Positions 1-64,000 of a stretch of 64,000 nucleotides of DNA are shown piece after piece (position 1 is the stretch's first letter; each line of letters opens with the position of its first letter). The stretch is from the NCBI GenBank assembly GCA_009885795.1, contig VFKA01000008.1:1-64000 (forward strand), read 5' to 3'. Both the position numbers and the translations under genes were made by a program. This DNA is from Rhodospirillales bacterium. GTDB taxonomy: Bacteria > Pseudomonadota > Alphaproteobacteria > Dongiales > Dongiaceae. The notes below the pieces were generated by a model that was not told where the DNA came from, did no database searches, and was given only the letters and a program-made list of their open reading frames with translations.

Positions 1-1463
1 ACGTGCTGGCGCGTTTCATGCGGCTCGATGGCGCACGCGTGATGTTCCTGACCGGAACCGACGAACACGGCCAGAAGGTGGAAAAATCGGCCCGCGCCGC
101 CGGCATGGAGCCGAAGGCCTTCACCGACAAGGTGTCGCAAAACTTCCGCGACCTGGCCAAGGCCATGAACTTCAGCAATGACGATTTCATCCGCACGACC
201 GAGCCGCGGCACGTTCGTTCCTGCCAGGCGATTTGGAAAGCTCTGGAGGAACGCGGCCAGATCTATCTCGGCAGCTATGCCGGCTGGTACGCGGTCCGAG
301 ACGAAGCGTTCCACGGCGAAGACGAGCTGACGACCGGACCCGATGGCAAGAAGCGCGCGCCCTCGGGCGCCGAGGTCGAATGGGTCGAGGAGCCCAGCTA
401 TTTCTTCCGGCTGTCGCAATGGCAGCAACCGTTGCTCGACTTCTACGAGGCCAATCCGCGTTTCGTGGCGCCCGACACCCGGCGCAACGAGGTCATCAGC
501 TTCGTGCGCTCCGGCCTCAAGGATCTCTCGATCTCGCGAACCAGCTTCCGCTGGGGCATCCCCGTCGCCAACGATCCGAAGCACATCATGTATGTGTGGC
601 TGGACGCGTTGACGAATTACATCACCGCCGCGGGCTACCCCGACGTGTCGAGCGAGCGCTTCAAGACCTTCTGGCCGGCCGATCTGCACATGGTCGGCAA
701 GGACATCCTGCGCTTTCACGCCATCTATTGGCCGGCCTTCCTGATGGCGGCCGGCGTGGCCCCGCCCAAACGCGTCTTCGCGCATGGCTGGTGGACCAAC
801 GAAGGGCAAAAGATTTCCAAATCCATCGGCAACGTCATCGACCCGCTGCAATTGATCGAGCGTTACGGCCTCGACCCCGTTCGCTATTTCCTGCTGCGCG
901 AAGTACCGTTCGGCGGTGACGGCGACTTTTCGCACCGGGCGATGGTGCATCGCCTGAACGGCGATCTCGCCAACGATTTCGGCAATCTGGCGCAACGCGT
1001 GCTGTCGCTGATCGCGCGCAACTGCGAGGGCAGGGTGCCGGCGCCGGGCGCGTTCGCGGCGGCCGACCAGGGCATGCTCGATGCTGCCGGCGGATTGCTG
1101 GCGCGCGTGCGAACCGAGATCGAGGAGCAGGCCTTCCACCGCATGCTGGATACGCTTTGGGCGGCGATCGGCCAGGCCAACCGCTATGTCGACGAACAGG
1201 CGCCGTGGGCGCTCGCTAAATCGGACCTTACGCGCATGCGCACCGTCCTCTACACCCTGGCGGAAGTCATTCGCCATCTTGCCATCCTGACGCAGCCGGT
1301 GATGCCCGATTCCTGCGGGCGCATGTTGGATCAGCTCGCGGTGTCATCGGCCGCGCGCGATTTCGCCGGGCTCCCGCGCCGGCTGGAGCCGGGCACGGCG
1401 TTGCCCAAGCCGGTCGGCGTGTTCCCGCGCTTCGTGGAGGCCCCGGGCCCCGCCGGCGAATAA
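1..1463 (+). CDS. metG: Methionyl-tRNA synthetase, 5' end cut by window
   Basis: Charges tRNA-Met with methionine in the cytoplasm. The frame is open from the first base, and the N-terminus with the HIGH motif lies left of the window. The visible 486 residues begin in the catalytic domain just after that motif (LARFMRLDG, then FLTGTDEHGQK). They continue through a connective peptide without the zinc-binding cysteines of the E. coli type, and reach a KISKS version of the KMSKS loop near base 810. The helical anticodon-binding domain follows (VDEQAPWAL). There is no C-terminal tRNA-binding extension. The stop overlaps the tatD start by one base (TAATG), which suggests translational coupling. 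Confidence 0.95.
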   Translation, partial: VLARFMRLDGARVMFLTGTDEHGQKVEKSARAAGMEPKAFTDKVSQNFRDLAKAMNFSNDDFIRTTEPRHVRSCQAIWKALEERGQIYLGSYAGWYAVRDEAFHGEDELTTGPDGKKRAPSGAEVEWVEEPSYFFRLSQWQQPLLDFYEANPRFVAPDTRRNEVISFVRSGLKDLSISRTSFRWGIPVANDPKHIMYVWLDALTNYITAAGYPDVSSERFKTFWPADLHMVGKDILRFHAIYWPAFLMAAGVAPPKRVFAHGWWTNEGQKISKSIGNVIDPLQLIERYGLDPVRYFLLREVPFGGDGDFSHRAMVHRLNGDLANDFGNLAQRVLSLIARNCEGRVPAPGAFAAADQGMLDAAGGLLARVRTEIEEQAFHRMLDTLWAAIGQANRYVDEQAPWALAKSDLTRMRTVLYTLAEVIRHLAILTQPVMPDSCGRMLDQLAVSSAARDFAGLPRRLEPGTALPKPVGVFPRFVEAPGPAGE

Positions 1464-2251
1464 TGCTAATCGACAGCCATTGCCATCTCGACTATTTCGA
1501 GGAACCCGAACTCGACGCGATCATGGAACGGGCCTCGGCGGCCGGCGTCGCCTTCATGCTCACGATCGCAACGCGGCTCGGTGAGTTCGACCGCGTGCGC
1601 GCGATCGCCGAACGCTTCCCCAACGTATTCTGCACGGTGGGCGTGCATCCCCACGAAGCCGCCAACGAACCCGACCTTTCCGCCGGCCGGCTGATCGAGC
1701 TCGCGCAACATCCGAAGGTCGTGGGCATCGGCGAAACCGGCCTCGATTTCCACTACGACCACAGCCCGCGGGACCGGCAGGTCGCGGCCTTCCAGGTCCA
1801 CATCGAGGCGGCGAAGGCTCTCGGCCTGCCTCTTGTCGTCCATAGCCGTAACGCCGACGCGGAAACCGCGGATATGTTGGCAAGAGGCGCTTCGGACGGC
1901 GGCCTCAACGGTCTCATCCATTGCTTTAGCACAACGCGGCAATTATCTGATATAGCATTAGAAATTGGATTTATGATATCGCTATCCGGGATCGTGACTT
2001 TCAAGAATGCGGAGACGTTACGCGCCATCGCCAAGGACATTCCGGCGAACAATCTCCTGGTCGAGACCGACGCGCCTTACCTGGCGCCGATCCCGATGCG
2101 GGGCAAGCGCAACGAACCCGCCTATGTCGCGCACACGGCCGCCTTCCTGGCGGATTTGCGTGGCGAGAGCGTCACCGAGCTGGCCCAGGAGACGACCGCC
2201 AACTTTCTCCGGCTGTTCGGCAAGGCCGCCGCTATCATCGCCGCCCGATGA
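1463..2251 (+). CDS. tatD: TatD family metal-dependent deoxyribonuclease
   Basis: A 262-residue TIM-barrel metallohydrolase of the TatD/YcfH type, a cytoplasmic 3'-5' exonuclease family. The metal ligands are visible: DSHCHLD at the N-terminus, GETGLDFH with its glutamate, HSR, HCFS, and a terminal ETDAPYLAP. The start overlaps the metG stop, and the stop overlaps the next start by 4 bp (ATGA). The metG-tatD-MBL order is common in proteobacteria. Bases about 1921-1985 use A/T-ending codons (TTA, ATA, GCA, GGA) that are rare elsewhere in this window, although the protein there is conserved and uninterrupted. Confidence 0.93.
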   Translation: MLIDSHCHLDYFEEPELDAIMERASAAGVAFMLTIATRLGEFDRVRAIAERFPNVFCTVGVHPHEAANEPDLSAGRLIELAQHPKVVGIGETGLDFHYDHSPRDRQVAAFQVHIEAAKALGLPLVVHSRNADAETADMLARGASDGGLNGLIHCFSTTRQLSDIALEIGFMISLSGIVTFKNAETLRAIAKDIPANNLLVETDAPYLAPIPMRGKRNEPAYVAHTAAFLADLRGESVTELAQETTANFLRLFGKAAAIIAAR

Positions 2252-3027
2252 AGGTGACGGTCCTGGGCAGCGGCGGATCGGGCGGCGTGCCGCTGCTCGG
2301 TGGCGATTGGGGGCGATGCAATCCCGCCAATCCCAAGAACCGGCGCCGCCGTGTCTCGGTGCTGATCGAGAGCGATGCCGCGAAAATCCTTATCGACACG
2401 TCGCCCGATCTCCGCGCCCAACTTCTCGACGCCAAGACCGACCGGTTGGATGGCGTGCTCTATACCCACGACCACGCCGACCACAGCCACGGCATCGACG
2501 AGTTGCGGTACCTGGGGCGGGGCGGGGGAACGGCGCCTTTGCCGGTCTTCGGCACGCGCGAGACCTTGGCGAGCCTGGAGCAGCGTTTCGGCTATGCGTT
2601 CCGGCAGCGGACGGATGGCAGCGGAAGTCTCTACCGGCCGTTCCTGGCGGCTCGAACCATCGACGGACCGTTCCAGATCGGCGATCAGACGATAACGCCC
2701 TTCGAACAAGGCCATGGCTTCGGCTCGGTGACCACCGGCTTCCGCGTCGGGCCCATGGCGTACTCGACCGATGTCGTGCAGCTTGCCGACGCGGCCTTCG
2801 AGGCGCTGAAGGGGCTGGAGCTATGGATCGTCGATTGCCTGCGTTTCGAGCCGCACCCGACGCATGCGCATTTCGACCTGGCGATCTCGTGGATCGAACG
2901 CGTGCGCCCGCGCCGCGCGGTGCTGACCCATCTCAATCATCAGACCGATTTCGACGAGGTGGCGTCGCGTTGCCCGCCGGGCGTCGAGCCGGCCTATGAC
3001 GGGCTGGTCGTGGAGATTGCGGCGTGA
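2248..3027 (+). CDS. MBL-fold metallohydrolase, PhnP-like
   Basis: A 259-residue metallo-beta-lactamase-fold hydrolase. The metal motif is THDHADHSHG near residue 73. Further ligands appear in EQGHGFGS, YSTDV and the late LTHLNHQ histidines. The opening LGSGGSGGVP and the CNPANPKN segment resemble the PhnP group of cyclic phosphodiesterases, but there is no phosphonate operon here, so the substrate is unknown. It overlaps tatD by 4 bp and probably shares its transcript. It could act in RNA or cyclic-phosphate turnover; that is inference. Confidence 0.85.
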   Translation: MKVTVLGSGGSGGVPLLGGDWGRCNPANPKNRRRRVSVLIESDAAKILIDTSPDLRAQLLDAKTDRLDGVLYTHDHADHSHGIDELRYLGRGGGTAPLPVFGTRETLASLEQRFGYAFRQRTDGSGSLYRPFLAARTIDGPFQIGDQTITPFEQGHGFGSVTTGFRVGPMAYSTDVVQLADAAFEALKGLELWIVDCLRFEPHPTHAHFDLAISWIERVRPRRAVLTHLNHQTDFDEVASRCPPGVEPAYDGLVVEIAA

Positions 3028-3072
3028 AAGGCGAAACATACTATACGGTTACCTCAACATACCGATATTTCC

Positions 3073-3088
3073 CATAATAACTATTATG
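3073..3088. promoter_or_regulatory. AT-rich palindrome upstream of the TPR-methyltransferase gene
   Basis: A perfect 7-bp inverted repeat (CATAATA / TATTATG) around a 2-bp centre. It lies in a roughly 60-bp AT-rich patch inside the only sizeable gap of the metG-mazG run, about 35 bp before the next start codon. The size and symmetry fit a dimeric repressor operator. No regulator is identified. Confidence 0.35.
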
Positions 3089-3122
3089 CGATATTTTCAC
3101 ATCCGATCGGGGAACCCGCTCC

Positions 3123-4562
3123 TTGCCCACATCCAATAGCAACGACGATCGCGCGCTCGCGGATGCCTCGGCGATGATCGGGGCGCGGCGCTACCAGGAA
3201 GCCGATGCGCTCCTTGGCCAGCTCGCCGCCGTCCTCGCCCGCGAACCGGAATTCCACCGGCTGCGCGCGCAAGCCGCCAAGGGCATGAAGGAGCCGCTGC
3301 GCGCCATCGAACACCTGCGAGCCGCGATCGCGGCGGCCCCCCGCGTCATCCGTTACCGTGAGGATCTTGCCGACCTCTACCGCAAGACCGGCCGGCCGGC
3401 GGATGCCGTGGCCGAGCTTCGTCAGGCGCTGGCCCTCGACCCGACCGCAATCAAGCCGCGCCTCGGCCTGGCCAGGCTATTGCGCCAGCTCGGCGACAGG
3501 CCATCGGCGATCGCGGAATTAGACCGCGTCGTCACCGCGCCCGGGGCCGATGCCGATGTCCTGACCGAGGCGGCCATGCTCTACGTCAAGCTGGAGGCGC
3601 AAAGTGCCGCGATCCGGGCCATGCGCAAGGCCGCGCAGGCTCGGCCGGGGGATTTCGACGTCCAGACCTGGCTGCGCAAACTCTACACCGACCAAGTCAA
3701 ACCCTGGCATTTCCCGATGATGAACGATCGGCTCCGCGCCGAAGCCTACGAGCAGGCCTTGCGCCGCGCCGTGAAGCCAACGACGACCGTGTTGGAAATC
3801 GGCACCGGCTCCGGCCTTCTCGCCATGATGGCGGCTCGCGCCGGCGCCAGGCGCGTCACGACCTGCGAGACGATCGAGGTCATTGCCGAAGCGGCCTCGG
3901 AGATTGTCCGGCTGAACGGCCTCGCCGACCGCATCGCGGTCATCGCCAAGCCCTCGACCGCGCTCAAAGTCGGCATCGACCTGCCGGAACGGGCCGATCT
4001 CCTGGTCTCCGAAATCCTGAGCGACGCCGTGCTGGGCGAGGACGTTCTGCGCAGCACCGCGCACGCGCGGGCGGAACTGTTGAAGCCCGGCGCGCCGATG
4101 ATCCCCTACGCCGTCGCCGCGGTGGCGCGCCTGGTGGGCGGCCGCGATTTGCTGGAATCGACCCGCGTCGAAACCGTGGCCGGCTTCGATCTCACGCCCT
4201 TCAACCGGTTCACGCCGAGCGTGCTGGCGATCAAGATGGATACGCGCGATTTCGCGGATTTCAGCGCCGACATCGAGGCATTCCGCTTCGACCTCGCCCA
4301 GCCCCCGACCGCGCCCGAGGAAACGCGTCTTGCCTTCGAGGCGACGCGCACCGGCGCTTGCGTCGGCGTGTTGCAGTGGGTGCGGCTCTATCTCGATGCC
4401 GAGACCATTGTTGAAAACCGGCCCGAGGGCCGCTTCACCCCGTCGGCCTGGCGCAGCGTGCTGTTCCCCTTCCCTGCCCCGAGATCGGTGCGCGAAGGCG
4501 AGCGCATCATGATCCGGGCCAAGCACAATCTCATCAGCCTCGCCTTCGCCGAGGCGCCATGA
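3123..4562 (+). CDS. TPR-repeat protein with C-terminal PRMT-like methyltransferase domain
   Basis: A 479-residue two-part protein. Residues about 15-200 form consecutive tetratricopeptide repeats (for example the AVAELRQALALDP type). Residues about 215-330 hold a class I SAM-binding fold with motif I LEIGTGSGLLAMMAA and an acidic strand end TTCE. After it comes SEILSDAVLGEDVL, which matches the glutamate-bearing loop of protein arginine methyltransferases, and then a beta-rich C-terminus. I infer a protein methyltransferase; the target is unknown. The start used is TTG at 3123. An ATG at 3174 is an alternative. The stop overlaps mazG by 4 bp. Confidence 0.75.
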   Translation: MPTSNSNDDRALADASAMIGARRYQEADALLGQLAAVLAREPEFHRLRAQAAKGMKEPLRAIEHLRAAIAAAPRVIRYREDLADLYRKTGRPADAVAELRQALALDPTAIKPRLGLARLLRQLGDRPSAIAELDRVVTAPGADADVLTEAAMLYVKLEAQSAAIRAMRKAAQARPGDFDVQTWLRKLYTDQVKPWHFPMMNDRLRAEAYEQALRRAVKPTTTVLEIGTGSGLLAMMAARAGARRVTTCETIEVIAEAASEIVRLNGLADRIAVIAKPSTALKVGIDLPERADLLVSEILSDAVLGEDVLRSTAHARAELLKPGAPMIPYAVAAVARLVGGRDLLESTRVETVAGFDLTPFNRFTPSVLAIKMDTRDFADFSADIEAFRFDLAQPPTAPEETRLAFEATRTGACVGVLQWVRLYLDAETIVENRPEGRFTPSAWRSVLFPFPAPRSVREGERIMIRAKHNLISLAFAEAP

Positions 4563-5362
4563 ATTCGGCACCCGACGACGCCGACCCGATGGCGCGCCTC
4601 CTTGCCATCATGGAGCGCCTGCGCCACCCCGAGCATGGCTGCCCGTGGGACCGCGAGCAGGACTTCGCCTCGATCGCGCCCTATACGATCGAGGAAGCCT
4701 ACGAAGTGGCCGACGCGATCGAGCGCCGGGACATGAAGGCGCTGTGCGAGGAGCTTGGCGACCTGCTGTTCCAGGTCGTGTTTCACGCGCGGATGGCGAA
4801 GGAGGCCGGTGCATTCGGTATAGAGGATGTCATAAATGCTATTTCTAACAAAATGATAGCTCGTCACCCTCACGTGTTCTCATCGGAACGAATCAGAACC
4901 ACCGAAATGCAAACGATTGCCTGGGAGGAACAAAAAGCGATCGAACGGCGGGAAAGCGGCACTAAAACCGGCACCTTGGACGGCGTCGCCATCGGGCTCC
5001 CGGCGTTGACGCGGGCGGTAAAATTGCAGCAGCGCGCGGCGCGGGTCGGATTCGACTGGCCCGACAGCGCCGGCCCGCGCGTCAAGATCGACGAGGAACT
5101 CGCCGAACTCGATCGCGAGGTGGCGGACAAAGCCGCCCCGGGGCGGGTCGAACACGAGGTTGGCGATCTGCTCTTTGCCTGCGTCAACTTCTCTCGGCAC
5201 TTGAAGCTCGATCCCGAACTTGCGTTGAGAACAGCGAATACCAGGTTCGAGCGCCGGTTTCGCCACATTGAAGAGCGCCTGACGGCCGAAGGGCGCGAAC
5301 CGTCCGAAGCCAGCCTCGGCGAGCTTGAGGCGCTATGGCAGGACGCGAAGTCCGGCGATTAG
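4559..5362 (+). CDS. mazG: Nucleoside triphosphate pyrophosphohydrolase MazG
   Basis: A 267-residue cytoplasmic housecleaning NTP pyrophosphatase that cleaves NTPs to NMP and PPi. Two MazG repeats are visible. The first has CPWDREQDF, the EEAYEV helix and EELGDLLFQVVFHA. The second has EELAELDRE and EHEVGDLLFACVN. These acidic helices bind Mg2+. It is coupled to the upstream methyltransferase gene by an ATGA overlap and is the last gene of this run. Bases about 4815-4970 contain a block of A/T-ending codons unlike the rest of the gene. A palindromic repeat follows the stop. Confidence 0.93.
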   Translation: MNSAPDDADPMARLLAIMERLRHPEHGCPWDREQDFASIAPYTIEEAYEVADAIERRDMKALCEELGDLLFQVVFHARMAKEAGAFGIEDVINAISNKMIARHPHVFSSERIRTTEMQTIAWEEQKAIERRESGTKTGTLDGVAIGLPALTRAVKLQQRAARVGFDWPDSAGPRVKIDEELAELDREVADKAAPGRVEHEVGDLLFACVNFSRHLKLDPELALRTANTRFERRFRHIEERLTAEGREPSEASLGELEALWQDAKSGD

Positions 5363-5400
5363 GGTTCGCTTTCACCAGAAGCTGATTCGCGGCTACGCGC

Positions 5401-5457
5401 CTCATGCTTCGACAGGCTCAGCATGAGGGCCTCACTCTGAGCCTGTCGAAGGGTGAG
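5401..5457. repeat. Interspersed palindromic repeat, family A copy 1
   Basis: Built on a perfect 15-bp inverted pair at 5407-5421 and 5437-5451, with a nested CTCATGC/GCATGAG pair. It lies between the convergent mazG and dehydrogenase genes. Similar copies are at 24183-24238 and 41841-41912. Folded RNA from it could terminate or stabilise either transcript. Confidence 0.85.
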
Positions 5458-5492
5458 GTAGGCTCGGTCGATCAGCTTTCCTCGGCAATCTG

Positions 5493-6374
5493 CTAATCGT
5501 TCGCCAGCAGGTGAATGAGGCTCGACGTGTCCCAGCGCCGGCCGCCGCGTGCCTGGACCTGGGCGTAGAACTGATCGACCAGCGCGGTGCCCGGCAGCCT
5601 GGCGCCATTGCGCCCAGCTTCCTCAAGGCAGATCCGAAGATCCTTGCGCATCCAATCGACCGCGAACCCGAAATCGAATTTGCCGTCGAGCATGGTGTGG
5701 CCGCGGTTTTCCATCTGCCATGACTGCGCCGCGCCCTTGGAGATGACCTCAAGGAGACGCTTGCCGTCGAGCCCGGCCTTGGCGGCGAAGTTGAGGCCCT
5801 CGGACAACCCCTGCAAAAGGCCGGCGATGCAGATCTGGTTCACCATCTTGGAGAGCTGCCCCGATCCCGCCGGCCCCATGAGGACGCAGGCACGCGCATA
5901 GGCATCGATCACCGGCTTGGCGCGCTCGAAGGCAGCCGCCTCGCCGCCCACCATCACCGTCAGCTTGCCTTGCTCGGCGCCCGCCTGGCCGCCCGAGACC
6001 GGCGCGTCCAGAAACAGCTTGCCTTGCCCGGCGGCCTTGGCGTGGATCTCCCGGGCGAGCGCGGCCGAGGCGGTCGTGTGATCGACGAGAATGGCACCCG
6101 GCGCCATGCCGGCGAGCGCGCCCGCATCGCCATGGACGATCGCGCGCACATCGTCGTCGTTGCCGACGCAGGCGAAGACAATCTCGGCGCCCCTCGCCGC
6201 TTCGGCCGGCGTCGGCGCGCGGCGATTTCCATGCTTGGCGACCCACGCCTCGGCCTTCGCCATGGTGCGGTTATAGACCGTCACCCGGTGGCCGGCGGCG
6301 GCGAGATGACCGGCCATGGGAAACCCCATGACGCCCAGTCCAAGGAACGCGACGTTCTTCGATTCGGCCATCAT
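5493..6374 (-). CDS. NAD(P)-dependent oxidoreductase, 3-hydroxyisobutyrate dehydrogenase family
   Basis: A 293-residue beta-hydroxyacid dehydrogenase. It has an N-terminal Rossmann motif GLGVMGFPMAGHL, the substrate-binding DAPVSGG near residue 125, and the catalytic lysine in GSGQLSKMVNQI near residue 175. An all-helical C-terminal domain follows. The family reduces or oxidises small 3-hydroxy acids such as 3-hydroxyisobutyrate, tartronate semialdehyde or succinic semialdehyde. The sequence alone does not fix the substrate. Two adjacent ATGs (6374 and 6371) follow a GGGGA ribosome site. The gene begins 20 bp after the 3' end of tRNA-Lys on the same strand, so a shared tRNA-mRNA transcript is likely. 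Confidence 0.88.
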   Translation of the reverse strand: MMAESKNVAFLGLGVMGFPMAGHLAAAGHRVTVYNRTMAKAEAWVAKHGNRRAPTPAEAARGAEIVFACVGNDDDVRAIVHGDAGALAGMAPGAILVDHTTASAALAREIHAKAAGQGKLFLDAPVSGGQAGAEQGKLTVMVGGEAAAFERAKPVIDAYARACVLMGPAGSGQLSKMVNQICIAGLLQGLSEGLNFAAKAGLDGKRLLEVISKGAAQSWQMENRGHTMLDGKFDFGFAVDWMRKDLRICLEEAGRNGARLPGTALVDQFYAQVQARGGRRWDTSSLIHLLAND

Positions 6375-6394
6375 GATTCCCCGAGGGTTGCCAC

Positions 6395-6469
6395 TGGCGA
6401 GCGCGCCGGGGATCGAACCCGGGACCCTCTGATTAAAAGTCAGATGCTCTACCGCTGAGCTACGCGCTC
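6395..6469 (-). tRNA. tRNA-Lys (anticodon TTT)
   Basis: Cloverleaf read on the minus strand. The 7-bp acceptor stem pairs GAGCGCG with CGCGCTC. The anticodon loop is CTTTTAA, flanked by a TCTGA/TCAGA stem. The T-arm loop contains GGTTCGATCC, and 3' CCA is encoded. It reads AAA/AAG lysine codons. It lies immediately upstream of the dehydrogenase gene and about 45 bp from the coaD-end repeat. Confidence 0.95.
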
Positions 6470-6514
6470 GTCCCGCCGGCGGCGGTTTAGCATGGAGGCG
6501 CCGGCCTCGCCAGC

Positions 6515-6620
6515 TTTGGCTAGACCCGGTCGTCGCCGGCTTCGCCCCCGCGCTCGCGCTCGAACGCCTTCACCAGCCGCTGGGCCACGCGCGGCGAGAC
6601 GAAGGGTGCCACGTCGCCGC
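6515..6620. repeat. Direct repeat R1 (coaD-end copy, left)
   Basis: A 106-bp copy of 7645-7750 with 6 substitutions and no indels. Three substitutions are silent in the coaD frame and three change residues. It sits between tRNA-Lys and the insert gene. Homology stops abruptly at 6620/6621. Confidence 0.9.
6520..6620 (-). pseudogene. coaD: Detached 3' fragment of coaD
   Basis: About 33 codons plus a TAG stop, homologous to the end of the intact coaD at 7650. The fragment reads GDVAPFVSPRVAQRLVKAF and then an ERERGG tail, whereas the intact gene has VVPRL and ERQRGG. There is no start and no catalytic region, so it is not a functional gene. It marks one boundary of the insert. Confidence 0.8.
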
Positions 6621-6657
6621 AACGCCACGCAGCGGCCCGCCTATCGCCCGCCACTTG

Positions 6658-6688
6658 GCCCCGCCCGCGAGGGCGGGGCTTTTCTTTT
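6658..6688 (+). terminator. Strong intrinsic terminator with no gene upstream on its strand
   Basis: A 9-bp perfect GC stem (GCCCCGCCC / GGGCGGGGC) with a GCGA loop, followed by TTTTCTTTT. The T-tract is on the plus strand only. The nearest upstream plus-strand gene is mazG, 1.3 kb away beyond minus-strand genes. It may therefore end an unrecognised transcript or insulate the gene at 6711. Confidence 0.75.
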
Positions 6689-6710
6689 CGACCGCCGCTA
6701 AACTGAGCCG

Positions 6711-7106
6711 ATGCCGAAGAAGTTCTCCGCCCTTGATCTTGGTCCCTTGCCGACCGATCTCATCAACCGCGTGCTCGGCACCGAGCTTGAGCCGGGCGAG
6801 GTCCATATGAGCGGTATCGCCCATCGTCACGCCGCCGAGACCCATCCGAACGATTATCCCCTCTGTGCGCCACTCCTCGGGCGGGCGATCGCCTCGCCTA
6901 CCTATGTCGGCCAAGCTCCCCATCACGCGCGGAACATCGAGCTTGTCCGGCGATTCCCCGGCGATCCCGGTGGAGCGCTGCTGCTGGCGGTTGGCATCGA
7001 GCGCGATGACAGAGGCCGCTACCGAGTGAGGTCGTTCTATCTCATCGGCGAGGACGACGTGGAGCGGAGGAGGCGGAAAGGCTATTTGCGGCCTGCGGTC
7101 AAATGA
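6711..7106 (+). CDS. Small protein resembling phage-type BECR-fold nuclease domains (PBECR-like)
   Basis: A 131-residue soluble protein without signal peptide or membrane segment. The pattern GIAHRHAAETHPNDY, then SPTYVGQAP, NIELVRRF, a strand LLLAVGIE, RVRSFYLI and a final ERRRRKGYL matches my recollection of barnase/EndoU/colicin/RelE-like (BECR) domains. Those are found in phage and conjugative-element polyvalent proteins, where such domains act as RNases or toxins. Here the domain stands alone inside a segment bounded by coaD-end repeats. No immunity gene is evident beside it. The assignment is by pattern only. It could also be a phage-derived protein of other function. Confidence 0.5.
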   Translation: MPKKFSALDLGPLPTDLINRVLGTELEPGEVHMSGIAHRHAAETHPNDYPLCAPLLGRAIASPTYVGQAPHHARNIELVRRFPGDPGGALLLAVGIERDDRGRYRVRSFYLIGEDDVERRRRKGYLRPAVK

Positions 7107-7132
7107 AAGGCGCCGCTTCAAGGCGGCGCCTT
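7107..7132 (+). terminator. Hairpin directly after the insert gene
   Basis: A 10-bp perfect stem (AAGGCGCCGC / GCGGCGCCTT) with a 6-nt loop, starting at the base after the stop codon. The T-run is short (TTC), so it may act as a weak terminator or as a 3' end stabiliser. Confidence 0.6.
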
Positions 7133-7644
7133 CATATCCGGGACCGGGTGCCAATCCGGTATCTCTTTCGCCCTCGCGGGCTACTCTCCCCGACTTGCGG
7201 CCGGGGGCATGGGGTGGCCGTTCCCACCTCGGCGGATGATGGAAATGTAACCTTTGCGGGTTAAGGATTCAAGAACAATCGGATGCAGCGAACATGGAAG
7301 CGGATCATGCGCGCGATCGAGACCAGCACTCATGTCGCCATTGCGGTGAGTACGTACACCTTCGACAATTCGACGACGGTGCGGATATCCGTCGCCGATT
7401 GCGTGGCGGTTGTCTCTTGCGGATCGTACCGCGGCCCGCCTTGATGATCGGGCCATGCAATCGCGCACGTTGCCAGCCGATCATCCGCAGTCAGGCAGCC
7501 ATGTGGCGTGTTCGAATGCAGGGCCTGCCACCGAGTCGCCGCAGCAGCAGTCGTGATCCCGCCGGGAGCCATCCACCCACGATTCCGGTCAAGCCGCTAC
7601 CCGGGAGACAGCAACGGCAAAGGCGATGCCGGCTTCAAGGCCGG
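7133..7644. other. Right part of the insert, no confident gene
   Basis: About 510 bp between the hairpin and the coaD-end repeat. One short reading frame, 7283-7444 (+), would encode 53 residues starting MQRTWKRIMRAIE and containing a hydrophobic VADCVAVVSC stretch. An AAGGAT-like ribosome site lies upstream, but I see no family. A weak CCGGC/GCCGG hairpin next to the coaD stop (about 7628-7644) may serve as the coaD terminator. No integrase, transposase or tRNA is visible. Confidence 0.4.
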
Positions 7645-7750
7645 TTTGGCTAGACCCGGTCGTCGCCGGCTTCGCCGCCGCGCTGGCGCTCGAAGGCCTT
7701 CACCAGGCGCGGGACCACGCGCGGCGAGACGAAGGGTGCCACGTCGCCGC
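7645..7750. repeat. Direct repeat R2 (3' end of intact coaD)
   Basis: Covers the last 33 codons or so of coaD and 5 bp past its stop. It is 94% identical to 6515-6620. It marks the second boundary of the insert. Confidence 0.9.
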
Positions 7751-8186
7751 CCAGAAGCCCGATCTCCTTCACGAAGCGCGAGGAAATGAACTGGTGGCGG
7801 TCGGACGCCATCAGAAAGATGGTCTCGATCCCCGGGTCGAGGCGGCCGTTCATGCCGGCCATCTGGAATTCATACTCGAAATCGGAGACCGCGCGTAAGC
7901 CCCGAATGATGACGCCAGCCCCCAGGCCTTGCGCGAAATGCATGAGCAGATTGTCGAACGACTGCACCTCGATGCCGGAAATCCCGTTGCCGGCGAACTC
8001 GGCCACTTCGGCGCGCACCATGTCGACGCGCTCGTCGACGGTGAGCAGCGGCCCCTTCCCGGCATTGGCCGCTACCCCGATCACCAGCTTGTCCACCACC
8101 CGCGCGGCGCGGCGGATGATGTCGTTATGGCCGTTGGTGATCGGATCGAAGGTGCCCGGATAGACACCGATCCTGGTCTTGTTCAT
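7650..8186 (-). CDS. coaD: Phosphopantetheine adenylyltransferase
   Basis: A 178-residue cytoplasmic enzyme that makes dephospho-CoA from 4'-phosphopantetheine and ATP, the penultimate step of CoA synthesis. The nucleotidyltransferase motif YPGTFDPITNGH is at the N-terminus. The second signature ASDRHQFISSRFVKEI is near residue 130. The start is the ATG at 8186, 23 bp after the gyrA stop, so it is likely cotranscribed with gyrA. The last 33 codons are one of two copies of that sequence in the window and may have been replaced during an insertion event. The product appears intact. Confidence 0.95.
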   Translation of the reverse strand: MNKTRIGVYPGTFDPITNGHNDIIRRAARVVDKLVIGVAANAGKGPLLTVDERVDMVRAEVAEFAGNGISGIEVQSFDNLLMHFAQGLGAGVIIRGLRAVSDFEYEFQMAGMNGRLDPGIETIFLMASDRHQFISSRFVKEIGLLGGDVAPFVSPRVVPRLVKAFERQRGGEAGDDRV

Positions 8187-8209
8187 GCGCTTACCTCGAA
8201 GTTCGGACG

Positions 8210-10957
8210 CTACTTGGCTCCGTCCGCGTCCTGGACCGGTTCGTTGGCTTCGTTTTCGTCGATCTCGGATTCGCGTAAGAGCCGCGTTACCGAGACGACG
8301 CGCTCGCCTTCGCCGACCTTGAAGACGACGACGCCTTGCGTGTTGCGGCCGGTAACGCGGATATCGTCGATCGGGCAACGCATGACGGTGCCTCCGTCCG
8401 AGACCAGCATGATCTGGTCGCGCGGCCCGACCGTGAATGACGCAACCACCGGTCCGTTGCGCTCCGACGTGATGATGTTGATGATGCCCTGTCCGCCGCG
8501 ATTGGTGACGCGGTACTCGTAGGCCGAGCTGCGTTTGCCGAAGCCATTGGCCGTGACGGTAAGGATCATTTCCTCGGCTCGTTCGAGCTCGCCGTAGCGC
8601 TCCGGCGACAAGGCGATGGCCGGCGCCTCCGGCTCGCTGTCCCTGGCGGCGTCGATCTCGGGCTCCTCCGGCTCGGCTCCCCGGCGCTTGGCGTTGGCCG
8701 CGCGGATGAAGGCCGGGCGCTCGCTGGATTCGGCATCGACGTGCTTGAGGATCGACATGGAGATAACCTTGTCGTCCGGCTCCAATCTGATGCCGCGCAC
8801 GCCGGTCGAGGTGCGGCCGGTGAAAACGCGCACGTCCGACACCGCGAAGCGGATGCACTTGCCGCCCGCGGCCGCCAGCAGGACATCGTTGCCCTCATCG
8901 CAGGTCTGGACGCCGACCAGCCGGTCGCCGGGTTCGAGCTTCATGGCGATCTTGCCGTTCGCCATCACGTTCACGAAGTCGGACAGCTTGTTGCGGCGCA
9001 CGTCGCCGCTGGCGGTCGCGAACATGACGTACATCTGGTCCCAGCTCGCTTCGTCCTCGGGCAGCGGCATGAGGGTCGAGATCGCCTCCCCCGGGTCGAG
9101 CGGCAGCAGGTTCACCAGCGCCTTGCCGCGCGATTGCGGCGTGCCTTGCGGCAAGCGGAACACCTTGGTCTTGTAGACCGTGCCGCTGGTCGAAAAAAAC
9201 AGCATCGGCGCGTGGGTGCTGGCGACGAAGAGCTGCGAGACGAAATCCTCCTCGCGCGTGCTCATGCCCGTACGCCCCTTGCCGCCGCGCCGCTGGGCGC
9301 GGTAGGTGGCGAGCGGCACGCGCTTGATGTAGCCGCCATGGGTGACGGTCACCACCATGTCCTCGCGCTGAATCAGATCCTCGATGTCCTGCTCGGCGCC
9401 CATCTCCTCGATCGTGGTGCGCCGCGGCGTCGCGAATTTTTCCCGCACCGTAGCCAGTTCCGCGCGCAAGATGTCGAGCCGGCGGGGCCGGCGATCGAGG
9501 ATGTCCTTGATATCGACAATCTGCTTCGCGAGCTCGCCCATTTCCTCGTCGATCTTGCCCCGCTCGAGACCGGTCAGGCGTTGCAGGCGCAACTCGAGAA
9601 TGGCGCGCGCCTGCGCCTCCGACAGCCGGCAGGTGCCGTCGGGGGCGATCATGCGTCCGGGCTCGGCGACGAGCTCGATCAATGACGCGACCTGCATGGC
9701 CGGCCACGAGCGCGCCATGAGCGCCTCGCGGGCCACGGCCGGATCGGACGCCCCGCGGATGAGCTTGATGACGGCGTCGATATTGGCAACCGCGATCGCG
9801 AGCCCGACCAGGATGTGGGCGCGCTCCTGCGCCTTGGTCAGATCGAAGCGCGCGCGCCTGGTGATGACCTCCTCGCGAAAAGCGATGAAGGCGACGATCA
9901 CGTCCTTCAAATTCATCAGCAGCGGGCGCCCGCCGTTCAACGCCAGCATGTTGACGCCAAACGCGGTCTGCAGCGGCGTGTAGCGATAGAGCTGATTGAG
10001 AACGATCTCGGCCATCGCGTCGCGTTTCAACTCGATCACCACGCGCACGCCTTCGCGGCTCGATTCGTCGCGCAGATCGGCGATGCCCTCGATGATCTTC
10101 TCCTGCACGATCTCGGCGATCCGCTCGATCATGCGGGCCTTGTTCACCTGGTAGGGAATCTCGGTGACGATGATCGCCTCGCGCTCCTTGCGAAGCTCCT
10201 CGACATGGGTGCGCGCGCGCATGACCACCGAACCGCGTCCGGTATGATAGGCGTCGTGGATGCCGCCGCGGCCGAGGATCAGCGCACCGGTCGGAAAATC
10301 CGGCCCCGGCACATGTTGCATGAGGGCATCGATCGTGATCGCCGGATCGTCGACATAGGCGAGGCAGGCGTCGATAACCTCGCCCAGGTTGTGGGTCGGA
10401 ATGTTGGTCGCCATCCCGACGGCGATGCCGCCGGCGCCGTTGACCAGCAAGTTCGGGAAACGCGCCGGCAGGACCACCGGCTCTTTCGTCGACTCGTCAT
10501 AGTTCGAGCGATAGTCGACCGTGTCCTTGTCGATGTCCTCGAGCAGGTACTGCGCGGCTTGATGAAGGCGCACCTCGGTGTAGCGCGAGGCCGCAGGCGG
10601 GTCGCCGTCCATGGAGCCGAAATTGCCCTGGCCGTCGATGAGCTGCAGGCGCATGGCGAAATCCTGCGCCAGGCGGACCATCGCGTCGTAGATCGCGGTA
10701 TCGCCATGCGGGTGGTATTTGCCCATCACGTCGCCGACGACCTTGGACGACTTACGGTGCGCCTTGGTGTACTCGAAGCCCGCTTCGTGCATTGCGTAGA
10801 GGATGCGCCGGTGCACTGGTTTCAGGCCGTCGCGCACGTCGGGAAGCGCCCGCGACACGATCACGCTCATGGCGTAATCGAGGTAGGAGCGCTTCATCTC
10901 CTCCTCGATCGTCACCGGCGTGATGTCGAGCGCGGGGTGCCCTGGTTCGGTGGTCAC
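8210..10957 (-). CDS. gyrA: DNA gyrase subunit A
   Basis: A 915-residue breakage-reunion subunit of DNA gyrase. The active-site tyrosine is Y126 in AASRYTEVR. The quinolone region reads [10 protein letters not shown], with Thr at the E. coli Ser83 position and Asp at position 87. The GyrA box QRRGGKG needed for DNA wrapping is present, followed by the six-bladed C-terminal domain and an acidic tail. Translation starts at a GTG with AGGA a few bases upstream. coaD follows at 23 bp. An acidic insert rich in Glu and Pro lies between blades near residue 770. Confidence 0.97.
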
Positions 10958-11127
10958 GATTTTCCTGGAATTATAATACGTTAACGACCGACACTATTTT
11001 TCTACTTCAAGCGAGTCGGGCGCCGAATCGAAACGCGGTCATATCGCATTTTTTCTATCAGATTCGCGTGTCCGCAACAACGTCGCGCGGCCTGATTGCA
11101 ATGGCCGTTTTCACCTCCGGAAACGCG

Positions 11128-11156
11128 TCGGGCGCCGCCAGGATGGCGGCGCCCGA
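11128..11156 (-). terminator. Terminator-like hairpin after the substrate-binding protein gene
   Basis: A 12-bp perfect stem (TCGGGCGCCGCC / GGCGGCGCCCGA) with a 5-nt loop, 26 bp past the stop codon. On the minus strand it is followed only by a short TTT, so efficiency is uncertain. It separates the gene from gyrA. Confidence 0.65.
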
Positions 11157-11181
11157 ACTGTCATGATTGAGGAGTTGGCAG

Positions 11182-12309
11182 TCAGGTCCCGGCCTTCACC
11201 TCATTGACGAGCGCGATGTACTTGCTGCGATAGGGTTCCTCCGGCTCAGGCTCGATATTCAAGGCACCGAACGTCGCGGCCGGGTCGCTGAGGCCGACTT
11301 CGGCGAGCTTTTCGGGGCCGATCAGATCGTAAGTCTTGCTGTTGGCGTGGTAGTAACCCTGTTCCAGCACGAAATACTTGCCCACTTCCGGGTCGAGCAT
11401 GGCGTCGATGAGATCGTAGGCGGCCTGCTCGTCTCCGGGCGCCTCGGCATGGCGGACCATGCCGCAGCACCAGCCGAGAATGCCTTCCTTCGGCACCATG
11501 TACTCCACCGGAACACCCTGTTTCTTCAGGTTGGTCACCGATCCGTTCCAGGCGTAGGCGGCCACGATCTCGCCCGAGGCAACCGCCTGCTCGAGTTGCG
11601 CCTGATCGCTCCAATAGAACTTCATCAGCTCCTTCTGCTTGGCCAGCATCTCCTTGATCGTGCCGAGCTGTTCGTCGCTGAGGTGGAGATAGTCCGCGTA
11701 CATGCCCGATATGCGCGCCGCGATCTCGATGAAGGTCGTGTCGGTGTCGTACATCGACAGCCGGCCCTTGTACTTCTCGTTGAAGAGCAGTCCCCAGGAC
11801 GGGTCGGCGACATCGGCCGCATCCACCAAATCGGTGCGATAGATGACGGATGACAGGCCGGCGTCGAACGGCACGAGGTAGGGCTTGCCGTCGAACGACG
11901 TTTCGGGAATGGCGCGGAAACGCTCCCAGATATCGGCGTAACGGGGAACGCGGGATACGTCGATCGGCTGCAGGATGCCCGCGTCCTTCCATCGCTTGAT
12001 GTTGTAGGAGCAAGGATGCATGAGGTCGGCGACGAAGCCGCCCAGCATCTTCTGCAGGGCCTCCTCCTCGGTCGCGAAGATCGAGAAGGTCGGCCCGGCG
12101 CCGTACTTGTTGATATAGCCTGGGTGAATCTCGGGGACGTCATAGCCCGCCCACTCCATGACCGTCAGTTCGGGGGCCGCCGCGGCGGCGCGGCGCGCCA
12201 TGATCGGGACCGACGCCAGCGCCAATCCGGCGCCGGCAAGCACGCGCATCAGATCGCGCCGTCCGGCGCGACCGCCCTTAAGCCGTTGAATGATCTCGCT
12301 ACTGTTCAT
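11182..12309 (-). CDS. Polyamine-type ABC transporter substrate-binding protein with Tat-like signal
   Basis: A 375-residue periplasmic binding protein of the PotD/PotF class (ELTVMEWAGYD; FDAGLSSVIYRTD; YAWNGSVTNLKK). The N-terminus carries GRRDLMRVLAGAGLALASVP before an Ala-rich cleavage region, a twin-arginine-like signal. tatABC is in this window. The ligand is probably a polyamine or another small cation, which is inference. No ATPase or permease gene is nearby, so it is an orphan that must dock with a transporter encoded elsewhere. It lies 29 bp after ssb and is bounded downstream by a strong hairpin. Confidence 0.8.
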   Translation of the reverse strand: MNSSEIIQRLKGGRAGRRDLMRVLAGAGLALASVPIMARRAAAAAPELTVMEWAGYDVPEIHPGYINKYGAGPTFSIFATEEEALQKMLGGFVADLMHPCSYNIKRWKDAGILQPIDVSRVPRYADIWERFRAIPETSFDGKPYLVPFDAGLSSVIYRTDLVDAADVADPSWGLLFNEKYKGRLSMYDTDTTFIEIAARISGMYADYLHLSDEQLGTIKEMLAKQKELMKFYWSDQAQLEQAVASGEIVAAYAWNGSVTNLKKQGVPVEYMVPKEGILGWCCGMVRHAEAPGDEQAAYDLIDAMLDPEVGKYFVLEQGYYHANSKTYDLIGPEKLAEVGLSDPAATFGALNIEPEPEEPYRSKYIALVNEVKAGT

Positions 12310-12338
12310 CGTGGTCTCCCTGTCACTGTTGACCTCGG

Positions 12339-12800
12339 TTAGAAGGGTATGTCGTCATCGAGATCGGCGCCGCTGGCGGGCGCGCGGCCCGCCTGGCGCT
12401 CGGCGGAGGGCGGCTCGCTACCGCCGGCGGTATTGTCGGCTCCCGCTCCGCGCGTGTCGAGCATGACCAGCTCGCCACGGAACCGCTGCAGGACCACCTC
12501 GGTCGAGTAGCGCTCCTGGCCGGACTGGTCGGTCCACTTTCTCGTCTGAAGCTGGCCCTCGAGATAGACCTTGGCTCCTTTTTTCAGGTACTTCTCGGCG
12601 ACCTCGGACAGCTTATCGTTGAAAATGACGACGCGGTGCCATTCCGTCCGCTCGCGCCGCTCGCCGGTGCTCTTGTCGCGCCATGATTCCGACGTGGCGA
12701 CCGAGAGATTGGCCATTCGGGTGCCATCCTGGGTGCTGCGAATTTCCGGGTCGCGCCCCAGATTGCCGATGAGAATGACCTTGTTGACGCTGCCTGCCAT
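12339..12800 (-). CDS. ssb: Single-stranded DNA-binding protein
   Basis: A 153-residue SSB. The OB-fold begins [16 protein letters not shown] and includes [12 protein letters not shown] Gly/Ala/Ser linker leads to the acidic tip DDDIPF that recruits replication and repair partners. The ATG at 12800 is preferred because the family begins MAGSVNKV. An upstream in-frame extension has no family support. The gene is divergent from uvrA with 143 bp between them. I found no clear LexA site in that gap. Confidence 0.96.
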
Positions 12801-12943
12801 ATCGCCCTGCCCGTCCCCTAGTGTCCGCTGCCGGCAAACACTACACGGAGTTGCCACGGTCTGTCATCCGAGTGATAAGATGCGGGGGCCCCGGCAGCCC
12901 AGCCGGCGCCGTCACGCCGGCGCCCCTCCGACAAGATCAGGTC

Positions 12944-15871
<2,928 letters not shown>

Positions 15872-15907
15872 GCTTCAGTCGCTTGTCCGGCCGGGCCGGG
15901 TCGGTCA

Positions 15908-16006
15908 CCCTTCGAGACGGCCGCTAGCGCGGCCTCCTCAGGGTGAGGTACCGTGTTGATCGCAAACGACCTCATCCTGAGGAGCGAAGCGTCTCGAAGG
16001 AGGAGG
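15908..16006. repeat. Interspersed palindromic repeat, family B copy 1
   Basis: A paired structure. CTTCGAGACG with CCTCCTCAGGGTGAGG is mirrored by CCTCATCCTGAGGAG with CGTCTCGAAG. It lies between uvrA and the glycosyltransferase gene in tandem orientation. Related copies are at 22641-22740 and 38274-38378. Confidence 0.85.
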
Positions 16007-16037
16007 TCGTTTCCCGGTACTTAAGGAAGGCGCCACC

Positions 16038-16715
16038 ATGCTGCGAATCTTCATCGGCTACGATCACCGGCAACCCCTGCCCTTCGCGGTGCTGAGCCAC
16101 TCGATCTTGAGCCGATCGACGCAGCCGGTGTCGATCACGCCACTGGTTCTGTCCCAGCTTCCGATCAAACGATCGGGGCTGACGCCGTTCACGTTCAGCC
16201 GCTTTCTCGTGCCCTGGCTTTGCAAGTTCGAGGGGCCGGCGCTCTTTCTCGACGTGGACATCCTGGTCCAGGGCGACATCGCCGAACTGTTCGGCCATTT
16301 CGATCCGGCGCAGGCCGTGATGATCTGCCGCAACACGAAGAAATTCGAATGGGCCTCGGTGATGCTGTTCAACTGCGGACACCGGGACAACCGTATCCTC
16401 ACGCCCGAGTTCGTCGAGCTGGGCGAAGGGCTGCACAGCATCAATTGGACCGACAGGATCGGATCGCTGCCGGACGAATGGAACCATCTCGTCATGTATG
16501 ACGAACCCAAGCCGGCGAAACTGCTGCATTACACCTGCGGGTTGCCGATCTACCCGGAAACCAAGCCGCTCGGCTATGCCGAGGAATATGCGCGCGAGGC
16601 CAAGGCCGCGACCTCCGTCGCCTCCTGGCAGACGCTCATGGGGAATTCGGTCCACGCCAAGCCGGTGATGGAGCGCCTGAAGCAGCTGGAGGAAAAGAAG
16701 ACGCCGACCCAATGA
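16038..16715 (+). CDS. GT8-like glycosyltransferase
   Basis: A 225-residue nucleotide-sugar transferase. It opens with [11 protein letters not shown] and has a DxD metal/nucleotide motif in [13 protein letters not shown] near residue 75. A later WNHLVMYD segment resembles family 8 enzymes. There is no signal peptide or membrane anchor. The acceptor is unknown, possibly cell-surface glycan. The start is the ATG at 16038. The stop overlaps trmFO by 4 bp (ATGA), although no functional link to tRNA modification is obvious. Confidence 0.72.
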
Positions 16716-18076
16716 CCATCGACCGATCCCAACCGGTCCACGTCATCGGCGGCGGCCTCGCCGGCAGCGAGGCGGCCTGGCAGCTCGCCCGGCTCGGCGT
16801 GCCGGTGGTCCTCCATGAGATGAGGCCCGTTCGCGGCACCGATGCCCACGCGACCGATCGCCTGGCCGAACTCGTCTGCTCGAACTCGTTCCGCTCCGAC
16901 GATGCCGCCCACAACGCGGTCGGATTGCTCCACGAGGAAATGCGGCGCTGCGGGTCTCTCATTCTTAGCGCCGGCGATCGCCATGCCTTGCCGGCGGGCG
17001 GCGCGCTGGCGGTGGACCGCGACGGTTTCGCGGCCGAGGTGACGGCGCGCCTCGCGGCCGATCCCCTGGTCACGATCGAACGCGGCGAGGTCACCGGGCT
17101 CCCGGCGGAATGGGCGCGGATCATCGTCGCTACCGGGCCGCTGACCTCGCCATCGCTGGCGACAATCATCGCCGCCCTCACCGGCGAAGACGCGCTCGCC
17201 TTCTTCGACGCCATCGCCCCTATCGTCCACAAGGACAGCATCGACTTCAATCGCGCCTGGTATCAGTCGCGCTACGACAAGACCGGCCCCGGCGGCGGCA
17301 ACGCCGACTACATCAACTGCCCGCTCGACCGCCAGGAATACGAAGCCTTCGTCGCGGCGCTGGTGTCGGGCGACAAGACCGCGTTCCGGGATTGGGAGAA
17401 GGACACGCCCTATTTCGAAGGCTGCCTGCCCATCGAGGTCATGGCCGAGCGCGGCCCCGAAACATTGCGCTTCGGGCCGATGAAACCGGTCGGCCTGACC
17501 GACCCGCGCACCGGCCGCCGCCCTCATGCCGTCGTGCAGCTGCGCCAGGACAACGCACTGGGCACGCTCTACAACATGGTCGGATTCCAGACCAAGCTGA
17601 AGCACGCCGAGCAGGTCCGCATCTTCCGCGCCATTCCCGGGCTCGGGCAGGCCGAGTTCGCGCGCCTCGGGGGCTTGCATCGCAATACCTTCATCAACAG
17701 CCCGCGCCTGCTCGATGGGGGCTTACGCCTACGCGCGGATGCTCGGCTGCGCTTTGCCGGCCAGATCACCGGCGTCGAGGGCTACGTCGAAAGCGCCGCC
17801 ATCGGGCTCCTCGCCGGGCGGTTCGCCGCCGCCGATTGGAAAGGGAACCCGAGCGTAGCCCCGCCGCCGACGACCGCCATGGGCGCGCTCTTGAACCACA
17901 TCTGCCATGGCGCCAACGCCGGCACCTTCCAGCCGATGAACGTGAACTTCGGGCTATTCCCGCCGCTTGCCGGCAAGGGCGCCGACGGCCGTCGAGCCCT
18001 ACGAAAACCGGCGATCTCCGCGCGCGCCTTGGCCGATCTCGATGATTGGCTGGCGGTGCCGGCGGCCGCCGCCTAA
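16712..18076 (+). CDS. trmFO: Methylenetetrahydrofolate-tRNA-(uracil-5-)-methyltransferase TrmFO
   Basis: A 454-residue FAD- and folate-dependent enzyme that makes 5-methyluridine at position 54 of tRNA. The N-terminal FAD motif is [16 protein letters not shown]. Further signatures are [10 protein letters not shown], the redox-relevant cysteine in [24 protein letters not shown], and the C-terminal [10 protein letters not shown]. It overlaps the upstream glycosyltransferase gene by 4 bp. Its end overlaps the convergent NDUFAF6-like gene by 4 bp. Confidence 0.95.
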
Positions 18077-18975
18077 ATCCGGCCGAGGACGAAGCGGTAA
18101 GCCAGGCGCCACACGCGACCCTCGGGCTGCCGGCGAAGCGCGACGGCGAAGGGATCGTAACCGGCCTTGGCGATCCGGGACGCATGGAGTTCGACCAGGA
18201 CCGCCGGCAGCAGCGCCGGCAAGAGCCTTCGCGGCAGCGCACGGGCGCCATCGCGGCCGAGCCTATGGTGACGCCGCGCTTCGCTCATAATCTCGCGGAC
18301 GATCCGGCATAGGGAAGGCGACGACCGCAACTCGAACGTCCCGCCGAGGTCCAGCCCTTCCCTATCGACGGCTTGGCGCGGAAGGTAGCTCCGCCGGGTC
18401 GCGGCATGAAACGGTATCGCCCGGACCAGCCCGGTAAGCGCCCAGGCGATGCCGATGTGACGCGCCGCGAGAATGGCAGGCTCGGTCAAGGGGCCGCCCA
18501 AGGCGAGAAGTGCCAGTTCGATCAGCGGCGCCGAGGTGCCTTCGGCATAGGCCGCCAGCCCGGCGAGATCGGCCGGCGGATCGGCCGACATGTCCTGCTC
18601 CCTCGCCTTCAACAGGCGCAAGAAGGGTTCCCGCGGCAGCCCGGAGCGCCGCGTCGCCGCGCCAAGCGCCTCCACCACCGGATGGCGCCGCGGGCTGCCG
18701 GCGTGAATCTCCTCGATCGCATCCCGCCACCATTGCAGCCGGATCAACCCCATGAAGGGTTCGCGGACGGTCTCGCGAATACGCGCGATTTCGAGGTTGA
18801 AGGCGTAGAGGGCGAACAGGTCCTCGCGCTTCGAGCTTGGGGCAAAAAGAGCGGTCAGGAACCGGTCGCGGTCGTGGCGGCGAATTTCGGCCGCGCAGTA
18901 TGAGAGTCCATGGGTGGCATGCTCATCGGGCACTCGCGCACCCCTCTTCACAATGGCCTTGCGAACGACTAGCAT
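18073..18975 (-). CDS. Squalene/phytoene synthase-like protein, NDUFAF6 homologue
   Basis: A 300-residue isoprenoid-synthase-fold protein. The usual aspartate-rich DxxxD pockets are poorly kept ([29 protein letters not shown]), as in NDUFAF6-type proteins that assist complex I assembly rather than make terpenes. The starts possible are ATG at 18975 and GTG at 18933; family N-termini favour neither clearly. It sits near the NDUFAF3-like gene and secDF. A complex I role is inference from homology to the mitochondrial factors and from context. Confidence 0.72.
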
Positions 18976-19037
18976 TCGAGGAACGTGCGATTGCCGATTC
19001 GGGGGTCGGATCGGCTCATTCCGGGGGAGACGACGTC

Positions 19038-19634
19038 ATGGCTTCCATACTCCAATCGCTGCACAAGACGCTGGCGGCCGGCCTGGTTCTGGCCGTCGTC
19101 TTGTTCATCCTCTATCTCATCACCCAGGGCTTCGACAACGCCACGTTCTGGCCCTTCCTGTTCCGCTGGCTCCACGTGTTCAGCGGCGTTCTGTGGGTCG
19201 GCCTGCTCTACTACTTCAATTTCGTACAGATTCCGAGCATGCCGAAGATCCCGGACGAGCAGAAGCCGGCGGTGACCAAGGTGATCGCGCCGGAGGTGCT
19301 GTTCTGGTTCCGCTGGGCGGCGATGGCGACCCTGGTCACGGGGTTGATCCTGGCGCTCTTGAACGGCTATCTGCTGGAAGCCATTCTTATCGGATTGAGC
19401 GACGGCGTGGCGAAACACGCGGCGATCGGCATCGGCATGTGGATCGCCGCCATCATGTGGTTCAACGTCTGGTTCGTGATCTGGCCCAATCAGCAGAAGG
19501 CGCTGGGCCTGGTCGAGGCCGACGCCGATACCAAGAAGGCGGCGGGGCGCACCGCCATGCTGTTCTCGCGCACCAACACCGCGCTTTCGATCCCGATGCT
19601 GTTCTCGATGGTGGCGGCGCAGAACCTCTATTGA
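19038..19634 (+). CDS. PuuD-like (DUF989) integral membrane protein
   Basis: A 198-residue inner-membrane protein. It has hydrophobic segments near residues 13-33, 38-60, 88-112 and 125-150, plus a final one. RWLHVFSGVLWVGLLYYFNF is typical of the N-terminal membrane domain of urate hydroxylase PuuD, and conserved histidines (WLH, KHAAIGIG) suggest haem ligation. The C-terminal cytochrome c domain of full PuuD is absent, so urate oxidation is not assured. The ATG at 19038 follows a GGGGGAGA ribosome site. The gene is divergent from the NDUFAF6-like gene and convergent with the next one. Confidence 0.75.
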   Translation: MASILQSLHKTLAAGLVLAVVLFILYLITQGFDNATFWPFLFRWLHVFSGVLWVGLLYYFNFVQIPSMPKIPDEQKPAVTKVIAPEVLFWFRWAAMATLVTGLILALLNGYLLEAILIGLSDGVAKHAAIGIGMWIAAIMWFNVWFVIWPNQQKALGLVEADADTKKAAGRTAMLFSRTNTALSIPMLFSMVAAQNLY

Positions 19635-19637
19635 TCG

Positions 19638-20033
19638 TCAGGCCGTGGCGATCAGCGCCGCGGCCACGCGGCGCCCTTCGGCCGCCAGCACGTTGTAGGT
19701 CCGGGCCGCCGCTCCGGTGTCCATGGGCTCGACCACGATACCGTGCCGGCGCAACGCGGCCTTGAGGTCGGCGGGGACTTGGACCGCGCGGCGGCCGCAG
19801 CCAAGCAACAGCACTTCGACCGTGCCGCTCTCGCCCGCTTGCCCTATTTCCGCCAGCGCCTCCAGCGTGATCGTTGCCCCCTCCCGGACCGCCCATGGCA
19901 AGGTGCGGTCGAGGAAGACCAGCACCGACCCTTCATAGAGCTTGCCGCTCACCCGGAAGCGTAAATCGCCGTACGATTCGATGATCTGGCGGCCGGCCGG
20001 GATGAGGGGCGTTACGTCCACGGGACGGATCAC
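19638..20033 (-). CDS. Mth938-like domain protein, NDUFAF3 homologue
   Basis: A 131-residue single-domain protein of the Mth938/NDUFAF3 fold, with the family pattern YGDLRFRVSG and LLLGCGRRAVQVP. In mitochondria NDUFAF3 helps assemble complex I, and its bacterial homologues are often coupled to secDF. Here it begins with GTG overlapping the secF stop by 4 bp (GTGA), so it is translated from the sec transcript. Together with the NDUFAF6-like gene just beyond, this suggests a membrane-biogenesis cluster. Confidence 0.85.
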   Translation of the reverse strand: MIRPVDVTPLIPAGRQIIESYGDLRFRVSGKLYEGSVLVFLDRTLPWAVREGATITLEALAEIGQAGESGTVEVLLLGCGRRAVQVPADLKAALRRHGIVVEPMDTGAAARTYNVLAAEGRRVAAALIATA

Positions 20034-20986
20034 TCGCCCGAGGACGTCGCCGCCTGGCTTTCCTTCAGCTCCTCCGCGGCCTTCGGCTCCCGGCCGCGGC
20101 GGAGGTTCATGTAGATCAGCATCGGTGTCGCGACGAAGACGGTCGAATACGTGCCGATGAAGATGCCCCAGATCATCGCCAGGCTGAATCCGCGAAGAAC
20201 CTCGCCGCCGAAGAAGTAGAGCGCCAGCACCGACAACAAGGTCAACCCGCTGGTGACGGTGGTGCGCGACAGCGTCCGGTTGATCGCCTGGTTGATGAGA
20301 TCGCGCATCGGAAGTTTCTTGTATTTGCGCATCTCGTCGCGAATCCGGTCATAGACGACGACGGTATCGTTCACCGAATAGCCGGCGATGGTGAGAACCG
20401 CCGCGACGGTCGTAAGGTTGAAATCGAGGCCGAGCAGCGCGAACAGTCCGACCGTGGTCAGGCAATCGTGGAACGTCGCGATGATGGCGTTGATGCCGAA
20501 CTGCCACTCATAGCGGAACCAGATGTAGGCGGCGATTCCGGCGAGCGCCAGGATGACCGCATAGGTGGCCGTCTCGACGAGCTCACCGCCCACTTTCGGG
20601 CCGACGAACTCGGTCCGGCGATATTCATAACCCGTGCCCAGGGCCTCCCTGACATGGCCGATGGCGGCTTCCTGCGCCTTTTCGTCGCCTTCCTGACGCT
20701 GAATCCGAATGAGAACGGACTCAACCGCGCCGAACTCTTGCAGAGCCACTTCGCCGAGGTTGAGCGCGGAGAGCGTCGAGCGCATCGAGGCGAGATCGGC
20801 CGGCCCTTCGCTCCGCACCTCCATCAGGATGCCGCCGCGGAAATCGATGCCGAAATTGAGCCCTTTGGTAAAGATCAGCAGGATCGAGCCGATCACCAGC
20901 ACGACGGAGATCGCGAAACAGATCTTGTGAATGCGCATGAAATCGATGCGGGTATTCGGCGGGACGAGATTGATCGGTCGAAACAT
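20030..20986 (-). CDS. secF: Protein translocase subunit SecF
   Basis: A 318-residue inner-membrane RND-family component that uses proton motive force to help Sec export. One N-terminal helix is followed by the periplasmic GIDFRGGILMEV motif. After it come five helices with GYSVNDTVVVYDRIRDE in the cytoplasmic loop. The ATG at 20986 gives MFRPINLVPPNT, the typical N-terminus, and lies 8 bp after the secD stop. The downstream Mth938-like gene overlaps it. Confidence 0.96.
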   Translation of the reverse strand: MFRPINLVPPNTRIDFMRIHKICFAISVVLVIGSILLIFTKGLNFGIDFRGGILMEVRSEGPADLASMRSTLSALNLGEVALQEFGAVESVLIRIQRQEGDEKAQEAAIGHVREALGTGYEYRRTEFVGPKVGGELVETATYAVILALAGIAAYIWFRYEWQFGINAIIATFHDCLTTVGLFALLGLDFNLTTVAAVLTIAGYSVNDTVVVYDRIRDEMRKYKKLPMRDLINQAINRTLSRTTVTSGLTLLSVLALYFFGGEVLRGFSLAMIWGIFIGTYSTVFVATPMLIYMNLRRGREPKAAEELKESQAATSSGE

Positions 20987-20994
20987 GGCCAGCC

Positions 20995-22575
20995 TCACAA
21001 GGGCAGCAGGGCGCCGCGCCGCCGGCGCTGCCACCCCATCAGCCACGTCACGTTAATGAGCCGCGTTACCATCACGGCGGTGAAGACCGAGGTGACGATA
21101 CCGATGGAGAGCGTGATCGCGAAGCCCCGGATCGGTCCCGACCCCAGCATGAAGAGGATGAGCGACGAGATCAGCGTCGTCAGATTGGCGTCGATGATCG
21201 TGTTCATGGCCTCGCGATAACCATGGTCGATAGCGGTGATGGGCGAGCGGCCGTTGCGGACTTCCTCGCGGATGCGCTCGAAGACGAGGACGTTGGCGTC
21301 AACCGCCATGCCGAGTGTGAGCACGATCCCGGCGATGCCGGGAAGCGTCAGCGTCGCCTGCAGCACCGAGAGCGCCCCCAACAGGAGAATTCCATTCAGC
21401 ACCATGGCGATGTTCGCGAACACACCGAACAGGCCATAGAGCAGCAGCATCGCGATGGCGATCACCACGACGCCGATGATGCCGGCGTTCTTGCCCGCCG
21501 CGATGGAATCGGCCCCGAGATCGGCGCCGACGGAGCGCTCCTCGAGGTACGTGACATCCGCCGGCAAGGCGCCGGCCCGCAGCAGAAGCGCCAGATTGTT
21601 GGCCGATTCGGTCGTGAAATTGCCGCTGATCTGCCCCTGCCCGCCCTGAATCGGCTCGCGGATCACCGGCGCGCTGATGACCTCGCCGTCTAGTATGATG
21701 GCGAACAGCCGGCCGACGTTTTCCTTGGTCGCGTCGCCGAACTTGCGCGCGCCGATGGCATCGAACCGGAAATTGACCACGGGCTGGTTGTCCGTGAATC
21801 CGGCCTGGGCGTCCACGAGGCTTTCGCCGCTGACAATCACGCGCTTCTCCACGACGTTGAAAGGCGGCGCGCCGTCGCGCTGGTCGGCGTTGGGCAGCAG
21901 CACCGTGTTCGGGGGAAGCTGACCGGTCTCGACCAGGGCCGGATCGACGGTGCTGTCGACAAACTGGAAGGTCATCTTGGCCGTCTTGCCAATGATCTCC
22001 TTCAATCTCTGGGGGTCGACCCCGGGTACTTGCACAAGGATGCGGTTGTCGCCCTGTTGTTGGATGGTTGGTTCGGTCACACCGAGCTCGTCGATGCGAA
22101 TACGTATAATCTCCATCACCTGTTCGAGGATGGCGCGCTTCCACCTCCGTAACGTAAAATCGTCGAGGTCGAGGCGGGCCAGCCCGTCTTCGGCGATCGA
22201 CAGCAGCAGCTCGCCGGCGGGATCCTTGATCAGGTCGCGCGCGGCCTCGATCGTCGTGACATCGCGAAGCTGGACCTGGACTCCATTCCCTTCGACGCGC
22301 AGGTCGGTATAGCCGATCTTGGCCGCGCGCAAACTCGTGCGCACGCCGTCGACGATCGCGGTCAGCCGCTCGCGTACGGCGGAGTCGACGTCGACGCCCA
22401 GGAGAAGATGCGAGCCGCCCTTAAGATCGAGGCCGAGGCTGACTTGCTTCTTGGGCAGCCAGTCCGGCAGTTGGTCCAGGGTGGCGCGCGGCACCGCGTT
22501 CGGCAATGCCGCCAGCAAACCGATCACGCAGATCGCGATGATGAGCACGATCTTCCATTTGGAGAAATGGATCAT
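20995..22575 (-). CDS. secD: Protein translocase subunit SecD
   Basis: A 526-residue partner of SecF. It has an N-terminal helix, the motif SLGLDLKGGSHLLLGVD near residue 47, and a large periplasmic P1 domain with head and base. Six-helix RND topology follows, with MAVDANVLVFERIREE. A 197-bp gap holding a family-B repeat separates it from yajC, which is tighter in many relatives, so transcription or RNA stability may differ between the two. Confidence 0.97.
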   Translation of the reverse strand: MIHFSKWKIVLIIAICVIGLLAALPNAVPRATLDQLPDWLPKKQVSLGLDLKGGSHLLLGVDVDSAVRERLTAIVDGVRTSLRAAKIGYTDLRVEGNGVQVQLRDVTTIEAARDLIKDPAGELLLSIAEDGLARLDLDDFTLRRWKRAILEQVMEIIRIRIDELGVTEPTIQQQGDNRILVQVPGVDPQRLKEIIGKTAKMTFQFVDSTVDPALVETGQLPPNTVLLPNADQRDGAPPFNVVEKRVIVSGESLVDAQAGFTDNQPVVNFRFDAIGARKFGDATKENVGRLFAIILDGEVISAPVIREPIQGGQGQISGNFTTESANNLALLLRAGALPADVTYLEERSVGADLGADSIAAGKNAGIIGVVVIAIAMLLLYGLFGVFANIAMVLNGILLLGALSVLQATLTLPGIAGIVLTLGMAVDANVLVFERIREEVRNGRSPITAIDHGYREAMNTIIDANLTTLISSLILFMLGSGPIRGFAITLSIGIVTSVFTAVMVTRLINVTWLMGWQRRRRGALLPL

Positions 22576-22640
22576 GGCCGTCGAGGCCCCTTGGCCGAGT
22601 ACCCGGTTTTAGGAAGGGGTGACTCACTGCACGACATCAT

Positions 22641-22740
22641 CCTTCGAGACGGCCCTACGGGCCTCCTCAGGATGAGGTCATTGTTTCGAAAAACAAATCC
22701 TCGCCCCGAGGAGCGAGCGAAGCGAGCATCTCGAAGGGCG
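22641..22740. repeat. Interspersed palindromic repeat, family B copy 2
   Basis: Starts CTTCGAGACGG and CCTCCTCAGGATGAGG, ends with GCATCTCGAAGG. The middle contains GTTTCGAAAAAC, itself palindromic. It lies between yajC and secD, which are codirectional. Confidence 0.82.
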
Positions 22741-22772
22741 GTTTGCGTGGCGTGCATTTGCGATACCGGGTA

Positions 22773-23126
22773 CTAGCTCGACTTGGCGTCGTCACCCTTG
22801 GCCGGTTCTTCCGCCGGGCCCCTGGTCACGAGTTCGCTGATGGCCGAACGGTTGACGCGCACGCGAACGTTTTCCGCGATTTCCAACTGTATTTCGGTAT
22901 CGCTGATGACCTTGGTGACGACGCCGATGATGCCGCCGGAGGTAACAACCCGGTCGTTGCGCTTCAAGGCCGAGATCATCCCCCTGTGCTGCTTCGCCTT
23001 CTTCTGCTGCGGGCGGATCAGGAGAAAGTAAAAGACGACGAAGATCAGAACGAGTGGAGCCAGCGACACCAGGTCAAATCCTCCCACGCCGCCGGCAGCC
23101 TGGGCATAGGCTGGGGAAATCAGCAT
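22773..23126 (-). CDS. yajC: Preprotein translocase subunit YajC
   Basis: A 117-residue bitopic membrane protein. The segment LAPLVLIFVVFYFLLIRPQQ is the single transmembrane helix and hallmark. A cytoplasmic SH3-like part follows (RNDRVVTSGGIIGVVTK). It associates with SecDF. The ATG at 23126 follows a good AAGGAG site. It is the first gene of the yajC-secD-secF-Mth938 series and divergent from the ATPase gene. Confidence 0.96.
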   Translation of the reverse strand: MLISPAYAQAAGGVGGFDLVSLAPLVLIFVVFYFLLIRPQQKKAKQHRGMISALKRNDRVVTSGGIIGVVTKVISDTEIQLEIAENVRVRVNRSAISELVTRGPAEEPAKGDDAKSS

Positions 23127-23290
23127 TCCTTGCTCCTTGAAGGGTTCGGGCTTGAAAAGTCGAGCCAGGGGACCGTTCCTCGGCTCCCTCGAACCGGCGG
23201 ACTATAGCCCACCGCTCCGGGATTGCAACCAATCGGCGGTGAAGCGTTGGAGCCGGCCGGCGCTTCGTGCTACCTAACCGGCGGGCCGCC

Positions 23291-24145
23291 ATGAACGACA
23301 ACGACACCCTAGCCCTATTGCGCTCCATCGCCGCCGCGCTCGAGCGACTGGCGCCGGCACCGCCGCCCGGTGCCGACCTCGATTCGGCCGATGCCTTCGT
23401 CTGGCATGCCGACGGCGAACGGCTCGAGCCAGTGCCGCGCGTCAACCGGGTGCCGCTGGCACTCTTGCACGGCATCGACCGCGCCCGCGACATCCTCGCC
23501 GAAAACACCCGCCGCTTCGCCGCCGGCCTGCCCGCCAACAACGCGTTGCTGTGGGGCGCGCGCGGAACCGGCAAGAGCTCGCTCGTCAAGGCGATCCATG
23601 CCGAAATCAATGGCGCCGGCCACGGCCTTGCCCTCATCGAGATTCACCGCGAGGACATCGCCTCGCTGCCGCGACTCTTGCGCCGCCTGAACGGGGCATC
23701 GCGGCGCTGCATCCTCTTCTGCGACGACCTCTCCTTCGACGGCGGCGACGCCAGCTACAAATCGCTGAAGGCGATGCTCGAAGGCGGCATCGAAGGCCGG
23801 CCGGACAACGTCATCTTCTACGCGACCTCGAACCGGCGCCACCTCATGCCGCGCGACATGATCGACAACGAGCTATCGACCGCCATCAGCCCGGCCGAGG
23901 CGGTCGAGGAAAAAGTCTCGCTGTCGGATCGTTTCGGGCTGTGGCTCGGGTTCCACAATTGCGACCAGGACACCTACCTCGAGATCGTCCGGGGCTACGC
24001 CGCGCATTTCCGGCTGGACATGGCCGCCGACCGGTTGCGCGCCGAGGCGATCGAATGGTCGATGACGCGCGGCGCGCGCTCGGGCCGCGTCGCCTGGCAG
24101 TTCATCCAGGATCTCGCCGGCCGCCTCGGCAAGCGGCTCGGGTAG
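23291..24145 (+). CDS. DUF815-family ATP-binding protein
   Basis: A 284-residue AAA-type ATPase. It has Walker A GARGTGKSS near residue 88, Walker B CILFCDDLSFDGGD near 140, and the sensor-like FYATSNRRHLMPRD. A coiled N-terminus precedes them. The family function is unknown; conserved neighbourhoods often place it by yajC, as here. The ATG at 23291 is chosen over an upstream GTG because MNDNDTLALLRSI starts the conserved region. Expression is divergent from yajC. Confidence 0.82.
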   Translation: MNDNDTLALLRSIAAALERLAPAPPPGADLDSADAFVWHADGERLEPVPRVNRVPLALLHGIDRARDILAENTRRFAAGLPANNALLWGARGTGKSSLVKAIHAEINGAGHGLALIEIHREDIASLPRLLRRLNGASRRCILFCDDLSFDGGDASYKSLKAMLEGGIEGRPDNVIFYATSNRRHLMPRDMIDNELSTAISPAEAVEEKVSLSDRFGLWLGFHNCDQDTYLEIVRGYAAHFRLDMAADRLRAEAIEWSMTRGARSGRVAWQFIQDLAGRLGKRLG

Positions 24146-24182
24146 TACCCGAGTTCATGGAAGCCTGATACGCGGCCCTAAA

Positions 24183-24238
24183 CTCATGCTTCGACAAGCT
24201 CAGCATGAGGGCCTCGTCCTGAGCCTGTCGAAGGACGA
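24183..24238. repeat. Interspersed palindromic repeat, family A copy 2
   Basis: Same arrangement as the copy at 5401, with one base change in the first arm (GACAAGCTC). It lies between the convergent ATPase and NlpD-like genes. Confidence 0.85.
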
Positions 24239-24278
24239 ATGATAGAGGCCCGACTCACGTTTCGATTAAAGCGCGTAC

Positions 24279-25298
24279 TTACGCCCCGCGCGCGCCGAGA
24301 TGTGGGATCGGGTCCACGGCCTCGGTGCCGCGCCGAAGCTCGAAATGAAGCTGCGGCTCGGAGACGTTGCCGGTACTGCCCACGCGCGCGATGGTCTGGC
24401 CGCGCGCGACCTTGTCGCCGCGGTTCACCAGGATCGCGTCATTATGGGCATAGGCCGACATCCATCCGTCGCCGTGGCGGATGAGCACGAGGTTGCCGAA
24501 ACCCGGCAGTTCGTTCCCGGAATAGGCGACCACGCCATTGCCGGCCGCGCGCACGGGCGATCCCCGTGGCGCCAGGATGTTGATCCCGTCATTGCGAAGG
24601 CCGCCGGACTTGTCGCCATAGGAGGCGACGACCTTGCCGTTAAGCGGCCAGGAAAACCCGCTGGCTGAAGCCGGCGGGGCCGCGCTTTCGACAAGCGGTA
24701 GAGGTTTCCGCGGGGGCGACCCGCCGGCTTCGCTGCCTGCCTCGGGCTCGGCCATGCCGGCGGCGGCCTGGTCAAGCTGGATCGCCGGCAGTTCCTCGAC
24801 GCTGACTTCCTGCAGGGTCACGGCACCGCCGCCGGCCGCCGGCATCGAGGCCGCCTCGATGGACGCCGGCAGAAGCAGCCGCTGACCGACGCGAATGACA
24901 TAGGGCGAGGCGAGGCCGTTCAAGCGGATCAACGAACTTTGGTCGATGCCGTAGTGGCGCGAGACGCCATAGACCGTATCGCCCGCCTGGACGACATGGG
25001 TGCGGCGCGGCGGAATGGTCAGGGTCTGGCCGGGCGTCAGTTCATAGGGCGCCGCCAACCGGTTGGCGTCGATGAGCTCGCGCAGCGCGACGTTGAAACT
25101 CTTAGCGACGTCATAGACGGTGTCGCCCTCTTGGACGGTGTAGACGCCTCCACTCTCGCCAAGGTCGGAGGTCGCCGTTGCCGCCGAGGCGCCGCTCGGC
25201 GCCGTCAGCGGTGGCCTCCCGGACGCATTGCAGCCCGCCAGCGCCACCATCGCGGCAACGATGACCGCCCCAATTTTCAATGCTCGACGGTCATTCAT
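24279..25298 (-). CDS. NlpD-like lipoprotein with two LysM domains and a degenerate LytM domain
   Basis: A 339-residue envelope lipoprotein. A lipobox ending in LAGC lies near residue 22. LysM repeats at about 52-95 and 100-142 begin YTVQEGDTVYDV and HVVQAGDTVYGV. After a Pro/Ala-rich linker comes an M23/LytM domain (GFSWPLNGKVVASYG to QLHFELR). The first metal motif reads NDGIN where active peptidases have HxGxD, so the domain is probably non-catalytic, like NlpD/EnvC activators of cell-division amidases. It overlaps pcm by 8 bp at the end of a 14-gene run. Confidence 0.88.
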   Translation of the reverse strand: MNDRRALKIGAVIVAAMVALAGCNASGRPPLTAPSGASAATATSDLGESGGVYTVQEGDTVYDVAKSFNVALRELIDANRLAAPYELTPGQTLTIPPRRTHVVQAGDTVYGVSRHYGIDQSSLIRLNGLASPYVIRVGQRLLLPASIEAASMPAAGGGAVTLQEVSVEELPAIQLDQAAAGMAEPEAGSEAGGSPPRKPLPLVESAAPPASASGFSWPLNGKVVASYGDKSGGLRNDGINILAPRGSPVRAAGNGVVAYSGNELPGFGNLVLIRHGDGWMSAYAHNDAILVNRGDKVARGQTIARVGSTGNVSEPQLHFELRRGTEAVDPIPHLGARGA

Positions 25299-25992
25299 GG
25301 CCTGACCTTTCGCGCGGCACATCCGAATCGTCGCTCGCGGCGATCATAGTCGACATGGCTTGCGGAAGACCAGGGATCAGGGGCACGAAGCGCACCGGCG
25401 CCAGGCGTTCTTCTTCCAAGCCGCCCTCCGTGCGCGTGAACCGCGTCAACATCTGGTCGCCGCGTTGCGGCCCGATCGGCACGATCATGATCCCGGACAT
25501 CGCCAATTGGGCGACCAGCGGCGCGGGCGGCGCTTCGGACGCGGCGGTGACGATGATGCGGTCGAACGGCGCCTGTTCCTTCCAGCCGACGATCCCGTCG
25601 CCGCATCGCGTCGTGATGTTGTGCCGCCGCAGTTCAAGAAACCGCCGCTCGGCCTCCCGCAACAGTTCCCTGTGCCGCTCGATGCTGTAGACCCGCCGGC
25701 ACAACCGCGACAAGACCACGGTCTGGTAGCCCGACCCCGTGCCGATCTCGAGCACCTTGTCCCTGGGTCGAACCGCCAGCGCCTGGGTCATCAGGGCCAC
25801 CACTTGCGGCTGGCTCAGCGTCTGGCCGAGTCCGATCGGCAGGGCGCGGTCCTCGTAGGCTTGATCGACGAACGGCTCGGACACGAACAGCTCGCGCGGG
25901 ATCCGCTCGATGGCGGACAGCACCTTGGTATCGGTGATGCCCGATTGGCGCAGGCCCATGATCAGTCGAATCTTGCGCGCGGCCAGCGTCAT
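25291..25992 (-). CDS. pcm: Protein-L-isoaspartate O-methyltransferase
   Basis: A 233-residue repair enzyme that methylates isoaspartyl residues in damaged proteins using SAM. It has the catalytic-region motif LSQPQVVALMTQ and SAM motif I LEIGTGSGYQTVVLS. The start is the ATG at 25992, overlapping surE by 4 bp (ATGA); surE-pcm-nlpD is a classic order. A longer in-frame reading through surE is an artefact. A second, more divergent family member lies at 49273. Confidence 0.95.
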   Translation of the reverse strand: MTLAARKIRLIMGLRQSGITDTKVLSAIERIPRELFVSEPFVDQAYEDRALPIGLGQTLSQPQVVALMTQALAVRPRDKVLEIGTGSGYQTVVLSRLCRRVYSIERHRELLREAERRFLELRRHNITTRCGDGIVGWKEQAPFDRIIVTAASEAPPAPLVAQLAMSGIMIVPIGPQRGDQMLTRFTRTEGGLEEERLAPVRFVPLIPGLPQAMSTMIAASDDSDVPRERSGHE

Positions 25993-26780
25993 GGAAAGTG
26001 GCTGGCCAGCGCCTTCAGCGCGCGCTCGTCGGTGAGGTCGACATGCAAGGGCGTCACCGCGATGGCGCCGTCGCGCACGGCCGCGAGATCGGTCTTGGCC
26101 GCCGCGGCCTCGTCGCTGGAGAAGTCGCCGATCCAGAGATAGGAACGCCCGACCGGGTCGGTCATGGGCACGACCTCGATTCCGGCGACGCGGCGACCCT
26201 GGCGCGCCAGGCGCACGCCCGTGACCGCATCCGGCAGGACGTTTGGAAAGTTGACGTTCATGAGCACGTCCTCCGGCCAACCGATGGCGGCGAGCTTGCG
26301 GATGATGCCGGGCGCGTGCTGCTCGGAGGTCTGCCAGTGCACGCTGGTGGCGCCGCTGCGAAGCTGGCTCAAGGCGATCGCCGGAATGCGCAGCAGCGTC
26401 GCTTCGAGCGCGGCCGCGATGGTGCCGGAATAGGTCACGTCCTCGCCCAGATTGGCGCCCCGGTTGATCCCGGAGAGGACCAGGTCCGGCGCGCGCTGCG
26501 TCATGATGTGCGAGAGCGCGACGAGGACGCAGTCGGTCGGCGTGCCATCGACCGCGAAGCGCCGGCTGGAAATGCGGCGAACCTGCAGCGGCCGGCGCAG
26601 CGTCAGCGAATGCCCCGCCCCGCTCTGCTCCGCCTCGGGCGCCACCACCCAAACGTCGCGCGACAGGCCCTTGGCGATCTTCTCCAGCAGCTTCAGGCCG
26701 GGGGCGTTAATCCCGTCGTCGTTGGTGACGAGAATGCGGGCCTTGGCGAGATCGATCGATCGGCTACTGGATCGGGTCAA
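25989..26780 (-). CDS. surE: 5'/3'-nucleotidase SurE
   Basis: A 263-residue metal-dependent nucleoside monophosphatase. The signatures are [12 protein letters not shown], the serine in QSGAGHSLT, and [18 protein letters not shown]. The only plausible start before TNDDG is TTG at 26780, which overlaps the end of serS by 17 bp. No ATG is available, so this N-terminus is less certain than the rest. It is coupled to pcm by ATGA. Confidence 0.94.
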
Positions 26781-28041
26781 TGCTCGTCATCCCACTCATG
26801 TAAGGGTGAAGCACCGGCGGAATCGCGATGCCGCCATCTTCGCGCTGGCAGTTTTCGAGGATCGCGATCATTGTCCTGCCGATGGCAAGCGCCGAGCCGT
26901 TCAGCGTATGAACGAAGCGCGTGCCCTTCTCGCCGGCCACGCGATAACGGGCCTTCATGCGCCGGGCCTGGAAGTCGCCGCAATTGGAACAGCTCGAAAT
27001 CTCGCGGTAGGCATTCTGCCCCGGCAGCCACGCTTCGATGTCATAGGTCTTGCGCGCCGCGAACCCCATGTCGCCCGCGCACAGCACCATGACCCGGTAG
27101 GGCAGGCCGAGGCGCTTCAGGACTTCTTCCGCGCATTGCGTCATGCGTTCGTGCTCGGCCTCGGATTGCTCCGGGCGGGCGATGCTGACGAGCTCGACCT
27201 TGCCGAACTGATGCTGGCGGATCAGCCCCCGCGTATCCTTGCCGGCGGCGCCGGCCTCGGAGCGGAAGCAGGGCGTGTACGCCGTGAACCGAAGCGGCAG
27301 CGCGTCGAAATCCAGGATCTTGCCGCCGACCAGATTCGTTAGCGGCACCTCGGCCGTCGGAATGAGCCAGTGGCCGCTCGTGGTCGCGAACAGGTCTTGC
27401 GCGAATTTCGGCAGCTGCCCGGTCCCGAACATGGCCTCGTCGCGAACCAGGAACGGCGGAATCACTTCCTGGTAGCCGAACTCAGCCGTGTGAAGGTCGA
27501 GCATGAAGGCCGCCAACGCCCGCTCCAGCCGCGCCAAGGCGCCCTTGAGCACGACGAATCTTGCCCCCGACAAGGCGGCGGCGGCGTCGAAATCCATCAA
27601 GCCCAGCGCCTCGCCGAGCTCGAAATGCTGGCGCGCGGGAAAATCGAAGACCCGAGGCTTGCCGACCTCGCGCAACAGGACGTTCTGGGCCGGGTCCATG
27701 CCGTCGGGCACGTCCTCGGCCGGCGGATTGGGCACCCGAGCCAGCAACGACATGACCGCCTCGGCCGCCTTGCCCTCCGCCTCGGTCGCCTCGGCCATGG
27801 CCGTCTTGAGGCTCGCCACCTCCGCCATCATCGCGCCGGCATCCTCGCCCTTCGCCTTCGCCCTGCCGATGGCTTCCGAGGCCTCGTTGCGGCGCTGTTG
27901 CAAGGCCTGCAGGCGGGCGATGGCCGCGCGGTGATCGCCGTCGAGCCGGAGCAATTCCGCGGCCAGCGTCCCCTGCCCGCGCCGCTTGAGGGCGCGGTCG
28001 ATGGCAGCCGGATCGTCCCGGATCGATTTGAGGTCAAGCAT
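26764..28041 (-). CDS. serS: Seryl-tRNA synthetase
   Basis: A 425-residue class II synthetase. The N-terminal coiled-coil arm spans about residues 25-105 (rich in Ala, Glu and Arg). Motif 2 is [15 protein letters not shown] near residue 265, and motif 3 is [16 protein letters not shown] near 380. The ATG at 28041 yields [11 protein letters not shown], the family N-terminus; a longer frame is unsupported. It lies 32 bp after tatC and overlaps the surE start. Confidence 0.97.
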
Positions 28042-28073
28042 CGCGCATGTCCCGGTGCGTCGCCAATCGAAGT

Positions 28074-28880
28074 CTAGATCGGCGCGATGTCGCTTCCGGC
28101 ACTTTCCGCCGCCTGCTTCTCGCGCGCGGCCCGCTGCCGCTCTATCAATCGAGCCGCCCACACCGAGACCTCATACAAGAGCAACAGCGGTATGGCCAGA
28201 CTGATCTGGCTGATTGGGTCCGGCGGCGTGACGATCGCGGCGAAAAAGAAAACGCCGACGATGGCATAGCGCCGCTTGGCGGCCAGCGTGGCCGCCGATA
28301 CCAAGCCGGCCCGCACCATGAGGGTCAATGCCACCGGCAACTGGAACGAAATGCCGAAGGCGAAGACCAGCTTCATGACCAGCGTAATGTATTCGCCGAC
28401 CCTGGCTTCGAGCTCGATCGGCAGCGAGTCGGGACCGCCGGCGGATTGATAGCCGAGGAAGAAACGCCAAGCCAACGGCAGCAGAACGTAATAGAGGATC
28501 GACGCGCCGAGGATGAACAGAATGGGCGAGGCGACAAGGAACGGCAGGAAGGCGCCCTTCTCGTTCCTATAGAGCCCCGGCGCCACGAAACGCCAAATCT
28601 GATGCGCGAAAATCGGAAAGGCGAGACAGGCGGCGCCGAAGACGGCGACCTTGACCTGGGTGAAGAACACCTCGGTCAGGTTCGTGTAGATGAAACGCCG
28701 GCCGGTTTCCTTCAGCAGGATATCGGCCAGCGGCTGCGCCAGGAAATCGAAGATCGTCTGCGCGAAATAGAAGCAGCCCAGGAACGCCACGAAGAATGCG
28801 ATGAAGGCGTGAAGCAACCGCTTGCGCAACTCGACCAGGTGGTCGAGCAACGGCATCTTCTTGTCGTCAGGCGGGCTCAC
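28074..28880 (-). CDS. tatC: Twin-arginine translocase subunit TatC
   Basis: A 268-residue six-helix membrane protein, the receptor for twin-arginine signal peptides. It has the N-terminal [12 protein letters not shown], the periplasmic [13 protein letters not shown] and a conserved VTPPDPISQ loop. The start is GTG at 28880, 3 bp after tatB; an ATG at 28856 (MPLLDHLVE) is a close alternative. Likely clients in this window are the Tat-type binding protein at 11182 and the small lipoprotein at 58400. Confidence 0.96.
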
Positions 28881-28883
28881 CGG

Positions 28884-29288
28884 TCAGTCGCCCGCCTTGA
28901 TCGTTTCGGTCGCCGGTTCCACTACCGCGGCCGTCGGGGCCGATTGCGCGGCAACGGGTTCAATCGCTTCGGCCGGGGTCGGCGCCGGGGTTGCCGGCTG
29001 GCCGCCATTCGGCTTGACGATGGCCTTCGCCTCGCCGGTGGGATCGACCGCCTTTTCCACCTCGCGCTGAATCTCCCGGGTCGCCGACTGGATGGATTTG
29101 CGCGCTTCGTCCAACTCGGCTTCGCGGACCAGGTCGTCGACGCCGGTCTGAAACTCGCGCGCGAGCTTGCGCGCCGTCTTGGTCCACTTGGCGAACGTAC
29201 GCAGCGCCGCCGGCAGCTCCTTGGGTCCGATGACCACGAGAGCGACGACGGCGACGATCGCCAATTCGGACCAACCGATATCGAACAT
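28884..29288 (-). CDS. tatB: Sec-independent translocase protein TatB
   Basis: A 134-residue protein. MFDIGWSELAIVAVVALVVIGP forms the short transmembrane helix and hinge. An amphipathic helix and a charged segment follow, then a Pro/Ala-rich tail. It forms the TatBC receptor complex. It lies 36 bp after tatA and 3 bp before tatC. Confidence 0.95.
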   Translation of the reverse strand: MFDIGWSELAIVAVVALVVIGPKELPAALRTFAKWTKTARKLAREFQTGVDDLVREAELDEARKSIQSATREIQREVEKAVDPTGEAKAIVKPNGGQPATPAPTPAEAIEPVAAQSAPTAAVVEPATETIKAGD

Positions 29289-29324
29289 TGCCGGTGCCGC
29301 TCGATCGAGTTCCGCCGGCCGCTA

Positions 29325-29540
29325 TCAGCCGGCCGCCTTGTCCTTTTCGCTCGACCCGGCCTGCTCGATCGAATCGTCGGTTCCGGTCTTCTCCTTGTCG
29401 GTCTCCCGAAGTCCTTTCTTGAAGGCGGTGACGCCTTGGCCCATGTCCCGCATGAGCTTCGGGATCTTTCCGGCTCCTCCGAACAGCAACAGGGCGACCG
29501 CAAGCAGAATCAGCCAATGCCAGATACTGAAAGCTCCCAT
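29325..29540 (-). CDS. tatA: Sec-independent translocase protein TatA
   Basis: A 71-residue pore-forming subunit. [21 protein letters not shown] is the membrane helix, followed by the amphipathic [20 protein letters not shown] and a polar tail. The ATG at 29540 follows an AGGAGT ribosome site. A 165-bp AT-richer gap separates it from scpB and may hold a promoter for tatABC; I could not fix -35/-10 boxes. Confidence 0.96.
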
Positions 29541-29705
29541 GCACGGTTACTCCTTAAATTTAGGCAGACGGCAAGCCGCGCGCGGACTATGGCAAAAACG
29601 CCACGGCGCCGCAACGCGTCTTCTCATATAGTGCCGATCGGCCAACAGTTACAGATAATTCAACAAGCTAACGGGTGGCGTTCGAGATTCGATCTAAGCG
29701 GGACA

Positions 29706-30392
29706 CTAGCCCGTCGTGCCGCCTTCGGGCCGATCGTCGGTCTCCTCCAGCGGCAAATCGCCGACCAGCGCCTCCTCGTCGAGGGGCTCCTCGCGCGGCG
29801 CTTCCTCTTCGCCCGATGCCGTGGCGCCGGCGGCCTGGGCCGCAAGGGGCGATAGGCCGGTTCCCACTTCGAGCAGGCCGGCCGCGCGAAGCTCCTCGAT
29901 TCCGGGAAGGCTCTCGCGCCCTTCCAACCCAAAGTGATCGTAAAAAGCGGTCGTCGCGACCCAGGTGACCGGCCGGCCCGGCGTCCGCCGGCGGCCTTTG
30001 GGCTGGATCCAACCCAGTTCGAGCAAGGTGTCGAGTGTCCCGCGCGACAGCTCCACGCCGCGAATCTCCTCGATCTCGGCTCGCGTCACCGGCTGATGGT
30101 AGGCGATGATGGCAAGCGTCTCCACGCCGGCGCGCGACAGCTTGCGGATGACGGGGACTTCGATCTGCAAGCGGCCGGCCAGATCCTCGGCGGTACGAAA
30201 CGCCCATTTGCCGTCGCGCCGCACCAGATTGACGCCCCGATTGGCGTAGTGCCGGGCCAGATCCTCGACCAGCGATGCGATGTCGGCATCGGACTCGAGA
30301 TGGCCGGCCAGCGCGGCTTCCGTCATCGGTTCGGTGCTGGCGAACAGGATGGCTTCCAAAATCCTCAGCGCGTCATGACGCCCCGCGCTCAT
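29706..30392 (-). CDS. scpB: Segregation and condensation protein B
   Basis: A 228-residue kleisin-interacting subunit of the SMC-ScpAB condensin. Two winged-helix domains are visible: ILEAILFASTEPMTEAALA at the start and ETLAIIAYHQPVTRAEIEEIRG near residue 90. A Glu/Pro-rich tail of about 50 residues extends beyond the folded core. It overlaps scpA by 4 bp (ATGA). Confidence 0.95.
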   Translation of the reverse strand: MSAGRHDALRILEAILFASTEPMTEAALAGHLESDADIASLVEDLARHYANRGVNLVRRDGKWAFRTAEDLAGRLQIEVPVIRKLSRAGVETLAIIAYHQPVTRAEIEEIRGVELSRGTLDTLLELGWIQPKGRRRTPGRPVTWVATTAFYDHFGLEGRESLPGIEELRAAGLLEVGTGLSPLAAQAAGATASGEEEAPREEPLDEEALVGDLPLEETDDRPEGGTTG

Positions 30393-31177
30393 GATTCACC
30401 CGAGGAGCGCCGCAGGTAGACCGGCCCGAAGGATTCGTCCTGCCGGATTTCGGCGCGCCCGGCGCGCACCAGCTCCAGGCTCGCGGCCAGCATGGACGCG
30501 ACGGCCGAGCGCCGGCGGAGGCCGATCCCCGCATCCGGCGGCAGGAACCCGCTCAGCGTCCCCCAATCGATCTGATGCCGGAGCAGCCCGGTCAGGCGCT
30601 TGATCGCATCGTCCATGGAATAGAGATCGGCGGGCGGAATGCGCAGCATCCCGGCGCGGCCCGCCCCGCCCAAATTGGCGTAAGCCTTCAGCACGTCGTA
30701 AAGGCTCACGCGAATGACCGGACGGTGCACGATCTTCAACCCCTCCGGCGCGCCACGCGAAAAGACTTCGCGCCCAAGGCGAGCCCGGGAGAGCAGCGTC
30801 GCGCCGACCTTCTGCATCGCTTCCAGGCGTTGCAGTTGAAAGGCGAGCGCGGCGGCCAACTGCGCCCCCGTCGGTTCGTCCTCGCCTTCCATGTCGGGCA
30901 GCAACAGGCGCGACTTCAAATAGGCGAGCCACGCCGCCATCACCAGATAGTCGGCCGCCAGTTCCAAGCTGAGTTGGCGGGCTCGCGCCACGAATTCGAG
31001 GTACTGATCGGCCAATTCCAGGATCGAGATCTTGGTCAGGTCCACCTTCTGGTCGCGCGCCAGGGACAGCAAGACGTCGATCGGACCCTCATATCCCTCG
31101 AGATCGAGAATGAGTTGATTCTCGCCATCCCGAATGCCGTCGCGGGCGTCGAATGCATCGTCGAAGTCGGGGGTCAT
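30389..31177 (-). CDS. scpA: Segregation and condensation protein A (kleisin)
   Basis: A 262-residue kleisin bridging SMC heads. The N-terminal motif LEGYEGPIDVLLSLARDQKVDL and the helix LAADYLVMAAWLAYLKSRLLLP are diagnostic. A C-terminal winged helix lies near VASMLAASLELVRAG. The ATG at 31177 lies 4 bp after the protease stop; a longer in-frame start would run into that gene. Translation is coupled to scpB. Confidence 0.95.
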   Translation of the reverse strand: MTPDFDDAFDARDGIRDGENQLILDLEGYEGPIDVLLSLARDQKVDLTKISILELADQYLEFVARARQLSLELAADYLVMAAWLAYLKSRLLLPDMEGEDEPTGAQLAAALAFQLQRLEAMQKVGATLLSRARLGREVFSRGAPEGLKIVHRPVIRVSLYDVLKAYANLGGAGRAGMLRIPPADLYSMDDAIKRLTGLLRHQIDWGTLSGFLPPDAGIGLRRRSAVASMLAASLELVRAGRAEIRQDESFGPVYLRRSSGES

Positions 31178-31181
31178 GACG

Positions 31182-31874
31182 TCACGCAAATCCCATGATC
31201 GAATAGAGAATGTCTTGCAGCGCTTCGGTCGGACCGCCGACCAGCCACGCAAAGATGTCGAGGTCGATGTTCATCCGGTCGCCCAGCATTGGCAAGATGA
31301 ACAATCCCGCGACCAGGATCAACAGGCCCCATCGTTCGAGGCGCGCGATGGGCCGGCCGACGCTCGGTGGAAGCAAGCCGACGAGAACCCGCCCGCCGTC
31401 GAGCGGCGGCATCGGGAGCATATTGAAAACGGCCAGCAGAAGATTGAGATAAACCGATATCTGCAGCGTTTCGAGCGCCCAGCCACGGGCGAAGGACGGC
31501 AGCATCAAGGCGCCGTGAATCAACAGCGCCGAAACGAATGCCAGCCCGAGATTGGCGGCGGGCCCGGCCGCCGCCACCAGCATCATGTGCGGACGCGGAC
31601 GCCGAAGGCGGTCGAAACGCACCGGAACGGGCTTGGCGAACCCGAACAGCACGCCCCCCGCCAGAAAGAGCATGATCGGCAGAACCACGGTCCCGAACGG
31701 ATCGACGTGCCGAAGCGGATTGAAGCTGACCCGCCCCCGGCTCTTGGCCGTATCGTCGCCCAATTTCCAGGCGACGTAGCCATGCGCCGCTTCATGGAGC
31801 GTGATCGCCGTCAGGACCGGCAGCGCCAGCACGGACAGGCCGAGCAGCATGGACGACAGGTCGAACGATTCCAA
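31182..31874 (-). CDS. Site-2 protease family zinc metalloprotease
   Basis: A 230-residue intramembrane protease of the compact M50 type. It has the zinc motif HEAAHGY near residue 33 and a third ligand in NMLPMPPLDGGRVL near 150, within about five hydrophobic segments. Substrates are unknown; relatives act in envelope signalling. TTG at 31874 gives a natural N-terminus (ESFDLSSMLLGLS) 5 bp after nagZ. The ATG at 31850 is an alternative. Confidence 0.88.
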   Translation of the reverse strand: MESFDLSSMLLGLSVLALPVLTAITLHEAAHGYVAWKLGDDTAKSRGRVSFNPLRHVDPFGTVVLPIMLFLAGGVLFGFAKPVPVRFDRLRRPRPHMMLVAAAGPAANLGLAFVSALLIHGALMLPSFARGWALETLQISVYLNLLLAVFNMLPMPPLDGGRVLVGLLPPSVGRPIARLERWGLLILVAGLFILPMLGDRMNIDLDIFAWLVGGPTEALQDILYSIMGFA

Positions 31875-31879
31875 GGGCG

Positions 31880-32911
31880 CTAACCTTGAAGCAGCGCCGC
31901 TGGCCGCGATTCGGTTTCGACCGCATCGAGTGCCCGCAACCCCGCTACCCATGCGCGGCTCCGGTCAAGCCGCGCCAGCGCCGCGTCCGACAAAGGCACC
32001 GCCGCCGCGGCAACGGCCGCCATTTCTTCCATCCGACCATTGCAATGGAGCGCCACGTCGCAGCCGGCCCCAAGCGCCGCGCGCACCCGATCGCCCAACT
32101 CGCCGCTGAGCGCCTTCATGGAAAGATCGTCCGAGACCAGCACGCCGTCGAACCCCATGGCGCCGCGGATGATCTCGCGAATGACCCTTGACGATGTCGT
32201 CGCGGGCCTCTCGCGGTCGATGGCGCTGTAGACAACATGCGCCGTCATTGCCCAAGGCAGATCGTTCAACGCCTTGAAGGGGGCGAAGTCGGTCCGTGAC
32301 AATTCGGATTCATCGGCGTCGACGACCGGCAAATCGAAGTGGCTATCCGATTTGGCCCGGCCATGGCCCGGAATGTGCTTCGCCACCGGCGTGACCCCGC
32401 CGGCGCCGAGGCCTTCGGCAAGCGCGCGGCCCAGCGCCGCGACCAGGGCCGGATCGCCCGAAAATGCCCGATCGCCGATAACGGCGTGCGCCCCGGGCAG
32501 GCACAAATCCAGCACCGGAGCGCAGTCCACGTCGATGCCGAGCGCCGTCAGTTCCGACGCGATCGCCCGGCCATTGGCGCGCGCCGCTTCGATCGCGCCA
32601 TCGCGGTCGTGCATGAAAAGCCGCCCAAAACTCGCCGCCGTCGGCGACGCGCGCCAGTGCGGCGGTTGAAGGCGTTGGATGCGCCCGCCTTCCTGGTCGA
32701 TCAGAATCGGAGCGTCGGGCCGGCCGATAATCTCGCGCAAGGATGCGGTCAAATCCTTGACTTGGCGAGGCGCGGCAACGTTCCGCTCGAACAATATGAA
32801 CCCCAGGGGATTGACCTTGACGAAGAACGTACGCTCCTCCGCCGAGAGTGTCGTGCCCGCGCAGCCTAGGATGACGGCAGCGATCGGCCGCGGTCCGCTA
32901 CTGTAGCGCAA
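31880..32911 (-). CDS. nagZ: Beta-N-acetylhexosaminidase NagZ
   Basis: A 343-residue family GH3 enzyme that removes GlcNAc from anhydromuropeptides during cell-wall recycling in the cytoplasm. The core contains LIDQEGGRIQRL, KHIPGHGRAKSDSH with the Asp-x-His general acid/base, and the nucleophile aspartate in LVSDDLSMKALSG. The start is TTG at 32911, inside the end of the SPOR gene (14-bp overlap). A much longer frame upstream lacks similarity. Confidence 0.93.
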   Translation of the reverse strand: MRYSSGPRPIAAVILGCAGTTLSAEERTFFVKVNPLGFILFERNVAAPRQVKDLTASLREIIGRPDAPILIDQEGGRIQRLQPPHWRASPTAASFGRLFMHDRDGAIEAARANGRAIASELTALGIDVDCAPVLDLCLPGAHAVIGDRAFSGDPALVAALGRALAEGLGAGGVTPVAKHIPGHGRAKSDSHFDLPVVDADESELSRTDFAPFKALNDLPWAMTAHVVYSAIDRERPATTSSRVIREIIRGAMGFDGVLVSDDLSMKALSGELGDRVRAALGAGCDVALHCNGRMEEMAAVAAAAVPLSDAALARLDRSRAWVAGLRALDAVETESRPAALLQG

Positions 32912-34055
32912 CGAGGCAATCCTGCTGACGTTGCTTGAGCGACAAGCACAGATTGACGGCCGCCGCGCGGTCCGCCAACGGTCCGGCCTGCAATCGATAG
33001 TACGTCGAGCCGTCGCCGAACGCCGCGCGCACGAAAACCGGCTGGAGCTGCCCCAGCAGATCGGGGAACTTGCGTAGGACACGCAGCCATTCCGCCCGCG
33101 CGCCGGCTTCGTCACGCAGCGAGGCGAGTTGAACGCGGGCACCCGACATGGGATCGAGGGCCGGTGCCGCGGCCACCGCTTCGGCCGGCGCCACTTCGGG
33201 CGTGGCCGGTGCCAGAGGCAGGGCACCTACCGTCGTCAACTCGCTGTCGCTCGCGGCGGTGGCGGCAAGCTCGTCACTCGTTGACACAATTACCGCTGCA
33301 ACCGCCGGCATGTCGGGAACCGCCGGCTTTTGCGGAGGAACCTTGAATGGCCCAACCCAAGGCACCGGTGTTTGCTCGACCTCCGGAACGTCGAGAGCGT
33401 CTGCTGGAGCCTCCTCGGTGGGCGCGACGGGCTCTGGCGCGGCCACGCTCGGAACCGCGGGCGCTTCAACCGCTGGATCGGAAGGGACAGTGGGCGTCGA
33501 CGCGTCCGAGTCGAGCGCCGCCGGCTCCGGGGGTTCCTCTGGAGTTGGAGCCACCGTGGCCATCTCGGGTTCCTCGGGTGGCGGCGCCGTCGGCGTTTCC
33601 GGCGGCTGAAGCAATTGTTCGCCGGTCTGCTCGGTACTGCCCGGCGGTACCTGCTCGTAGATCGTTTCGTCCTGGAAAGGCACCTCCAGGCCGCCTTCAT
33701 CTTCCGGCACGACCTTCTCCGGCTCGGTCTGCGCCGTGATCAGGGGCACATCGGCCTCGTTCTCGGGCGGCTGCACGCTTTGATAGGTCCACCAGACCGC
33801 GGCGGCAAAACCGCCTACCACCAGAACCGCAACCGCCGCCGGCAGTGCCTTGCGACCGCGCTGAACGACGGATCGACCGCCCGACTTCTCGTCGCGGTGC
33901 AGGCGGGCGGCCATGAGGCTCGTCGGCAGGGGCGGAATCTCGGGATCGAGATCGTCCGCGCCGCCGGCTGCCTGGGACGGCGATTGGCGCTCGGGAAAAC
34001 GCAGGGGCGGGTCAAGGAGCGACCGCGGCCGGTCGCTAGGATCGTCGGATGCCAT
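32898..34055 (-). CDS. SPOR-domain membrane protein
   Basis: A 385-residue bitopic protein. A cytoplasmic N-terminal part of about 70 residues is followed by one transmembrane helix at about 71-91 (LPAAVAVLVVGGFAAAVWW). A long Pro/Glu/Ala-rich periplasmic linker leads to a C-terminal SPOR domain from about residue 308 (ARVQLASLRDEAGARAEW). SPOR domains bind denuded septal glycan, so a division-site role is likely. It overlaps argS by one base (TGATG). Confidence 0.88.
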   Translation of the reverse strand: MASDDPSDRPRSLLDPPLRFPERQSPSQAAGGADDLDPEIPPLPTSLMAARLHRDEKSGGRSVVQRGRKALPAAVAVLVVGGFAAAVWWTYQSVQPPENEADVPLITAQTEPEKVVPEDEGGLEVPFQDETIYEQVPPGSTEQTGEQLLQPPETPTAPPPEEPEMATVAPTPEEPPEPAALDSDASTPTVPSDPAVEAPAVPSVAAPEPVAPTEEAPADALDVPEVEQTPVPWVGPFKVPPQKPAVPDMPAVAAVIVSTSDELAATAASDSELTTVGALPLAPATPEVAPAEAVAAAPALDPMSGARVQLASLRDEAGARAEWLRVLRKFPDLLGQLQPVFVRAAFGDGSTYYRLQAGPLADRAAAVNLCLSLKQRQQDCLVALQ

Positions 34056-35809
34056 CAGCGCATTTCCTCCACCGGCACGACGCCGAAGACCCTCAACCCG
34101 GAGGCGACGACAATGGCAACCGCCTGCACCAGCGCCAATCGAGCCAACGTCACCTCGGGGTCATCCGAGACAAGAAATCGCAGGGTCGAATCATCTTTAC
34201 CCTTATTCCAGAGCGCATGGAAGGCGGCCGCCGCCTCATGGAGGTAGAAGGCGATCCGGTGCGGCTCATGAACCTCGGCCGCGGTCTCGACCACGCGCGG
34301 CCAGGCGGCAAGCGTCTTGATCAGGTCGAGCTCCGCCGAATCGGTCAACCGCCGTGTGGAATGAGCGGCGAGCGCGGCGGGCGAAAGCGCCGCGCCCGGC
34401 ATCGCTTCCGCGGCATGGCGCAGCACCGATCGCGCGCGGGCATGGGCGTATTGCACGTAGAAAACCGGGTTGTCGCGCGACTGCTCCAGCGCCGCCACCA
34501 AATCGAAATCGAGCGGCGCGTCATTGGTGCGCGTCAGCATGATGAACCGGACCACGTCGCGCCCAACCTCGTCGATCACCTCGCGCAGCGCGACGAATGT
34601 GCCGGCCCGCTTCGACATCTTCACAGGTTGGCCGGCGCGCATCAGCCGAACCAGCTGGCAGATCTTGATATCCAATGCCGCCTGCCCATCGCTGATGGCC
34701 GTGACCGCCGCCTTCATGCGTTTGACGTAGCCGGCGTGGTCCGCGCCCCAAACGTCGATCATGACGGGAAATCCGCGCCGGAACTTGTCGAGGTGATAGG
34801 CGATGTCGCCGGCGAAATACGCCCAGCTGCCATCCGATTTCTTCAACGGCCGGTCGACGTCGTCGCCGAACCGCGTGGCGCGAAACAGCGTCTGCGGGCG
34901 CGGCTCCCAGTCCTCCGGTGCCTTGCCCTTCGGCGGTTCGAGTACGCCGACATAGATCAGGTCGCGCTGCGACAGGGTTTCGAGCGCTCGCTCGACGCCG
35001 CCGGCTTCGACCAGCGCGCGCTCCGAGGTGAACACATCGAAATGGACGCCCAGCAGATCGAGATCGGCGCGGATCAGCGTCATCATCGCATCGACCGAGA
35101 AACCCCGAATCACCGGCAACCACGCGGACTCGGGCTCGTTCAGCCACCTGGTCCCGTCGCGAGCCGCCAGCGCCGCGCCGACGTCTTTCAGGTACTCGCC
35201 GGGATAGAGCCCTTCGGGGATGGGGCCGATCGATCCGCCCAGCGCCTCGCGGTAGCGTAAGTGGGTCGACCGGGCCAGCGCATCGACCTGCCCTCCGGCG
35301 TCGTTGATGTAATACTCGCGGCAGACCTCGAAGCCCGCCATCTCCAACAAGGACGCCAACGCGTCGCCGATAACGGCGCCGCGCGCATGGGCGATATGGA
35401 GCGGCCCGGTCGGATTGGTGGAGACGTACTCGACATTGACCCGCCGGCCGCGGCCGAAATCGGAGCGTCCGTAGTCGACCCCCGCTGCCAAGATGTCGGC
35501 CAAGCGGGCGCGCCAGAAATCGTCGCTGAGCGTGAGGTTGACGAAGCCCGGCCCGGCGGTCTCGGCCCGCAGCACCGCCTCCTTTGAAGCCAATTTGCCG
35601 GCCAGTATCTCGGCCAGATCGCGCGGCTTCATCCCGGCCTGCTTGGCCAGCACCATGGCGGCATTGGTGGCGAGGTCGCCATGCCCGCGCTCGCGCGGCG
35701 GCTCGAAGCCGATGCGCGACGTGTCGAGCGCCGCCGGCAGTTCGCCGGCCTTGCTCATGGCATCGATCTCGCCGACGACCAGGTTACGAAAGTGCCGAAA
35801 GACATTCAT
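34055..35809 (-). CDS. argS: Arginyl-tRNA synthetase
   Basis: A 584-residue class I synthetase. The N-terminal Add-1 domain is followed by the HIGH-type motif [13 protein letters not shown] near residue 125, KMSKRAG near 395, and the DALR anticodon-binding domain at the C-terminus ([18 protein letters not shown]). It lies 12 bp after dgt and is coupled to the SPOR gene. Confidence 0.97.
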
Positions 35810-35821
35810 GTCGATCCGGCA

Positions 35822-37000
35822 TCAAGATCTGGCATAGGGGTCGAACAGGCGCCGATGTTCATCGAGGGCGAATCGGTCGGTCATCCCGGCAATATAGTCC
35901 GCGACCAGCCTCGCGGTCGCGGTTGAATTGGGCCGGTCGCACTGCGCCCGCCACTCGCCCGGCAGGCAATCGGGCTGCCCGACATAAAGCTCGAACAGTT
36001 CGCGGACCACGTGGCGGGCCTTGGCCGTCATCCGGTTCACGCGATGATGCCGGTACATGCGCTCGAACAGGAAAGCCCGCAGCGAGGTATCGGCCTCGCG
36101 CATCCCAGGGCTGAACGCGATCACCGGCCGGCCGAGGCGGCGGAGCGCCGCGGCGGATTCCGGCGGCGATTCCGTCAGGCGGCGGCCGGCCTCGGCAAAA
36201 ACGTCGTTTACCATCAGGTCGATCAACCGGCGGATCGATTCGTGAATCAATCGGCCGATCTCCAGACCAGGATGCTTCCGGCCGACCTCGGCGAACACCG
36301 AACCGACCAAACGCACGCCGGCAAGCTCCTCGACCGAGAACAGTCCGGCCCGCAGGCCATCGTCGATGTCGTGGTTGTTGTAGGCGATGTCGTCGGCGAG
36401 CGCCGCCACCTGCGCCTCCGCCCCTGCCCACGTGCCGAGCTCGAGATCGCGCGCCTTGGCGCTATAATCGGCAATCGACTTCGGGACCGGGCGGTCCTTC
36501 GCTCCCGGCCCCAGCAACGGGCCATTATGCTTCACCACGCCTTCGAGACATTCCCAGGTCAGGTTCAACCCATCGAAGGCGGCATAACGGCGCTCCAGAC
36601 TCGTCAGGACCCTGAACGTCTGCTCGTTATGGTCGAAGCCGCCAAACCCCCGCATCGCCTCGTTGAGCGCCTCCTCGCCGGCATGGCCGAAGGGCGGGTG
36701 GCCAAGGTCGTGCGCCAGCGCCACCGCCTCGGCCAGGTCTTCGTCCAGGCCCAGGTTGCGCGCGATCGAACGGGCGATCTGCGAGACCTCGAGGCTGTGG
36801 GTGAGGCGGGTCCGGTAATGGTCCCCTTCATGAAAGACGAACACCTGCGTTTTATGCTTGAGGCGCCGGAACGCGACGCTGTGGATGACGCGGTCCCGGT
36901 CGCGCTGGAATACCGAACGCGTCGGGCTTTCCGGCTCCGGCACCAGGCGGCCGCGGCTTTCTTCCGGCCGGCAGGCAAAGGACGCTAGGGTCGTGTTCAT
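35822..37000 (-). CDS. dgt: dGTPase-like HD-domain deoxynucleotide triphosphohydrolase
   Basis: A 392-residue HD-superfamily enzyme that hydrolyses dNTPs to deoxynucleosides and triphosphate. The metal site is built from RTRLTHSLEVSQIAR, then ALAHDLGHPPFGHAGE near residue 110, and a later LADDIAYNNHDIDD. The ATG at 37000 gives the family N-terminus. It is the head of a 14-gene codirectional run and divergent from the erpA-like gene. Confidence 0.94.
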   Translation of the reverse strand: MNTTLASFACRPEESRGRLVPEPESPTRSVFQRDRDRVIHSVAFRRLKHKTQVFVFHEGDHYRTRLTHSLEVSQIARSIARNLGLDEDLAEAVALAHDLGHPPFGHAGEEALNEAMRGFGGFDHNEQTFRVLTSLERRYAAFDGLNLTWECLEGVVKHNGPLLGPGAKDRPVPKSIADYSAKARDLELGTWAGAEAQVAALADDIAYNNHDIDDGLRAGLFSVEELAGVRLVGSVFAEVGRKHPGLEIGRLIHESIRRLIDLMVNDVFAEAGRRLTESPPESAAALRRLGRPVIAFSPGMREADTSLRAFLFERMYRHHRVNRMTAKARHVVRELFELYVGQPDCLPGEWRAQCDRPNSTATARLVADYIAGMTDRFALDEHRRLFDPYARS

Positions 37001-37031
37001 GAGGCTGACATAGTGTTGTAGCAAGGCCACG

Positions 37032-37059
37032 TTGACAATGTGGGCAAGACGCCTAGATA
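37032..37059 (+). promoter_or_regulatory. Candidate sigma-70 promoter of the erpA-like gene
   Basis: TTGACA at 37032-37037 and TAGATA at 37054-37059 with a 16-bp spacer, 24 bp before the start codon. It lies in the dgt/erpA divergent gap and is identified by consensus only. Confidence 0.6.
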
Positions 37060-37082
37060 AGAGTACATCCTTTGGACATCCC

Positions 37083-37436
37083 ATGACCACGATGACGCCG
37101 GACCCGCGCCCCAACGTGACGATTACCGACGCCGCCGCGCGCCGGCTGGCCGAAGTCGTCGCCACCGAACCGGGCGCGGACGTGAAGTTGCGCATCTCCG
37201 TGTCCGGCGGCGGCTGCGCCGGATTCCAGTACGGTTTTACCCTCGATGCCGCGCGCAATGACGACGATATCGTCTTCGAGCGCGATGGCGTCGCGGTGGT
37301 CATCGATGGCGTCTCGCTCGATCTTCTGGGCGGCGCCCAGATCGATTTCGTCGAAGACCTGTCCGGGGCGTCCTTCCTGGTGCGCAACCCGAACGCCACG
37401 TCGTCCTGCGGCTGCGGCAACTCGTTCTCGATCTGA
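37083..37436 (+). CDS. erpA: ErpA/IscA-type iron-sulfur carrier protein
   Basis: A 117-residue A-type Fe-S carrier. The three conserved cysteines are present: GGGCAGFQY near residue 50 and SSCGCGNSF near the C-terminus. It delivers clusters to apo-proteins. The ATG at 37083 fits MTTMTPDPRP as a short lead and lies behind a good promoter. The choice between ErpA and IscA rests on the lack of any isc/suf genes nearby. It is followed 8 bp later by xth. Confidence 0.88.
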   Translation: MTTMTPDPRPNVTITDAAARRLAEVVATEPGADVKLRISVSGGGCAGFQYGFTLDAARNDDDIVFERDGVAVVIDGVSLDLLGGAQIDFVEDLSGASFLVRNPNATSSCGCGNSFSI

Positions 37437-37444
37437 CGAGTTCG

Positions 37445-38248
37445 TTGGCCCGGTTCGCGACCTGGAACGTCAATTCGGTCAAGGCCCGCATCGGTCACCT
37501 GATCGCATGGCTTCGCGAATCCAAGCCGGACGTCGTCATGCTCCAGGAACTCAAGACCGAGGCCGAAAGCTTCCCGCGCCTTGAGATCGAGGATCTCGGC
37601 TACAACATCGCGCTGGTCGGACAGAAGACCTACAACGGCGTCGCCGTCCTGGCGCGCCACCCGTTGTCGGTGGAATGCACGAGACTGCCGGGCGACGAGG
37701 CTGACGACCAGGCCCGCTATATCGAAGCGCTCATCGAGATGGCCGGCGGCAAGGATTTACCGCGCCGAGTCCTGCGCGCCGTTTCCGTCTATGTGCCGAA
37801 TGGCAACCCCGTCGATTCGGAGAAATTCCCCTACAAGCTTCGCTGGTTGGAACGGCTTGGCGACCGTCTGCGCCATCTGTTGACGCTGGAGGAGGTTCTC
37901 GTCGTCGGCGGCGACTACAATGTCGCGCCGGCCGACGACGACGTCTACGACCCCAAGGCGTGGGCCGGCGATGCCCTGTGCCGGCCGGAATCGAGGGCCC
38001 GGTATCGTGCGTTGCTGCACCTCGGCCTGACCGATGCGCTCCGCGCGCTCCATGGAGAATCTCACCTCTACTCCTACTGGGACTATCAGGGCGGGCACTG
38101 GGCCAAGGACGAGGGCCTCAGGATCGACCATCTTCTCTTGTCGCCCCAGGCGGCCGACCGCCTGGCGGCCTCGGGTATCGATCGCGGTCCGCGGCGCAAG
38201 GAGAAACCGTCCGACCACACGCCGGTATGGTGCGACCTCGATCTTTGA
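37445..38248 (+). CDS. xth: Exodeoxyribonuclease III
   Basis: A 267-residue AP endonuclease / 3'-exonuclease of base-excision repair. The catalytic signatures are TWNVNSVKAR, MLQELKTE, VVGGDYNVAP, RIDHLLLSP and SDHTPVW. It starts with TTG at 37445, 8 bp after the erpA-like gene, so it is likely cotranscribed from the same promoter. A repeat pair of family B follows. Confidence 0.94.
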   Translation: MARFATWNVNSVKARIGHLIAWLRESKPDVVMLQELKTEAESFPRLEIEDLGYNIALVGQKTYNGVAVLARHPLSVECTRLPGDEADDQARYIEALIEMAGGKDLPRRVLRAVSVYVPNGNPVDSEKFPYKLRWLERLGDRLRHLLTLEEVLVVGGDYNVAPADDDVYDPKAWAGDALCRPESRARYRALLHLGLTDALRALHGESHLYSYWDYQGGHWAKDEGLRIDHLLLSPQAADRLAASGIDRGPRRKEKPSDHTPVWCDLDL

Positions 38249-38273
38249 TGTTGCGCCATAACGCTCTTCAATG

Positions 38274-38378
38274 CTGCCTCATGCCGGGGAGCCGCGAAGC
38301 GGTGTTTCGAAGCATGCCGGATGAGGAATACTGCCTCATGCTGAGGAGCCGCGAAGCGGCGTCTCGAAGCATGGGCCA
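38274..38378. repeat. Interspersed repeat, family B-like, two tandem units
   Basis: Two adjacent units begin CTGCCTCATGC at 38274 and 38331. Each contains a GGAGCCGCGAAGCGG palindrome and a TCTCGAAGCATG-type arm (TTTCGAAGCATG in the first unit). They lie between the convergent xth and M81 peptidase genes. Two copies without spacers of regular size exclude a CRISPR array. Confidence 0.78.
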
Positions 38379-38411
38379 TGGGTCTCGGGCTACCCTAGAT
38401 TCGGTATAGCC

Positions 38412-39899
38412 TTAGATCTCCGGTCCTAGCGGCATGATCCTGACGCCACGCCGCAGCCGCCGATAGTTCATCTGGCGATGGTCCGCCGGATTGGGGCCCG
38501 GCGCGGCGACGATAAGGATGTCCTCCGCGAGCGCCTGGAAATCGGCCCGGAAATGCACGGTACTCTTGAGCGCCAGGATGCGCTGTCGCGCCGGCTCGAC
38601 GCCCAAATGGCGGAACATGGCCTGGTCGGCCGCTTGTTGCTTTACCGTGCTCAACACGACGCGAACCTCGCTGCCCACGATGTTCAGCAGCGCCATGGGG
38701 CCGAGCCGCATGCGCGAGCCACGGTAGAAGGGGCCCGTCGCCGTGAACGCGCCGTCGCCAAGGCGCTCGACCCGGAAGCGCGCGGCATACGGGCGATGGC
38801 CCGGCAGCCCCGACCAGGCGCCGATCGCCATCTCGACCTCGGCGCCCTCGCCCGCCGCATGCGCCATCGCCGCGCCCCGCGGATCGCAGAGCAACCCCAA
38901 CACCGCGTCGGCGCCGTTGCGGACCAGTGCCTCCAGCAATCCGACCGTATCGGCGTTGGTGCCGGCGCCGGGATTGTCCTGTGTATCGACGAGGATGACG
39001 GGCTTGGCGGCGCCCGCCGATATCTCCATTGCCCGCGTTACGCCTTCGTCGGGTTCGTGGATCGTGCCGTGGAAACTGGATTCGGCGGCCACCACCGCTT
39101 CCGCCAGTTCGTCCGCCGCGGCGTCGGCGATCTTCCGGCTCGCCGCATAGGCGAGGACGGCGGGCCCGCAGGCCGGTATGTCCGCGGGCGGAAACCCCAT
39201 CGCGAAGGATGCCGAAACCAGTCGCCGTTCCAGGGTCTCGAGCAATCCGTAGAGCCCGTCGGCGGGTGCCGTCAGGGTGCTCTGCCACACCAGCGGAATG
39301 AGATAGGGAATCTTGCGCATCGCCCTGGCGGGCGCCCCGTCCCGGCCGATCCGCTCGACGAGTTCCAACGCCCGCGCGCCGGTTTCGGCCATGTCGATAT
39401 GCGGATAAGTTCGAAACGCCACCAGCGCGTCCGCTTCGCGCGCCATCTCGGCGGTGACGTTGGCGTGGAGGTCGAGGCTGGCGACAATCGGCAAAGCCGG
39501 CCCGACCAGCCCACGTATCCGCCGCAACAGCTCGCCTTCTCCGTCCTCGACGTGCTCGGCCACCATCGCCCCGTGGAGGTCGAGATAGAGGGCATCCACC
39601 GGCAGGGAAGCCGCCAGATCGCGCAGCAGCATGTCAACGATGCGCTCATAGGCATCCTTCTCGACGTGGGCGAGCGGCGTCGCCGAGCACCACAGCAGCG
39701 GCGCTATCTCGTGCCTGCCGGCCTTGGCGGCTTCGAGAAACCCCGCCATCGGCAAGTTGATTCCGGCGACCGCTTCTGCAAGCGCCGGCCCGCGCGACAG
39801 CGCCGGCCATGCGTCGGCGCGGTCGAAATCCTCGTATCGTGCCTTGGTCGGCGCGAAGGTGTTGGTCTCGTGCTCGAAACCGCCGACAGCGATGCGCAT
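38412..39899 (-). CDS. M81 family metallopeptidase (MlrC-like)
   Basis: A 495-residue protein of the microcystinase C / M81 family. The start is MRIAVGGFEHETNTFAP. Zinc-site segments are LYLDLHGAMV, SLDLHANVT and YPHIDMAETG. A C-terminal DUF1485-like half follows. There is no signal peptide. MlrC itself cleaves linear cyanobacterial peptides, but most homologues lie in non-degraders and their substrates are unknown. The start overlaps the TPM-protein stop by one base (TGATG). Confidence 0.85.
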   Translation of the reverse strand: MRIAVGGFEHETNTFAPTKARYEDFDRADAWPALSRGPALAEAVAGINLPMAGFLEAAKAGRHEIAPLLWCSATPLAHVEKDAYERIVDMLLRDLAASLPVDALYLDLHGAMVAEHVEDGEGELLRRIRGLVGPALPIVASLDLHANVTAEMAREADALVAFRTYPHIDMAETGARALELVERIGRDGAPARAMRKIPYLIPLVWQSTLTAPADGLYGLLETLERRLVSASFAMGFPPADIPACGPAVLAYAASRKIADAAADELAEAVVAAESSFHGTIHEPDEGVTRAMEISAGAAKPVILVDTQDNPGAGTNADTVGLLEALVRNGADAVLGLLCDPRGAAMAHAAGEGAEVEMAIGAWSGLPGHRPYAARFRVERLGDGAFTATGPFYRGSRMRLGPMALLNIVGSEVRVVLSTVKQQAADQAMFRHLGVEPARQRILALKSTVHFRADFQALAEDILIVAAPGPNPADHRQMNYRRLRRGVRIMPLGPEI

Positions 39900-40519
39900 C
39901 AGTCGATCACCACCAGCGCATCGGGCCGTTCATTGGGGTTACCAGCCGTCGGTGGGCAGTGACGGGCCAGCAGCGCACCCATGGACTCGATCGCGTGTAC
40001 GAACCCGTCGGCGGCGCGTGCCGAACGAACCTCGGTGGTGAATTCGGCCACGATCTTCCGCCATGCCTCCTCGCCGACACGCGCATGGATGCCCTGGTCG
40101 GCGAGAATCTCGACGTAGCGTTCCGCCAACGATACGAATAGCAGCACCCCCGTTCGCTCGGCGGTCTTGCCGAGGCCGAGAGCGAAGAACTGCTCGCGGG
40201 CGAGGCGCCGCGCCTGCGTGACTTGAGCCCTGTTCGAGACGAGCGCCATCGTTGCCATGGGCAACCGAAGAAGCAGTCCCAGGACCGCGAATGCGCCAAG
40301 CTGAATCTGGATTAGGCCGGCAATCGAGTCCGGCCATCCCACGAACCAGAGGACCGCCGGCATAGCCAGCGCCACGGCCGACGCCACAAATAGCGGCTCA
40401 AACAGATAGTCGTCGCTGCGCCGCGCGATGACGGCGACGAATTCGGCGCCGGTGCCCCGTTCCGCGGCGCGCACGGCTTGTACAATGCGTTCCCGATCGG
40501 TGGTGGAGATTCCTACCAT
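39899..40519 (-). CDS. TPM-domain membrane protein
   Basis: A 206-residue protein. An N-terminal TPM segment (ERIVQAVRAAERGTGAEFVAV) is followed by two transmembrane helices at about 45-60 and 70-90. A second conserved stretch contains GVLLFVSLAERYVEILADQGI. The family is linked to LemA and to envelope maintenance, with no proven enzyme activity. It overlaps the preceding TPM gene by 7 bp, giving a lemA-TPM-TPM operon. Confidence 0.82.
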   Translation of the reverse strand: MVGISTTDRERIVQAVRAAERGTGAEFVAVIARRSDDYLFEPLFVASAVALAMPAVLWFVGWPDSIAGLIQIQLGAFAVLGLLLRLPMATMALVSNRAQVTQARRLAREQFFALGLGKTAERTGVLLFVSLAERYVEILADQGIHARVGEEAWRKIVAEFTTEVRSARAADGFVHAIESMGALLARHCPPTAGNPNERPDALVVID

Positions 40520-41238
40520 CGCCCGGATGCTCCGCCGCCGCCGAATGAACCACCACCGCCGCTGAACCCGCCCCCACCGCCGCCGCTGTATCCGCCGCCA
40601 ATGCCGGCGCCGGCCAGCCAGCCACGGCGGCGGCCACCCTTGCTATGTCTCAGGAAGAAGTGGGACAGAACCCCGAAAGCGAAGAAGACGAGAAAAGCGA
40701 ACAGGGCGAAGTTCCACTCGTCTTCCTCCGTCAACTCCTCGGGCTCGTAGGTTCCCGCAATCGCCGCCAGCATGGCATCGACGCCGGCCTCGATCCCTCG
40801 CGCGGGGTCATCTTGCCGGAAGGCCGGAAGGATCCGGCTTTCGATGATGTCGCGGCTGAGGGCGTCGGTGAGCGCGCCTTCGAGGCCGTAGCCGACCTCG
40901 ATGCGGACCTCGCGCTCATTGGGCGCCACGATCAGCAGGGCGCCATTGTCGCGCCCCTCTTGCCCGATCCTCCAGGCGCGGCCGAGCCCGACGCCATAGT
41001 CCTCGATCGGATAACCCTCCAGGGAGTTAAGCGTGACCACGACGACCTGGTTGCTGGTCTCGGATTCATGGGCGCGCAGCTTTTCCTCGATGCGCTGGCG
41101 GGCTTCGTCCGGCAGCAGGCCGGCCTGGTCCACGACCCGGCCGGTCAACACCGGATAATTCGGCTCCGCCTGGCTGGCGGCGGTCGTCAGCGCGACGGCG
41201 ACCGCCACCGCGCCGACAATCTGGAACAATCGATTCAC
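40513..41238 (-). CDS. YgcG-like TPM-domain protein with Gly-rich C-terminus
   Basis: A 241-residue exported protein. The signal peptide covers about the first 25 residues (LFQIVGAVAVAVALTTAASQA). A periplasmic TPM domain has GRVVDQAGLLP and VGYGLEGALTD. One transmembrane helix lies near 175-195 (FALFAFLVFFAFGVLSHFF). A cytoplasmic tail with runs of Gly and Ser follows. It starts with GTG overlapping the lemA stop (GTGA). Glycine-rich tails are typical of this group. Confidence 0.87.
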   Translation of the reverse strand: MNRLFQIVGAVAVAVALTTAASQAEPNYPVLTGRVVDQAGLLPDEARQRIEEKLRAHESETSNQVVVVTLNSLEGYPIEDYGVGLGRAWRIGQEGRDNGALLIVAPNEREVRIEVGYGLEGALTDALSRDIIESRILPAFRQDDPARGIEAGVDAMLAAIAGTYEPEELTEEDEWNFALFAFLVFFAFGVLSHFFLRHSKGGRRRGWLAGAGIGGGYSGGGGGGFSGGGGSFGGGGASGRW

Positions 41239-41864
41239 GAATCCGTGCCGGAGAAATCGACCTTCGGAACCTGTTGGACTTCTTCGCCGACGCTGAAGGT
41301 CTCCTTGACCTTGGCGTCGGGGTAGAGCCACGCCGCCCACCACCGTCCCGGTATCGTTCGCAGCTCGGTGTTGTAGATTCGCACCGCCTCGATGTAATCG
41401 CGCCGCGCCACCGCGATGCGGTTCTCGGTGCCTTCGAGCTGCGATTGCAAGGCGAGGAAGTTCTGGCTGGCCTTGAGGTCGGGATAATTTTCCACCACCG
41501 CCAGCAGGCGCGCGAGCGCCCCGCTCAACGCCGCCTGGTTCTCCTGGAACAGCCTGAAGGCCTCCGGGTTGGTGAGGATGTCGTCCGGCAGCTGCATCCG
41601 CGTCGCCTTGGCGCGCGCCTCGACCACGCCCTCCAACACCTGGCGCTCATGCGCGGCGTAGCCCTTCACCGTCTCGACCAGATTCGGTACGAGATCGGCG
41701 CGGCGCTGGTACTGGTTGAGGACCTGGCTCCAAGCGGCCTTCACCGCCTCGTCGAAGGTCGGGATGTTGTTGACGCCGCAACCGGTGGCAAACAGCAGCG
41801 CCAGAAACGGGACGAGGCGCAGCCAGCGCCCAATGCGGCCCTCATGCTTCGACAGGCTCAGCAT
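41235..41864 (-). CDS. lemA: LemA family lipoprotein
   Basis: A 209-residue LemA protein. Helical arms contain VLNQYQRRADLVPNLVETVKGYAAHE and YNTELRTIPGRWWA. A lipobox ending ATGC near residue 30 suggests an envelope lipoprotein. The only in-frame ATG (41864) lies inside a family-A palindromic repeat, so the first nine residues (MLSLSKHEG) are encoded by repeat DNA and replace the native start. It heads the lemA-TPM-TPM-M81 series. Confidence 0.9.
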   Translation of the reverse strand: MLSLSKHEGRIGRWLRLVPFLALLFATGCGVNNIPTFDEAVKAAWSQVLNQYQRRADLVPNLVETVKGYAAHERQVLEGVVEARAKATRMQLPDDILTNPEAFRLFQENQAALSGALARLLAVVENYPDLKASQNFLALQSQLEGTENRIAVARRDYIEAVRIYNTELRTIPGRWWAAWLYPDAKVKETFSVGEEVQQVPKVDFSGTDS

Positions 41865-41912
41865 GAGGACCTCACCTGAACCTCCTCGTCCTGAGCCTGT
41901 CGAAGGACGAAG
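41841..41912. repeat. Interspersed palindromic repeat, family A copy 3, overlapping lemA start
   Basis: Arms GACAGGCTCAGCATGAGG and CTGAGCCTGTCGAAGGACG, with a longer central part than the other two copies. The left arm covers the first codons of lemA on the minus strand. It lies between ilvD and lemA, which are codirectional. Confidence 0.85.
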
Positions 41913-41913
41913 G

Positions 41914-43647
41914 CTAGATATCCGCGTAAACATGTGTCTCGGCCTTTCCGCCGGGGTGGCAGACGGCGCCATGCTCGGCATCGCCGACGGTTTGGGCATA
42001 GCGCCACAGCGCGCCGGACTGGTGGTCGTGCCGGCGCGGCTTCCAGCCGGCGCGGCGCCGGGTGAGTTCTTCCGCCGACAAATCGACCTCCAGCGTGCCC
42101 TTCTCCGCGTCGATGCGAATGATGTCGCCGTCCTTGAGAAGCCCGATCGGCCCGCCGATTGCGGCCTCCGGTCCGACATGGCCGATGCAGAAGCCGCGCG
42201 TGGCGCCGGAGAACCGTCCGTCGGTGACCAGCGCCACCTTGTCGCCCATGCCCTGGCCATAGATGGCGGCCGTGGTCGCCAGCATCTCGCGCATGCCCGG
42301 CCCGCCGCGCGGGCCCTCGTAACGGATGACCAGCACCTCGCCTTCCTTGTAATCGCGCCGCTCGACGGCGCTATAGGCGTCCTCCTCGCAATCGAAGCAG
42401 CGCGCCGGGCCCGAGAACACCAGCTTCTTCATGCCGGCGACCTTCACGATGGCGCCTTGCGGCGACAGGTTTCCGCGCAAGCCCACGACACCCCCGGTCG
42501 GCGATAGCGGGTTGCCGGTCGGCCGGACCACGTCCTGCCCGGCCGGGAATTCCTGGTTCGCCAAATTCTCGGCGATGGTCTTGCCGGTCACCGTCAGGCA
42601 ATCGCCATGGAGGTAACCGCCGTCGAGCAGCGCCCGCAGCACGATTCCGACACCGCCCACGTCATAGAGGTCCTTGGACACATAGCGCCCGCCCGGCTTC
42701 AGGTCCGCGATGTAGGGCGTCTGCCGGAAAATCCTGCACACCTCGTGCAGGTCGAAATCGATACCCGCCTCGTGCGCGATGGCCGGCAAATGCAGCCCGG
42801 CATTGGTCGAGCCGCCGGTGGCGGCCACCACCATCGCCGCGTTTTCGAGCGCCTTGCGCGTCACGATGTCGCGCGGCCGGATGTTCTTGGCGATCAGCTC
42901 CATGACCGCGCGCCCCGAGGCTTCGGCGTAGGCGTCCCGCGAATCGTAAGGCGCCGGCGCGCCGGCCGAACCGGGCAGCGCCAGGCCGATCGCCTCGGAC
43001 ACGCACGCCATCGTGTTGGCGGTGAACTGGCCGCCGCAGGAACCGGCGGACGGGCATGCCGCGCATTCGATCTCATGAAGCTCGGCCTCCGACATCTTGC
43101 CGGCCGAATGGGCGCCCACCGCCTCGAAGACGTCTTGAACCGTGATATCGCGACCTCGATGCCGGCCCGGCAGGATCGATCCGCCGTACATGAACACCGA
43201 AGGAATGTTGAGGCGCACCATGACCATCATCAGCGCCGGCAGCGATTTGTCGCACCCGGCGAGCCCGACCAGCGCGTCATAGCAATGCCCGCGTACCGTA
43301 AGTTCGGTCGAATCGGCGATGACTTCGCGGCTCACCAGCGACGATTTCATTCCGGCATGGCCCATGGCGATGCCATCGGTGACGGTGATGGTGGTGAATT
43401 CGCGCGGCGTGCCGCCCGCGGCCTTCACCCCCTTCTTCACCACCTGCGCCTGGCGCATCAGCGAAATGTTGCAAGGCGCTGCTTCATTCCAGGTGGTGAC
43501 GACGCCGACGAAGGGTTGGGCGATCTCCGCTTCCGTCATGCCCATCGCGTAATAGAACGCCCGATGCGGCGCGCTCGTCGCGCCCACCGATACATGGCGG
43601 CTCGGCAGTTTTGACTTGTCGAACTTTGTCACCACGGTCATGGCCAT
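41914..43647 (-). CDS. ilvD: Dihydroxy-acid dehydratase
   Basis: A 577-residue Fe-S enzyme of valine, leucine and isoleucine synthesis that dehydrates 2,3-dihydroxy-acids to 2-keto acids. Cluster cysteines lie in [19 protein letters not shown] and [14 protein letters not shown]. The metal-binding DGRFSG near the end is present. The ATG at 43647 ([14 protein letters not shown]) is preferred; a further upstream frame runs through a repeat. The gene stands between two repeats, probably its own unit. Confidence 0.95.
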
Positions 43648-43724
43648 GCACTCTCGCTGCTGTGGTCGAGAAACGAAGAAACAGATTACCGCCTGGCGCC
43701 GCCGCAAGCCAGCGCAAGATCGTT

Positions 43725-43805
43725 GTTGTCATCGCCGGGCATGACCCGGCGATCCATGGCGCAACGGCGAGATGGATGCCCGGCTCGGGGGCCGGGCATG
43801 ACAAC
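43725..43805. repeat. Interspersed palindromic repeat, family C copy 1
   Basis: Terminal GTTGTCAT/ATGACAAC arms enclose two hairpins, CGCCGGGCATGACCCGGCG and GCCCGGC/GCCGGGC. It lies between the secreted-protein gene and ilvD, which are codirectional. The other copy is at 52187. Confidence 0.85.
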
Positions 43806-43837
43806 AAGGAGAGGCAGTGTCGTCCGATCCCCTAGCT

Positions 43838-44422
43838 TCAACGCGCGGCGACCTGGCGTAGCTGCTGCTGGAGCAGAAAGAACTCCGGCAAGGGCGAAGT
43901 TTCCGTGACCACGATGCTGAAGGTCACCGTTTGCCCCGGCGCGACGGCGCCGCCACTGAACACCATCGCATCGTAGGGTTCGGTAGTCTCATGGGCCGAC
44001 GCGAACCCGCTGGAGGCGAACGGCCGCACGGCGTCGTTGGCTTGGCCGAAGGACAAGCCGTCGCCATAGGTGCTGTGCCGCTGCAAGGTCTCGCGCAGTT
44101 CGAGCTCGTACTGCGTCCAGCGGTCTTCGGTGCGGTTGATGGCGATCTTGGTCAGGGCGAAGCCGACCAAGTGCTGCGTGCCCACGCGATTGCCGAAATC
44201 CGGGCCGAGGCCGCGAATGACCAGAACCGGCTGAATGGGCCCGGTGACTTCCTCGATGACGACGAAGGGGTCGGCCGCCGTGCCGCGCCCGCTCGCCTTG
44301 ACGATGGTGAACCCGCCGAGCTCGTCGCTGAACACCAACCCTTCGATTTCGACCGGCGCGGCCAGCGCCGGCCGAAAGAGACCGGCCGCGACCAACAGGC
44401 AGGCGCAAACGGCGCGGTACAT
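43838..44422 (-). CDS. Secreted protein of unknown function
   Basis: A 194-residue protein with an N-terminal signal peptide (ACLLVAAGLFRPALA, cleavage near 21). The rest is beta-rich and contains GGFTIVKASGRGTAADPF and ITRGLGPDFGNRVG-like turns. I recognise no catalytic motif or named family. It begins at the base after the valS stop codon, so it is almost certainly translated from the valS transcript. A periplasmic location is likely. Confidence 0.72.
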   Translation of the reverse strand: MYRAVCACLLVAAGLFRPALAAPVEIEGLVFSDELGGFTIVKASGRGTAADPFVVIEEVTGPIQPVLVIRGLGPDFGNRVGTQHLVGFALTKIAINRTEDRWTQYELELRETLQRHSTYGDGLSFGQANDAVRPFASSGFASAHETTEPYDAMVFSGGAVAPGQTVTFSIVVTETSPLPEFFLLQQQLRQVAAR

Positions 44423-47104
44423 TCAGACCAGCCGTTCGAGCGCGGCGGCGAGTTTGGCGCGCTCGGCCCCCGCCTCGCCCAGGCGCTGGCGCTGTTCCTC
44501 GACGATCTCGGGGCGGGCCTTGGCGATGAACTCGGCATTGGCGAGCTTGCGCTCCACCTTGCCCATCTCGCCGGTGGCTTTCTCGACCAATTTTTCCAGG
44601 CGCTCGCGCTCGCGCGCGAGATCGACCACCTGTCCGAGCGGCAAGATGACGGTCGCCCCCTCGAGTACGATCTGCACCGATCCGGGCGGCGGCGGCAGGT
44701 CGGTCGCGTCGGCCGAGGCGAGCCTGGCCAGACGCAAGATGAGATCGCGGTGGGTATCGAGCCGGCCGCGCGCGGTGTCGTCGGCTCCGCCAAGCAGGAG
44801 ATCGATCGTCGCGCCCGGCGGCACGTTCATCTCGGATCGGACCGCGCGAACCTCGCCGACGAGGCGCACGACCCAGTCCATTTCGGCGCCGGCGGCCGTA
44901 TCCACGAGCCCGCGATCGGACTTGGGCCACGGCGCCGTGATCAAGGGCGCCGCCGGAGCGGGCGCCAGATGCGACCACAGCTCCTCGGTTATGAATGGGA
45001 CGAACGGATGGAGAAGATGCAGCAACCGCCCCAGGATCCAGGCCGCCGTTGCCTGGGTTTCGCGTTTGGCGTCCGCGTCCGCTCCGGCCAGGACAGGCTT
45101 GGCGAATTCGAGATACCAATCGCAAAACTGGTGCCAGGTGAACTGGTAGAGCGCGCCCGCGGCATCGTTGAACCGGTATCCGGATAGCGCCTCCTCGACC
45201 TTCGCTTGCGCCCCGATGACGGCGCCGACGATCCACCGGTTGAGCGTAAGTTTGCACTGGGACGGCGAAAACGCCGGATCGAAGGCGCAAGCGTTCATCT
45301 GGCAGAACCGGGCCGCGTTCCACAGCTTGGTGGTGAAATTCCTATAACCCTCGACACGGGATTCGGCGAGCCGGATGTCCCGTCCTTGCGCCGCCATCGC
45401 CGCCAGGGTGAAGCGCAGCGCGTCGCAGCCATAGCGGTCGACGAGGTCGAGCGGGTCGATGATGTTGCCCTTGGATTTCGACATCTTCTGGCCGCGCTCG
45501 TCGCGCACCAGCGCGTGAATGTAAACGTCGCGGAACGGCACCTCGCCCATGAAATGCATACCCATCATCATCATGCGCGCGACCCAGAAGAAGATGATGT
45601 CGAACCCGGTGACCAGCGCGGCGCCCGGATAGTAGCGCCGCAGCTCCGGCGTCTCTCGCGGCCAGCCTAGCGTCGAGAACGGCCACAACGCCGAGGAGAA
45701 CCAGGTATCGAGTACGTCCTCGTCGCGCCTGAGTACGGTCGCGCGGCCATAGTGGCGCTCCGCCGCGGCCTGGGCCTCGGCCTCCGTCATCTCGACAAAC
45801 ACAGTGCCATCCGGCCCATACCAGGCCGGAATCTGGTGGCCCCACCAGAGCTGGCGCGAAATGCACCAGGGTTGGATGTTGCGCATCCATTCGAAGAACG
45901 TCGCTTCCCACTGCTTGGGCACGAAGCGCGTGCGTCCTTGCTCCACCGCCTCGATGCAGGGCTTCGCCAGAACCTTCGCGTTGACGTACCACTGATCGGT
46001 CAACCAGGGCTCGATGGCGACGCCGGAACGGTCGCCATGCGGCATCATGATCGTCTTGTCTTCGACGCGATCCACGAGACCGAGCGCGGTCAACTCCGCC
46101 ACGATCTTCTCGCGCGCCGCGTACCGGTCGAGGCCGCGATAGCCTTCGGGCGCGTTCTCGTTCAGCTTGGCGTCGGCGTCGAACACATTGATCGCGGGCA
46201 ACGCATGACGCCGGCCGACCTCGAAATCGTTGAAGTCATGGCCGGGCGTGATCTTCACGGCGCCGCTGCCGGTCTCCGGGTCGGCATATTCGTCGGTGAA
46301 GATCGGCAAAAGCCGCCCGACGATCGGAAGGATGGCGCGGCGCCCGACCAGCTCGCGATAGCGCTCGTCCTTGGGATGGACGGCGATCCCGGTATCGCCC
46401 AGCATCGTCTCCGGCCTGGTCGTGGCGACGATTATAAAAGCGTTTTCAACGCCCTCGATCGGATACTTCAAGTGCCATAGGTGGCCTTTGACCTCGCGCT
46501 GCTGCACTTCGAGGTCCGAGATCGCCGTATGAAACCGCGGATCCCAATTCACCAGGCGCTTATCGCGATAGATTAGACCTTGCTTGTGAAGATCGACGAA
46601 TACCTTGCGGACCGCCAAGGACAAATCGTCGTCCATGGTGAATCGCTCGCGCGACCAGTCGGCCGAAGCGCCCAAGCGGCGAAGCTGTCGGCCGATGGTT
46701 CCGCCCGATACCGCCTTCCACCGCCACACCCGCTCGATGAAGCCGGCGCGATCGAGCAACCCACGATTGCCGCCCTCGCCGGCCGATACGCCGCGGGCAA
46801 GCGCCAAGCCCTCCTTGGCCAGCTCCCGCTCGACGACCATCTGCGTGGCGATGCCCGCATGGTCCATGCCGGGCTGCCACAGCACGTCACGGCCGAGCAT
46901 CCGGTGGTAGCGGATCAAGATGTCCTGAAGCGTCGAATTCAGGGCGTGACCCATATGCAGGCTGCCCGTCACGTTGGGCGGCGGGATCACGATCGCGTAA
47001 GGCGTCTTCGTCGAACCCGGATCGCAGGCGAACGCGCCCGAAGCATCCCAGGCCGCGTACTGCCTGGCCTCGACCTCGGCGGGTCGAAAAGTCTTGTCCA
47101 GCAT
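44423..47104 (-). CDS. valS: Valyl-tRNA synthetase
   Basis: An 893-residue class I synthetase. It has PPPNVTGSLHMGHALN near residue 45, an editing domain, and KMSKSKGNIIDP near 535. A C-terminal coiled coil (REREERLEKLV type) closes the protein. The ATG at 47104 gives MLDKTFRPAEVEARQY, the family start; an in-frame start at 47149 adds 15 unsupported residues. Its order with pcm-like, tolC and popZ-like genes is typical of alphaproteobacteria. Confidence 0.97.
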   Translation of the reverse strand: MLDKTFRPAEVEARQYAAWDASGAFACDPGSTKTPYAIVIPPPNVTGSLHMGHALNSTLQDILIRYHRMLGRDVLWQPGMDHAGIATQMVVERELAKEGLALARGVSAGEGGNRGLLDRAGFIERVWRWKAVSGGTIGRQLRRLGASADWSRERFTMDDDLSLAVRKVFVDLHKQGLIYRDKRLVNWDPRFHTAISDLEVQQREVKGHLWHLKYPIEGVENAFIIVATTRPETMLGDTGIAVHPKDERYRELVGRRAILPIVGRLLPIFTDEYADPETGSGAVKITPGHDFNDFEVGRRHALPAINVFDADAKLNENAPEGYRGLDRYAAREKIVAELTALGLVDRVEDKTIMMPHGDRSGVAIEPWLTDQWYVNAKVLAKPCIEAVEQGRTRFVPKQWEATFFEWMRNIQPWCISRQLWWGHQIPAWYGPDGTVFVEMTEAEAQAAAERHYGRATVLRRDEDVLDTWFSSALWPFSTLGWPRETPELRRYYPGAALVTGFDIIFFWVARMMMMGMHFMGEVPFRDVYIHALVRDERGQKMSKSKGNIIDPLDLVDRYGCDALRFTLAAMAAQGRDIRLAESRVEGYRNFTTKLWNAARFCQMNACAFDPAFSPSQCKLTLNRWIVGAVIGAQAKVEEALSGYRFNDAAGALYQFTWHQFCDWYLEFAKPVLAGADADAKRETQATAAWILGRLLHLLHPFVPFITEELWSHLAPAPAAPLITAPWPKSDRGLVDTAAGAEMDWVVRLVGEVRAVRSEMNVPPGATIDLLLGGADDTARGRLDTHRDLILRLARLASADATDLPPPPGSVQIVLEGATVILPLGQVVDLARERERLEKLVEKATGEMGKVERKLANAEFIAKARPEIVEEQRQRLGEAGAERAKLAAALERLV

Positions 47105-47155
47105 TGACGAGATCGTTGTGTCGCGGGGCGAGCGGTCGGCCGTCGTCAAACGTCC

Positions 47156-47737
47156 CTAGCCCTCGTCGCCGGCCCGTCGCGACAGGCGTTCGATCTCCTG
47201 GCGCACCAGGCGCTCGACAACGGCCGCCAGATTGGCGTCAAGCCATTCCTTCAGCATCGGGGCCATCAGTTCGCGAACCAGGTCCTCCACTGTCCGGCCG
47301 GCGCCGCCAATCGACAGGTCGCGCGCGCGGCTGACCGTGCGTGTGAGTTCGCTCAGCGCTTGCAGCGACGCCGCGGCGGTTGCGGGCGAGACCAACGTCG
47401 CCGGCGCTTCGGCCGGTTGGGCCGGCGGAACGCTCCGCGGCTCGGCTTCGGGTTCGGCTGGCGGCTCGGGCAATGTCTCGGTTGGCATGGCTTGGTCCGA
47501 CAGATTCTCCGGTTTCTCCGATAGGCTCACCACCGATCCATCCTCCGCCACCATCTCGGTCAACAGCAAGACATCCTTGTCGGACTGTTCCGGGTCCGCC
47601 ATGCGCTCCTTGGGCGCTTCGCTTGGCGAATCGCCTCCCTCGGTCGCCGGCGGCGCTCCCTCCTCCGAGATGATTCGCCTGATGGAGGCTAAAATCTCTT
47701 CCATCGACGGCTCGGGTCGCGCTTGCCCGTCACTCAT
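47156..47737 (-). CDS. popZ: PopZ-family (DUF2497) polar organising protein
   Basis: A 193-residue protein with the two hallmarks of PopZ. The N-terminal helix PSMEEILASIRRIISEE binds partners. The C-terminal helices (VEDLVRELMAPMLKEWLDAN and AVVERLVRQEIERLSR) drive oligomerisation. An acidic Pro/Glu-rich spacer of about 80 residues lies between. In Caulobacter PopZ forms polar condensates that anchor ParB-parS. It lies about 50 bp upstream of valS and 39 bp after tolC. Confidence 0.85.
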   Translation of the reverse strand: MSDGQARPEPSMEEILASIRRIISEEGAPPATEGGDSPSEAPKERMADPEQSDKDVLLLTEMVAEDGSVVSLSEKPENLSDQAMPTETLPEPPAEPEAEPRSVPPAQPAEAPATLVSPATAAASLQALSELTRTVSRARDLSIGGAGRTVEDLVRELMAPMLKEWLDANLAAVVERLVRQEIERLSRRAGDEG

Positions 47738-47776
47738 GCGATCATTCCGCCGCCCTAACCAATGCCTGCCGAATCG

Positions 47777-49165
47777 CTATTCGAGATCGGGGCCGATGCC
47801 GATGAACTTGTTGCGCACCTGATTGTAGTGCTTTTCCACGTCATAGTACTCGACCGGGAGACCGATCGCCGGCGCGGTCAGGCGCCCGACGGCGAGCAGC
47901 ACTTGATAGGCCGCGAAAATCTCATCGCGCCCGGCACGAACCAGATTCACCTGTGCGGTCAGGTATTCCTGCTCGGCGTCAAGAATGTCCAGAATAGTGC
48001 GGGATCCGACCAGCGCTTCCTGCTCGGTGCCTTCGAGCGCGATGCGTGTCGCCTCGACTTCGGACGTGAAGGATACGATTTGCGCGCGCGCCGTCTCCAG
48101 ATCCCGCCAAGCGCTGGTCGCGAACTGCACCACCGCGCGGCTCTGCTCCTCGACGTCCTGGCGGCGCTGGGCCACGCGTTCCTTGGCCTCCCGAACGCGC
48201 GCATCGACGCCGCCTGCCTGATAAAGCGGCACGGTCAGCTGCGCGATCAAGGAAGCCGATTCATTCTCCGAACCCTCGCGCGACGTATCCTCCTCGCGCG
48301 ACAGCGATCCCGTGACCGACAAGCTCGGCATGAGCTCTCCGAAAACCAGGTCGACGCGGTCCCGGGCGGCGAGTTCCTGGTACTCGGCCGACACCACCGC
48401 CGGGTTCTTGAGCGACATTTCGATCGTCTCTTCCTCGCTCGACGGCAAATCGCCGGGCAGCATCGTCGGCTCGAGGTTCTCGGGATACTCGCCGACGATT
48501 TCCTTGTAAGATGCGCGCGACGTGACCAAGTTCCCTTCCGCCTCGATGCGTTGCGCGGTCGAGCGCGCGAGGCGCGATTGCGATTGCGCCACGTCCGTCC
48601 TCGTGACTTCGCCGACTTCGAAACGGTCCTCGGATGCCTCGAGCTGGCGCATCAACACCTGCTCATTGCTCTTGGTCAGTTCCAGGACCGATTGATCTCG
48701 CACCACGTCGATGAAGACCTGAACACCATTCAATAGCGTGTTCTGCTCGACCGCTTCCAGGAGCGCGCGTTGGGCGCGAACCGTATTCTCGGCTTCGCGC
48801 GTCCCGGCCACGGTGCGACCGCCGCGAAACAGGGGCTGGACCAGTTCGAGCGCGACCCGGCGCGGCTCCGTATCCTGTTCCTTGCCGATGATGCTGCTGT
48901 TGGAATGTTCGACCCCGAGGCTGGCATTGATGCGCGCGGTCGGCCTCCACCCGGAGAGCGCCAAGGGCACCCGCTCGTCGGTGGCGCGAACGTCGGCGCG
49001 CGCCGATTCGAGCGTTGGGTTGTTCAGGTAGGTGAGAACCAGCGCGTCCACCAGTTTCGTTTGTTCCGCCGCGGGCGCCTCCATGGCAAAGGCGCCGGCC
49101 AGTCCCGCCACGAGCGCCAGTCGCGAGATCCAACGGATCGATCGAAATTCCACTTTGCGCACCAT
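47777..49165 (-). CDS. tolC: TolC family outer-membrane efflux protein
   Basis: A 462-residue outer-membrane channel for type I secretion and multidrug efflux. A signal peptide (LALVAGLAGAFAMEAPAAA-like, cleavage near 32) precedes two tandem OEP repeats with long coiled helices. Visible repeats include LVQPLFRGGRT and LTVPLYQAGGVDARV. The ATG at 49165 is preferred to an upstream in-frame one. The inner-membrane partners are not encoded here. Confidence 0.94.
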   Translation of the reverse strand: MVRKVEFRSIRWISRLALVAGLAGAFAMEAPAAEQTKLVDALVLTYLNNPTLESARADVRATDERVPLALSGWRPTARINASLGVEHSNSSIIGKEQDTEPRRVALELVQPLFRGGRTVAGTREAENTVRAQRALLEAVEQNTLLNGVQVFIDVVRDQSVLELTKSNEQVLMRQLEASEDRFEVGEVTRTDVAQSQSRLARSTAQRIEAEGNLVTSRASYKEIVGEYPENLEPTMLPGDLPSSEEETIEMSLKNPAVVSAEYQELAARDRVDLVFGELMPSLSVTGSLSREEDTSREGSENESASLIAQLTVPLYQAGGVDARVREAKERVAQRRQDVEEQSRAVVQFATSAWRDLETARAQIVSFTSEVEATRIALEGTEQEALVGSRTILDILDAEQEYLTAQVNLVRAGRDEIFAAYQVLLAVGRLTAPAIGLPVEYYDVEKHYNQVRNKFIGIGPDLE

Positions 49166-49272
49166 TGGTAACACCCCCGATCGCGACCAGCGCCGCCAAT
49201 GGCGCATGGAGCGCGTCTATGACTTTACCTTACCGGTGCGGTCTCGTCCGCGCAACCGTTCCCGCACCGGCC

Positions 49273-49923
49273 TCAAAAGACGAAACCGGGCTCCTTCGCG
49301 AACGCCGGCAGGCGATGGATCGTGGCGTCGAAGATCGTGCGGCGGGATACTGCCGCGCCGGCCCGTGTCAAAATTGTGCCACGCCCGACCCGGCCGGTGC
49401 CGACGACGCCGACAAGGCGGCCCCCTTCGGCCAATTGATCGATGAGGGCCATCGGAACGTCATCGACGGCGCCGTCCAGCAGGATAACCTGGAACGGCCC
49501 TTGATCCTTTCGCCCTTCCGGCAGCGGCCCTTCGAGGACCACGACGTTGTCGATCGAGAGATCGCGCAAGATCGCGCTCGCCCGTTCCGCCAAGGCCTTG
49601 TCCGATTCGAGGGCGACGACCGTGCCGGCGAGCCTGGCCAGCACCGCCGCCGCGTAACCGCTGGCGCAGCCGACAACCAGGACCAGATCCTTGGGCGTCA
49701 CCGCGGCCTCCTGGATCAGCCGCGCCAGGACGACCGGCTCCATGAGGTAGCGGTCGTTTCCGATCGCCACGTCTTCATCGACATAGGCGACGGCGCGACG
49801 ATTCGCCGGCACGAACAATTCGCGGGGAATGGCACCCATCGCCTCGACGAGTCTGCCGTCCGTCACCTTGGTGACGCGAATCTGACAATTGACCATGTTG
49901 CGGCGGGCGGCGGCGAAGTCCAT
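49273..49923 (-). CDS. Divergent protein-L-isoaspartate methyltransferase paralogue
   Basis: A 216-residue class I methyltransferase of the PIMT group (ARRNMVNCQIRV; PRELFVP; LVVGCASGYAAAVLA). Two family-critical sites differ from the pcm product at 25291. Motif I is GCASGYAA rather than GTGSGYQT, and the serine of the SQP active-site segment is replaced in YLMEPVVLARLIQ. Isoaspartate repair is therefore doubtful. Such genes commonly precede tolC in alphaproteobacteria. The start is the ATG at 49923. Confidence 0.82.
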   Translation of the reverse strand: MDFAAARRNMVNCQIRVTKVTDGRLVEAMGAIPRELFVPANRRAVAYVDEDVAIGNDRYLMEPVVLARLIQEAAVTPKDLVLVVGCASGYAAAVLARLAGTVVALESDKALAERASAILRDLSIDNVVVLEGPLPEGRKDQGPFQVILLDGAVDDVPMALIDQLAEGGRLVGVVGTGRVGRGTILTRAGAAVSRRTIFDATIHRLPAFAKEPGFVF

Positions 49924-50069
49924 GGCGCCGGTTATACCGGCGGGACCGCGTCGTGACAATCGGGCGCCCTGCCGTCCTACACGCGGTCTGCTTGACCGTG
50001 CCGGATGGCGAGGTGAATATGCCGCCGCTCCAAGATCCTCGGCCTGGGCGCGGACAGGCTTGGCTCTTT

Positions 50070-50143
50070 GGCCCGGTGGCAGAGTGGCTATGCAGAGGAC
50101 TGCAAATCCTCGTACGTCGGTTCGATTCCGGCCCGGGCCTCCA
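50070..50143 (+). tRNA. tRNA-Cys (anticodon GCA)
   Basis: The acceptor stem pairs GGCCCGG with CCGGGCC. The anticodon loop is CTGCAAA, the T-loop is GGTTCGATTCC, the discriminator base is U73, and CCA is encoded. It is followed after 5 bp by an ATG of the acyl-CoA dehydrogenase gene. Confidence 0.95.
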
Positions 50144-50157
50144 ATCCGATGAGGCCG

Positions 50158-51312
50158 ATGACAGATCACGATTACCGCGACATCCGATCGGCCGTGGCGC
50201 GGCTGTGCGCCGGATTTCCCGGACCTTATTGGCGCGGCCTCGACCGCGAGCGCGCCTACCCGACGGAATTCGTGCGGGCGCTTACCGAGGCCGGCTATCT
50301 CGCCAGCCTGATTCCCGAAGCGTATGGCGGCGCCGGATTGCCGCTGTCGGCGGCGGTGGCGATCCTGGAGGAGATTCATGCCCAGGGCTGCAATGCCGCA
50401 GCCTGCCATGCCCAGATGTACGTCATGGCCACCATCCTGCGCCACGGCGGCGACGAACAGAAACAGCGGTGGCTGCCCGAGATCGCGGCCGGGCGCCTGC
50501 GCCTGCAGGCCTTTGCCGTCACCGAGCCCACGAGCGGCACCGATACCGGCGCGCTCGCCACCTTTGCGCGCCGCGACGGCGACGGCTACGCGATCACCGG
50601 CCAGAAGATCTGGACCTCGCGCGCCGAGCACTCCGATCTCATGCTGCTGCTCGCGCGCACCTCACCCAAGGACGCCAACGCCAAGCACACCGAGGGGCTC
50701 TCGGTTTTCGTCGTCGATCTGCGCGAGGCGGTCGGCCACGGACTGACCATTCGCCCGGTGCGCACGATGATGAACCACGCCACCACCGAAATTTTTCTCG
50801 ACGGCGTACGCGTTCCGGCCGCCAACCGGATCGGCGAAGAAGGACAGGGCTTCCGCTACATCCTCTCCGGCATGAATGCCGAGCGCATCCTGATCGCCGC
50901 CGAATGCATCGGCGACGCGCGCTGGTTCATCGCCAAGGCCGCGTCCTATGCCAAGGAGCGCGTCGTCTTCGGGCGGCCGATCGGCCGGAACCAGGGCGTG
51001 CAGTTCCCCATCGCGCGGGCTCACGCGGCGTGCGAGGCGGCGGCCTTGATGGTCGACAAGGCGGCGGCGCTCTTCGAAACCGGCGCCCCTTGCGGCGCCG
51101 AGGCCAACATGGCGAAGCTCTTGGCCGCCGACGCCGCTTGGGCCGCCGCCGAGTGTTGCGTGCAGACGCATGGCGGTTTCGGTTTCGCCGAGGACTTCGA
51201 TATCGAGCGCAAGTTCCGCGAGACCCGGCTCTATCAGGTGGCGCCCATCTCCACCAATCTCATTCTTTCCTATCTGGCCGAGCACGTCCTCGGCCTGCCG
51301 CGGTCCTATTGA
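50158..51312 (+). CDS. Acyl-CoA dehydrogenase family protein lacking the usual catalytic glutamate
   Basis: A 384-residue FAD enzyme. The fold signatures are AFAVTEPTSGTDTGAL, ITGQKIWTSRAEH, RVVFGRPIGRNQGVQFPIA and QTHGGFGFAEDFDIERKFRETR. Where classical enzymes have YQIYEGTS with the catalytic Glu, this one reads YQVAPISTN, so the base must lie elsewhere or the substrate differs. The gene starts at the ATG of 50158 or 50149, only 14 or 5 bp after tRNA-Cys and without a clear ribosome site. The next gene encodes a MaoC hydratase, 3 bp away. Confidence 0.85.
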   Translation: MTDHDYRDIRSAVARLCAGFPGPYWRGLDRERAYPTEFVRALTEAGYLASLIPEAYGGAGLPLSAAVAILEEIHAQGCNAAACHAQMYVMATILRHGGDEQKQRWLPEIAAGRLRLQAFAVTEPTSGTDTGALATFARRDGDGYAITGQKIWTSRAEHSDLMLLLARTSPKDANAKHTEGLSVFVVDLREAVGHGLTIRPVRTMMNHATTEIFLDGVRVPAANRIGEEGQGFRYILSGMNAERILIAAECIGDARWFIAKAASYAKERVVFGRPIGRNQGVQFPIARAHAACEAAALMVDKAAALFETGAPCGAEANMAKLLAADAAWAAAECCVQTHGGFGFAEDFDIERKFRETRLYQVAPISTNLILSYLAEHVLGLPRSY

Positions 51313-51315
51313 TCC

Positions 51316-52149
51316 ATGCCGGACTATTCGTCATGGATCGGACGCGAGGAACGCGCGACCGAGCGCGTCACCGCTTCCATGGTGTCGGGCCTTCTTGCGA
51401 CACTCGACCGCGAGCCGGAGGCGCTTCGGGACGGTTCGCCGGCACCCCAGGGCGTGCACTGGTTGGTGGCACCCCCGCGCGTGGCGATGTTGGGCCTCGC
51501 CGAGGACGGCCATCCAAGGCTGGGCGGGTTCCTGCCGCCGCTCGACCTGCCGCGGCGCATGTGGGCGTCCTGCGAAGTGAAGTTCCGGCGCCCTATTTGC
51601 GTCGGCGATGAGGTCATGCGTATCTCTACCATCGCGGCTGTGCAGGAGAAGCAGGGCCGCACCGGCCGGCTCGTCTTCGTCACAGTAGACACCAGCTACC
51701 TCGCCAACGAAGCTGCGGCGGTCGAGGAGCGCCTGACCCTGGTCTTTCGGAACCGGACGCCGGCCATTGCCGCCGAGACCGCGCCCCTGCCCCACGCCGG
51801 TTCGCAATGGTCCCGCGATGTCGTGCCCGATCCGGTGATGCTGTTCCGCTATTCGGCGCTCACCTTCAACGGCCACCGCATCCATTACGACGCGGACTAC
51901 ACAAGGAACGTCGAAGGCTATCCCGGCCTCTTGGTTCACGGGCCTCTGACCGCGACCTTGCTGCTCGATCTGTGCGACCGGCGATTGGGGCGGAACGTGT
52001 TGTCCGCGTGCCGCTTCCGCGCCGTCGCTCCGGTCTTCGCCGGCGAAATTCTCGGCCTTCATCTCGATCGGCAAGATGGGCACCGACTATACTTGACGGC
52101 ATCCGGTCCCGCCGGCCCGGCGATGACGGCGGAAGCGGAACGCGCGTGA
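51316..52149 (+). CDS. MaoC/FAS1-type dehydratase, mesaconyl-C4-CoA hydratase-like
   Basis: A 277-residue double hot-dog protein. The C-terminal half holds the active-site segment FNGHRIHYDADYTR and YPGLLVHGPLTA typical of HTD2 and mesaconyl-C4-CoA hydratases. The N-terminal half is the degenerate hot dog (LPRRMWASCEVKF). Paired with the acyl-CoA dehydrogenase 3 bp upstream, it probably hydrates an unsaturated acyl-CoA in a branched or dicarboxylic acid route. The exact substrate is not deducible. No CoA transferase or lyase gene is adjacent. Confidence 0.82.
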   Translation: MPDYSSWIGREERATERVTASMVSGLLATLDREPEALRDGSPAPQGVHWLVAPPRVAMLGLAEDGHPRLGGFLPPLDLPRRMWASCEVKFRRPICVGDEVMRISTIAAVQEKQGRTGRLVFVTVDTSYLANEAAAVEERLTLVFRNRTPAIAAETAPLPHAGSQWSRDVVPDPVMLFRYSALTFNGHRIHYDADYTRNVEGYPGLLVHGPLTATLLLDLCDRRLGRNVLSACRFRAVAPVFAGEILGLHLDRQDGHRLYLTASGPAGPAMTAEAERA

Positions 52150-52186
52150 CAAACAATGTTGGAACATGCGCCTCCTGCCCCCTTCT

Positions 52187-52262
52187 TGTCATGCCCGCGC
52201 TTGACGCGGGCATCCATTCCGCCGCCGCGCCATGGATCGCCGGGTCACGCCCGGCGATGACA
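52187..52262. repeat. Interspersed palindromic repeat, family C copy 2
   Basis: Ends TGTCAT/ATGACA. Inner arms GCCCGCGCTTGACGCGGGC and CGCCGGGTCACGCCCGGCG form two hairpins. It lies between the convergent hydratase and RHH-PAS genes. Confidence 0.85.
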
Positions 52263-52282
52263 TCGGGTTTGGAACAGGAGTC

Positions 52283-52918
52283 CTATGTCGGTTCGCATCC
52301 ACTAGTCGCTGTGCGTTCGCTGAAGAAGATCAGATAGCTGAGCCGCGCTGCCTCGTCGGTGGCACCCGGGCAGATCGAGGCTCGCGCCGCGATCATCCGC
52401 CCTTGGCGGACGATAGCGGCTTGAAAATGGTGGATGGTCGCGATGCCGTCCCGAAACCGGGCGGCGATGCTATCCAGATTGACGGTCTGCTCGAAGGCGA
52501 ACAAATCGTCGAGGCGCTTGCCGACCATCGATTTCGACTCGAGGCCGAGCCATTGCTCCAGCGCCGCGTTGACGCTGATGACACGGTGGTCCTGGGCGAC
52601 GATGGCGCAAGGGCTCGGGCATGCCTCGGCGATGAGGCCCAAGGGAACGCCGCGCCCGGCGAGGCCGTCGCGCATCGCGCTGGCGAGACTTACCGCCTGC
52701 GACTGGGCGTGCTCGAGGCAGCGCCGGCGCAGGGCCGCGGTCAGGCTCACCCCCTCCTTCGCCGCCTCCTCGGCCACCGCCGCGACCAGCCGATTGAGGC
52801 GCCGGCCGGAAAGAGCCGCGATCTGATCGAGCTCCGACCAGACCGCCGGCTCGAGCTTCAGCGAATGGCGCCGCCCCTGGTATTGAATGATCCGATGACG
52901 CATGTGCCGGACCGCCAT
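52283..52918 (-). CDS. Ribbon-helix-helix domain protein with PAS domain
   Basis: A 211-residue protein joining two regulatory modules. Residues about 10-50 resemble a ribbon-helix-helix DNA-binding domain (RRHSLKLEPAVWSELDQIAAL). Residues about 100-190 form a PAS fold (CAIVAQDHRVISVNAALEQWLG; SMVGKRLDDLF). No kinase or cyclase output is attached. It could be a sensor-repressor responding to a small ligand or redox state. The start at 52918 lies 10 bp after the restriction-modification gene on the same strand, so they are probably one operon. An ATG at 52903 is an alternative. Confidence 0.68.
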   Translation of the reverse strand: MAVRHMRHRIIQYQGRRHSLKLEPAVWSELDQIAALSGRRLNRLVAAVAEEAAKEGVSLTAALRRRCLEHAQSQAVSLASAMRDGLAGRGVPLGLIAEACPSPCAIVAQDHRVISVNAALEQWLGLESKSMVGKRLDDLFAFEQTVNLDSIAARFRDGIATIHHFQAAIVRQGRMIAARASICPGATDEAARLSYLIFFSERTATSGCEPT

Positions 52919-52928
52919 CCGCCGGACG

Positions 52929-55900
52929 TCACGCGGCGCCCAGCAGCTTGGCCACCAGGTTGTCGATTTTTTGCGCCACATTGGCTTCCTTTAGCGCGGC
53001 GCGGACCAGGCCGCGGGCGCGCTGGAACTTCGCGCCTTCGGGTAATTCTACCCTGGCGGCGACCTTCTCGGCCTCCGCCGCCGCCTCGGCGAGGGCACGA
53101 TGAAGCGCCTTCTTGACGTCGAAACGCGGGATAGGGAGGTTGAACATCACCTTGTCGAAGTCGCGGGCGCCCCATTGGCCGCGAGACTGATATCGCTCCA
53201 CGCGGGCGCGCGCGGTTTCGCTGTTGAGGATGGCGGTCAGGTAGCGCCCCTCGGTCTCGTCGGCGGGTGCCATCCAGTAAAGTTTATGATCGACCACGCC
53301 GCGCCGGTCGCGCAGCAGGCACGCCGCGGGCAGCGTTCCGGCCTTGGCGTAAACCACGCGCAAGGAAGCGATGGGGAATTGCACACTCAGCTTGTTGTAG
53401 TAGTTCCACTGGTCGACAAGAGAAACGACACCGTTTTCCAGGTTGGCTTGCCATAGCGCCTCCGCCTTGCGCATCCAACCCCGCAAACCCTCGAAGCCGC
53501 AATTCGCCGCCGCCTCGGCGTCGAGCATTCCGCCCTTCTCGCCCACCGGCACGACGCCCTCGAACGACCGAAACACCCGGTAGGGCAGGATGCTCTCGCC
53601 AAGCAATACTGGGCGCAGGAATTCCGCCTCGACGCGATTTTCGATCGCGGGCAAGCCCTTCCAGGGCTTTTTTTCCTGGCCGTTGCGTCGGCTCGCGACC
53701 AAGGGAGCGCTGGGGTCCACGCCAAGCCTACCCATCTGCCGGCGTTCGACAAGACAGAGCATCCTTGGATACAAAGTCGCCCCATCTCGAAAAACAGTTC
53801 GGTAGTCCGACCCGCCCTCGAAAATTCCCACCGCTGGAGAAGGCGCGCCTTCGACGACAGTCAAGTATTTGTCGGCAATTGCCTCCGGCGCGTCGCGGTA
53901 GGGCAGCGAGCCGGAATAGGCGCGTACCGTTTCGGGAAGCGGCTTGGCAATCGCGCGCTTGCGTCCGAACACCGCGCAGGACGGCACCGGAAACAGCGGC
54001 TGCAAGGAATCGTCCATCGTCCAGGTTTCGTCCCATGGGATTCGCACCGAAGCGAAGGAGCCGCCGCGGAATTTCTCGAACTGGCCGCGGGTCAGCGCCG
54101 CCATCGGCATGACGAAGGCAAGCCGTCCCGCGGAACGCAGATAAAGGTGCACGGCCCGGATGGCGAACAGGGCGCTGAGATCGTTTTGGGTGGCGAACTT
54201 GCCGCCGACATACACCTTCTCGTCCTTCGCCAATTCCTTGAACCGCTTCTGCAGATCGGCGTTCATGTACCGGAACGCGAGCCAGGGCGGGTTGCTGACG
54301 ATCACCTGCGCCCAACCGCCCGCGGCGGATAGGGCAAGCGGTCGCGAGAGGTTGCGCGCCACGTAGGCCCAGACCGTGTCGCGCCCTTCGCGCCGCAGCC
54401 GGTCGAAGGTGAGATAGGTCTTGCCCAGATCGGCGATGGCAATCTGTTGTTCCCTGGTCACGTCGGCGCGGTAATGCTGCTCGACGATGCGATAGAGCGC
54501 CTTTTCGATTTGCGCGCGCGTCATGTCGGCTTGCGAACCCGTCCGCATCCGCTCAATGGCTTTGTCGAACAGGGCCATATCGCGGCAGAAAGTTTCGGGG
54601 AAATCCAACTGCTCGCGCCCGTTAGCGTCGGTCTCGCCGCTTCTGCCGTCACCGGCAAGCGGGGGCGGCACGCGGATCGTCAGTTCCTTCCCGGCCATGA
54701 ATTCGGAAATCGACAATTGCATGGCGTCGCCGAGATAGACCGGAACCGAGATCGTGCCCGAACGTTCGCCAAGCATGGGGGCGAGTGCTAGCAGATATGT
54801 AACTCGGGCTATGATCACCGCCACCGGGTGAATGTCCATGCCCGCCACATGCGCGCAAACTTCGGCCGCGCGCCGCCGCGGCTCCATGTCCCCGTCTTCG
54901 GCCTCGGCAAGAAAATTGCGGATCGCGTGGAACAGGAAGGTGCCCGACCCGCAGGCCGGATCGAGCACATGCTGTTCGAGGGGGCGGTCGGCCGCGCGCC
55001 TGACCATCTTCGCCGCCAGCCAGTCCGGTGTGTAGTATTCGCCAAGCCCGTGCCGTTCCGCTCGGTCGATGAGCGATTCGTAGAGGATTCTCAGAACGTC
55101 GCTTTCGACTTCGGCGAGCCGGAAGCGGCGAACGTGGGCCATGATACGGCGTACCAGCGCCTCGCCTTCGGGATCGGCCACGACCCAGTCGAAGAAGTCG
55201 CTCTCGACCGCGCCGTGGATTCCCGCCGACGCGAAGGCTTCGCCGGAGAGGAGCCGTTTTGGATTGTCCTCGCGCATCCCCATGACCGCGAGAGCGATGC
55301 ATTTCGCGACGACCACAAGAAACGTATGCTGGAACCAGAGGCTGTCGCTCTCCACCTCGCGTCCATAGACGTGCTTGAGGAGTTCCGCCCAGAGTTGGCG
55401 TTTCAGCGACACATCGGGATGGAGTTTGAGCTTTTCCCACAACGCCCGTAGCCGCCCATCGACCAGATGAAACGCGACCGAATCGTGGCCCAGCTCGGCA
55501 CGGATGGTCAGCGGATCGGGCGGCAGCGAGGATTTTAGCGCCAGCGCACCTTCGAGCCAGGCGAGGAATTCGCCGGGCCGTTCAGGGTCGAGAACTGTAC
55601 GCTTGACGACGACGAGCTTGCCGGCGTCCAACTCGAACACCGCCCATTTGTAGCCGTCGGAGGCGATGCCGACGAAATGCTCGTTTTCCTCGCGCTCGCG
55701 GCCGGCGAGATAGTCGGGCATCCGGCGTTCGACGTCCGGCCACTCGCGGTCGAGGTCGCGCTTGGCCTCGAAGATCGTGCGGCCGATGAGGCCGTCGAGC
55801 CGCCCGCGAACCTCCGGCACGCGGCGCTCGAATTCAAGCGCGCCGAGTTCGACCCCGAATTCCTCGATGAGCAATTGCCGGAAGTCGGCCTTCACTTCGT

Positions 55901-55961
55901 CATGGCCGGGGCGGCTGGCGAGGTGGCGCAGGAGGTCGGTGGTCGCTTGCGATTCGGTCAT
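52929..55961 (-). CDS. Fused restriction endonuclease-N6-adenine methyltransferase (type IIG-like)
   Basis: A 1010-residue fusion. An N-terminal PD-(D/E)xK-like site is visible as D56 followed by E65-A-K67 (GRLDGLIG, IFEAKRDL). A helical linker leads to GEYYTP at about 307-312, SAM motif I DPACGSGTF at 334-342, and the adenine-methylase motif NPPW at 557-560. The C-terminal third is the likely target-recognition region. Such single-chain enzymes cut and methylate a specific sequence without a separate specificity subunit. The recognition site is not predictable here. No second restriction gene flanks it. The RHH-PAS gene follows at 10 bp. Confidence 0.82.
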   Translation of the reverse strand: MTESQATTDLLRHLASRPGHDEVKADFRQLLIEEFGVELGALEFERRVPEVRGRLDGLIGRTIFEAKRDLDREWPDVERRMPDYLAGREREENEHFVGIASDGYKWAVFELDAGKLVVVKRTVLDPERPGEFLAWLEGALALKSSLPPDPLTIRAELGHDSVAFHLVDGRLRALWEKLKLHPDVSLKRQLWAELLKHVYGREVESDSLWFQHTFLVVVAKCIALAVMGMREDNPKRLLSGEAFASAGIHGAVESDFFDWVVADPEGEALVRRIMAHVRRFRLAEVESDVLRILYESLIDRAERHGLGEYYTPDWLAAKMVRRAADRPLEQHVLDPACGSGTFLFHAIRNFLAEAEDGDMEPRRRAAEVCAHVAGMDIHPVAVIIARVTYLLALAPMLGERSGTISVPVYLGDAMQLSISEFMAGKELTIRVPPPLAGDGRSGETDANGREQLDFPETFCRDMALFDKAIERMRTGSQADMTRAQIEKALYRIVEQHYRADVTREQQIAIADLGKTYLTFDRLRREGRDTVWAYVARNLSRPLALSAAGGWAQVIVSNPPWLAFRYMNADLQKRFKELAKDEKVYVGGKFATQNDLSALFAIRAVHLYLRSAGRLAFVMPMAALTRGQFEKFRGGSFASVRIPWDETWTMDDSLQPLFPVPSCAVFGRKRAIAKPLPETVRAYSGSLPYRDAPEAIADKYLTVVEGAPSPAVGIFEGGSDYRTVFRDGATLYPRMLCLVERRQMGRLGVDPSAPLVASRRNGQEKKPWKGLPAIENRVEAEFLRPVLLGESILPYRVFRSFEGVVPVGEKGGMLDAEAAANCGFEGLRGWMRKAEALWQANLENGVVSLVDQWNYYNKLSVQFPIASLRVVYAKAGTLPAACLLRDRRGVVDHKLYWMAPADETEGRYLTAILNSETARARVERYQSRGQWGARDFDKVMFNLPIPRFDVKKALHRALAEAAAEAEKVAARVELPEGAKFQRARGLVRAALKEANVAQKIDNLVAKLLGAA

Positions 55962-56158
55962 TTTGGCTCGGATCGACCGCGCAATATTGACATTTTCAGC
56001 GTCCCTCCAAGCCCGCTCCTGGCTCGAAATTCACCATCGCACATTAGAGCGCGGCAAAGAAATTTCAAACCGAGACACTACCGGCGAAGTCCCCCGTTTG
56101 CATTCGACCCTCGGTCGCGGGCACTATGCCCCAATCGTCATCGGCAGGGGAGAGCACC

Positions 56159-56917
56159 ATGACCGTCATGTCGAAGGTCGATGGCACGGACACGGGCCGG
56201 CTGACCGACCAGCTGCGTGCCGCCATGCCCATCCGGCTGGAGCCGCTCGTCCTGGGCGAGCGGGGCGCCGGCCTCGTCATCGTCGATGAGGTCAACGGCT
56301 TTGCCACCGTGGGCGCGGGCTACCTGGCGCCGCCGGTGGAGAATCCGCAGGTGACGCGGATGATCGAGGAGACCGACCGCCTCGCCCGCGCCTTCTCGGG
56401 CTTGGGATGGCCGATCCTCGCCTTCCTCGACACCCATGTGCCGGGCAAGCCCGAACCGCCCTACCCGCCCCATTGCGAAGCCGGGACCGGCCAGGAGGAG
56501 CTGGTGCCGGCGCTGAAATGGCTGGAGCGGGACCGCAACGCCACCCTCGTTCGCAAGGACTGCATCAACGGCTTCGTCGGCGCCATCGCGCCCGATGGCA
56601 CGAATAGCGTGGTCGAGTGGGTGAAGCGCCATCGCCTTGAGTCGGTGCTGGTGGTCGGCATCTGCACCGACATCTGCGTCATGGATTTCGTGCTGACGTT
56701 TCTCTCCGCCCGCAACCACGACATGATGCCGGGGCTGAAGGACATCCTCGTCCACGAAGGCGGCTGCTCGACCTACAGCCTGCCGCGCGAGACGGCGGAG
56801 AAGATCGGCCTCGGCGCCCATGCCGCGCATCCCCAGGACGTGACCCACTATATGGGCCTCTATTTCATGGCCTCGCGCGGCGCCAAGCTCGTGGACAAGG
56901 TCACGGTCGCGGCCTGA
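56159..56917 (+). CDS. Nicotinamidase, isochorismatase superfamily, plant NIC-like
   Basis: A 252-residue hydrolase, best matched by memory to plant nicotinamidases (LAPPVENPQ; EPPYPPHCEAGTG; VRKDCINGFVG). The catalytic triad is D43, K133 and C169 (GICTDIC), and metal ligands are D91, H93 and H105. It would convert nicotinamide to nicotinate. The ATG at 56159 follows an AGGGGAGA ribosome site. An enamidase homologue follows 14 bp later, so the product probably feeds nicotinate breakdown rather than only NAD salvage; that step is inference. Confidence 0.8.
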   Translation: MTVMSKVDGTDTGRLTDQLRAAMPIRLEPLVLGERGAGLVIVDEVNGFATVGAGYLAPPVENPQVTRMIEETDRLARAFSGLGWPILAFLDTHVPGKPEPPYPPHCEAGTGQEELVPALKWLERDRNATLVRKDCINGFVGAIAPDGTNSVVEWVKRHRLESVLVVGICTDICVMDFVLTFLSARNHDMMPGLKDILVHEGGCSTYSLPRETAEKIGLGAHAAHPQDVTHYMGLYFMASRGAKLVDKVTVAA

Positions 56918-56931
56918 AGGGAACGCACGCC

Positions 56932-58125
56932 ATGGCGACACCACAAGCGGCGATGCCCAAGGGCAAGCTGGTCGTCCGCAACATCGGGCTGCTGCTCTCG
57001 GGCGACCTCGATCGGCCGATCCTCGATGCCGATACGATCGTGGCCGTGGATGGCCGCATCGCCGCCATCGGCAAGGCAAAGGATTTGGACACCGGCAACG
57101 CGACCACGGTCATCGACGCCAAGGGCACGGCGTTGGCGCCCGGCCTCATCGACAGCCATGTCCATCCGGTGTTCGGCGACTGGACCCCGCGCCAGAATCA
57201 ACTGAACTGGATCGACAGCTTCCTCCATGGCGGGGTCACGACCATGATTTCCGCCGGCGAAGTCCATCTGCCCGGCCGCCCGCGCGACGTAGTCGGCGTG
57301 AAGGCGCTTGCCATCACCGCGCAGCGCGCCTTCGAAGCCTTCCGTCCGAGCGGGGTCAAGGTGCTGGCCGGCGCCCCCGTTCTCGAGCAAGGCATGGTCG
57401 AGGAAGATTTCAAGGAACTGGCCGCGGCGGGCGTCAAGCTGCTGGGCGAGGTCGGCCTCGGCTCGGTCAAGGCCGGCGACGAGGCCAAGCGCATGGTTGC
57501 CTGGGCGCGCAAATACGGCATCCAGAGCACCATTCACACCGGCGGACCTTCGATCCCCGGCTCCGGCCTCATCGACAAGGACGTCGTACTCGAGGCCGAC
57601 GCCGACGTGATCGGCCACATCAACGGCGGCCACACCGCGCTGCCGTTGGACCAGATTCTCGCCCTGTGCGAGAAAAGCCGACGGGCGATCGAGATCGTGC
57701 ACAATGGCAACGAGAGCGCGGCGCTCTACGCGCTCCGCATCGCGGGGCAGACCGGCCAGCTCGCCCGCGTCATCCTCGGCACCGATTCGCCGGCGGGCTC
57801 GGGCGTGCAGCCGCTCGGCATCCTGCGCATGATCGCGATGCTGTCGAGCCTGGGCGATGTACCGGCCGAGCTGGCCTTCTGCTTTGCCACCGGCAACACC
57901 GCCAGGATAAGGCAGCTCGACTGCGGCCTCATCGAGCCGGGCCGCGCCGCCGACTTCGTCTTCATGGACCGGGCGCAGCACTCGGCCGGCCGCGACCTGC
58001 TCGACAGCGTGCGCAAGGGCGACCTGCCCGGAATCGGCATGGCGGTGATCGACGGCGTCGTGCGCGTCGGGCGCAGCCGCAACACCCCCCCGGCCGACCG
58101 GGTGCCAGAGGTCGTGGAAAGCTGA
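56932..58125 (+). CDS. Enamidase-like amidohydrolase
   Basis: A 397-residue binuclear-metal amidohydrolase. Metal ligands are H76 and H78 (DSHVHP), E173 (GEVGLG), H202 (HTGG), H229 (HINGG) and D285 (GTDSPAGS). The segments FLHGGVTTMISAGEVH and SRNTPPA resemble enamidase of nicotinate fermentation, which opens 6-oxo-tetrahydronicotinate. The nicotinamidase upstream supports that pathway, yet nicotinate dehydrogenase and hydroxynicotinate reductase genes are not in the window. It could act on another cyclic amide. Confidence 0.78.
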   Translation: MATPQAAMPKGKLVVRNIGLLLSGDLDRPILDADTIVAVDGRIAAIGKAKDLDTGNATTVIDAKGTALAPGLIDSHVHPVFGDWTPRQNQLNWIDSFLHGGVTTMISAGEVHLPGRPRDVVGVKALAITAQRAFEAFRPSGVKVLAGAPVLEQGMVEEDFKELAAAGVKLLGEVGLGSVKAGDEAKRMVAWARKYGIQSTIHTGGPSIPGSGLIDKDVVLEADADVIGHINGGHTALPLDQILALCEKSRRAIEIVHNGNESAALYALRIAGQTGQLARVILGTDSPAGSGVQPLGILRMIAMLSSLGDVPAELAFCFATGNTARIRQLDCGLIEPGRAADFVFMDRAQHSAGRDLLDSVRKGDLPGIGMAVIDGVVRVGRSRNTPPADRVPEVVES

Positions 58126-58132
58126 GCGAGCG

Positions 58133-58378
58133 ATGCGCGAGATCAAAGTGAGAATCGAAGAAATCTACGTGCCGGCGGCGCTCCGCAAGCCGCTCGATCC
58201 GCGAAAAGTGGAAGAGCTCGCGCTCGCCATCGCCGCCGATGGCCACCGCACGCCGATCCTGGTTCGGCCCGACAAGAACCGCTATGTTCTGGTGAGCGGC
58301 TGCTATCGGCTCGAAGCCTGCAAGGCGCTGGGCGAGGCCACCATCCGGGCCGAGATCGTTCAGGCACCGAAGCATTGA
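58133..58378 (+). CDS. Stand-alone ParB/Srx-like domain protein
   Basis: An 81-residue single-domain protein. The ParB N-terminal pattern is seen in LDPRKVEELALAIAADGHRTPILVRP and GCYRLEACKALGEATI, where the G-x-x-R box of ParB and sulfiredoxin binds nucleotide. There is no helix-turn-helix and no dimerisation domain, so chromosome partitioning is unlikely. A small nucleotide-dependent enzyme or a co-factor for the operon is possible. It starts 7 bp after the enamidase stop. Confidence 0.65.
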   Translation: MREIKVRIEEIYVPAALRKPLDPRKVEELALAIAADGHRTPILVRPDKNRYVLVSGCYRLEACKALGEATIRAEIVQAPKH

Positions 58379-58399
58379 GGCCACGAAGGAGCGTGCGAA

Positions 58400-58615
58400 A
58401 TGAAAACTCGCCGTAGCGACCGCATGGTGTCGGGACGAAGCTTGGTTCCCGCCATCGAAACCAGGGCCGGCTTGGCCCGCCGCGCCTTCTGTCTCGGCGT
58501 GCTGCTGCTCACCACTCTGCCGGCCGCCTGCGCCGTGCCTGGGGAAGGGCACGTCGGCCAGCAACCCCTGCGCCGGCGCGGCGGCGGTCGCGGCGGACGG
58601 GGCAGCCGGGGTTGA
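58400..58615 (+). CDS. Small Tat-type lipoprotein with Arg/Gly-rich tail
   Basis: A 71-residue protein with a long basic N-region, LARRAFCLGVLLLTTLPAAC as a twin-arginine-like signal ending in a lipobox, and a short mature part. The last 14 residues are a run of Arg and Gly. A clear GGAG ribosome site precedes the ATG. No family is recognised. It is followed by a cytochrome b561 gene, so an accessory role in electron transfer is possible but unproven. Confidence 0.5.
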   Translation: MKTRRSDRMVSGRSLVPAIETRAGLARRAFCLGVLLLTTLPAACAVPGEGHVGQQPLRRRGGGRGGRGSRG

Positions 58616-58641
58616 GGTTGAGCTGGAAGGGATCGACGCCG

Positions 58642-59175
58642 TTGCGCCAAGACGCCCCTTCCGTGCCGGTATGGGACCCGCTCGTCCGCCTGTTCCACTG
58701 GTCGCTGGTCGTGGCCGTCGGCATCGACCTCTTCCTGGAGGACGGCACCGACCTGCACGACGCGGCCGGTTACGTCGTCCTCGGGCTGGTCGCGTTTCGC
58801 CTGATCTGGGGATTCGTCGGCCCGCGCCACGCGCGCTTCGCCGATTTCGTGCGCGGGCCCGGCGCCGTCCTGAGTTACCTCGGCGACCTCGCGCGTAGAC
58901 GCGCCCGCCCCTATCTCGGTCACAACCCCGCCGGCGGCGCCATGATCGTCCTGCTGCTGGCCGACCTCGCGCTTGCCTCGGGCTCGGGTGCGCTCTTGGG
59001 GACAGACGCGTTCCGAAGGGTCGAATGGGTCGAGACCGTTCACGCCATCTCCGGCAATCTACTCTTCATCTTGGTGCCGCTGCACCTCTTGGGCGTCCTC
59101 GTCGGCAGCATTGCCGACAGCGAGAACCTGCTCGCCGCCATGCTGACCGGCCGCAAGCGCGCGCCCAGGGAATAG
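58642..59175 (+). CDS. Cytochrome b561-family membrane protein
   Basis: A 177-residue di-haem cytochrome b. Four hydrophobic segments carry histidines in RLFHWSLVV, DLHDAAGY, ETVHAISGN and VPLHLLGVL, the expected axial ligands. VWDPLVRLFHW is the standard opening. TTG at 58642 follows GGAAGGGA at a proper distance; TTG at 58612 overlaps the lipoprotein stop and adds ten residues. The redox partner is not evident, unless the upstream lipoprotein contributes. Confidence 0.85.
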   Translation: MRQDAPSVPVWDPLVRLFHWSLVVAVGIDLFLEDGTDLHDAAGYVVLGLVAFRLIWGFVGPRHARFADFVRGPGAVLSYLGDLARRRARPYLGHNPAGGAMIVLLLADLALASGSGALLGTDAFRRVEWVETVHAISGNLLFILVPLHLLGVLVGSIADSENLLAAMLTGRKRAPRE

Positions 59176-59193
59176 CGCCGGGCCGGTCTACCT

Positions 59194-59766
59194 CTACCCG
59201 GCGGTTTCGAACCCGAACCGCTGATCGCGCCGGCGCAGCCATGCGATGAACGGCACCGAGAGGACTATCATCCAGCCCTTGCCCACGATCTGCCCCCAAA
59301 GGAAATCGAGATTGCCAAAGGCGATCTCGAGGAAGACCACGGTATCCGCCACCAGCCCCACCAGGCCCGACGCGACGACGGCCAATACCAGGCCCCGCCG
59401 TTGCAACGGCGTATAGACGGCCAAGTCGGCGAACTCCGAAAGCAGGAACGCCGTCACCGACGCCGCGACGAGGGCGGCGGGTGCCACCGCCCATGACAGC
59501 GCCCCGCCCAACAGGATCGCCGCCACGGCCCAGATGAGACCGAGGCGGCGCTGCACCAGGTCGCGCAGCACCAAGGCCAGCCCCACCATGAGTACGCCGC
59601 TCGGCGCCATCAGGCCGGGCGCCACGGGAATGAGGCAAGGGCCATCGGGCGGGCACACGGTCCCCACATTGCCGATCATCCAATTCGCCGCGGGGATGCA
59701 GGCGGTGAAGCCGGCGAGAAAGGCGAAACCTTCTAGTCGCTGCCGACCATACCCGGTCATCGTCAC
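59194..59766 (-). CDS. VUT-family (DUF165/YhhQ-like) membrane transporter
   Basis: A 190-residue polytopic protein with about six hydrophobic segments. Family features are LVLRDLVQRRLG, LSEFADLAVYTPLQRR and FLEIAFGNLDFLWGQIVGKGWM. Relatives import vitamins or queuosine precursors. There is no queuosine gene nearby, so the substrate is uncertain. It follows the DUF1353 gene by 6 bp. Confidence 0.8.
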   Translation of the reverse strand: MTMTGYGRQRLEGFAFLAGFTACIPAANWMIGNVGTVCPPDGPCLIPVAPGLMAPSGVLMVGLALVLRDLVQRRLGLIWAVAAILLGGALSWAVAPAALVAASVTAFLLSEFADLAVYTPLQRRGLVLAVVASGLVGLVADTVVFLEIAFGNLDFLWGQIVGKGWMIVLSVPFIAWLRRRDQRFGFETAG

Positions 59767-59772
59767 CCCGCC

Positions 59773-60303
59773 TTACACAGGGTCCGGCGGGATGCGCACG
59801 AATCGCACCGGGTCGCGGCGCCGGTAGGCTCCGCCGCCGAATGTTCTGACCGTGTTGTAGATGAGCGCTTTGTCGAGCGCGCCGACCTTGGCCGCCGCCA
59901 TGCCGGCGAGAAACAGCTTGTCGGCGAATTCCCGGTCGGCGTCGCGCGCGCCTCGCTCCGGCGAGCTCTGCCAGGCGATGTAAAGGAAGTCATGGACGAT
60001 CGAGGCTTCGAGATGCGGCCCGACGCGGTTGACGACCGACCAGGCGATGCGCGGCACCGAGGCAAGGTCGGTCACCAACCCTTGCGGTACCGTGATCTCG
60101 CGGTCGCGCCCGTCGAGCTTGAAGCGCACCGTGTAGGGCCGCGCGACGATGTAGTCGGCGTCGTCGCCCTCGCGCCGCTGCACGGAATCGATGGCGCGAT
60201 AGAGGTGAAGCGGCGTGGCGTAGACGAAGCCGGCGATCGCCGACCACGTGCTATCGGGATAGGGGCTGGGAAAAACCGGCTCGTAGGTCTTCATAGGATG
60301 CAT
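59773..60303 (-). CDS. DUF1353 family protein
   Basis: A 176-residue soluble protein. The DUF1353 pattern is LVTDLASVPRIAWSVV followed by ASIVHDFLYIAWQ near residue 105. The function is unknown; members occur in phage genomes and in chromosomes. It starts at 60303 or at an in-frame ATG 9 bp later, and forms a pair with the VUT gene. It is divergent from arsR, with the operator in the shared gap. Confidence 0.72.
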   Translation of the reverse strand: MHPMKTYEPVFPSPYPDSTWSAIAGFVYATPLHLYRAIDSVQRREGDDADYIVARPYTVRFKLDGRDREITVPQGLVTDLASVPRIAWSVVNRVGPHLEASIVHDFLYIAWQSSPERGARDADREFADKLFLAGMAAAKVGALDKALIYNTVRTFGGGAYRRRDPVRFVRIPPDPV

Positions 60304-60350
60304 GGTGGAAAACCTGGTCCGCTGCTGTCAAGAAATAAACGCATCTCTCA

Positions 60351-60374
60351 ATATTTCCATTATTCTAGAAATAT
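60351..60374. promoter_or_regulatory. ArsR-type operator
   Basis: Inverted repeat ATATTTC/GAAATAT with a 10-bp spacer, located just upstream of the -35 box. Size and sequence match operators of ArsR/SmtB regulators. The adjacent arsR gene would bind it and release on metal(loid). Confidence 0.7.
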
Positions 60375-60376
60375 GG

Positions 60377-60405
60377 TTGACTTTCCGTTCGGGCAATCCT
60401 AGATA
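60377..60405 (+). promoter_or_regulatory. Promoter of the arsR operon, leaderless
   Basis: TTGACT at 60377-60382 and TAGATA at 60400-60405 with a 17-bp spacer. The ATG lies only 6 bp past the -10 box, so the transcript would begin at or next to the start codon. Confidence 0.65.
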
Positions 60406-60411
60406 GGTTTC

Positions 60412-60777
60412 ATGATCGCCACCCTGTCACGAGAATCGCGGGCGAACGGCGCCAAGCTTAACCTGGCGGCCGAACGCCTTGAAGCGATCGGCAATCCCAC
60501 CCGTCTCGGCATCTTCCGCATGCTGGTTCGCGCCGGCGGCGACGGGCTGCCGGTCGGCCGGCTGCAGCAGCGTTTGATGCTCGCGGCCTCGACGCTCTCC
60601 CACCACTTGCGCGTGCTCATCGCCGTCGGACTGGTATCCCAGGAGCGCCGGAAGACGACCCTGGTCTGCCGCGCCAACTTCGCGGCGATGGAGGCCCTGG
60701 TCTCGTACCTCGTGGACGAGTGCTGCGCCGACGCAAAGGACGAGAAACGCGAACTGCCAAAGGGACGCCAGCCATGA
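60412..60777 (+). CDS. arsR: ArsR/SmtB family metal(loid)-responsive repressor
   Basis: A 121-residue winged-helix repressor (AERLEAIGNPTRLGIFRMLV; LMLAASTLSHHLRVL recognition helix). A vicinal cysteine pair in DECCADAK near residue 105 is a plausible As(III) or metal site, placed C-terminally rather than in the helix used by E. coli ArsR. It controls its own operon through the upstream repeat. The stop overlaps the flavoprotein gene by 4 bp (ATGA). Confidence 0.87.
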   Translation: MIATLSRESRANGAKLNLAAERLEAIGNPTRLGIFRMLVRAGGDGLPVGRLQQRLMLAASTLSHHLRVLIAVGLVSQERRKTTLVCRANFAAMEALVSYLVDECCADAKDEKRELPKGRQP

Positions 60778-62090
60778 CGCAAGCCGCCGCCCTCTCGCCC
60801 CAAGACCTGCCCGTCGCCGTCATCGGCGCCGGGCCGGTCGGCCTCGCCGCCGCCGCCCAGCTGGCCGAGCGCGGCCTGCCCTTCGCGGTTTTCGAGGCTG
60901 GCGCCGGTCCAGGCGCCGCCATCCGCGATTGGGGCCATGTGACGTTTTTCTCACCATGGCGCTTCAATGTCGATGCCGCCGCCCGCCGGCTTCTCGAACT
61001 CAACCAGTGGACCAGCCCGGAACCCGGCCGCGATCCCACGGGCAATGAACTTGTCGACATGTACTTGGCGCCGCTCGCGGCCCACCCGCGTATCGCGCCG
61101 CATGTCTTCTATCGCGCCCGCGTTGTGGCCGTCACCCGCCAGGGCATGGACCGGGTTCCGTCGAGAAACCGCGAGCAGCGCCCCTTCGAGATCGTGGTCG
61201 AGGACGGCAATGGCCAGCAGCGTCTGGTGCCCGCCCGCGCGGTCATCGACGCCTCCGGGACATGGCAAACGCCCAACCCGGCCGGCGCCAACGGCATCCC
61301 CGCCATCGGCGAGCGTGAATCGGCGAGCCGCATCCGCGCCGGTATTCCCGACGTTTCCGGTGTCGAGCGCGGCCGCTATGCCGGCAAGCGCGTCATGGTG
61401 ATCGGCTCCGGCCACTCCGCCATGGATTCGGTCCTCGGCCTGGCCCGCCTGAAAGAAACCGCACCCGGGACCGCCATCACCTGGGCCATGCGCTCGCCGC
61501 CGACGCCCAAGACCTTTGGCCTAGGCCCCGACGATCGGCTGTCGAACCGCGGCGCGCTCGGCAAACGCGCCAAGGCCGCCATCGATGCCGGCAAGATCAC
61601 GATGCTGGCCCCGTTTCGGACACGCGCGTTCGCGCTCCAGGGCGACGGCATCGAGGTCACCGGCGAGACCGAGACCGGACAAACTTCCGTGAAAGTGGAC
61701 GAGGTCATCGTCGCGACCGGGTTCCGGCCGGACTTTTCGATGTTGACCGAGCTCCGCCTCGATCTTCACCCGTGGCTGGAATGCCCGCGTGAGCTAGGCC
61801 CGCTGATCGATCCGAACGAGCATTCTTGCAACGACGTGCCCCCGCACGGTGTCAAGCAGCTCTCGCATCCGGAAGCCGGATTCGTGATCGCCGGCATGAA
61901 AAGCTATGGCCGCGCGCCGACGTTCCTGATGATGACCGGCTACGAGCAGATCCGCTCCGTGGTCGCGGCGTTCGCCGGCGACTGGACGGCAGCCCTCGAG
62001 ACCAGGCTGGTCTTGCCGCATTCCGGCGTCTGCGCCCCTAGGGATGAAGCCGCTTGCTGCCCGCCGGCCGAGAAACGCACCGGCACATGA
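60774..62090 (+). CDS. FAD/NAD(P)-binding oxidoreductase, ArsO-like
   Basis: A 438-residue two-dinucleotide-binding flavoprotein. It has FAD motif VIGAGPVGLAAAAQLA near residue 15 and NADPH motif VMVIGSGHSAMDSVL near 220. The tail SGVCAPRDEAACCPP holds a Cys and a vicinal Cys pair. Flavin monooxygenases called ArsO occur in arsenic operons, and the ArsR upstream and transporter downstream support this. The reaction is not established. It overlaps both neighbours by 4 bp. Confidence 0.75.
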   Translation: MTQAAALSPQDLPVAVIGAGPVGLAAAAQLAERGLPFAVFEAGAGPGAAIRDWGHVTFFSPWRFNVDAAARRLLELNQWTSPEPGRDPTGNELVDMYLAPLAAHPRIAPHVFYRARVVAVTRQGMDRVPSRNREQRPFEIVVEDGNGQQRLVPARAVIDASGTWQTPNPAGANGIPAIGERESASRIRAGIPDVSGVERGRYAGKRVMVIGSGHSAMDSVLGLARLKETAPGTAITWAMRSPPTPKTFGLGPDDRLSNRGALGKRAKAAIDAGKITMLAPFRTRAFALQGDGIEVTGETETGQTSVKVDEVIVATGFRPDFSMLTELRLDLHPWLECPRELGPLIDPNEHSCNDVPPHGVKQLSHPEAGFVIAGMKSYGRAPTFLMMTGYEQIRSVVAAFAGDWTAALETRLVLPHSGVCAPRDEAACCPPAEKRTGT

Positions 62091-63298
62091 CCCTGGCGCC
62101 GGCCGCGCGCGGGCCGTTTCCCTGGACGTTCGTGGTTCCGCTGGCCGTCGCCCAGCTGGTTTCCTGGGGCTCGCTCTACTATGCCTTCGCCGTCATCGTC
62201 GGGCCGATGTCGGCGGAATTCGCATGGTCGAAGACCTCCGTCAACGCCGCCTTGTCGGTCGGCCTGGCCATGACCGGCCTTGCTTCCTATGGCGTCGGCC
62301 GGGCCATCGACCTCCATGGCGGCCGCGCGCTGATGACGGCGGGCTCGGCCGCCGCGACCATTCTGCTTTTTCTTTGGTCTCGGATCGACGCGCTGTGGCA
62401 GCTCTACGCCATCTGGATGGCGATGGGCGTGGCGTTCTCGACGGTGCTGTACGAACCCGTGTTCGCGGTGATCGCGCGCGAACTCAAGGGCGACTACCGG
62501 CGCGGCATCGTCATCATCACGCTGGTGGCGGGGCTCGCCAGCACTGTCTTCATCCCGCTCACCCATGCCCTGGTCGAGGGCTTGGGATGGCGCGACGCGC
62601 TGAAAGTGCTGGCGCTGATTCAGATTCCGTTCGGTATTGTCCTTCATTGGGTCGTGCTTGGCCGGAACGCGAGCGGCGCCCAGCGCCAGCCGCCGGCCGA
62701 GCCGCCGCCGCCCGGCCGGATGAAGGCGGCGATGCGGAGCCCGATCTTTTGGCTGCTCTCGACCAGCTACGCCGCCCACTCCTTCATGTTCACGGCGGTC
62801 ACTTTCCACATTCTTCCGCTTCTGGCCGAGCGTGGCGTGACGATGGCCGCGGCGGTCGCGGCTTACGCCCTCGTCGGTCCCGCGCAAGTGGCCGGGCGGA
62901 TCGTCGTCTTCGCGCTGGAACGGCGCATCGACGTGCGCGCCGCCGGCATCGTCGCGACGACGCTGCCGGTCCTGGGCATCGGCGCCCTGCTGCTGGTCAC
63001 GCCGGGATCGCCGCTGCTCTATGTCTTCGCCATCCTCTACGGCGGCGGCATGGGCATCAAGACCATCGTCCAGGCGACGGCGGCGCCGGAGTTCCTCGGC
63101 CGCGAGGGCTACGGCGCGCTGCAAGGGGCGCTCTCCGGCCTTGTCTACGCCGTGCAGGCGACGACGCCCTTCCTGGCGGCGGTCATCTGGTCATGGGGCG
63201 GCGGTTACGGCCCGGTCCTCTGGGTGCTGCTCGGCGCGACGGTGATCGCGGCGGTCGCCTTCGCTCTCGCCGCTGCCTTGGCCCGTCCTCGATCTTGA
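62087..63298 (+). CDS. MFS transporter of the arsR operon
   Basis: A 403-residue, twelve-helix major facilitator. The N-terminus PFPWTFVVPLAVAQLVSWGSLYYAF and a cytoplasmic loop near residue 200 (Pro/Glu-rich) divide two six-helix halves. A metalloid or organoarsenical exporter of the ArsK kind is plausible from context only. The start ATG at 62087 overlaps the flavoprotein stop; an upstream in-frame start at 62054 would be inside that gene. Confidence 0.78.
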   Translation: MTLAPAARGPFPWTFVVPLAVAQLVSWGSLYYAFAVIVGPMSAEFAWSKTSVNAALSVGLAMTGLASYGVGRAIDLHGGRALMTAGSAAATILLFLWSRIDALWQLYAIWMAMGVAFSTVLYEPVFAVIARELKGDYRRGIVIITLVAGLASTVFIPLTHALVEGLGWRDALKVLALIQIPFGIVLHWVVLGRNASGAQRQPPAEPPPPGRMKAAMRSPIFWLLSTSYAAHSFMFTAVTFHILPLLAERGVTMAAAVAAYALVGPAQVAGRIVVFALERRIDVRAAGIVATTLPVLGIGALLLVTPGSPLLYVFAILYGGGMGIKTIVQATAAPEFLGREGYGALQGALSGLVYAVQATTPFLAAVIWSWGGGYGPVLWVLLGATVIAAVAFALAAALARPRS

Positions 63299-63385
63299 TC
63301 TCGTGTCTCGGAAGGCCGCCCATTGTCTTTCAGGTACACCGCTCGTACGCTTCCCTCTAGCTTGTAATGAAACAGCGAGACGGAG

Positions 63386-63817
63386 ATGCGCCTTAAGTCC
63401 GATTATCGCGTATTGTTGGAGCGAGCGAAGGCGCGGGTGCACGCTTTTCGCCAGCGGGTGGCGTTCGCGCGACCCCGGTACGCGGACCGAGCGCGAATTG
63501 GCGGTACCCTCATGGATTGGTGGCACAGACCGGTGCGGGAACCAGGCTACACCCTGAAATTTCCCTTTAATACTTTTGGTGCTTGCGTTTTGGGACACAA
63601 TTTTCTCGTGGCCCAAACCCTGGAAATGCTCGGACTTCGCGCGGGAAATGAATACGTCCACCCCGTGCCTTTGGATAACGCCGGATGGAAGGCTCACGCC
63701 GATCATTATGCGCGGCGAGTTCCACTTCGGAGATATCGCGGGTCTTGCGGTGCTTGGCCTCCCAATAACTCTCGTTATGGACTGGGTACGCTGGCGTCGC
63801 TTAAACAAGCGCAATGA
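63386..63817 (+). CDS. Uncertain reading frame near right edge
   Basis: A 143-residue frame that opens basic (MRLKSDYRVLLERAKARV) and includes GYTLKFPFNTFG and FLVAQTLEMLGLR. A second frame at 63576 overlaps its 3' half. Local GC is lower than in the neighbouring MFS gene. No family is recognised, and the two frames could be parts of one gene broken by a frameshift. Confidence 0.25.
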   Translation: MRLKSDYRVLLERAKARVHAFRQRVAFARPRYADRARIGGTLMDWWHRPVREPGYTLKFPFNTFGACVLGHNFLVAQTLEMLGLRAGNEYVHPVPLDNAGWKAHADHYARRVPLRRYRGSCGAWPPNNSRYGLGTLASLKQAQ

Positions 63818-63833
63818 TAGGCGCAAAGATTAA
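63576..63833 (+). CDS. Possible small membrane protein, frame uncertain
   Basis: An 85-residue frame. The C-terminal half looks protein-like: TPDGRLTPIIMRGEFHFGDI, then a hydrophobic segment LAVLGLPITLVMDWV and a basic end RWRRLNKRNDRR. This is a one-helix membrane protein by pattern. It starts at TTG with no convincing ribosome site. It may continue a longer gene from another frame. Confidence 0.35.
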   Translation: MVLAFWDTIFSWPKPWKCSDFAREMNTSTPCLWITPDGRLTPIIMRGEFHFGDIAGLAVLGLPITLVMDWVRWRRLNKRNDRRKD

Positions 63834-63887
63834 GAACGGAGACGCGGAATGCGATCGGGGCTGACCCACGCATCGAAACTGGGTCGT

Positions 63888-64000
63888 CTACGTCTTCCTG
63901 CGTCTAGTAGATTCGGCCGGGTTTTTCCACGCCGGCTTCGGCAACTCCCCGTCGGTGCCCCAGTTCAGAACCCAGGCGACGACTTCTTCATGCGGGATCA
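63888..64000 (-). CDS. Antitoxin-like protein, N-terminus beyond the window
   Basis: The last 37 codons of a minus-strand gene, ending at TAG in 63888-63890. The visible tail IPHEEVVAWVLNWGTDGELP resembles the C-terminal ends of short antitoxins, in which a conserved HEE precedes a Trp-rich turn. The partner toxin, if any, would lie outside the window to the right, or be lost. Assignment is from this short tail only. Confidence 0.4.
   Translation of the reverse strand, partial: IPHEEVVAWVLNWGTDGELPKPAWKNPAESTRRRKT

Follow-up and report, generated by a model that had tools for sequence, protein, structure and literature searches.

A route of nicotinate breakdown via 1,4,5,6-tetrahydro-6-oxonicotinate (THON) has been described in the aerobe Azorhizobium caulinodans, with a conserved gene cluster in other proteobacteria, and breakdown proceeds via glutarate (PMC3511419, in the portion accessible to us). 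The enamidase of Eubacterium barkeri (2VUN) is the closest homologue of known structure to the putative ring-opening enzyme studied here. The locus described below belongs to this known aerobic reductive type of nicotinate pathway. The remark in the first-pass annotation that such chemistry is best known from anaerobic fermenters needs widening to A. caulinodans and the other proteobacteria. In our view the locus probably forms the end portion of such a cluster, cut by the edge of the window and fed by a nicotinamidase. The window is the whole stretch of DNA analysed, bases 1-64000 of contig C25 (147,625 bases; contig and window coordinates coincide), from a genome of 3.46 Mb that is 99.89% complete.

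Three open reading frames were confirmed on the plus strand by ORF and Pfam checks, at the positions and in the families first given for them: an isochorismatase-family hydrolase at 56159-56917 (252 aa; Isochorismatase PF00857, E 1.1e-18), an amidohydrolase at 56932-58125 (397 aa; Amidohydro_1 PF01979, E 1.8e-13) and a stand-alone ParB_N-like protein, here called mini-ParB, at 58133-58378 (81 aa; ParB_N PF02195, E 1.5e-6, its 28.6 bits exceeding the cut-off of 26.3). The longest frame of the hydrolase begins at 56126, and 56159 was taken as its start because the ATG there follows GGGGAGAG. Relatives of the three proteins are encoded by 22, 22 and 41, respectively, of the 289 genomes searched from the class, which we take to be Alphaproteobacteria, so the frames are not chance. 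Their shared strand and the gaps between them, 14 bp and 7 bp, suggest one operon. Scanning the locus for consensus sites revealed nothing resembling a promoter. Within the enamidase gene the scan gave two overlapping terminator-like matches, where 1.5 would be expected, and an Rfam scan returned nothing useful. Upstream, on the minus strand at 52929-55961, lies a 1010-aa N6 DNA methylase (PF02384, Eco57I PF07669), probably a single-chain restriction-modification enzyme. Downstream, a cytochrome b561-type membrane protein (58612-59175, plus strand; PF01292, E 4.6e-20) showed no pathway link beyond the common strand. It is followed on the plus strand by a cassette at 60412-63298 of an ArsR-type regulator (NF033788, 58.9 bits, above the cut-off of 55), an FAD oxidoreductase (Pyr_redox_3, 8e-19) and an ArsK-like MFS protein (NF033733, 192.9 bits, under the cut-off of 400).

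The amidohydrolase is an enamidase by homology, predicted to open the ring of THON. When the PDB was searched with it, 2VUN, its closest homologue among amidohydrolases, was matched at E 5e-115 (387.9 bits) and the second-best chain at E 1e-6 (31 bits), and the window protein and 2VUN are 47% identical over nearly their full length. H76, H78, E173, H202, H229 and D285 were identical in 2VUN in the alignment; we take these six to be the metal ligands, namely an HxH pair, a bridging glutamate, two further histidines and an aspartate. E173 was kept in 2VUN and in all 12 nicotinate-cluster rows of the alignment, and was K or F in eight divergent paralogues. A 21-row tree grouped the window protein with 11 nicotinate-cluster proteins in a fully supported clade. 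This clade met 2VUN and a divergent clade of five paralogues in one fork of unsettled branch order, with three more divergent paralogues branching further away. The enamidase assignment thus survived the phylogeny proposed as its check, by the glutamate ligand held in common with 2VUN and by a position adjoining it in that fork. Unlike the E. barkeri gene, the window gene is clustered with UPF0280 and two PF06684 genes, and its activity is a prediction.

The cluster resumes 121 bp past the end of the window on the same contig, where its genes are all on the minus strand: AA_synth1 (PF06684; C25:64121-64705), AA_synth2 (PF06684; C25:64702-65367), UPF0280 (C25:67174-68118), 6-hydroxynicotinate reductase or Hnr (C25:68115-69593; 67% identical to an annotated Sulfitobacter Hnr), the Mo subunit of a molybdenum hydroxylase (from C25:69586) and its FAD subunit (C25:72306-73160). 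The first two nicotinate steps had been described as not encoded here because the window ends at 64000; the search proposed for nicotinate dehydrogenase and 6-hydroxynicotinate reductase led to the molybdenum hydroxylase and Hnr genes on C25, roughly 4 to 9 kb beyond where the window stops. A gene with NYN and OST-HTH/LOTUS domains (C25:65360-66208, L108:1360-2208, plus strand) stands between AA_synth2 and UPF0280, apparently as an insertion, and the ars-like cassette separates the enamidase gene from the remaining cluster. Because of these two interruptions, the cluster may be decaying or may have been broken into separate transcription units. The clusters of A. caulinodans and Bradyrhizobiaceae SG-6C (PMC3511419) differ from this one in that here the cluster is split by the cassette, the enamidase gene is adjoined by a nicotinamidase-like gene, and the stretch from 56 to 73 kb contains no recognisable transporter belonging to the cluster. 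Elsewhere in the window, an acyl-CoA dehydrogenase (50068-51312) has a 71% identical counterpart at a different enamidase locus (L020), with glutaryl-CoA dehydrogenase among its sub-cut-off matches, and could serve the later nicotinate pathway. Further along the contig, C25:76219-77025 (L108:12219-13025) encodes a DarT-type DNA ADP-ribosyltransferase toxin (NF048013 above cut-off; PF14487, 7e-53).

Linkage of the enamidase with Hnr was also found in relatives. Hnr was present in the fetched stretch of 14 of the 15 other same-family enamidase loci, the exception being a contig of 6.7 kb. At least one nicotinate-cluster gene lay within the fetched flank, many of which are short, in 52 of the 80 named enamidase loci, and the other 28 include short contigs. 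Annotated enamidase-Hnr clusters are also present on plasmids. Co-occurrence was then counted in one even draw of 289 class genomes with the source genome set aside, a close enamidase being one with E <= 1e-180; the p values are uncorrected for kinship or genome size. A close enamidase was present in 18 genomes and Hnr in 43, and both were present in 17 (2.7 expected, p = 6e-15). The co-occurrence with nicotinate genes in relatives that had been set as a test of the enamidase was accordingly found, with Hnr in 17 of 18 close-enamidase genomes. The nicotinamidase-like gene was present in 21 genomes, 11 of them with Hnr (3.1 expected, p = 3e-5) and four with a close enamidase (1.3 expected, p = 0.03). 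For mini-ParB, present in 40 genomes, the counts were 17 with Hnr (6.0 expected, p = 4e-6) and six with a close enamidase (2.5 expected, p = 0.03). Taking mini-ParB as the background level, the enamidase-Hnr link exceeds it and the nicotinamidase-like gene does not. Co-occurrence was therefore dropped as support for a nicotinamidase role, since mini-ParB, a likely bystander, co-occurs with Hnr as strongly.

The hydrolase looks like a nicotinamidase, in its sequence and in its structural model. D43, K133 and C173, presumably the catalytic Cys/Lys/Asp triad, and D91, H93, E99 and H105, presumably the metal site, were invariant in all 23 aligned sequences, and by eye the D-x-H...H motif was not seen in the genome's other two PF00857 proteins. 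The best nine PDB fold matches of its AF2 model (pLDDT 89.6) were all nicotinamidases; maleamate amidase, biuret hydrolase and triuret hydrolase were also among the fold matches. Six of the seven PDB sequences matched by the family profile at E <= 1e-5 were nicotinamidases. The single-sequence match to a known nicotinamidase was weak (3pl1, E 2.8e-4), and no NCBIfam family was found at E 0.01, the superfamily PF00857 alone being matched. Nicotinamidases 3o90 (Streptococcus), 5zn8 (Bacillus) and 2wt9 (Acinetobacter) share its fold, triad and D-x-H...E...H pattern, but are about 20% identical to it in structural alignment and are 183-235 aa long against 252 aa here.

The genes observed, the homologies of their products, the ties of enamidase to Hnr by linkage and by co-occurrence, and the conserved metal and catalytic residues lead to the following proposed pathway, with all substrates inferred. 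Nicotinamide would be deamidated to nicotinate by the hydrolase at 56159, nicotinate converted to 6-hydroxynicotinate by the Mo/Fe-S/FAD hydroxylase, and 6-hydroxynicotinate reduced to THON by Hnr. The enamidase at 56932 would then convert THON, a cyclic enamide, to 2-formylglutarate and ammonia, with 2-formylglutarate passing onwards in the direction of glutarate. The ParB-like gene would take no part and would owe its place to chance genome rearrangement.

The weaker half of this idea is the place of the nicotinamidase, because a nicotinamidase-like gene was absent from the fetched flanks of all 80 named enamidase loci. It is thus possible, though we think it doubtful, that the enamidase and the downstream cluster form the nicotinate pathway and that the hydrolase serves NAD salvage or acts on another amide, standing upstream by chance. 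The varied contexts of its relatives favour this. On a Bosea plasmid the gene has NAD synthase and nicotinate phosphoribosyltransferase genes on its upstream side and a NUDIX gene on its downstream side, which is the context of an NAD operon and also speaks for a nicotinamidase. In genus g42 (L164, L167 and L170) it is flanked on one side by the gene of a urea-type ABC binding protein and on the other by that of phosphonoacetate hydrolase, and a phosphonoacetaldehyde dehydrogenase gene is close by. Among 17 genomes of the same family, 16 have an enamidase, and 13 of these 16 have no nicotinamidase-like gene while three do. The class genomes with both a nicotinamidase-like gene and Hnr carry them on different contigs in eight of 12 cases, and its co-occurrence with Hnr is, as stated, no better than that of mini-ParB. 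Against NAD salvage, the gene lies within or near nicotinate clusters in four genomes (G000, G291, G041 and G168); in G291, of the same family, it is inside the cluster and directly before AA_synth2, and in two genomes of genus g42, G041 and G168, it is about 10 kb from Hnr. The gene is optional to the nicotinate cluster. Of the pairing first proposed, a nicotinamidase-like gene together with an enamidase in a nicotinate pathway is supported. We still infer that the hydrolase feeds the nicotinate route, beyond NAD salvage alone. Action of the enamidase on a lactam other than THON, in an operon unrelated to nicotinate, is very improbable: in a single genome (G082) a close enamidase was found and Hnr was not, but Hnr, the Mo-hydroxylase and accessory genes are on the same contig here, the ligands are those of 2VUN, and the other 17 close-enamidase genomes have Hnr.

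The third gene had been noted as having no obvious place in such a pathway, and this puzzle mostly dissolves if it is a bystander. Mini-ParB is a widespread ParB_N-only protein and probably such a bystander; its homologues are mostly about 80-90 aa, and three matches of about 30 bits sit within longer open frames of 275-295 aa. The architecture of a ParB partition protein (ParB_N, HTH, dimerisation domain) was not found in its 81 aa, which hold ParB_N only. Its AF2 model (pLDDT 87.3) matched ParB 7bnk (8.8e-8) and, fourth by fold, sulfiredoxin 6ky4 (2.4e-7), and 6ky4 was also its best PDB sequence match (E 3.5e-5). That it regulates the operon or acts as its redox partner is nevertheless very unlikely in our estimate, despite these matches, the position 7 bp downstream of the enamidase gene, the co-occurrence with Hnr and a motif, SGCYR, that resembles the sulfiredoxin SGCHR. 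Of 34 distinct sequences, the window protein alone has the cysteine, the others having mostly [SE]G[LF]HR, and identity as a sulfiredoxin was rejected on this ground. No neighbour was conserved beyond near relatives in a comparison of 24 loci (open frames on the non-coding strand were set aside in the neighbour clusterings). Mini-ParB adjoined the enamidase within the fetched flanks of none of the 80 named loci, and in three same-family genomes the two were on different contigs.

Not all Hnr genomes carry an enamidase. With the source genome included, 44 of the 289 genomes have Hnr, 18 with a close enamidase and 26 without. Of the latter, 25 have a HyuA at least 58% identical to that at L248:1873-3921, a line that was drawn after viewing the list, the next full-length matches (53-55%) being in genomes without Hnr. 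With at most four candidates scored per genome, this HyuA clade was found in none of the 18 genomes with Hnr and a close enamidase, where the best listed match was 47%. This either-or split has p = 2e-11, uncorrected for kinship, and the sole Hnr genome with neither ring-opening gene (G226) is 70% complete. Counted by family, Hnr is accompanied by a close enamidase in 12 and by HyuA in 16, and one (f104) is common to both; a genome of that family, G104, has Hnr, HyuA and a divergent enamidase paralogue (43%). In 16 of the 25 HyuA-type genomes the distance between HyuA and Hnr is at most 10 kb, and HyuA is present in 13 of the 19 fetched loci with Hnr from class genomes without enamidase (L242-L260). 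The 26 plasmid records with Hnr, which are not whole genomes, divided likewise: 16 had an enamidase and no HyuA at or above 57%, Sulfitobacter making up 12 of these, and 10 had a HyuA of 58.7-62.1% and no enamidase match.

The HyuA and HyuB proteins are PF01968/PF05378 and PF02538 (hydantoinase/oxoprolinase), respectively, and are absent from the window. Their nearest curated families are those of caprolactamase CapA/CapB (486 and 346 bits), of the caprolactamase/5-oxoprolinase family described in PMC8453981 (accessible in part), but they score well under the curated cut-offs of 1000. An assignment of caprolactamase-like HyuA/HyuB to a nicotinate pathway was not found in the surveyed part of the freely available literature. 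HyuA-type clusters of Sagittula and Pseudosulfitobacter match the Sulfitobacter enamidase-type cluster in gene kinds; Hnr, UPF0280, two PF06684 genes, Mo and FAD subunits, ferredoxin-NADP reductase, a Rieske oxygenase and MarR are common to both annotated types. In Rhizobium the genes Hnr-UPF0280-AA_synth2-AA_synth1 keep a common order, the R. lusitanum and R. etli copies being 67-83% identical. Next in line come HyuA-HyuB in R. lusitanum, and an oppositely oriented enamidase gene in R. etli and Rhizobium sp. 007. The two kinds also interleave in an Hnr tree of 47 rows, with nine changes on the best tree and at least three forced by well-supported branches, although the labels are more clustered than in most shuffles. 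Our reading is that one ring-opening enzyme has apparently taken the place of the other behind Hnr more than once; the enamidase and HyuA would then be two predicted ways to open one ring. Against this, members of the HyuA clade are also present where Hnr is absent, in genomes G114, G217 and G127 (a partial match) and on plasmids of Sinorhizobium medicae and R. rhododendri, and the HyuA-type clusters may act on a different substrate.

Among the class genomes AA_synth1 is constant with the enamidase, yet not exclusive to it. A copy with at least 68% identity was present in all 19 close-enamidase genomes, the source genome included, and in two of the 270 others (18 of 18 without the source genome, p = 1e-26). 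The two others, G080 and G195, have no enamidase, and the G195 copy has an internal stop. AA_synth1 was also found in plasmid HyuA-type clusters of R. lusitanum (67%), Allorhizobium (66.5%) and Neorhizobium (63%), and as copies of 57-59% in those of Sagittula, Pseudosulfitobacter and a Paracoccaceae bacterium. A role as an enamidase-only partner, suggested by a tree and by the 19 of 19 survey, was rejected in view of these clusters and of G080 and G195. In the accessible part of the 2010 report of DUF1185 structures (PMC2954203), "amino-acid metabolism" was proposed for PF06684 from neighbouring genes of branched-chain amino-acid metabolism and transport. Our guess is that the substrate of AA_synth1 might be the enamine left by ring opening, or 2-formylglutarate.

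The locus adds one aerobic nicotinate degrader, and its nicotinamidase-like gene could extend the diet to nicotinamide. We lean slightly towards two interchangeable designs, an ATP-free metal enamidase and an ATP-dependent HyuA/HyuB, with AA_synth1, constant in the enamidase design, making DUF1185 a nicotinate-pathway family. If true, a clean either-or of two unrelated ring-opening enzymes behind one reductase would exemplify non-homologous replacement well, an orphan hydantoinase-like clade would gain a function, and DUF1185 would be tied to pyridine catabolism.
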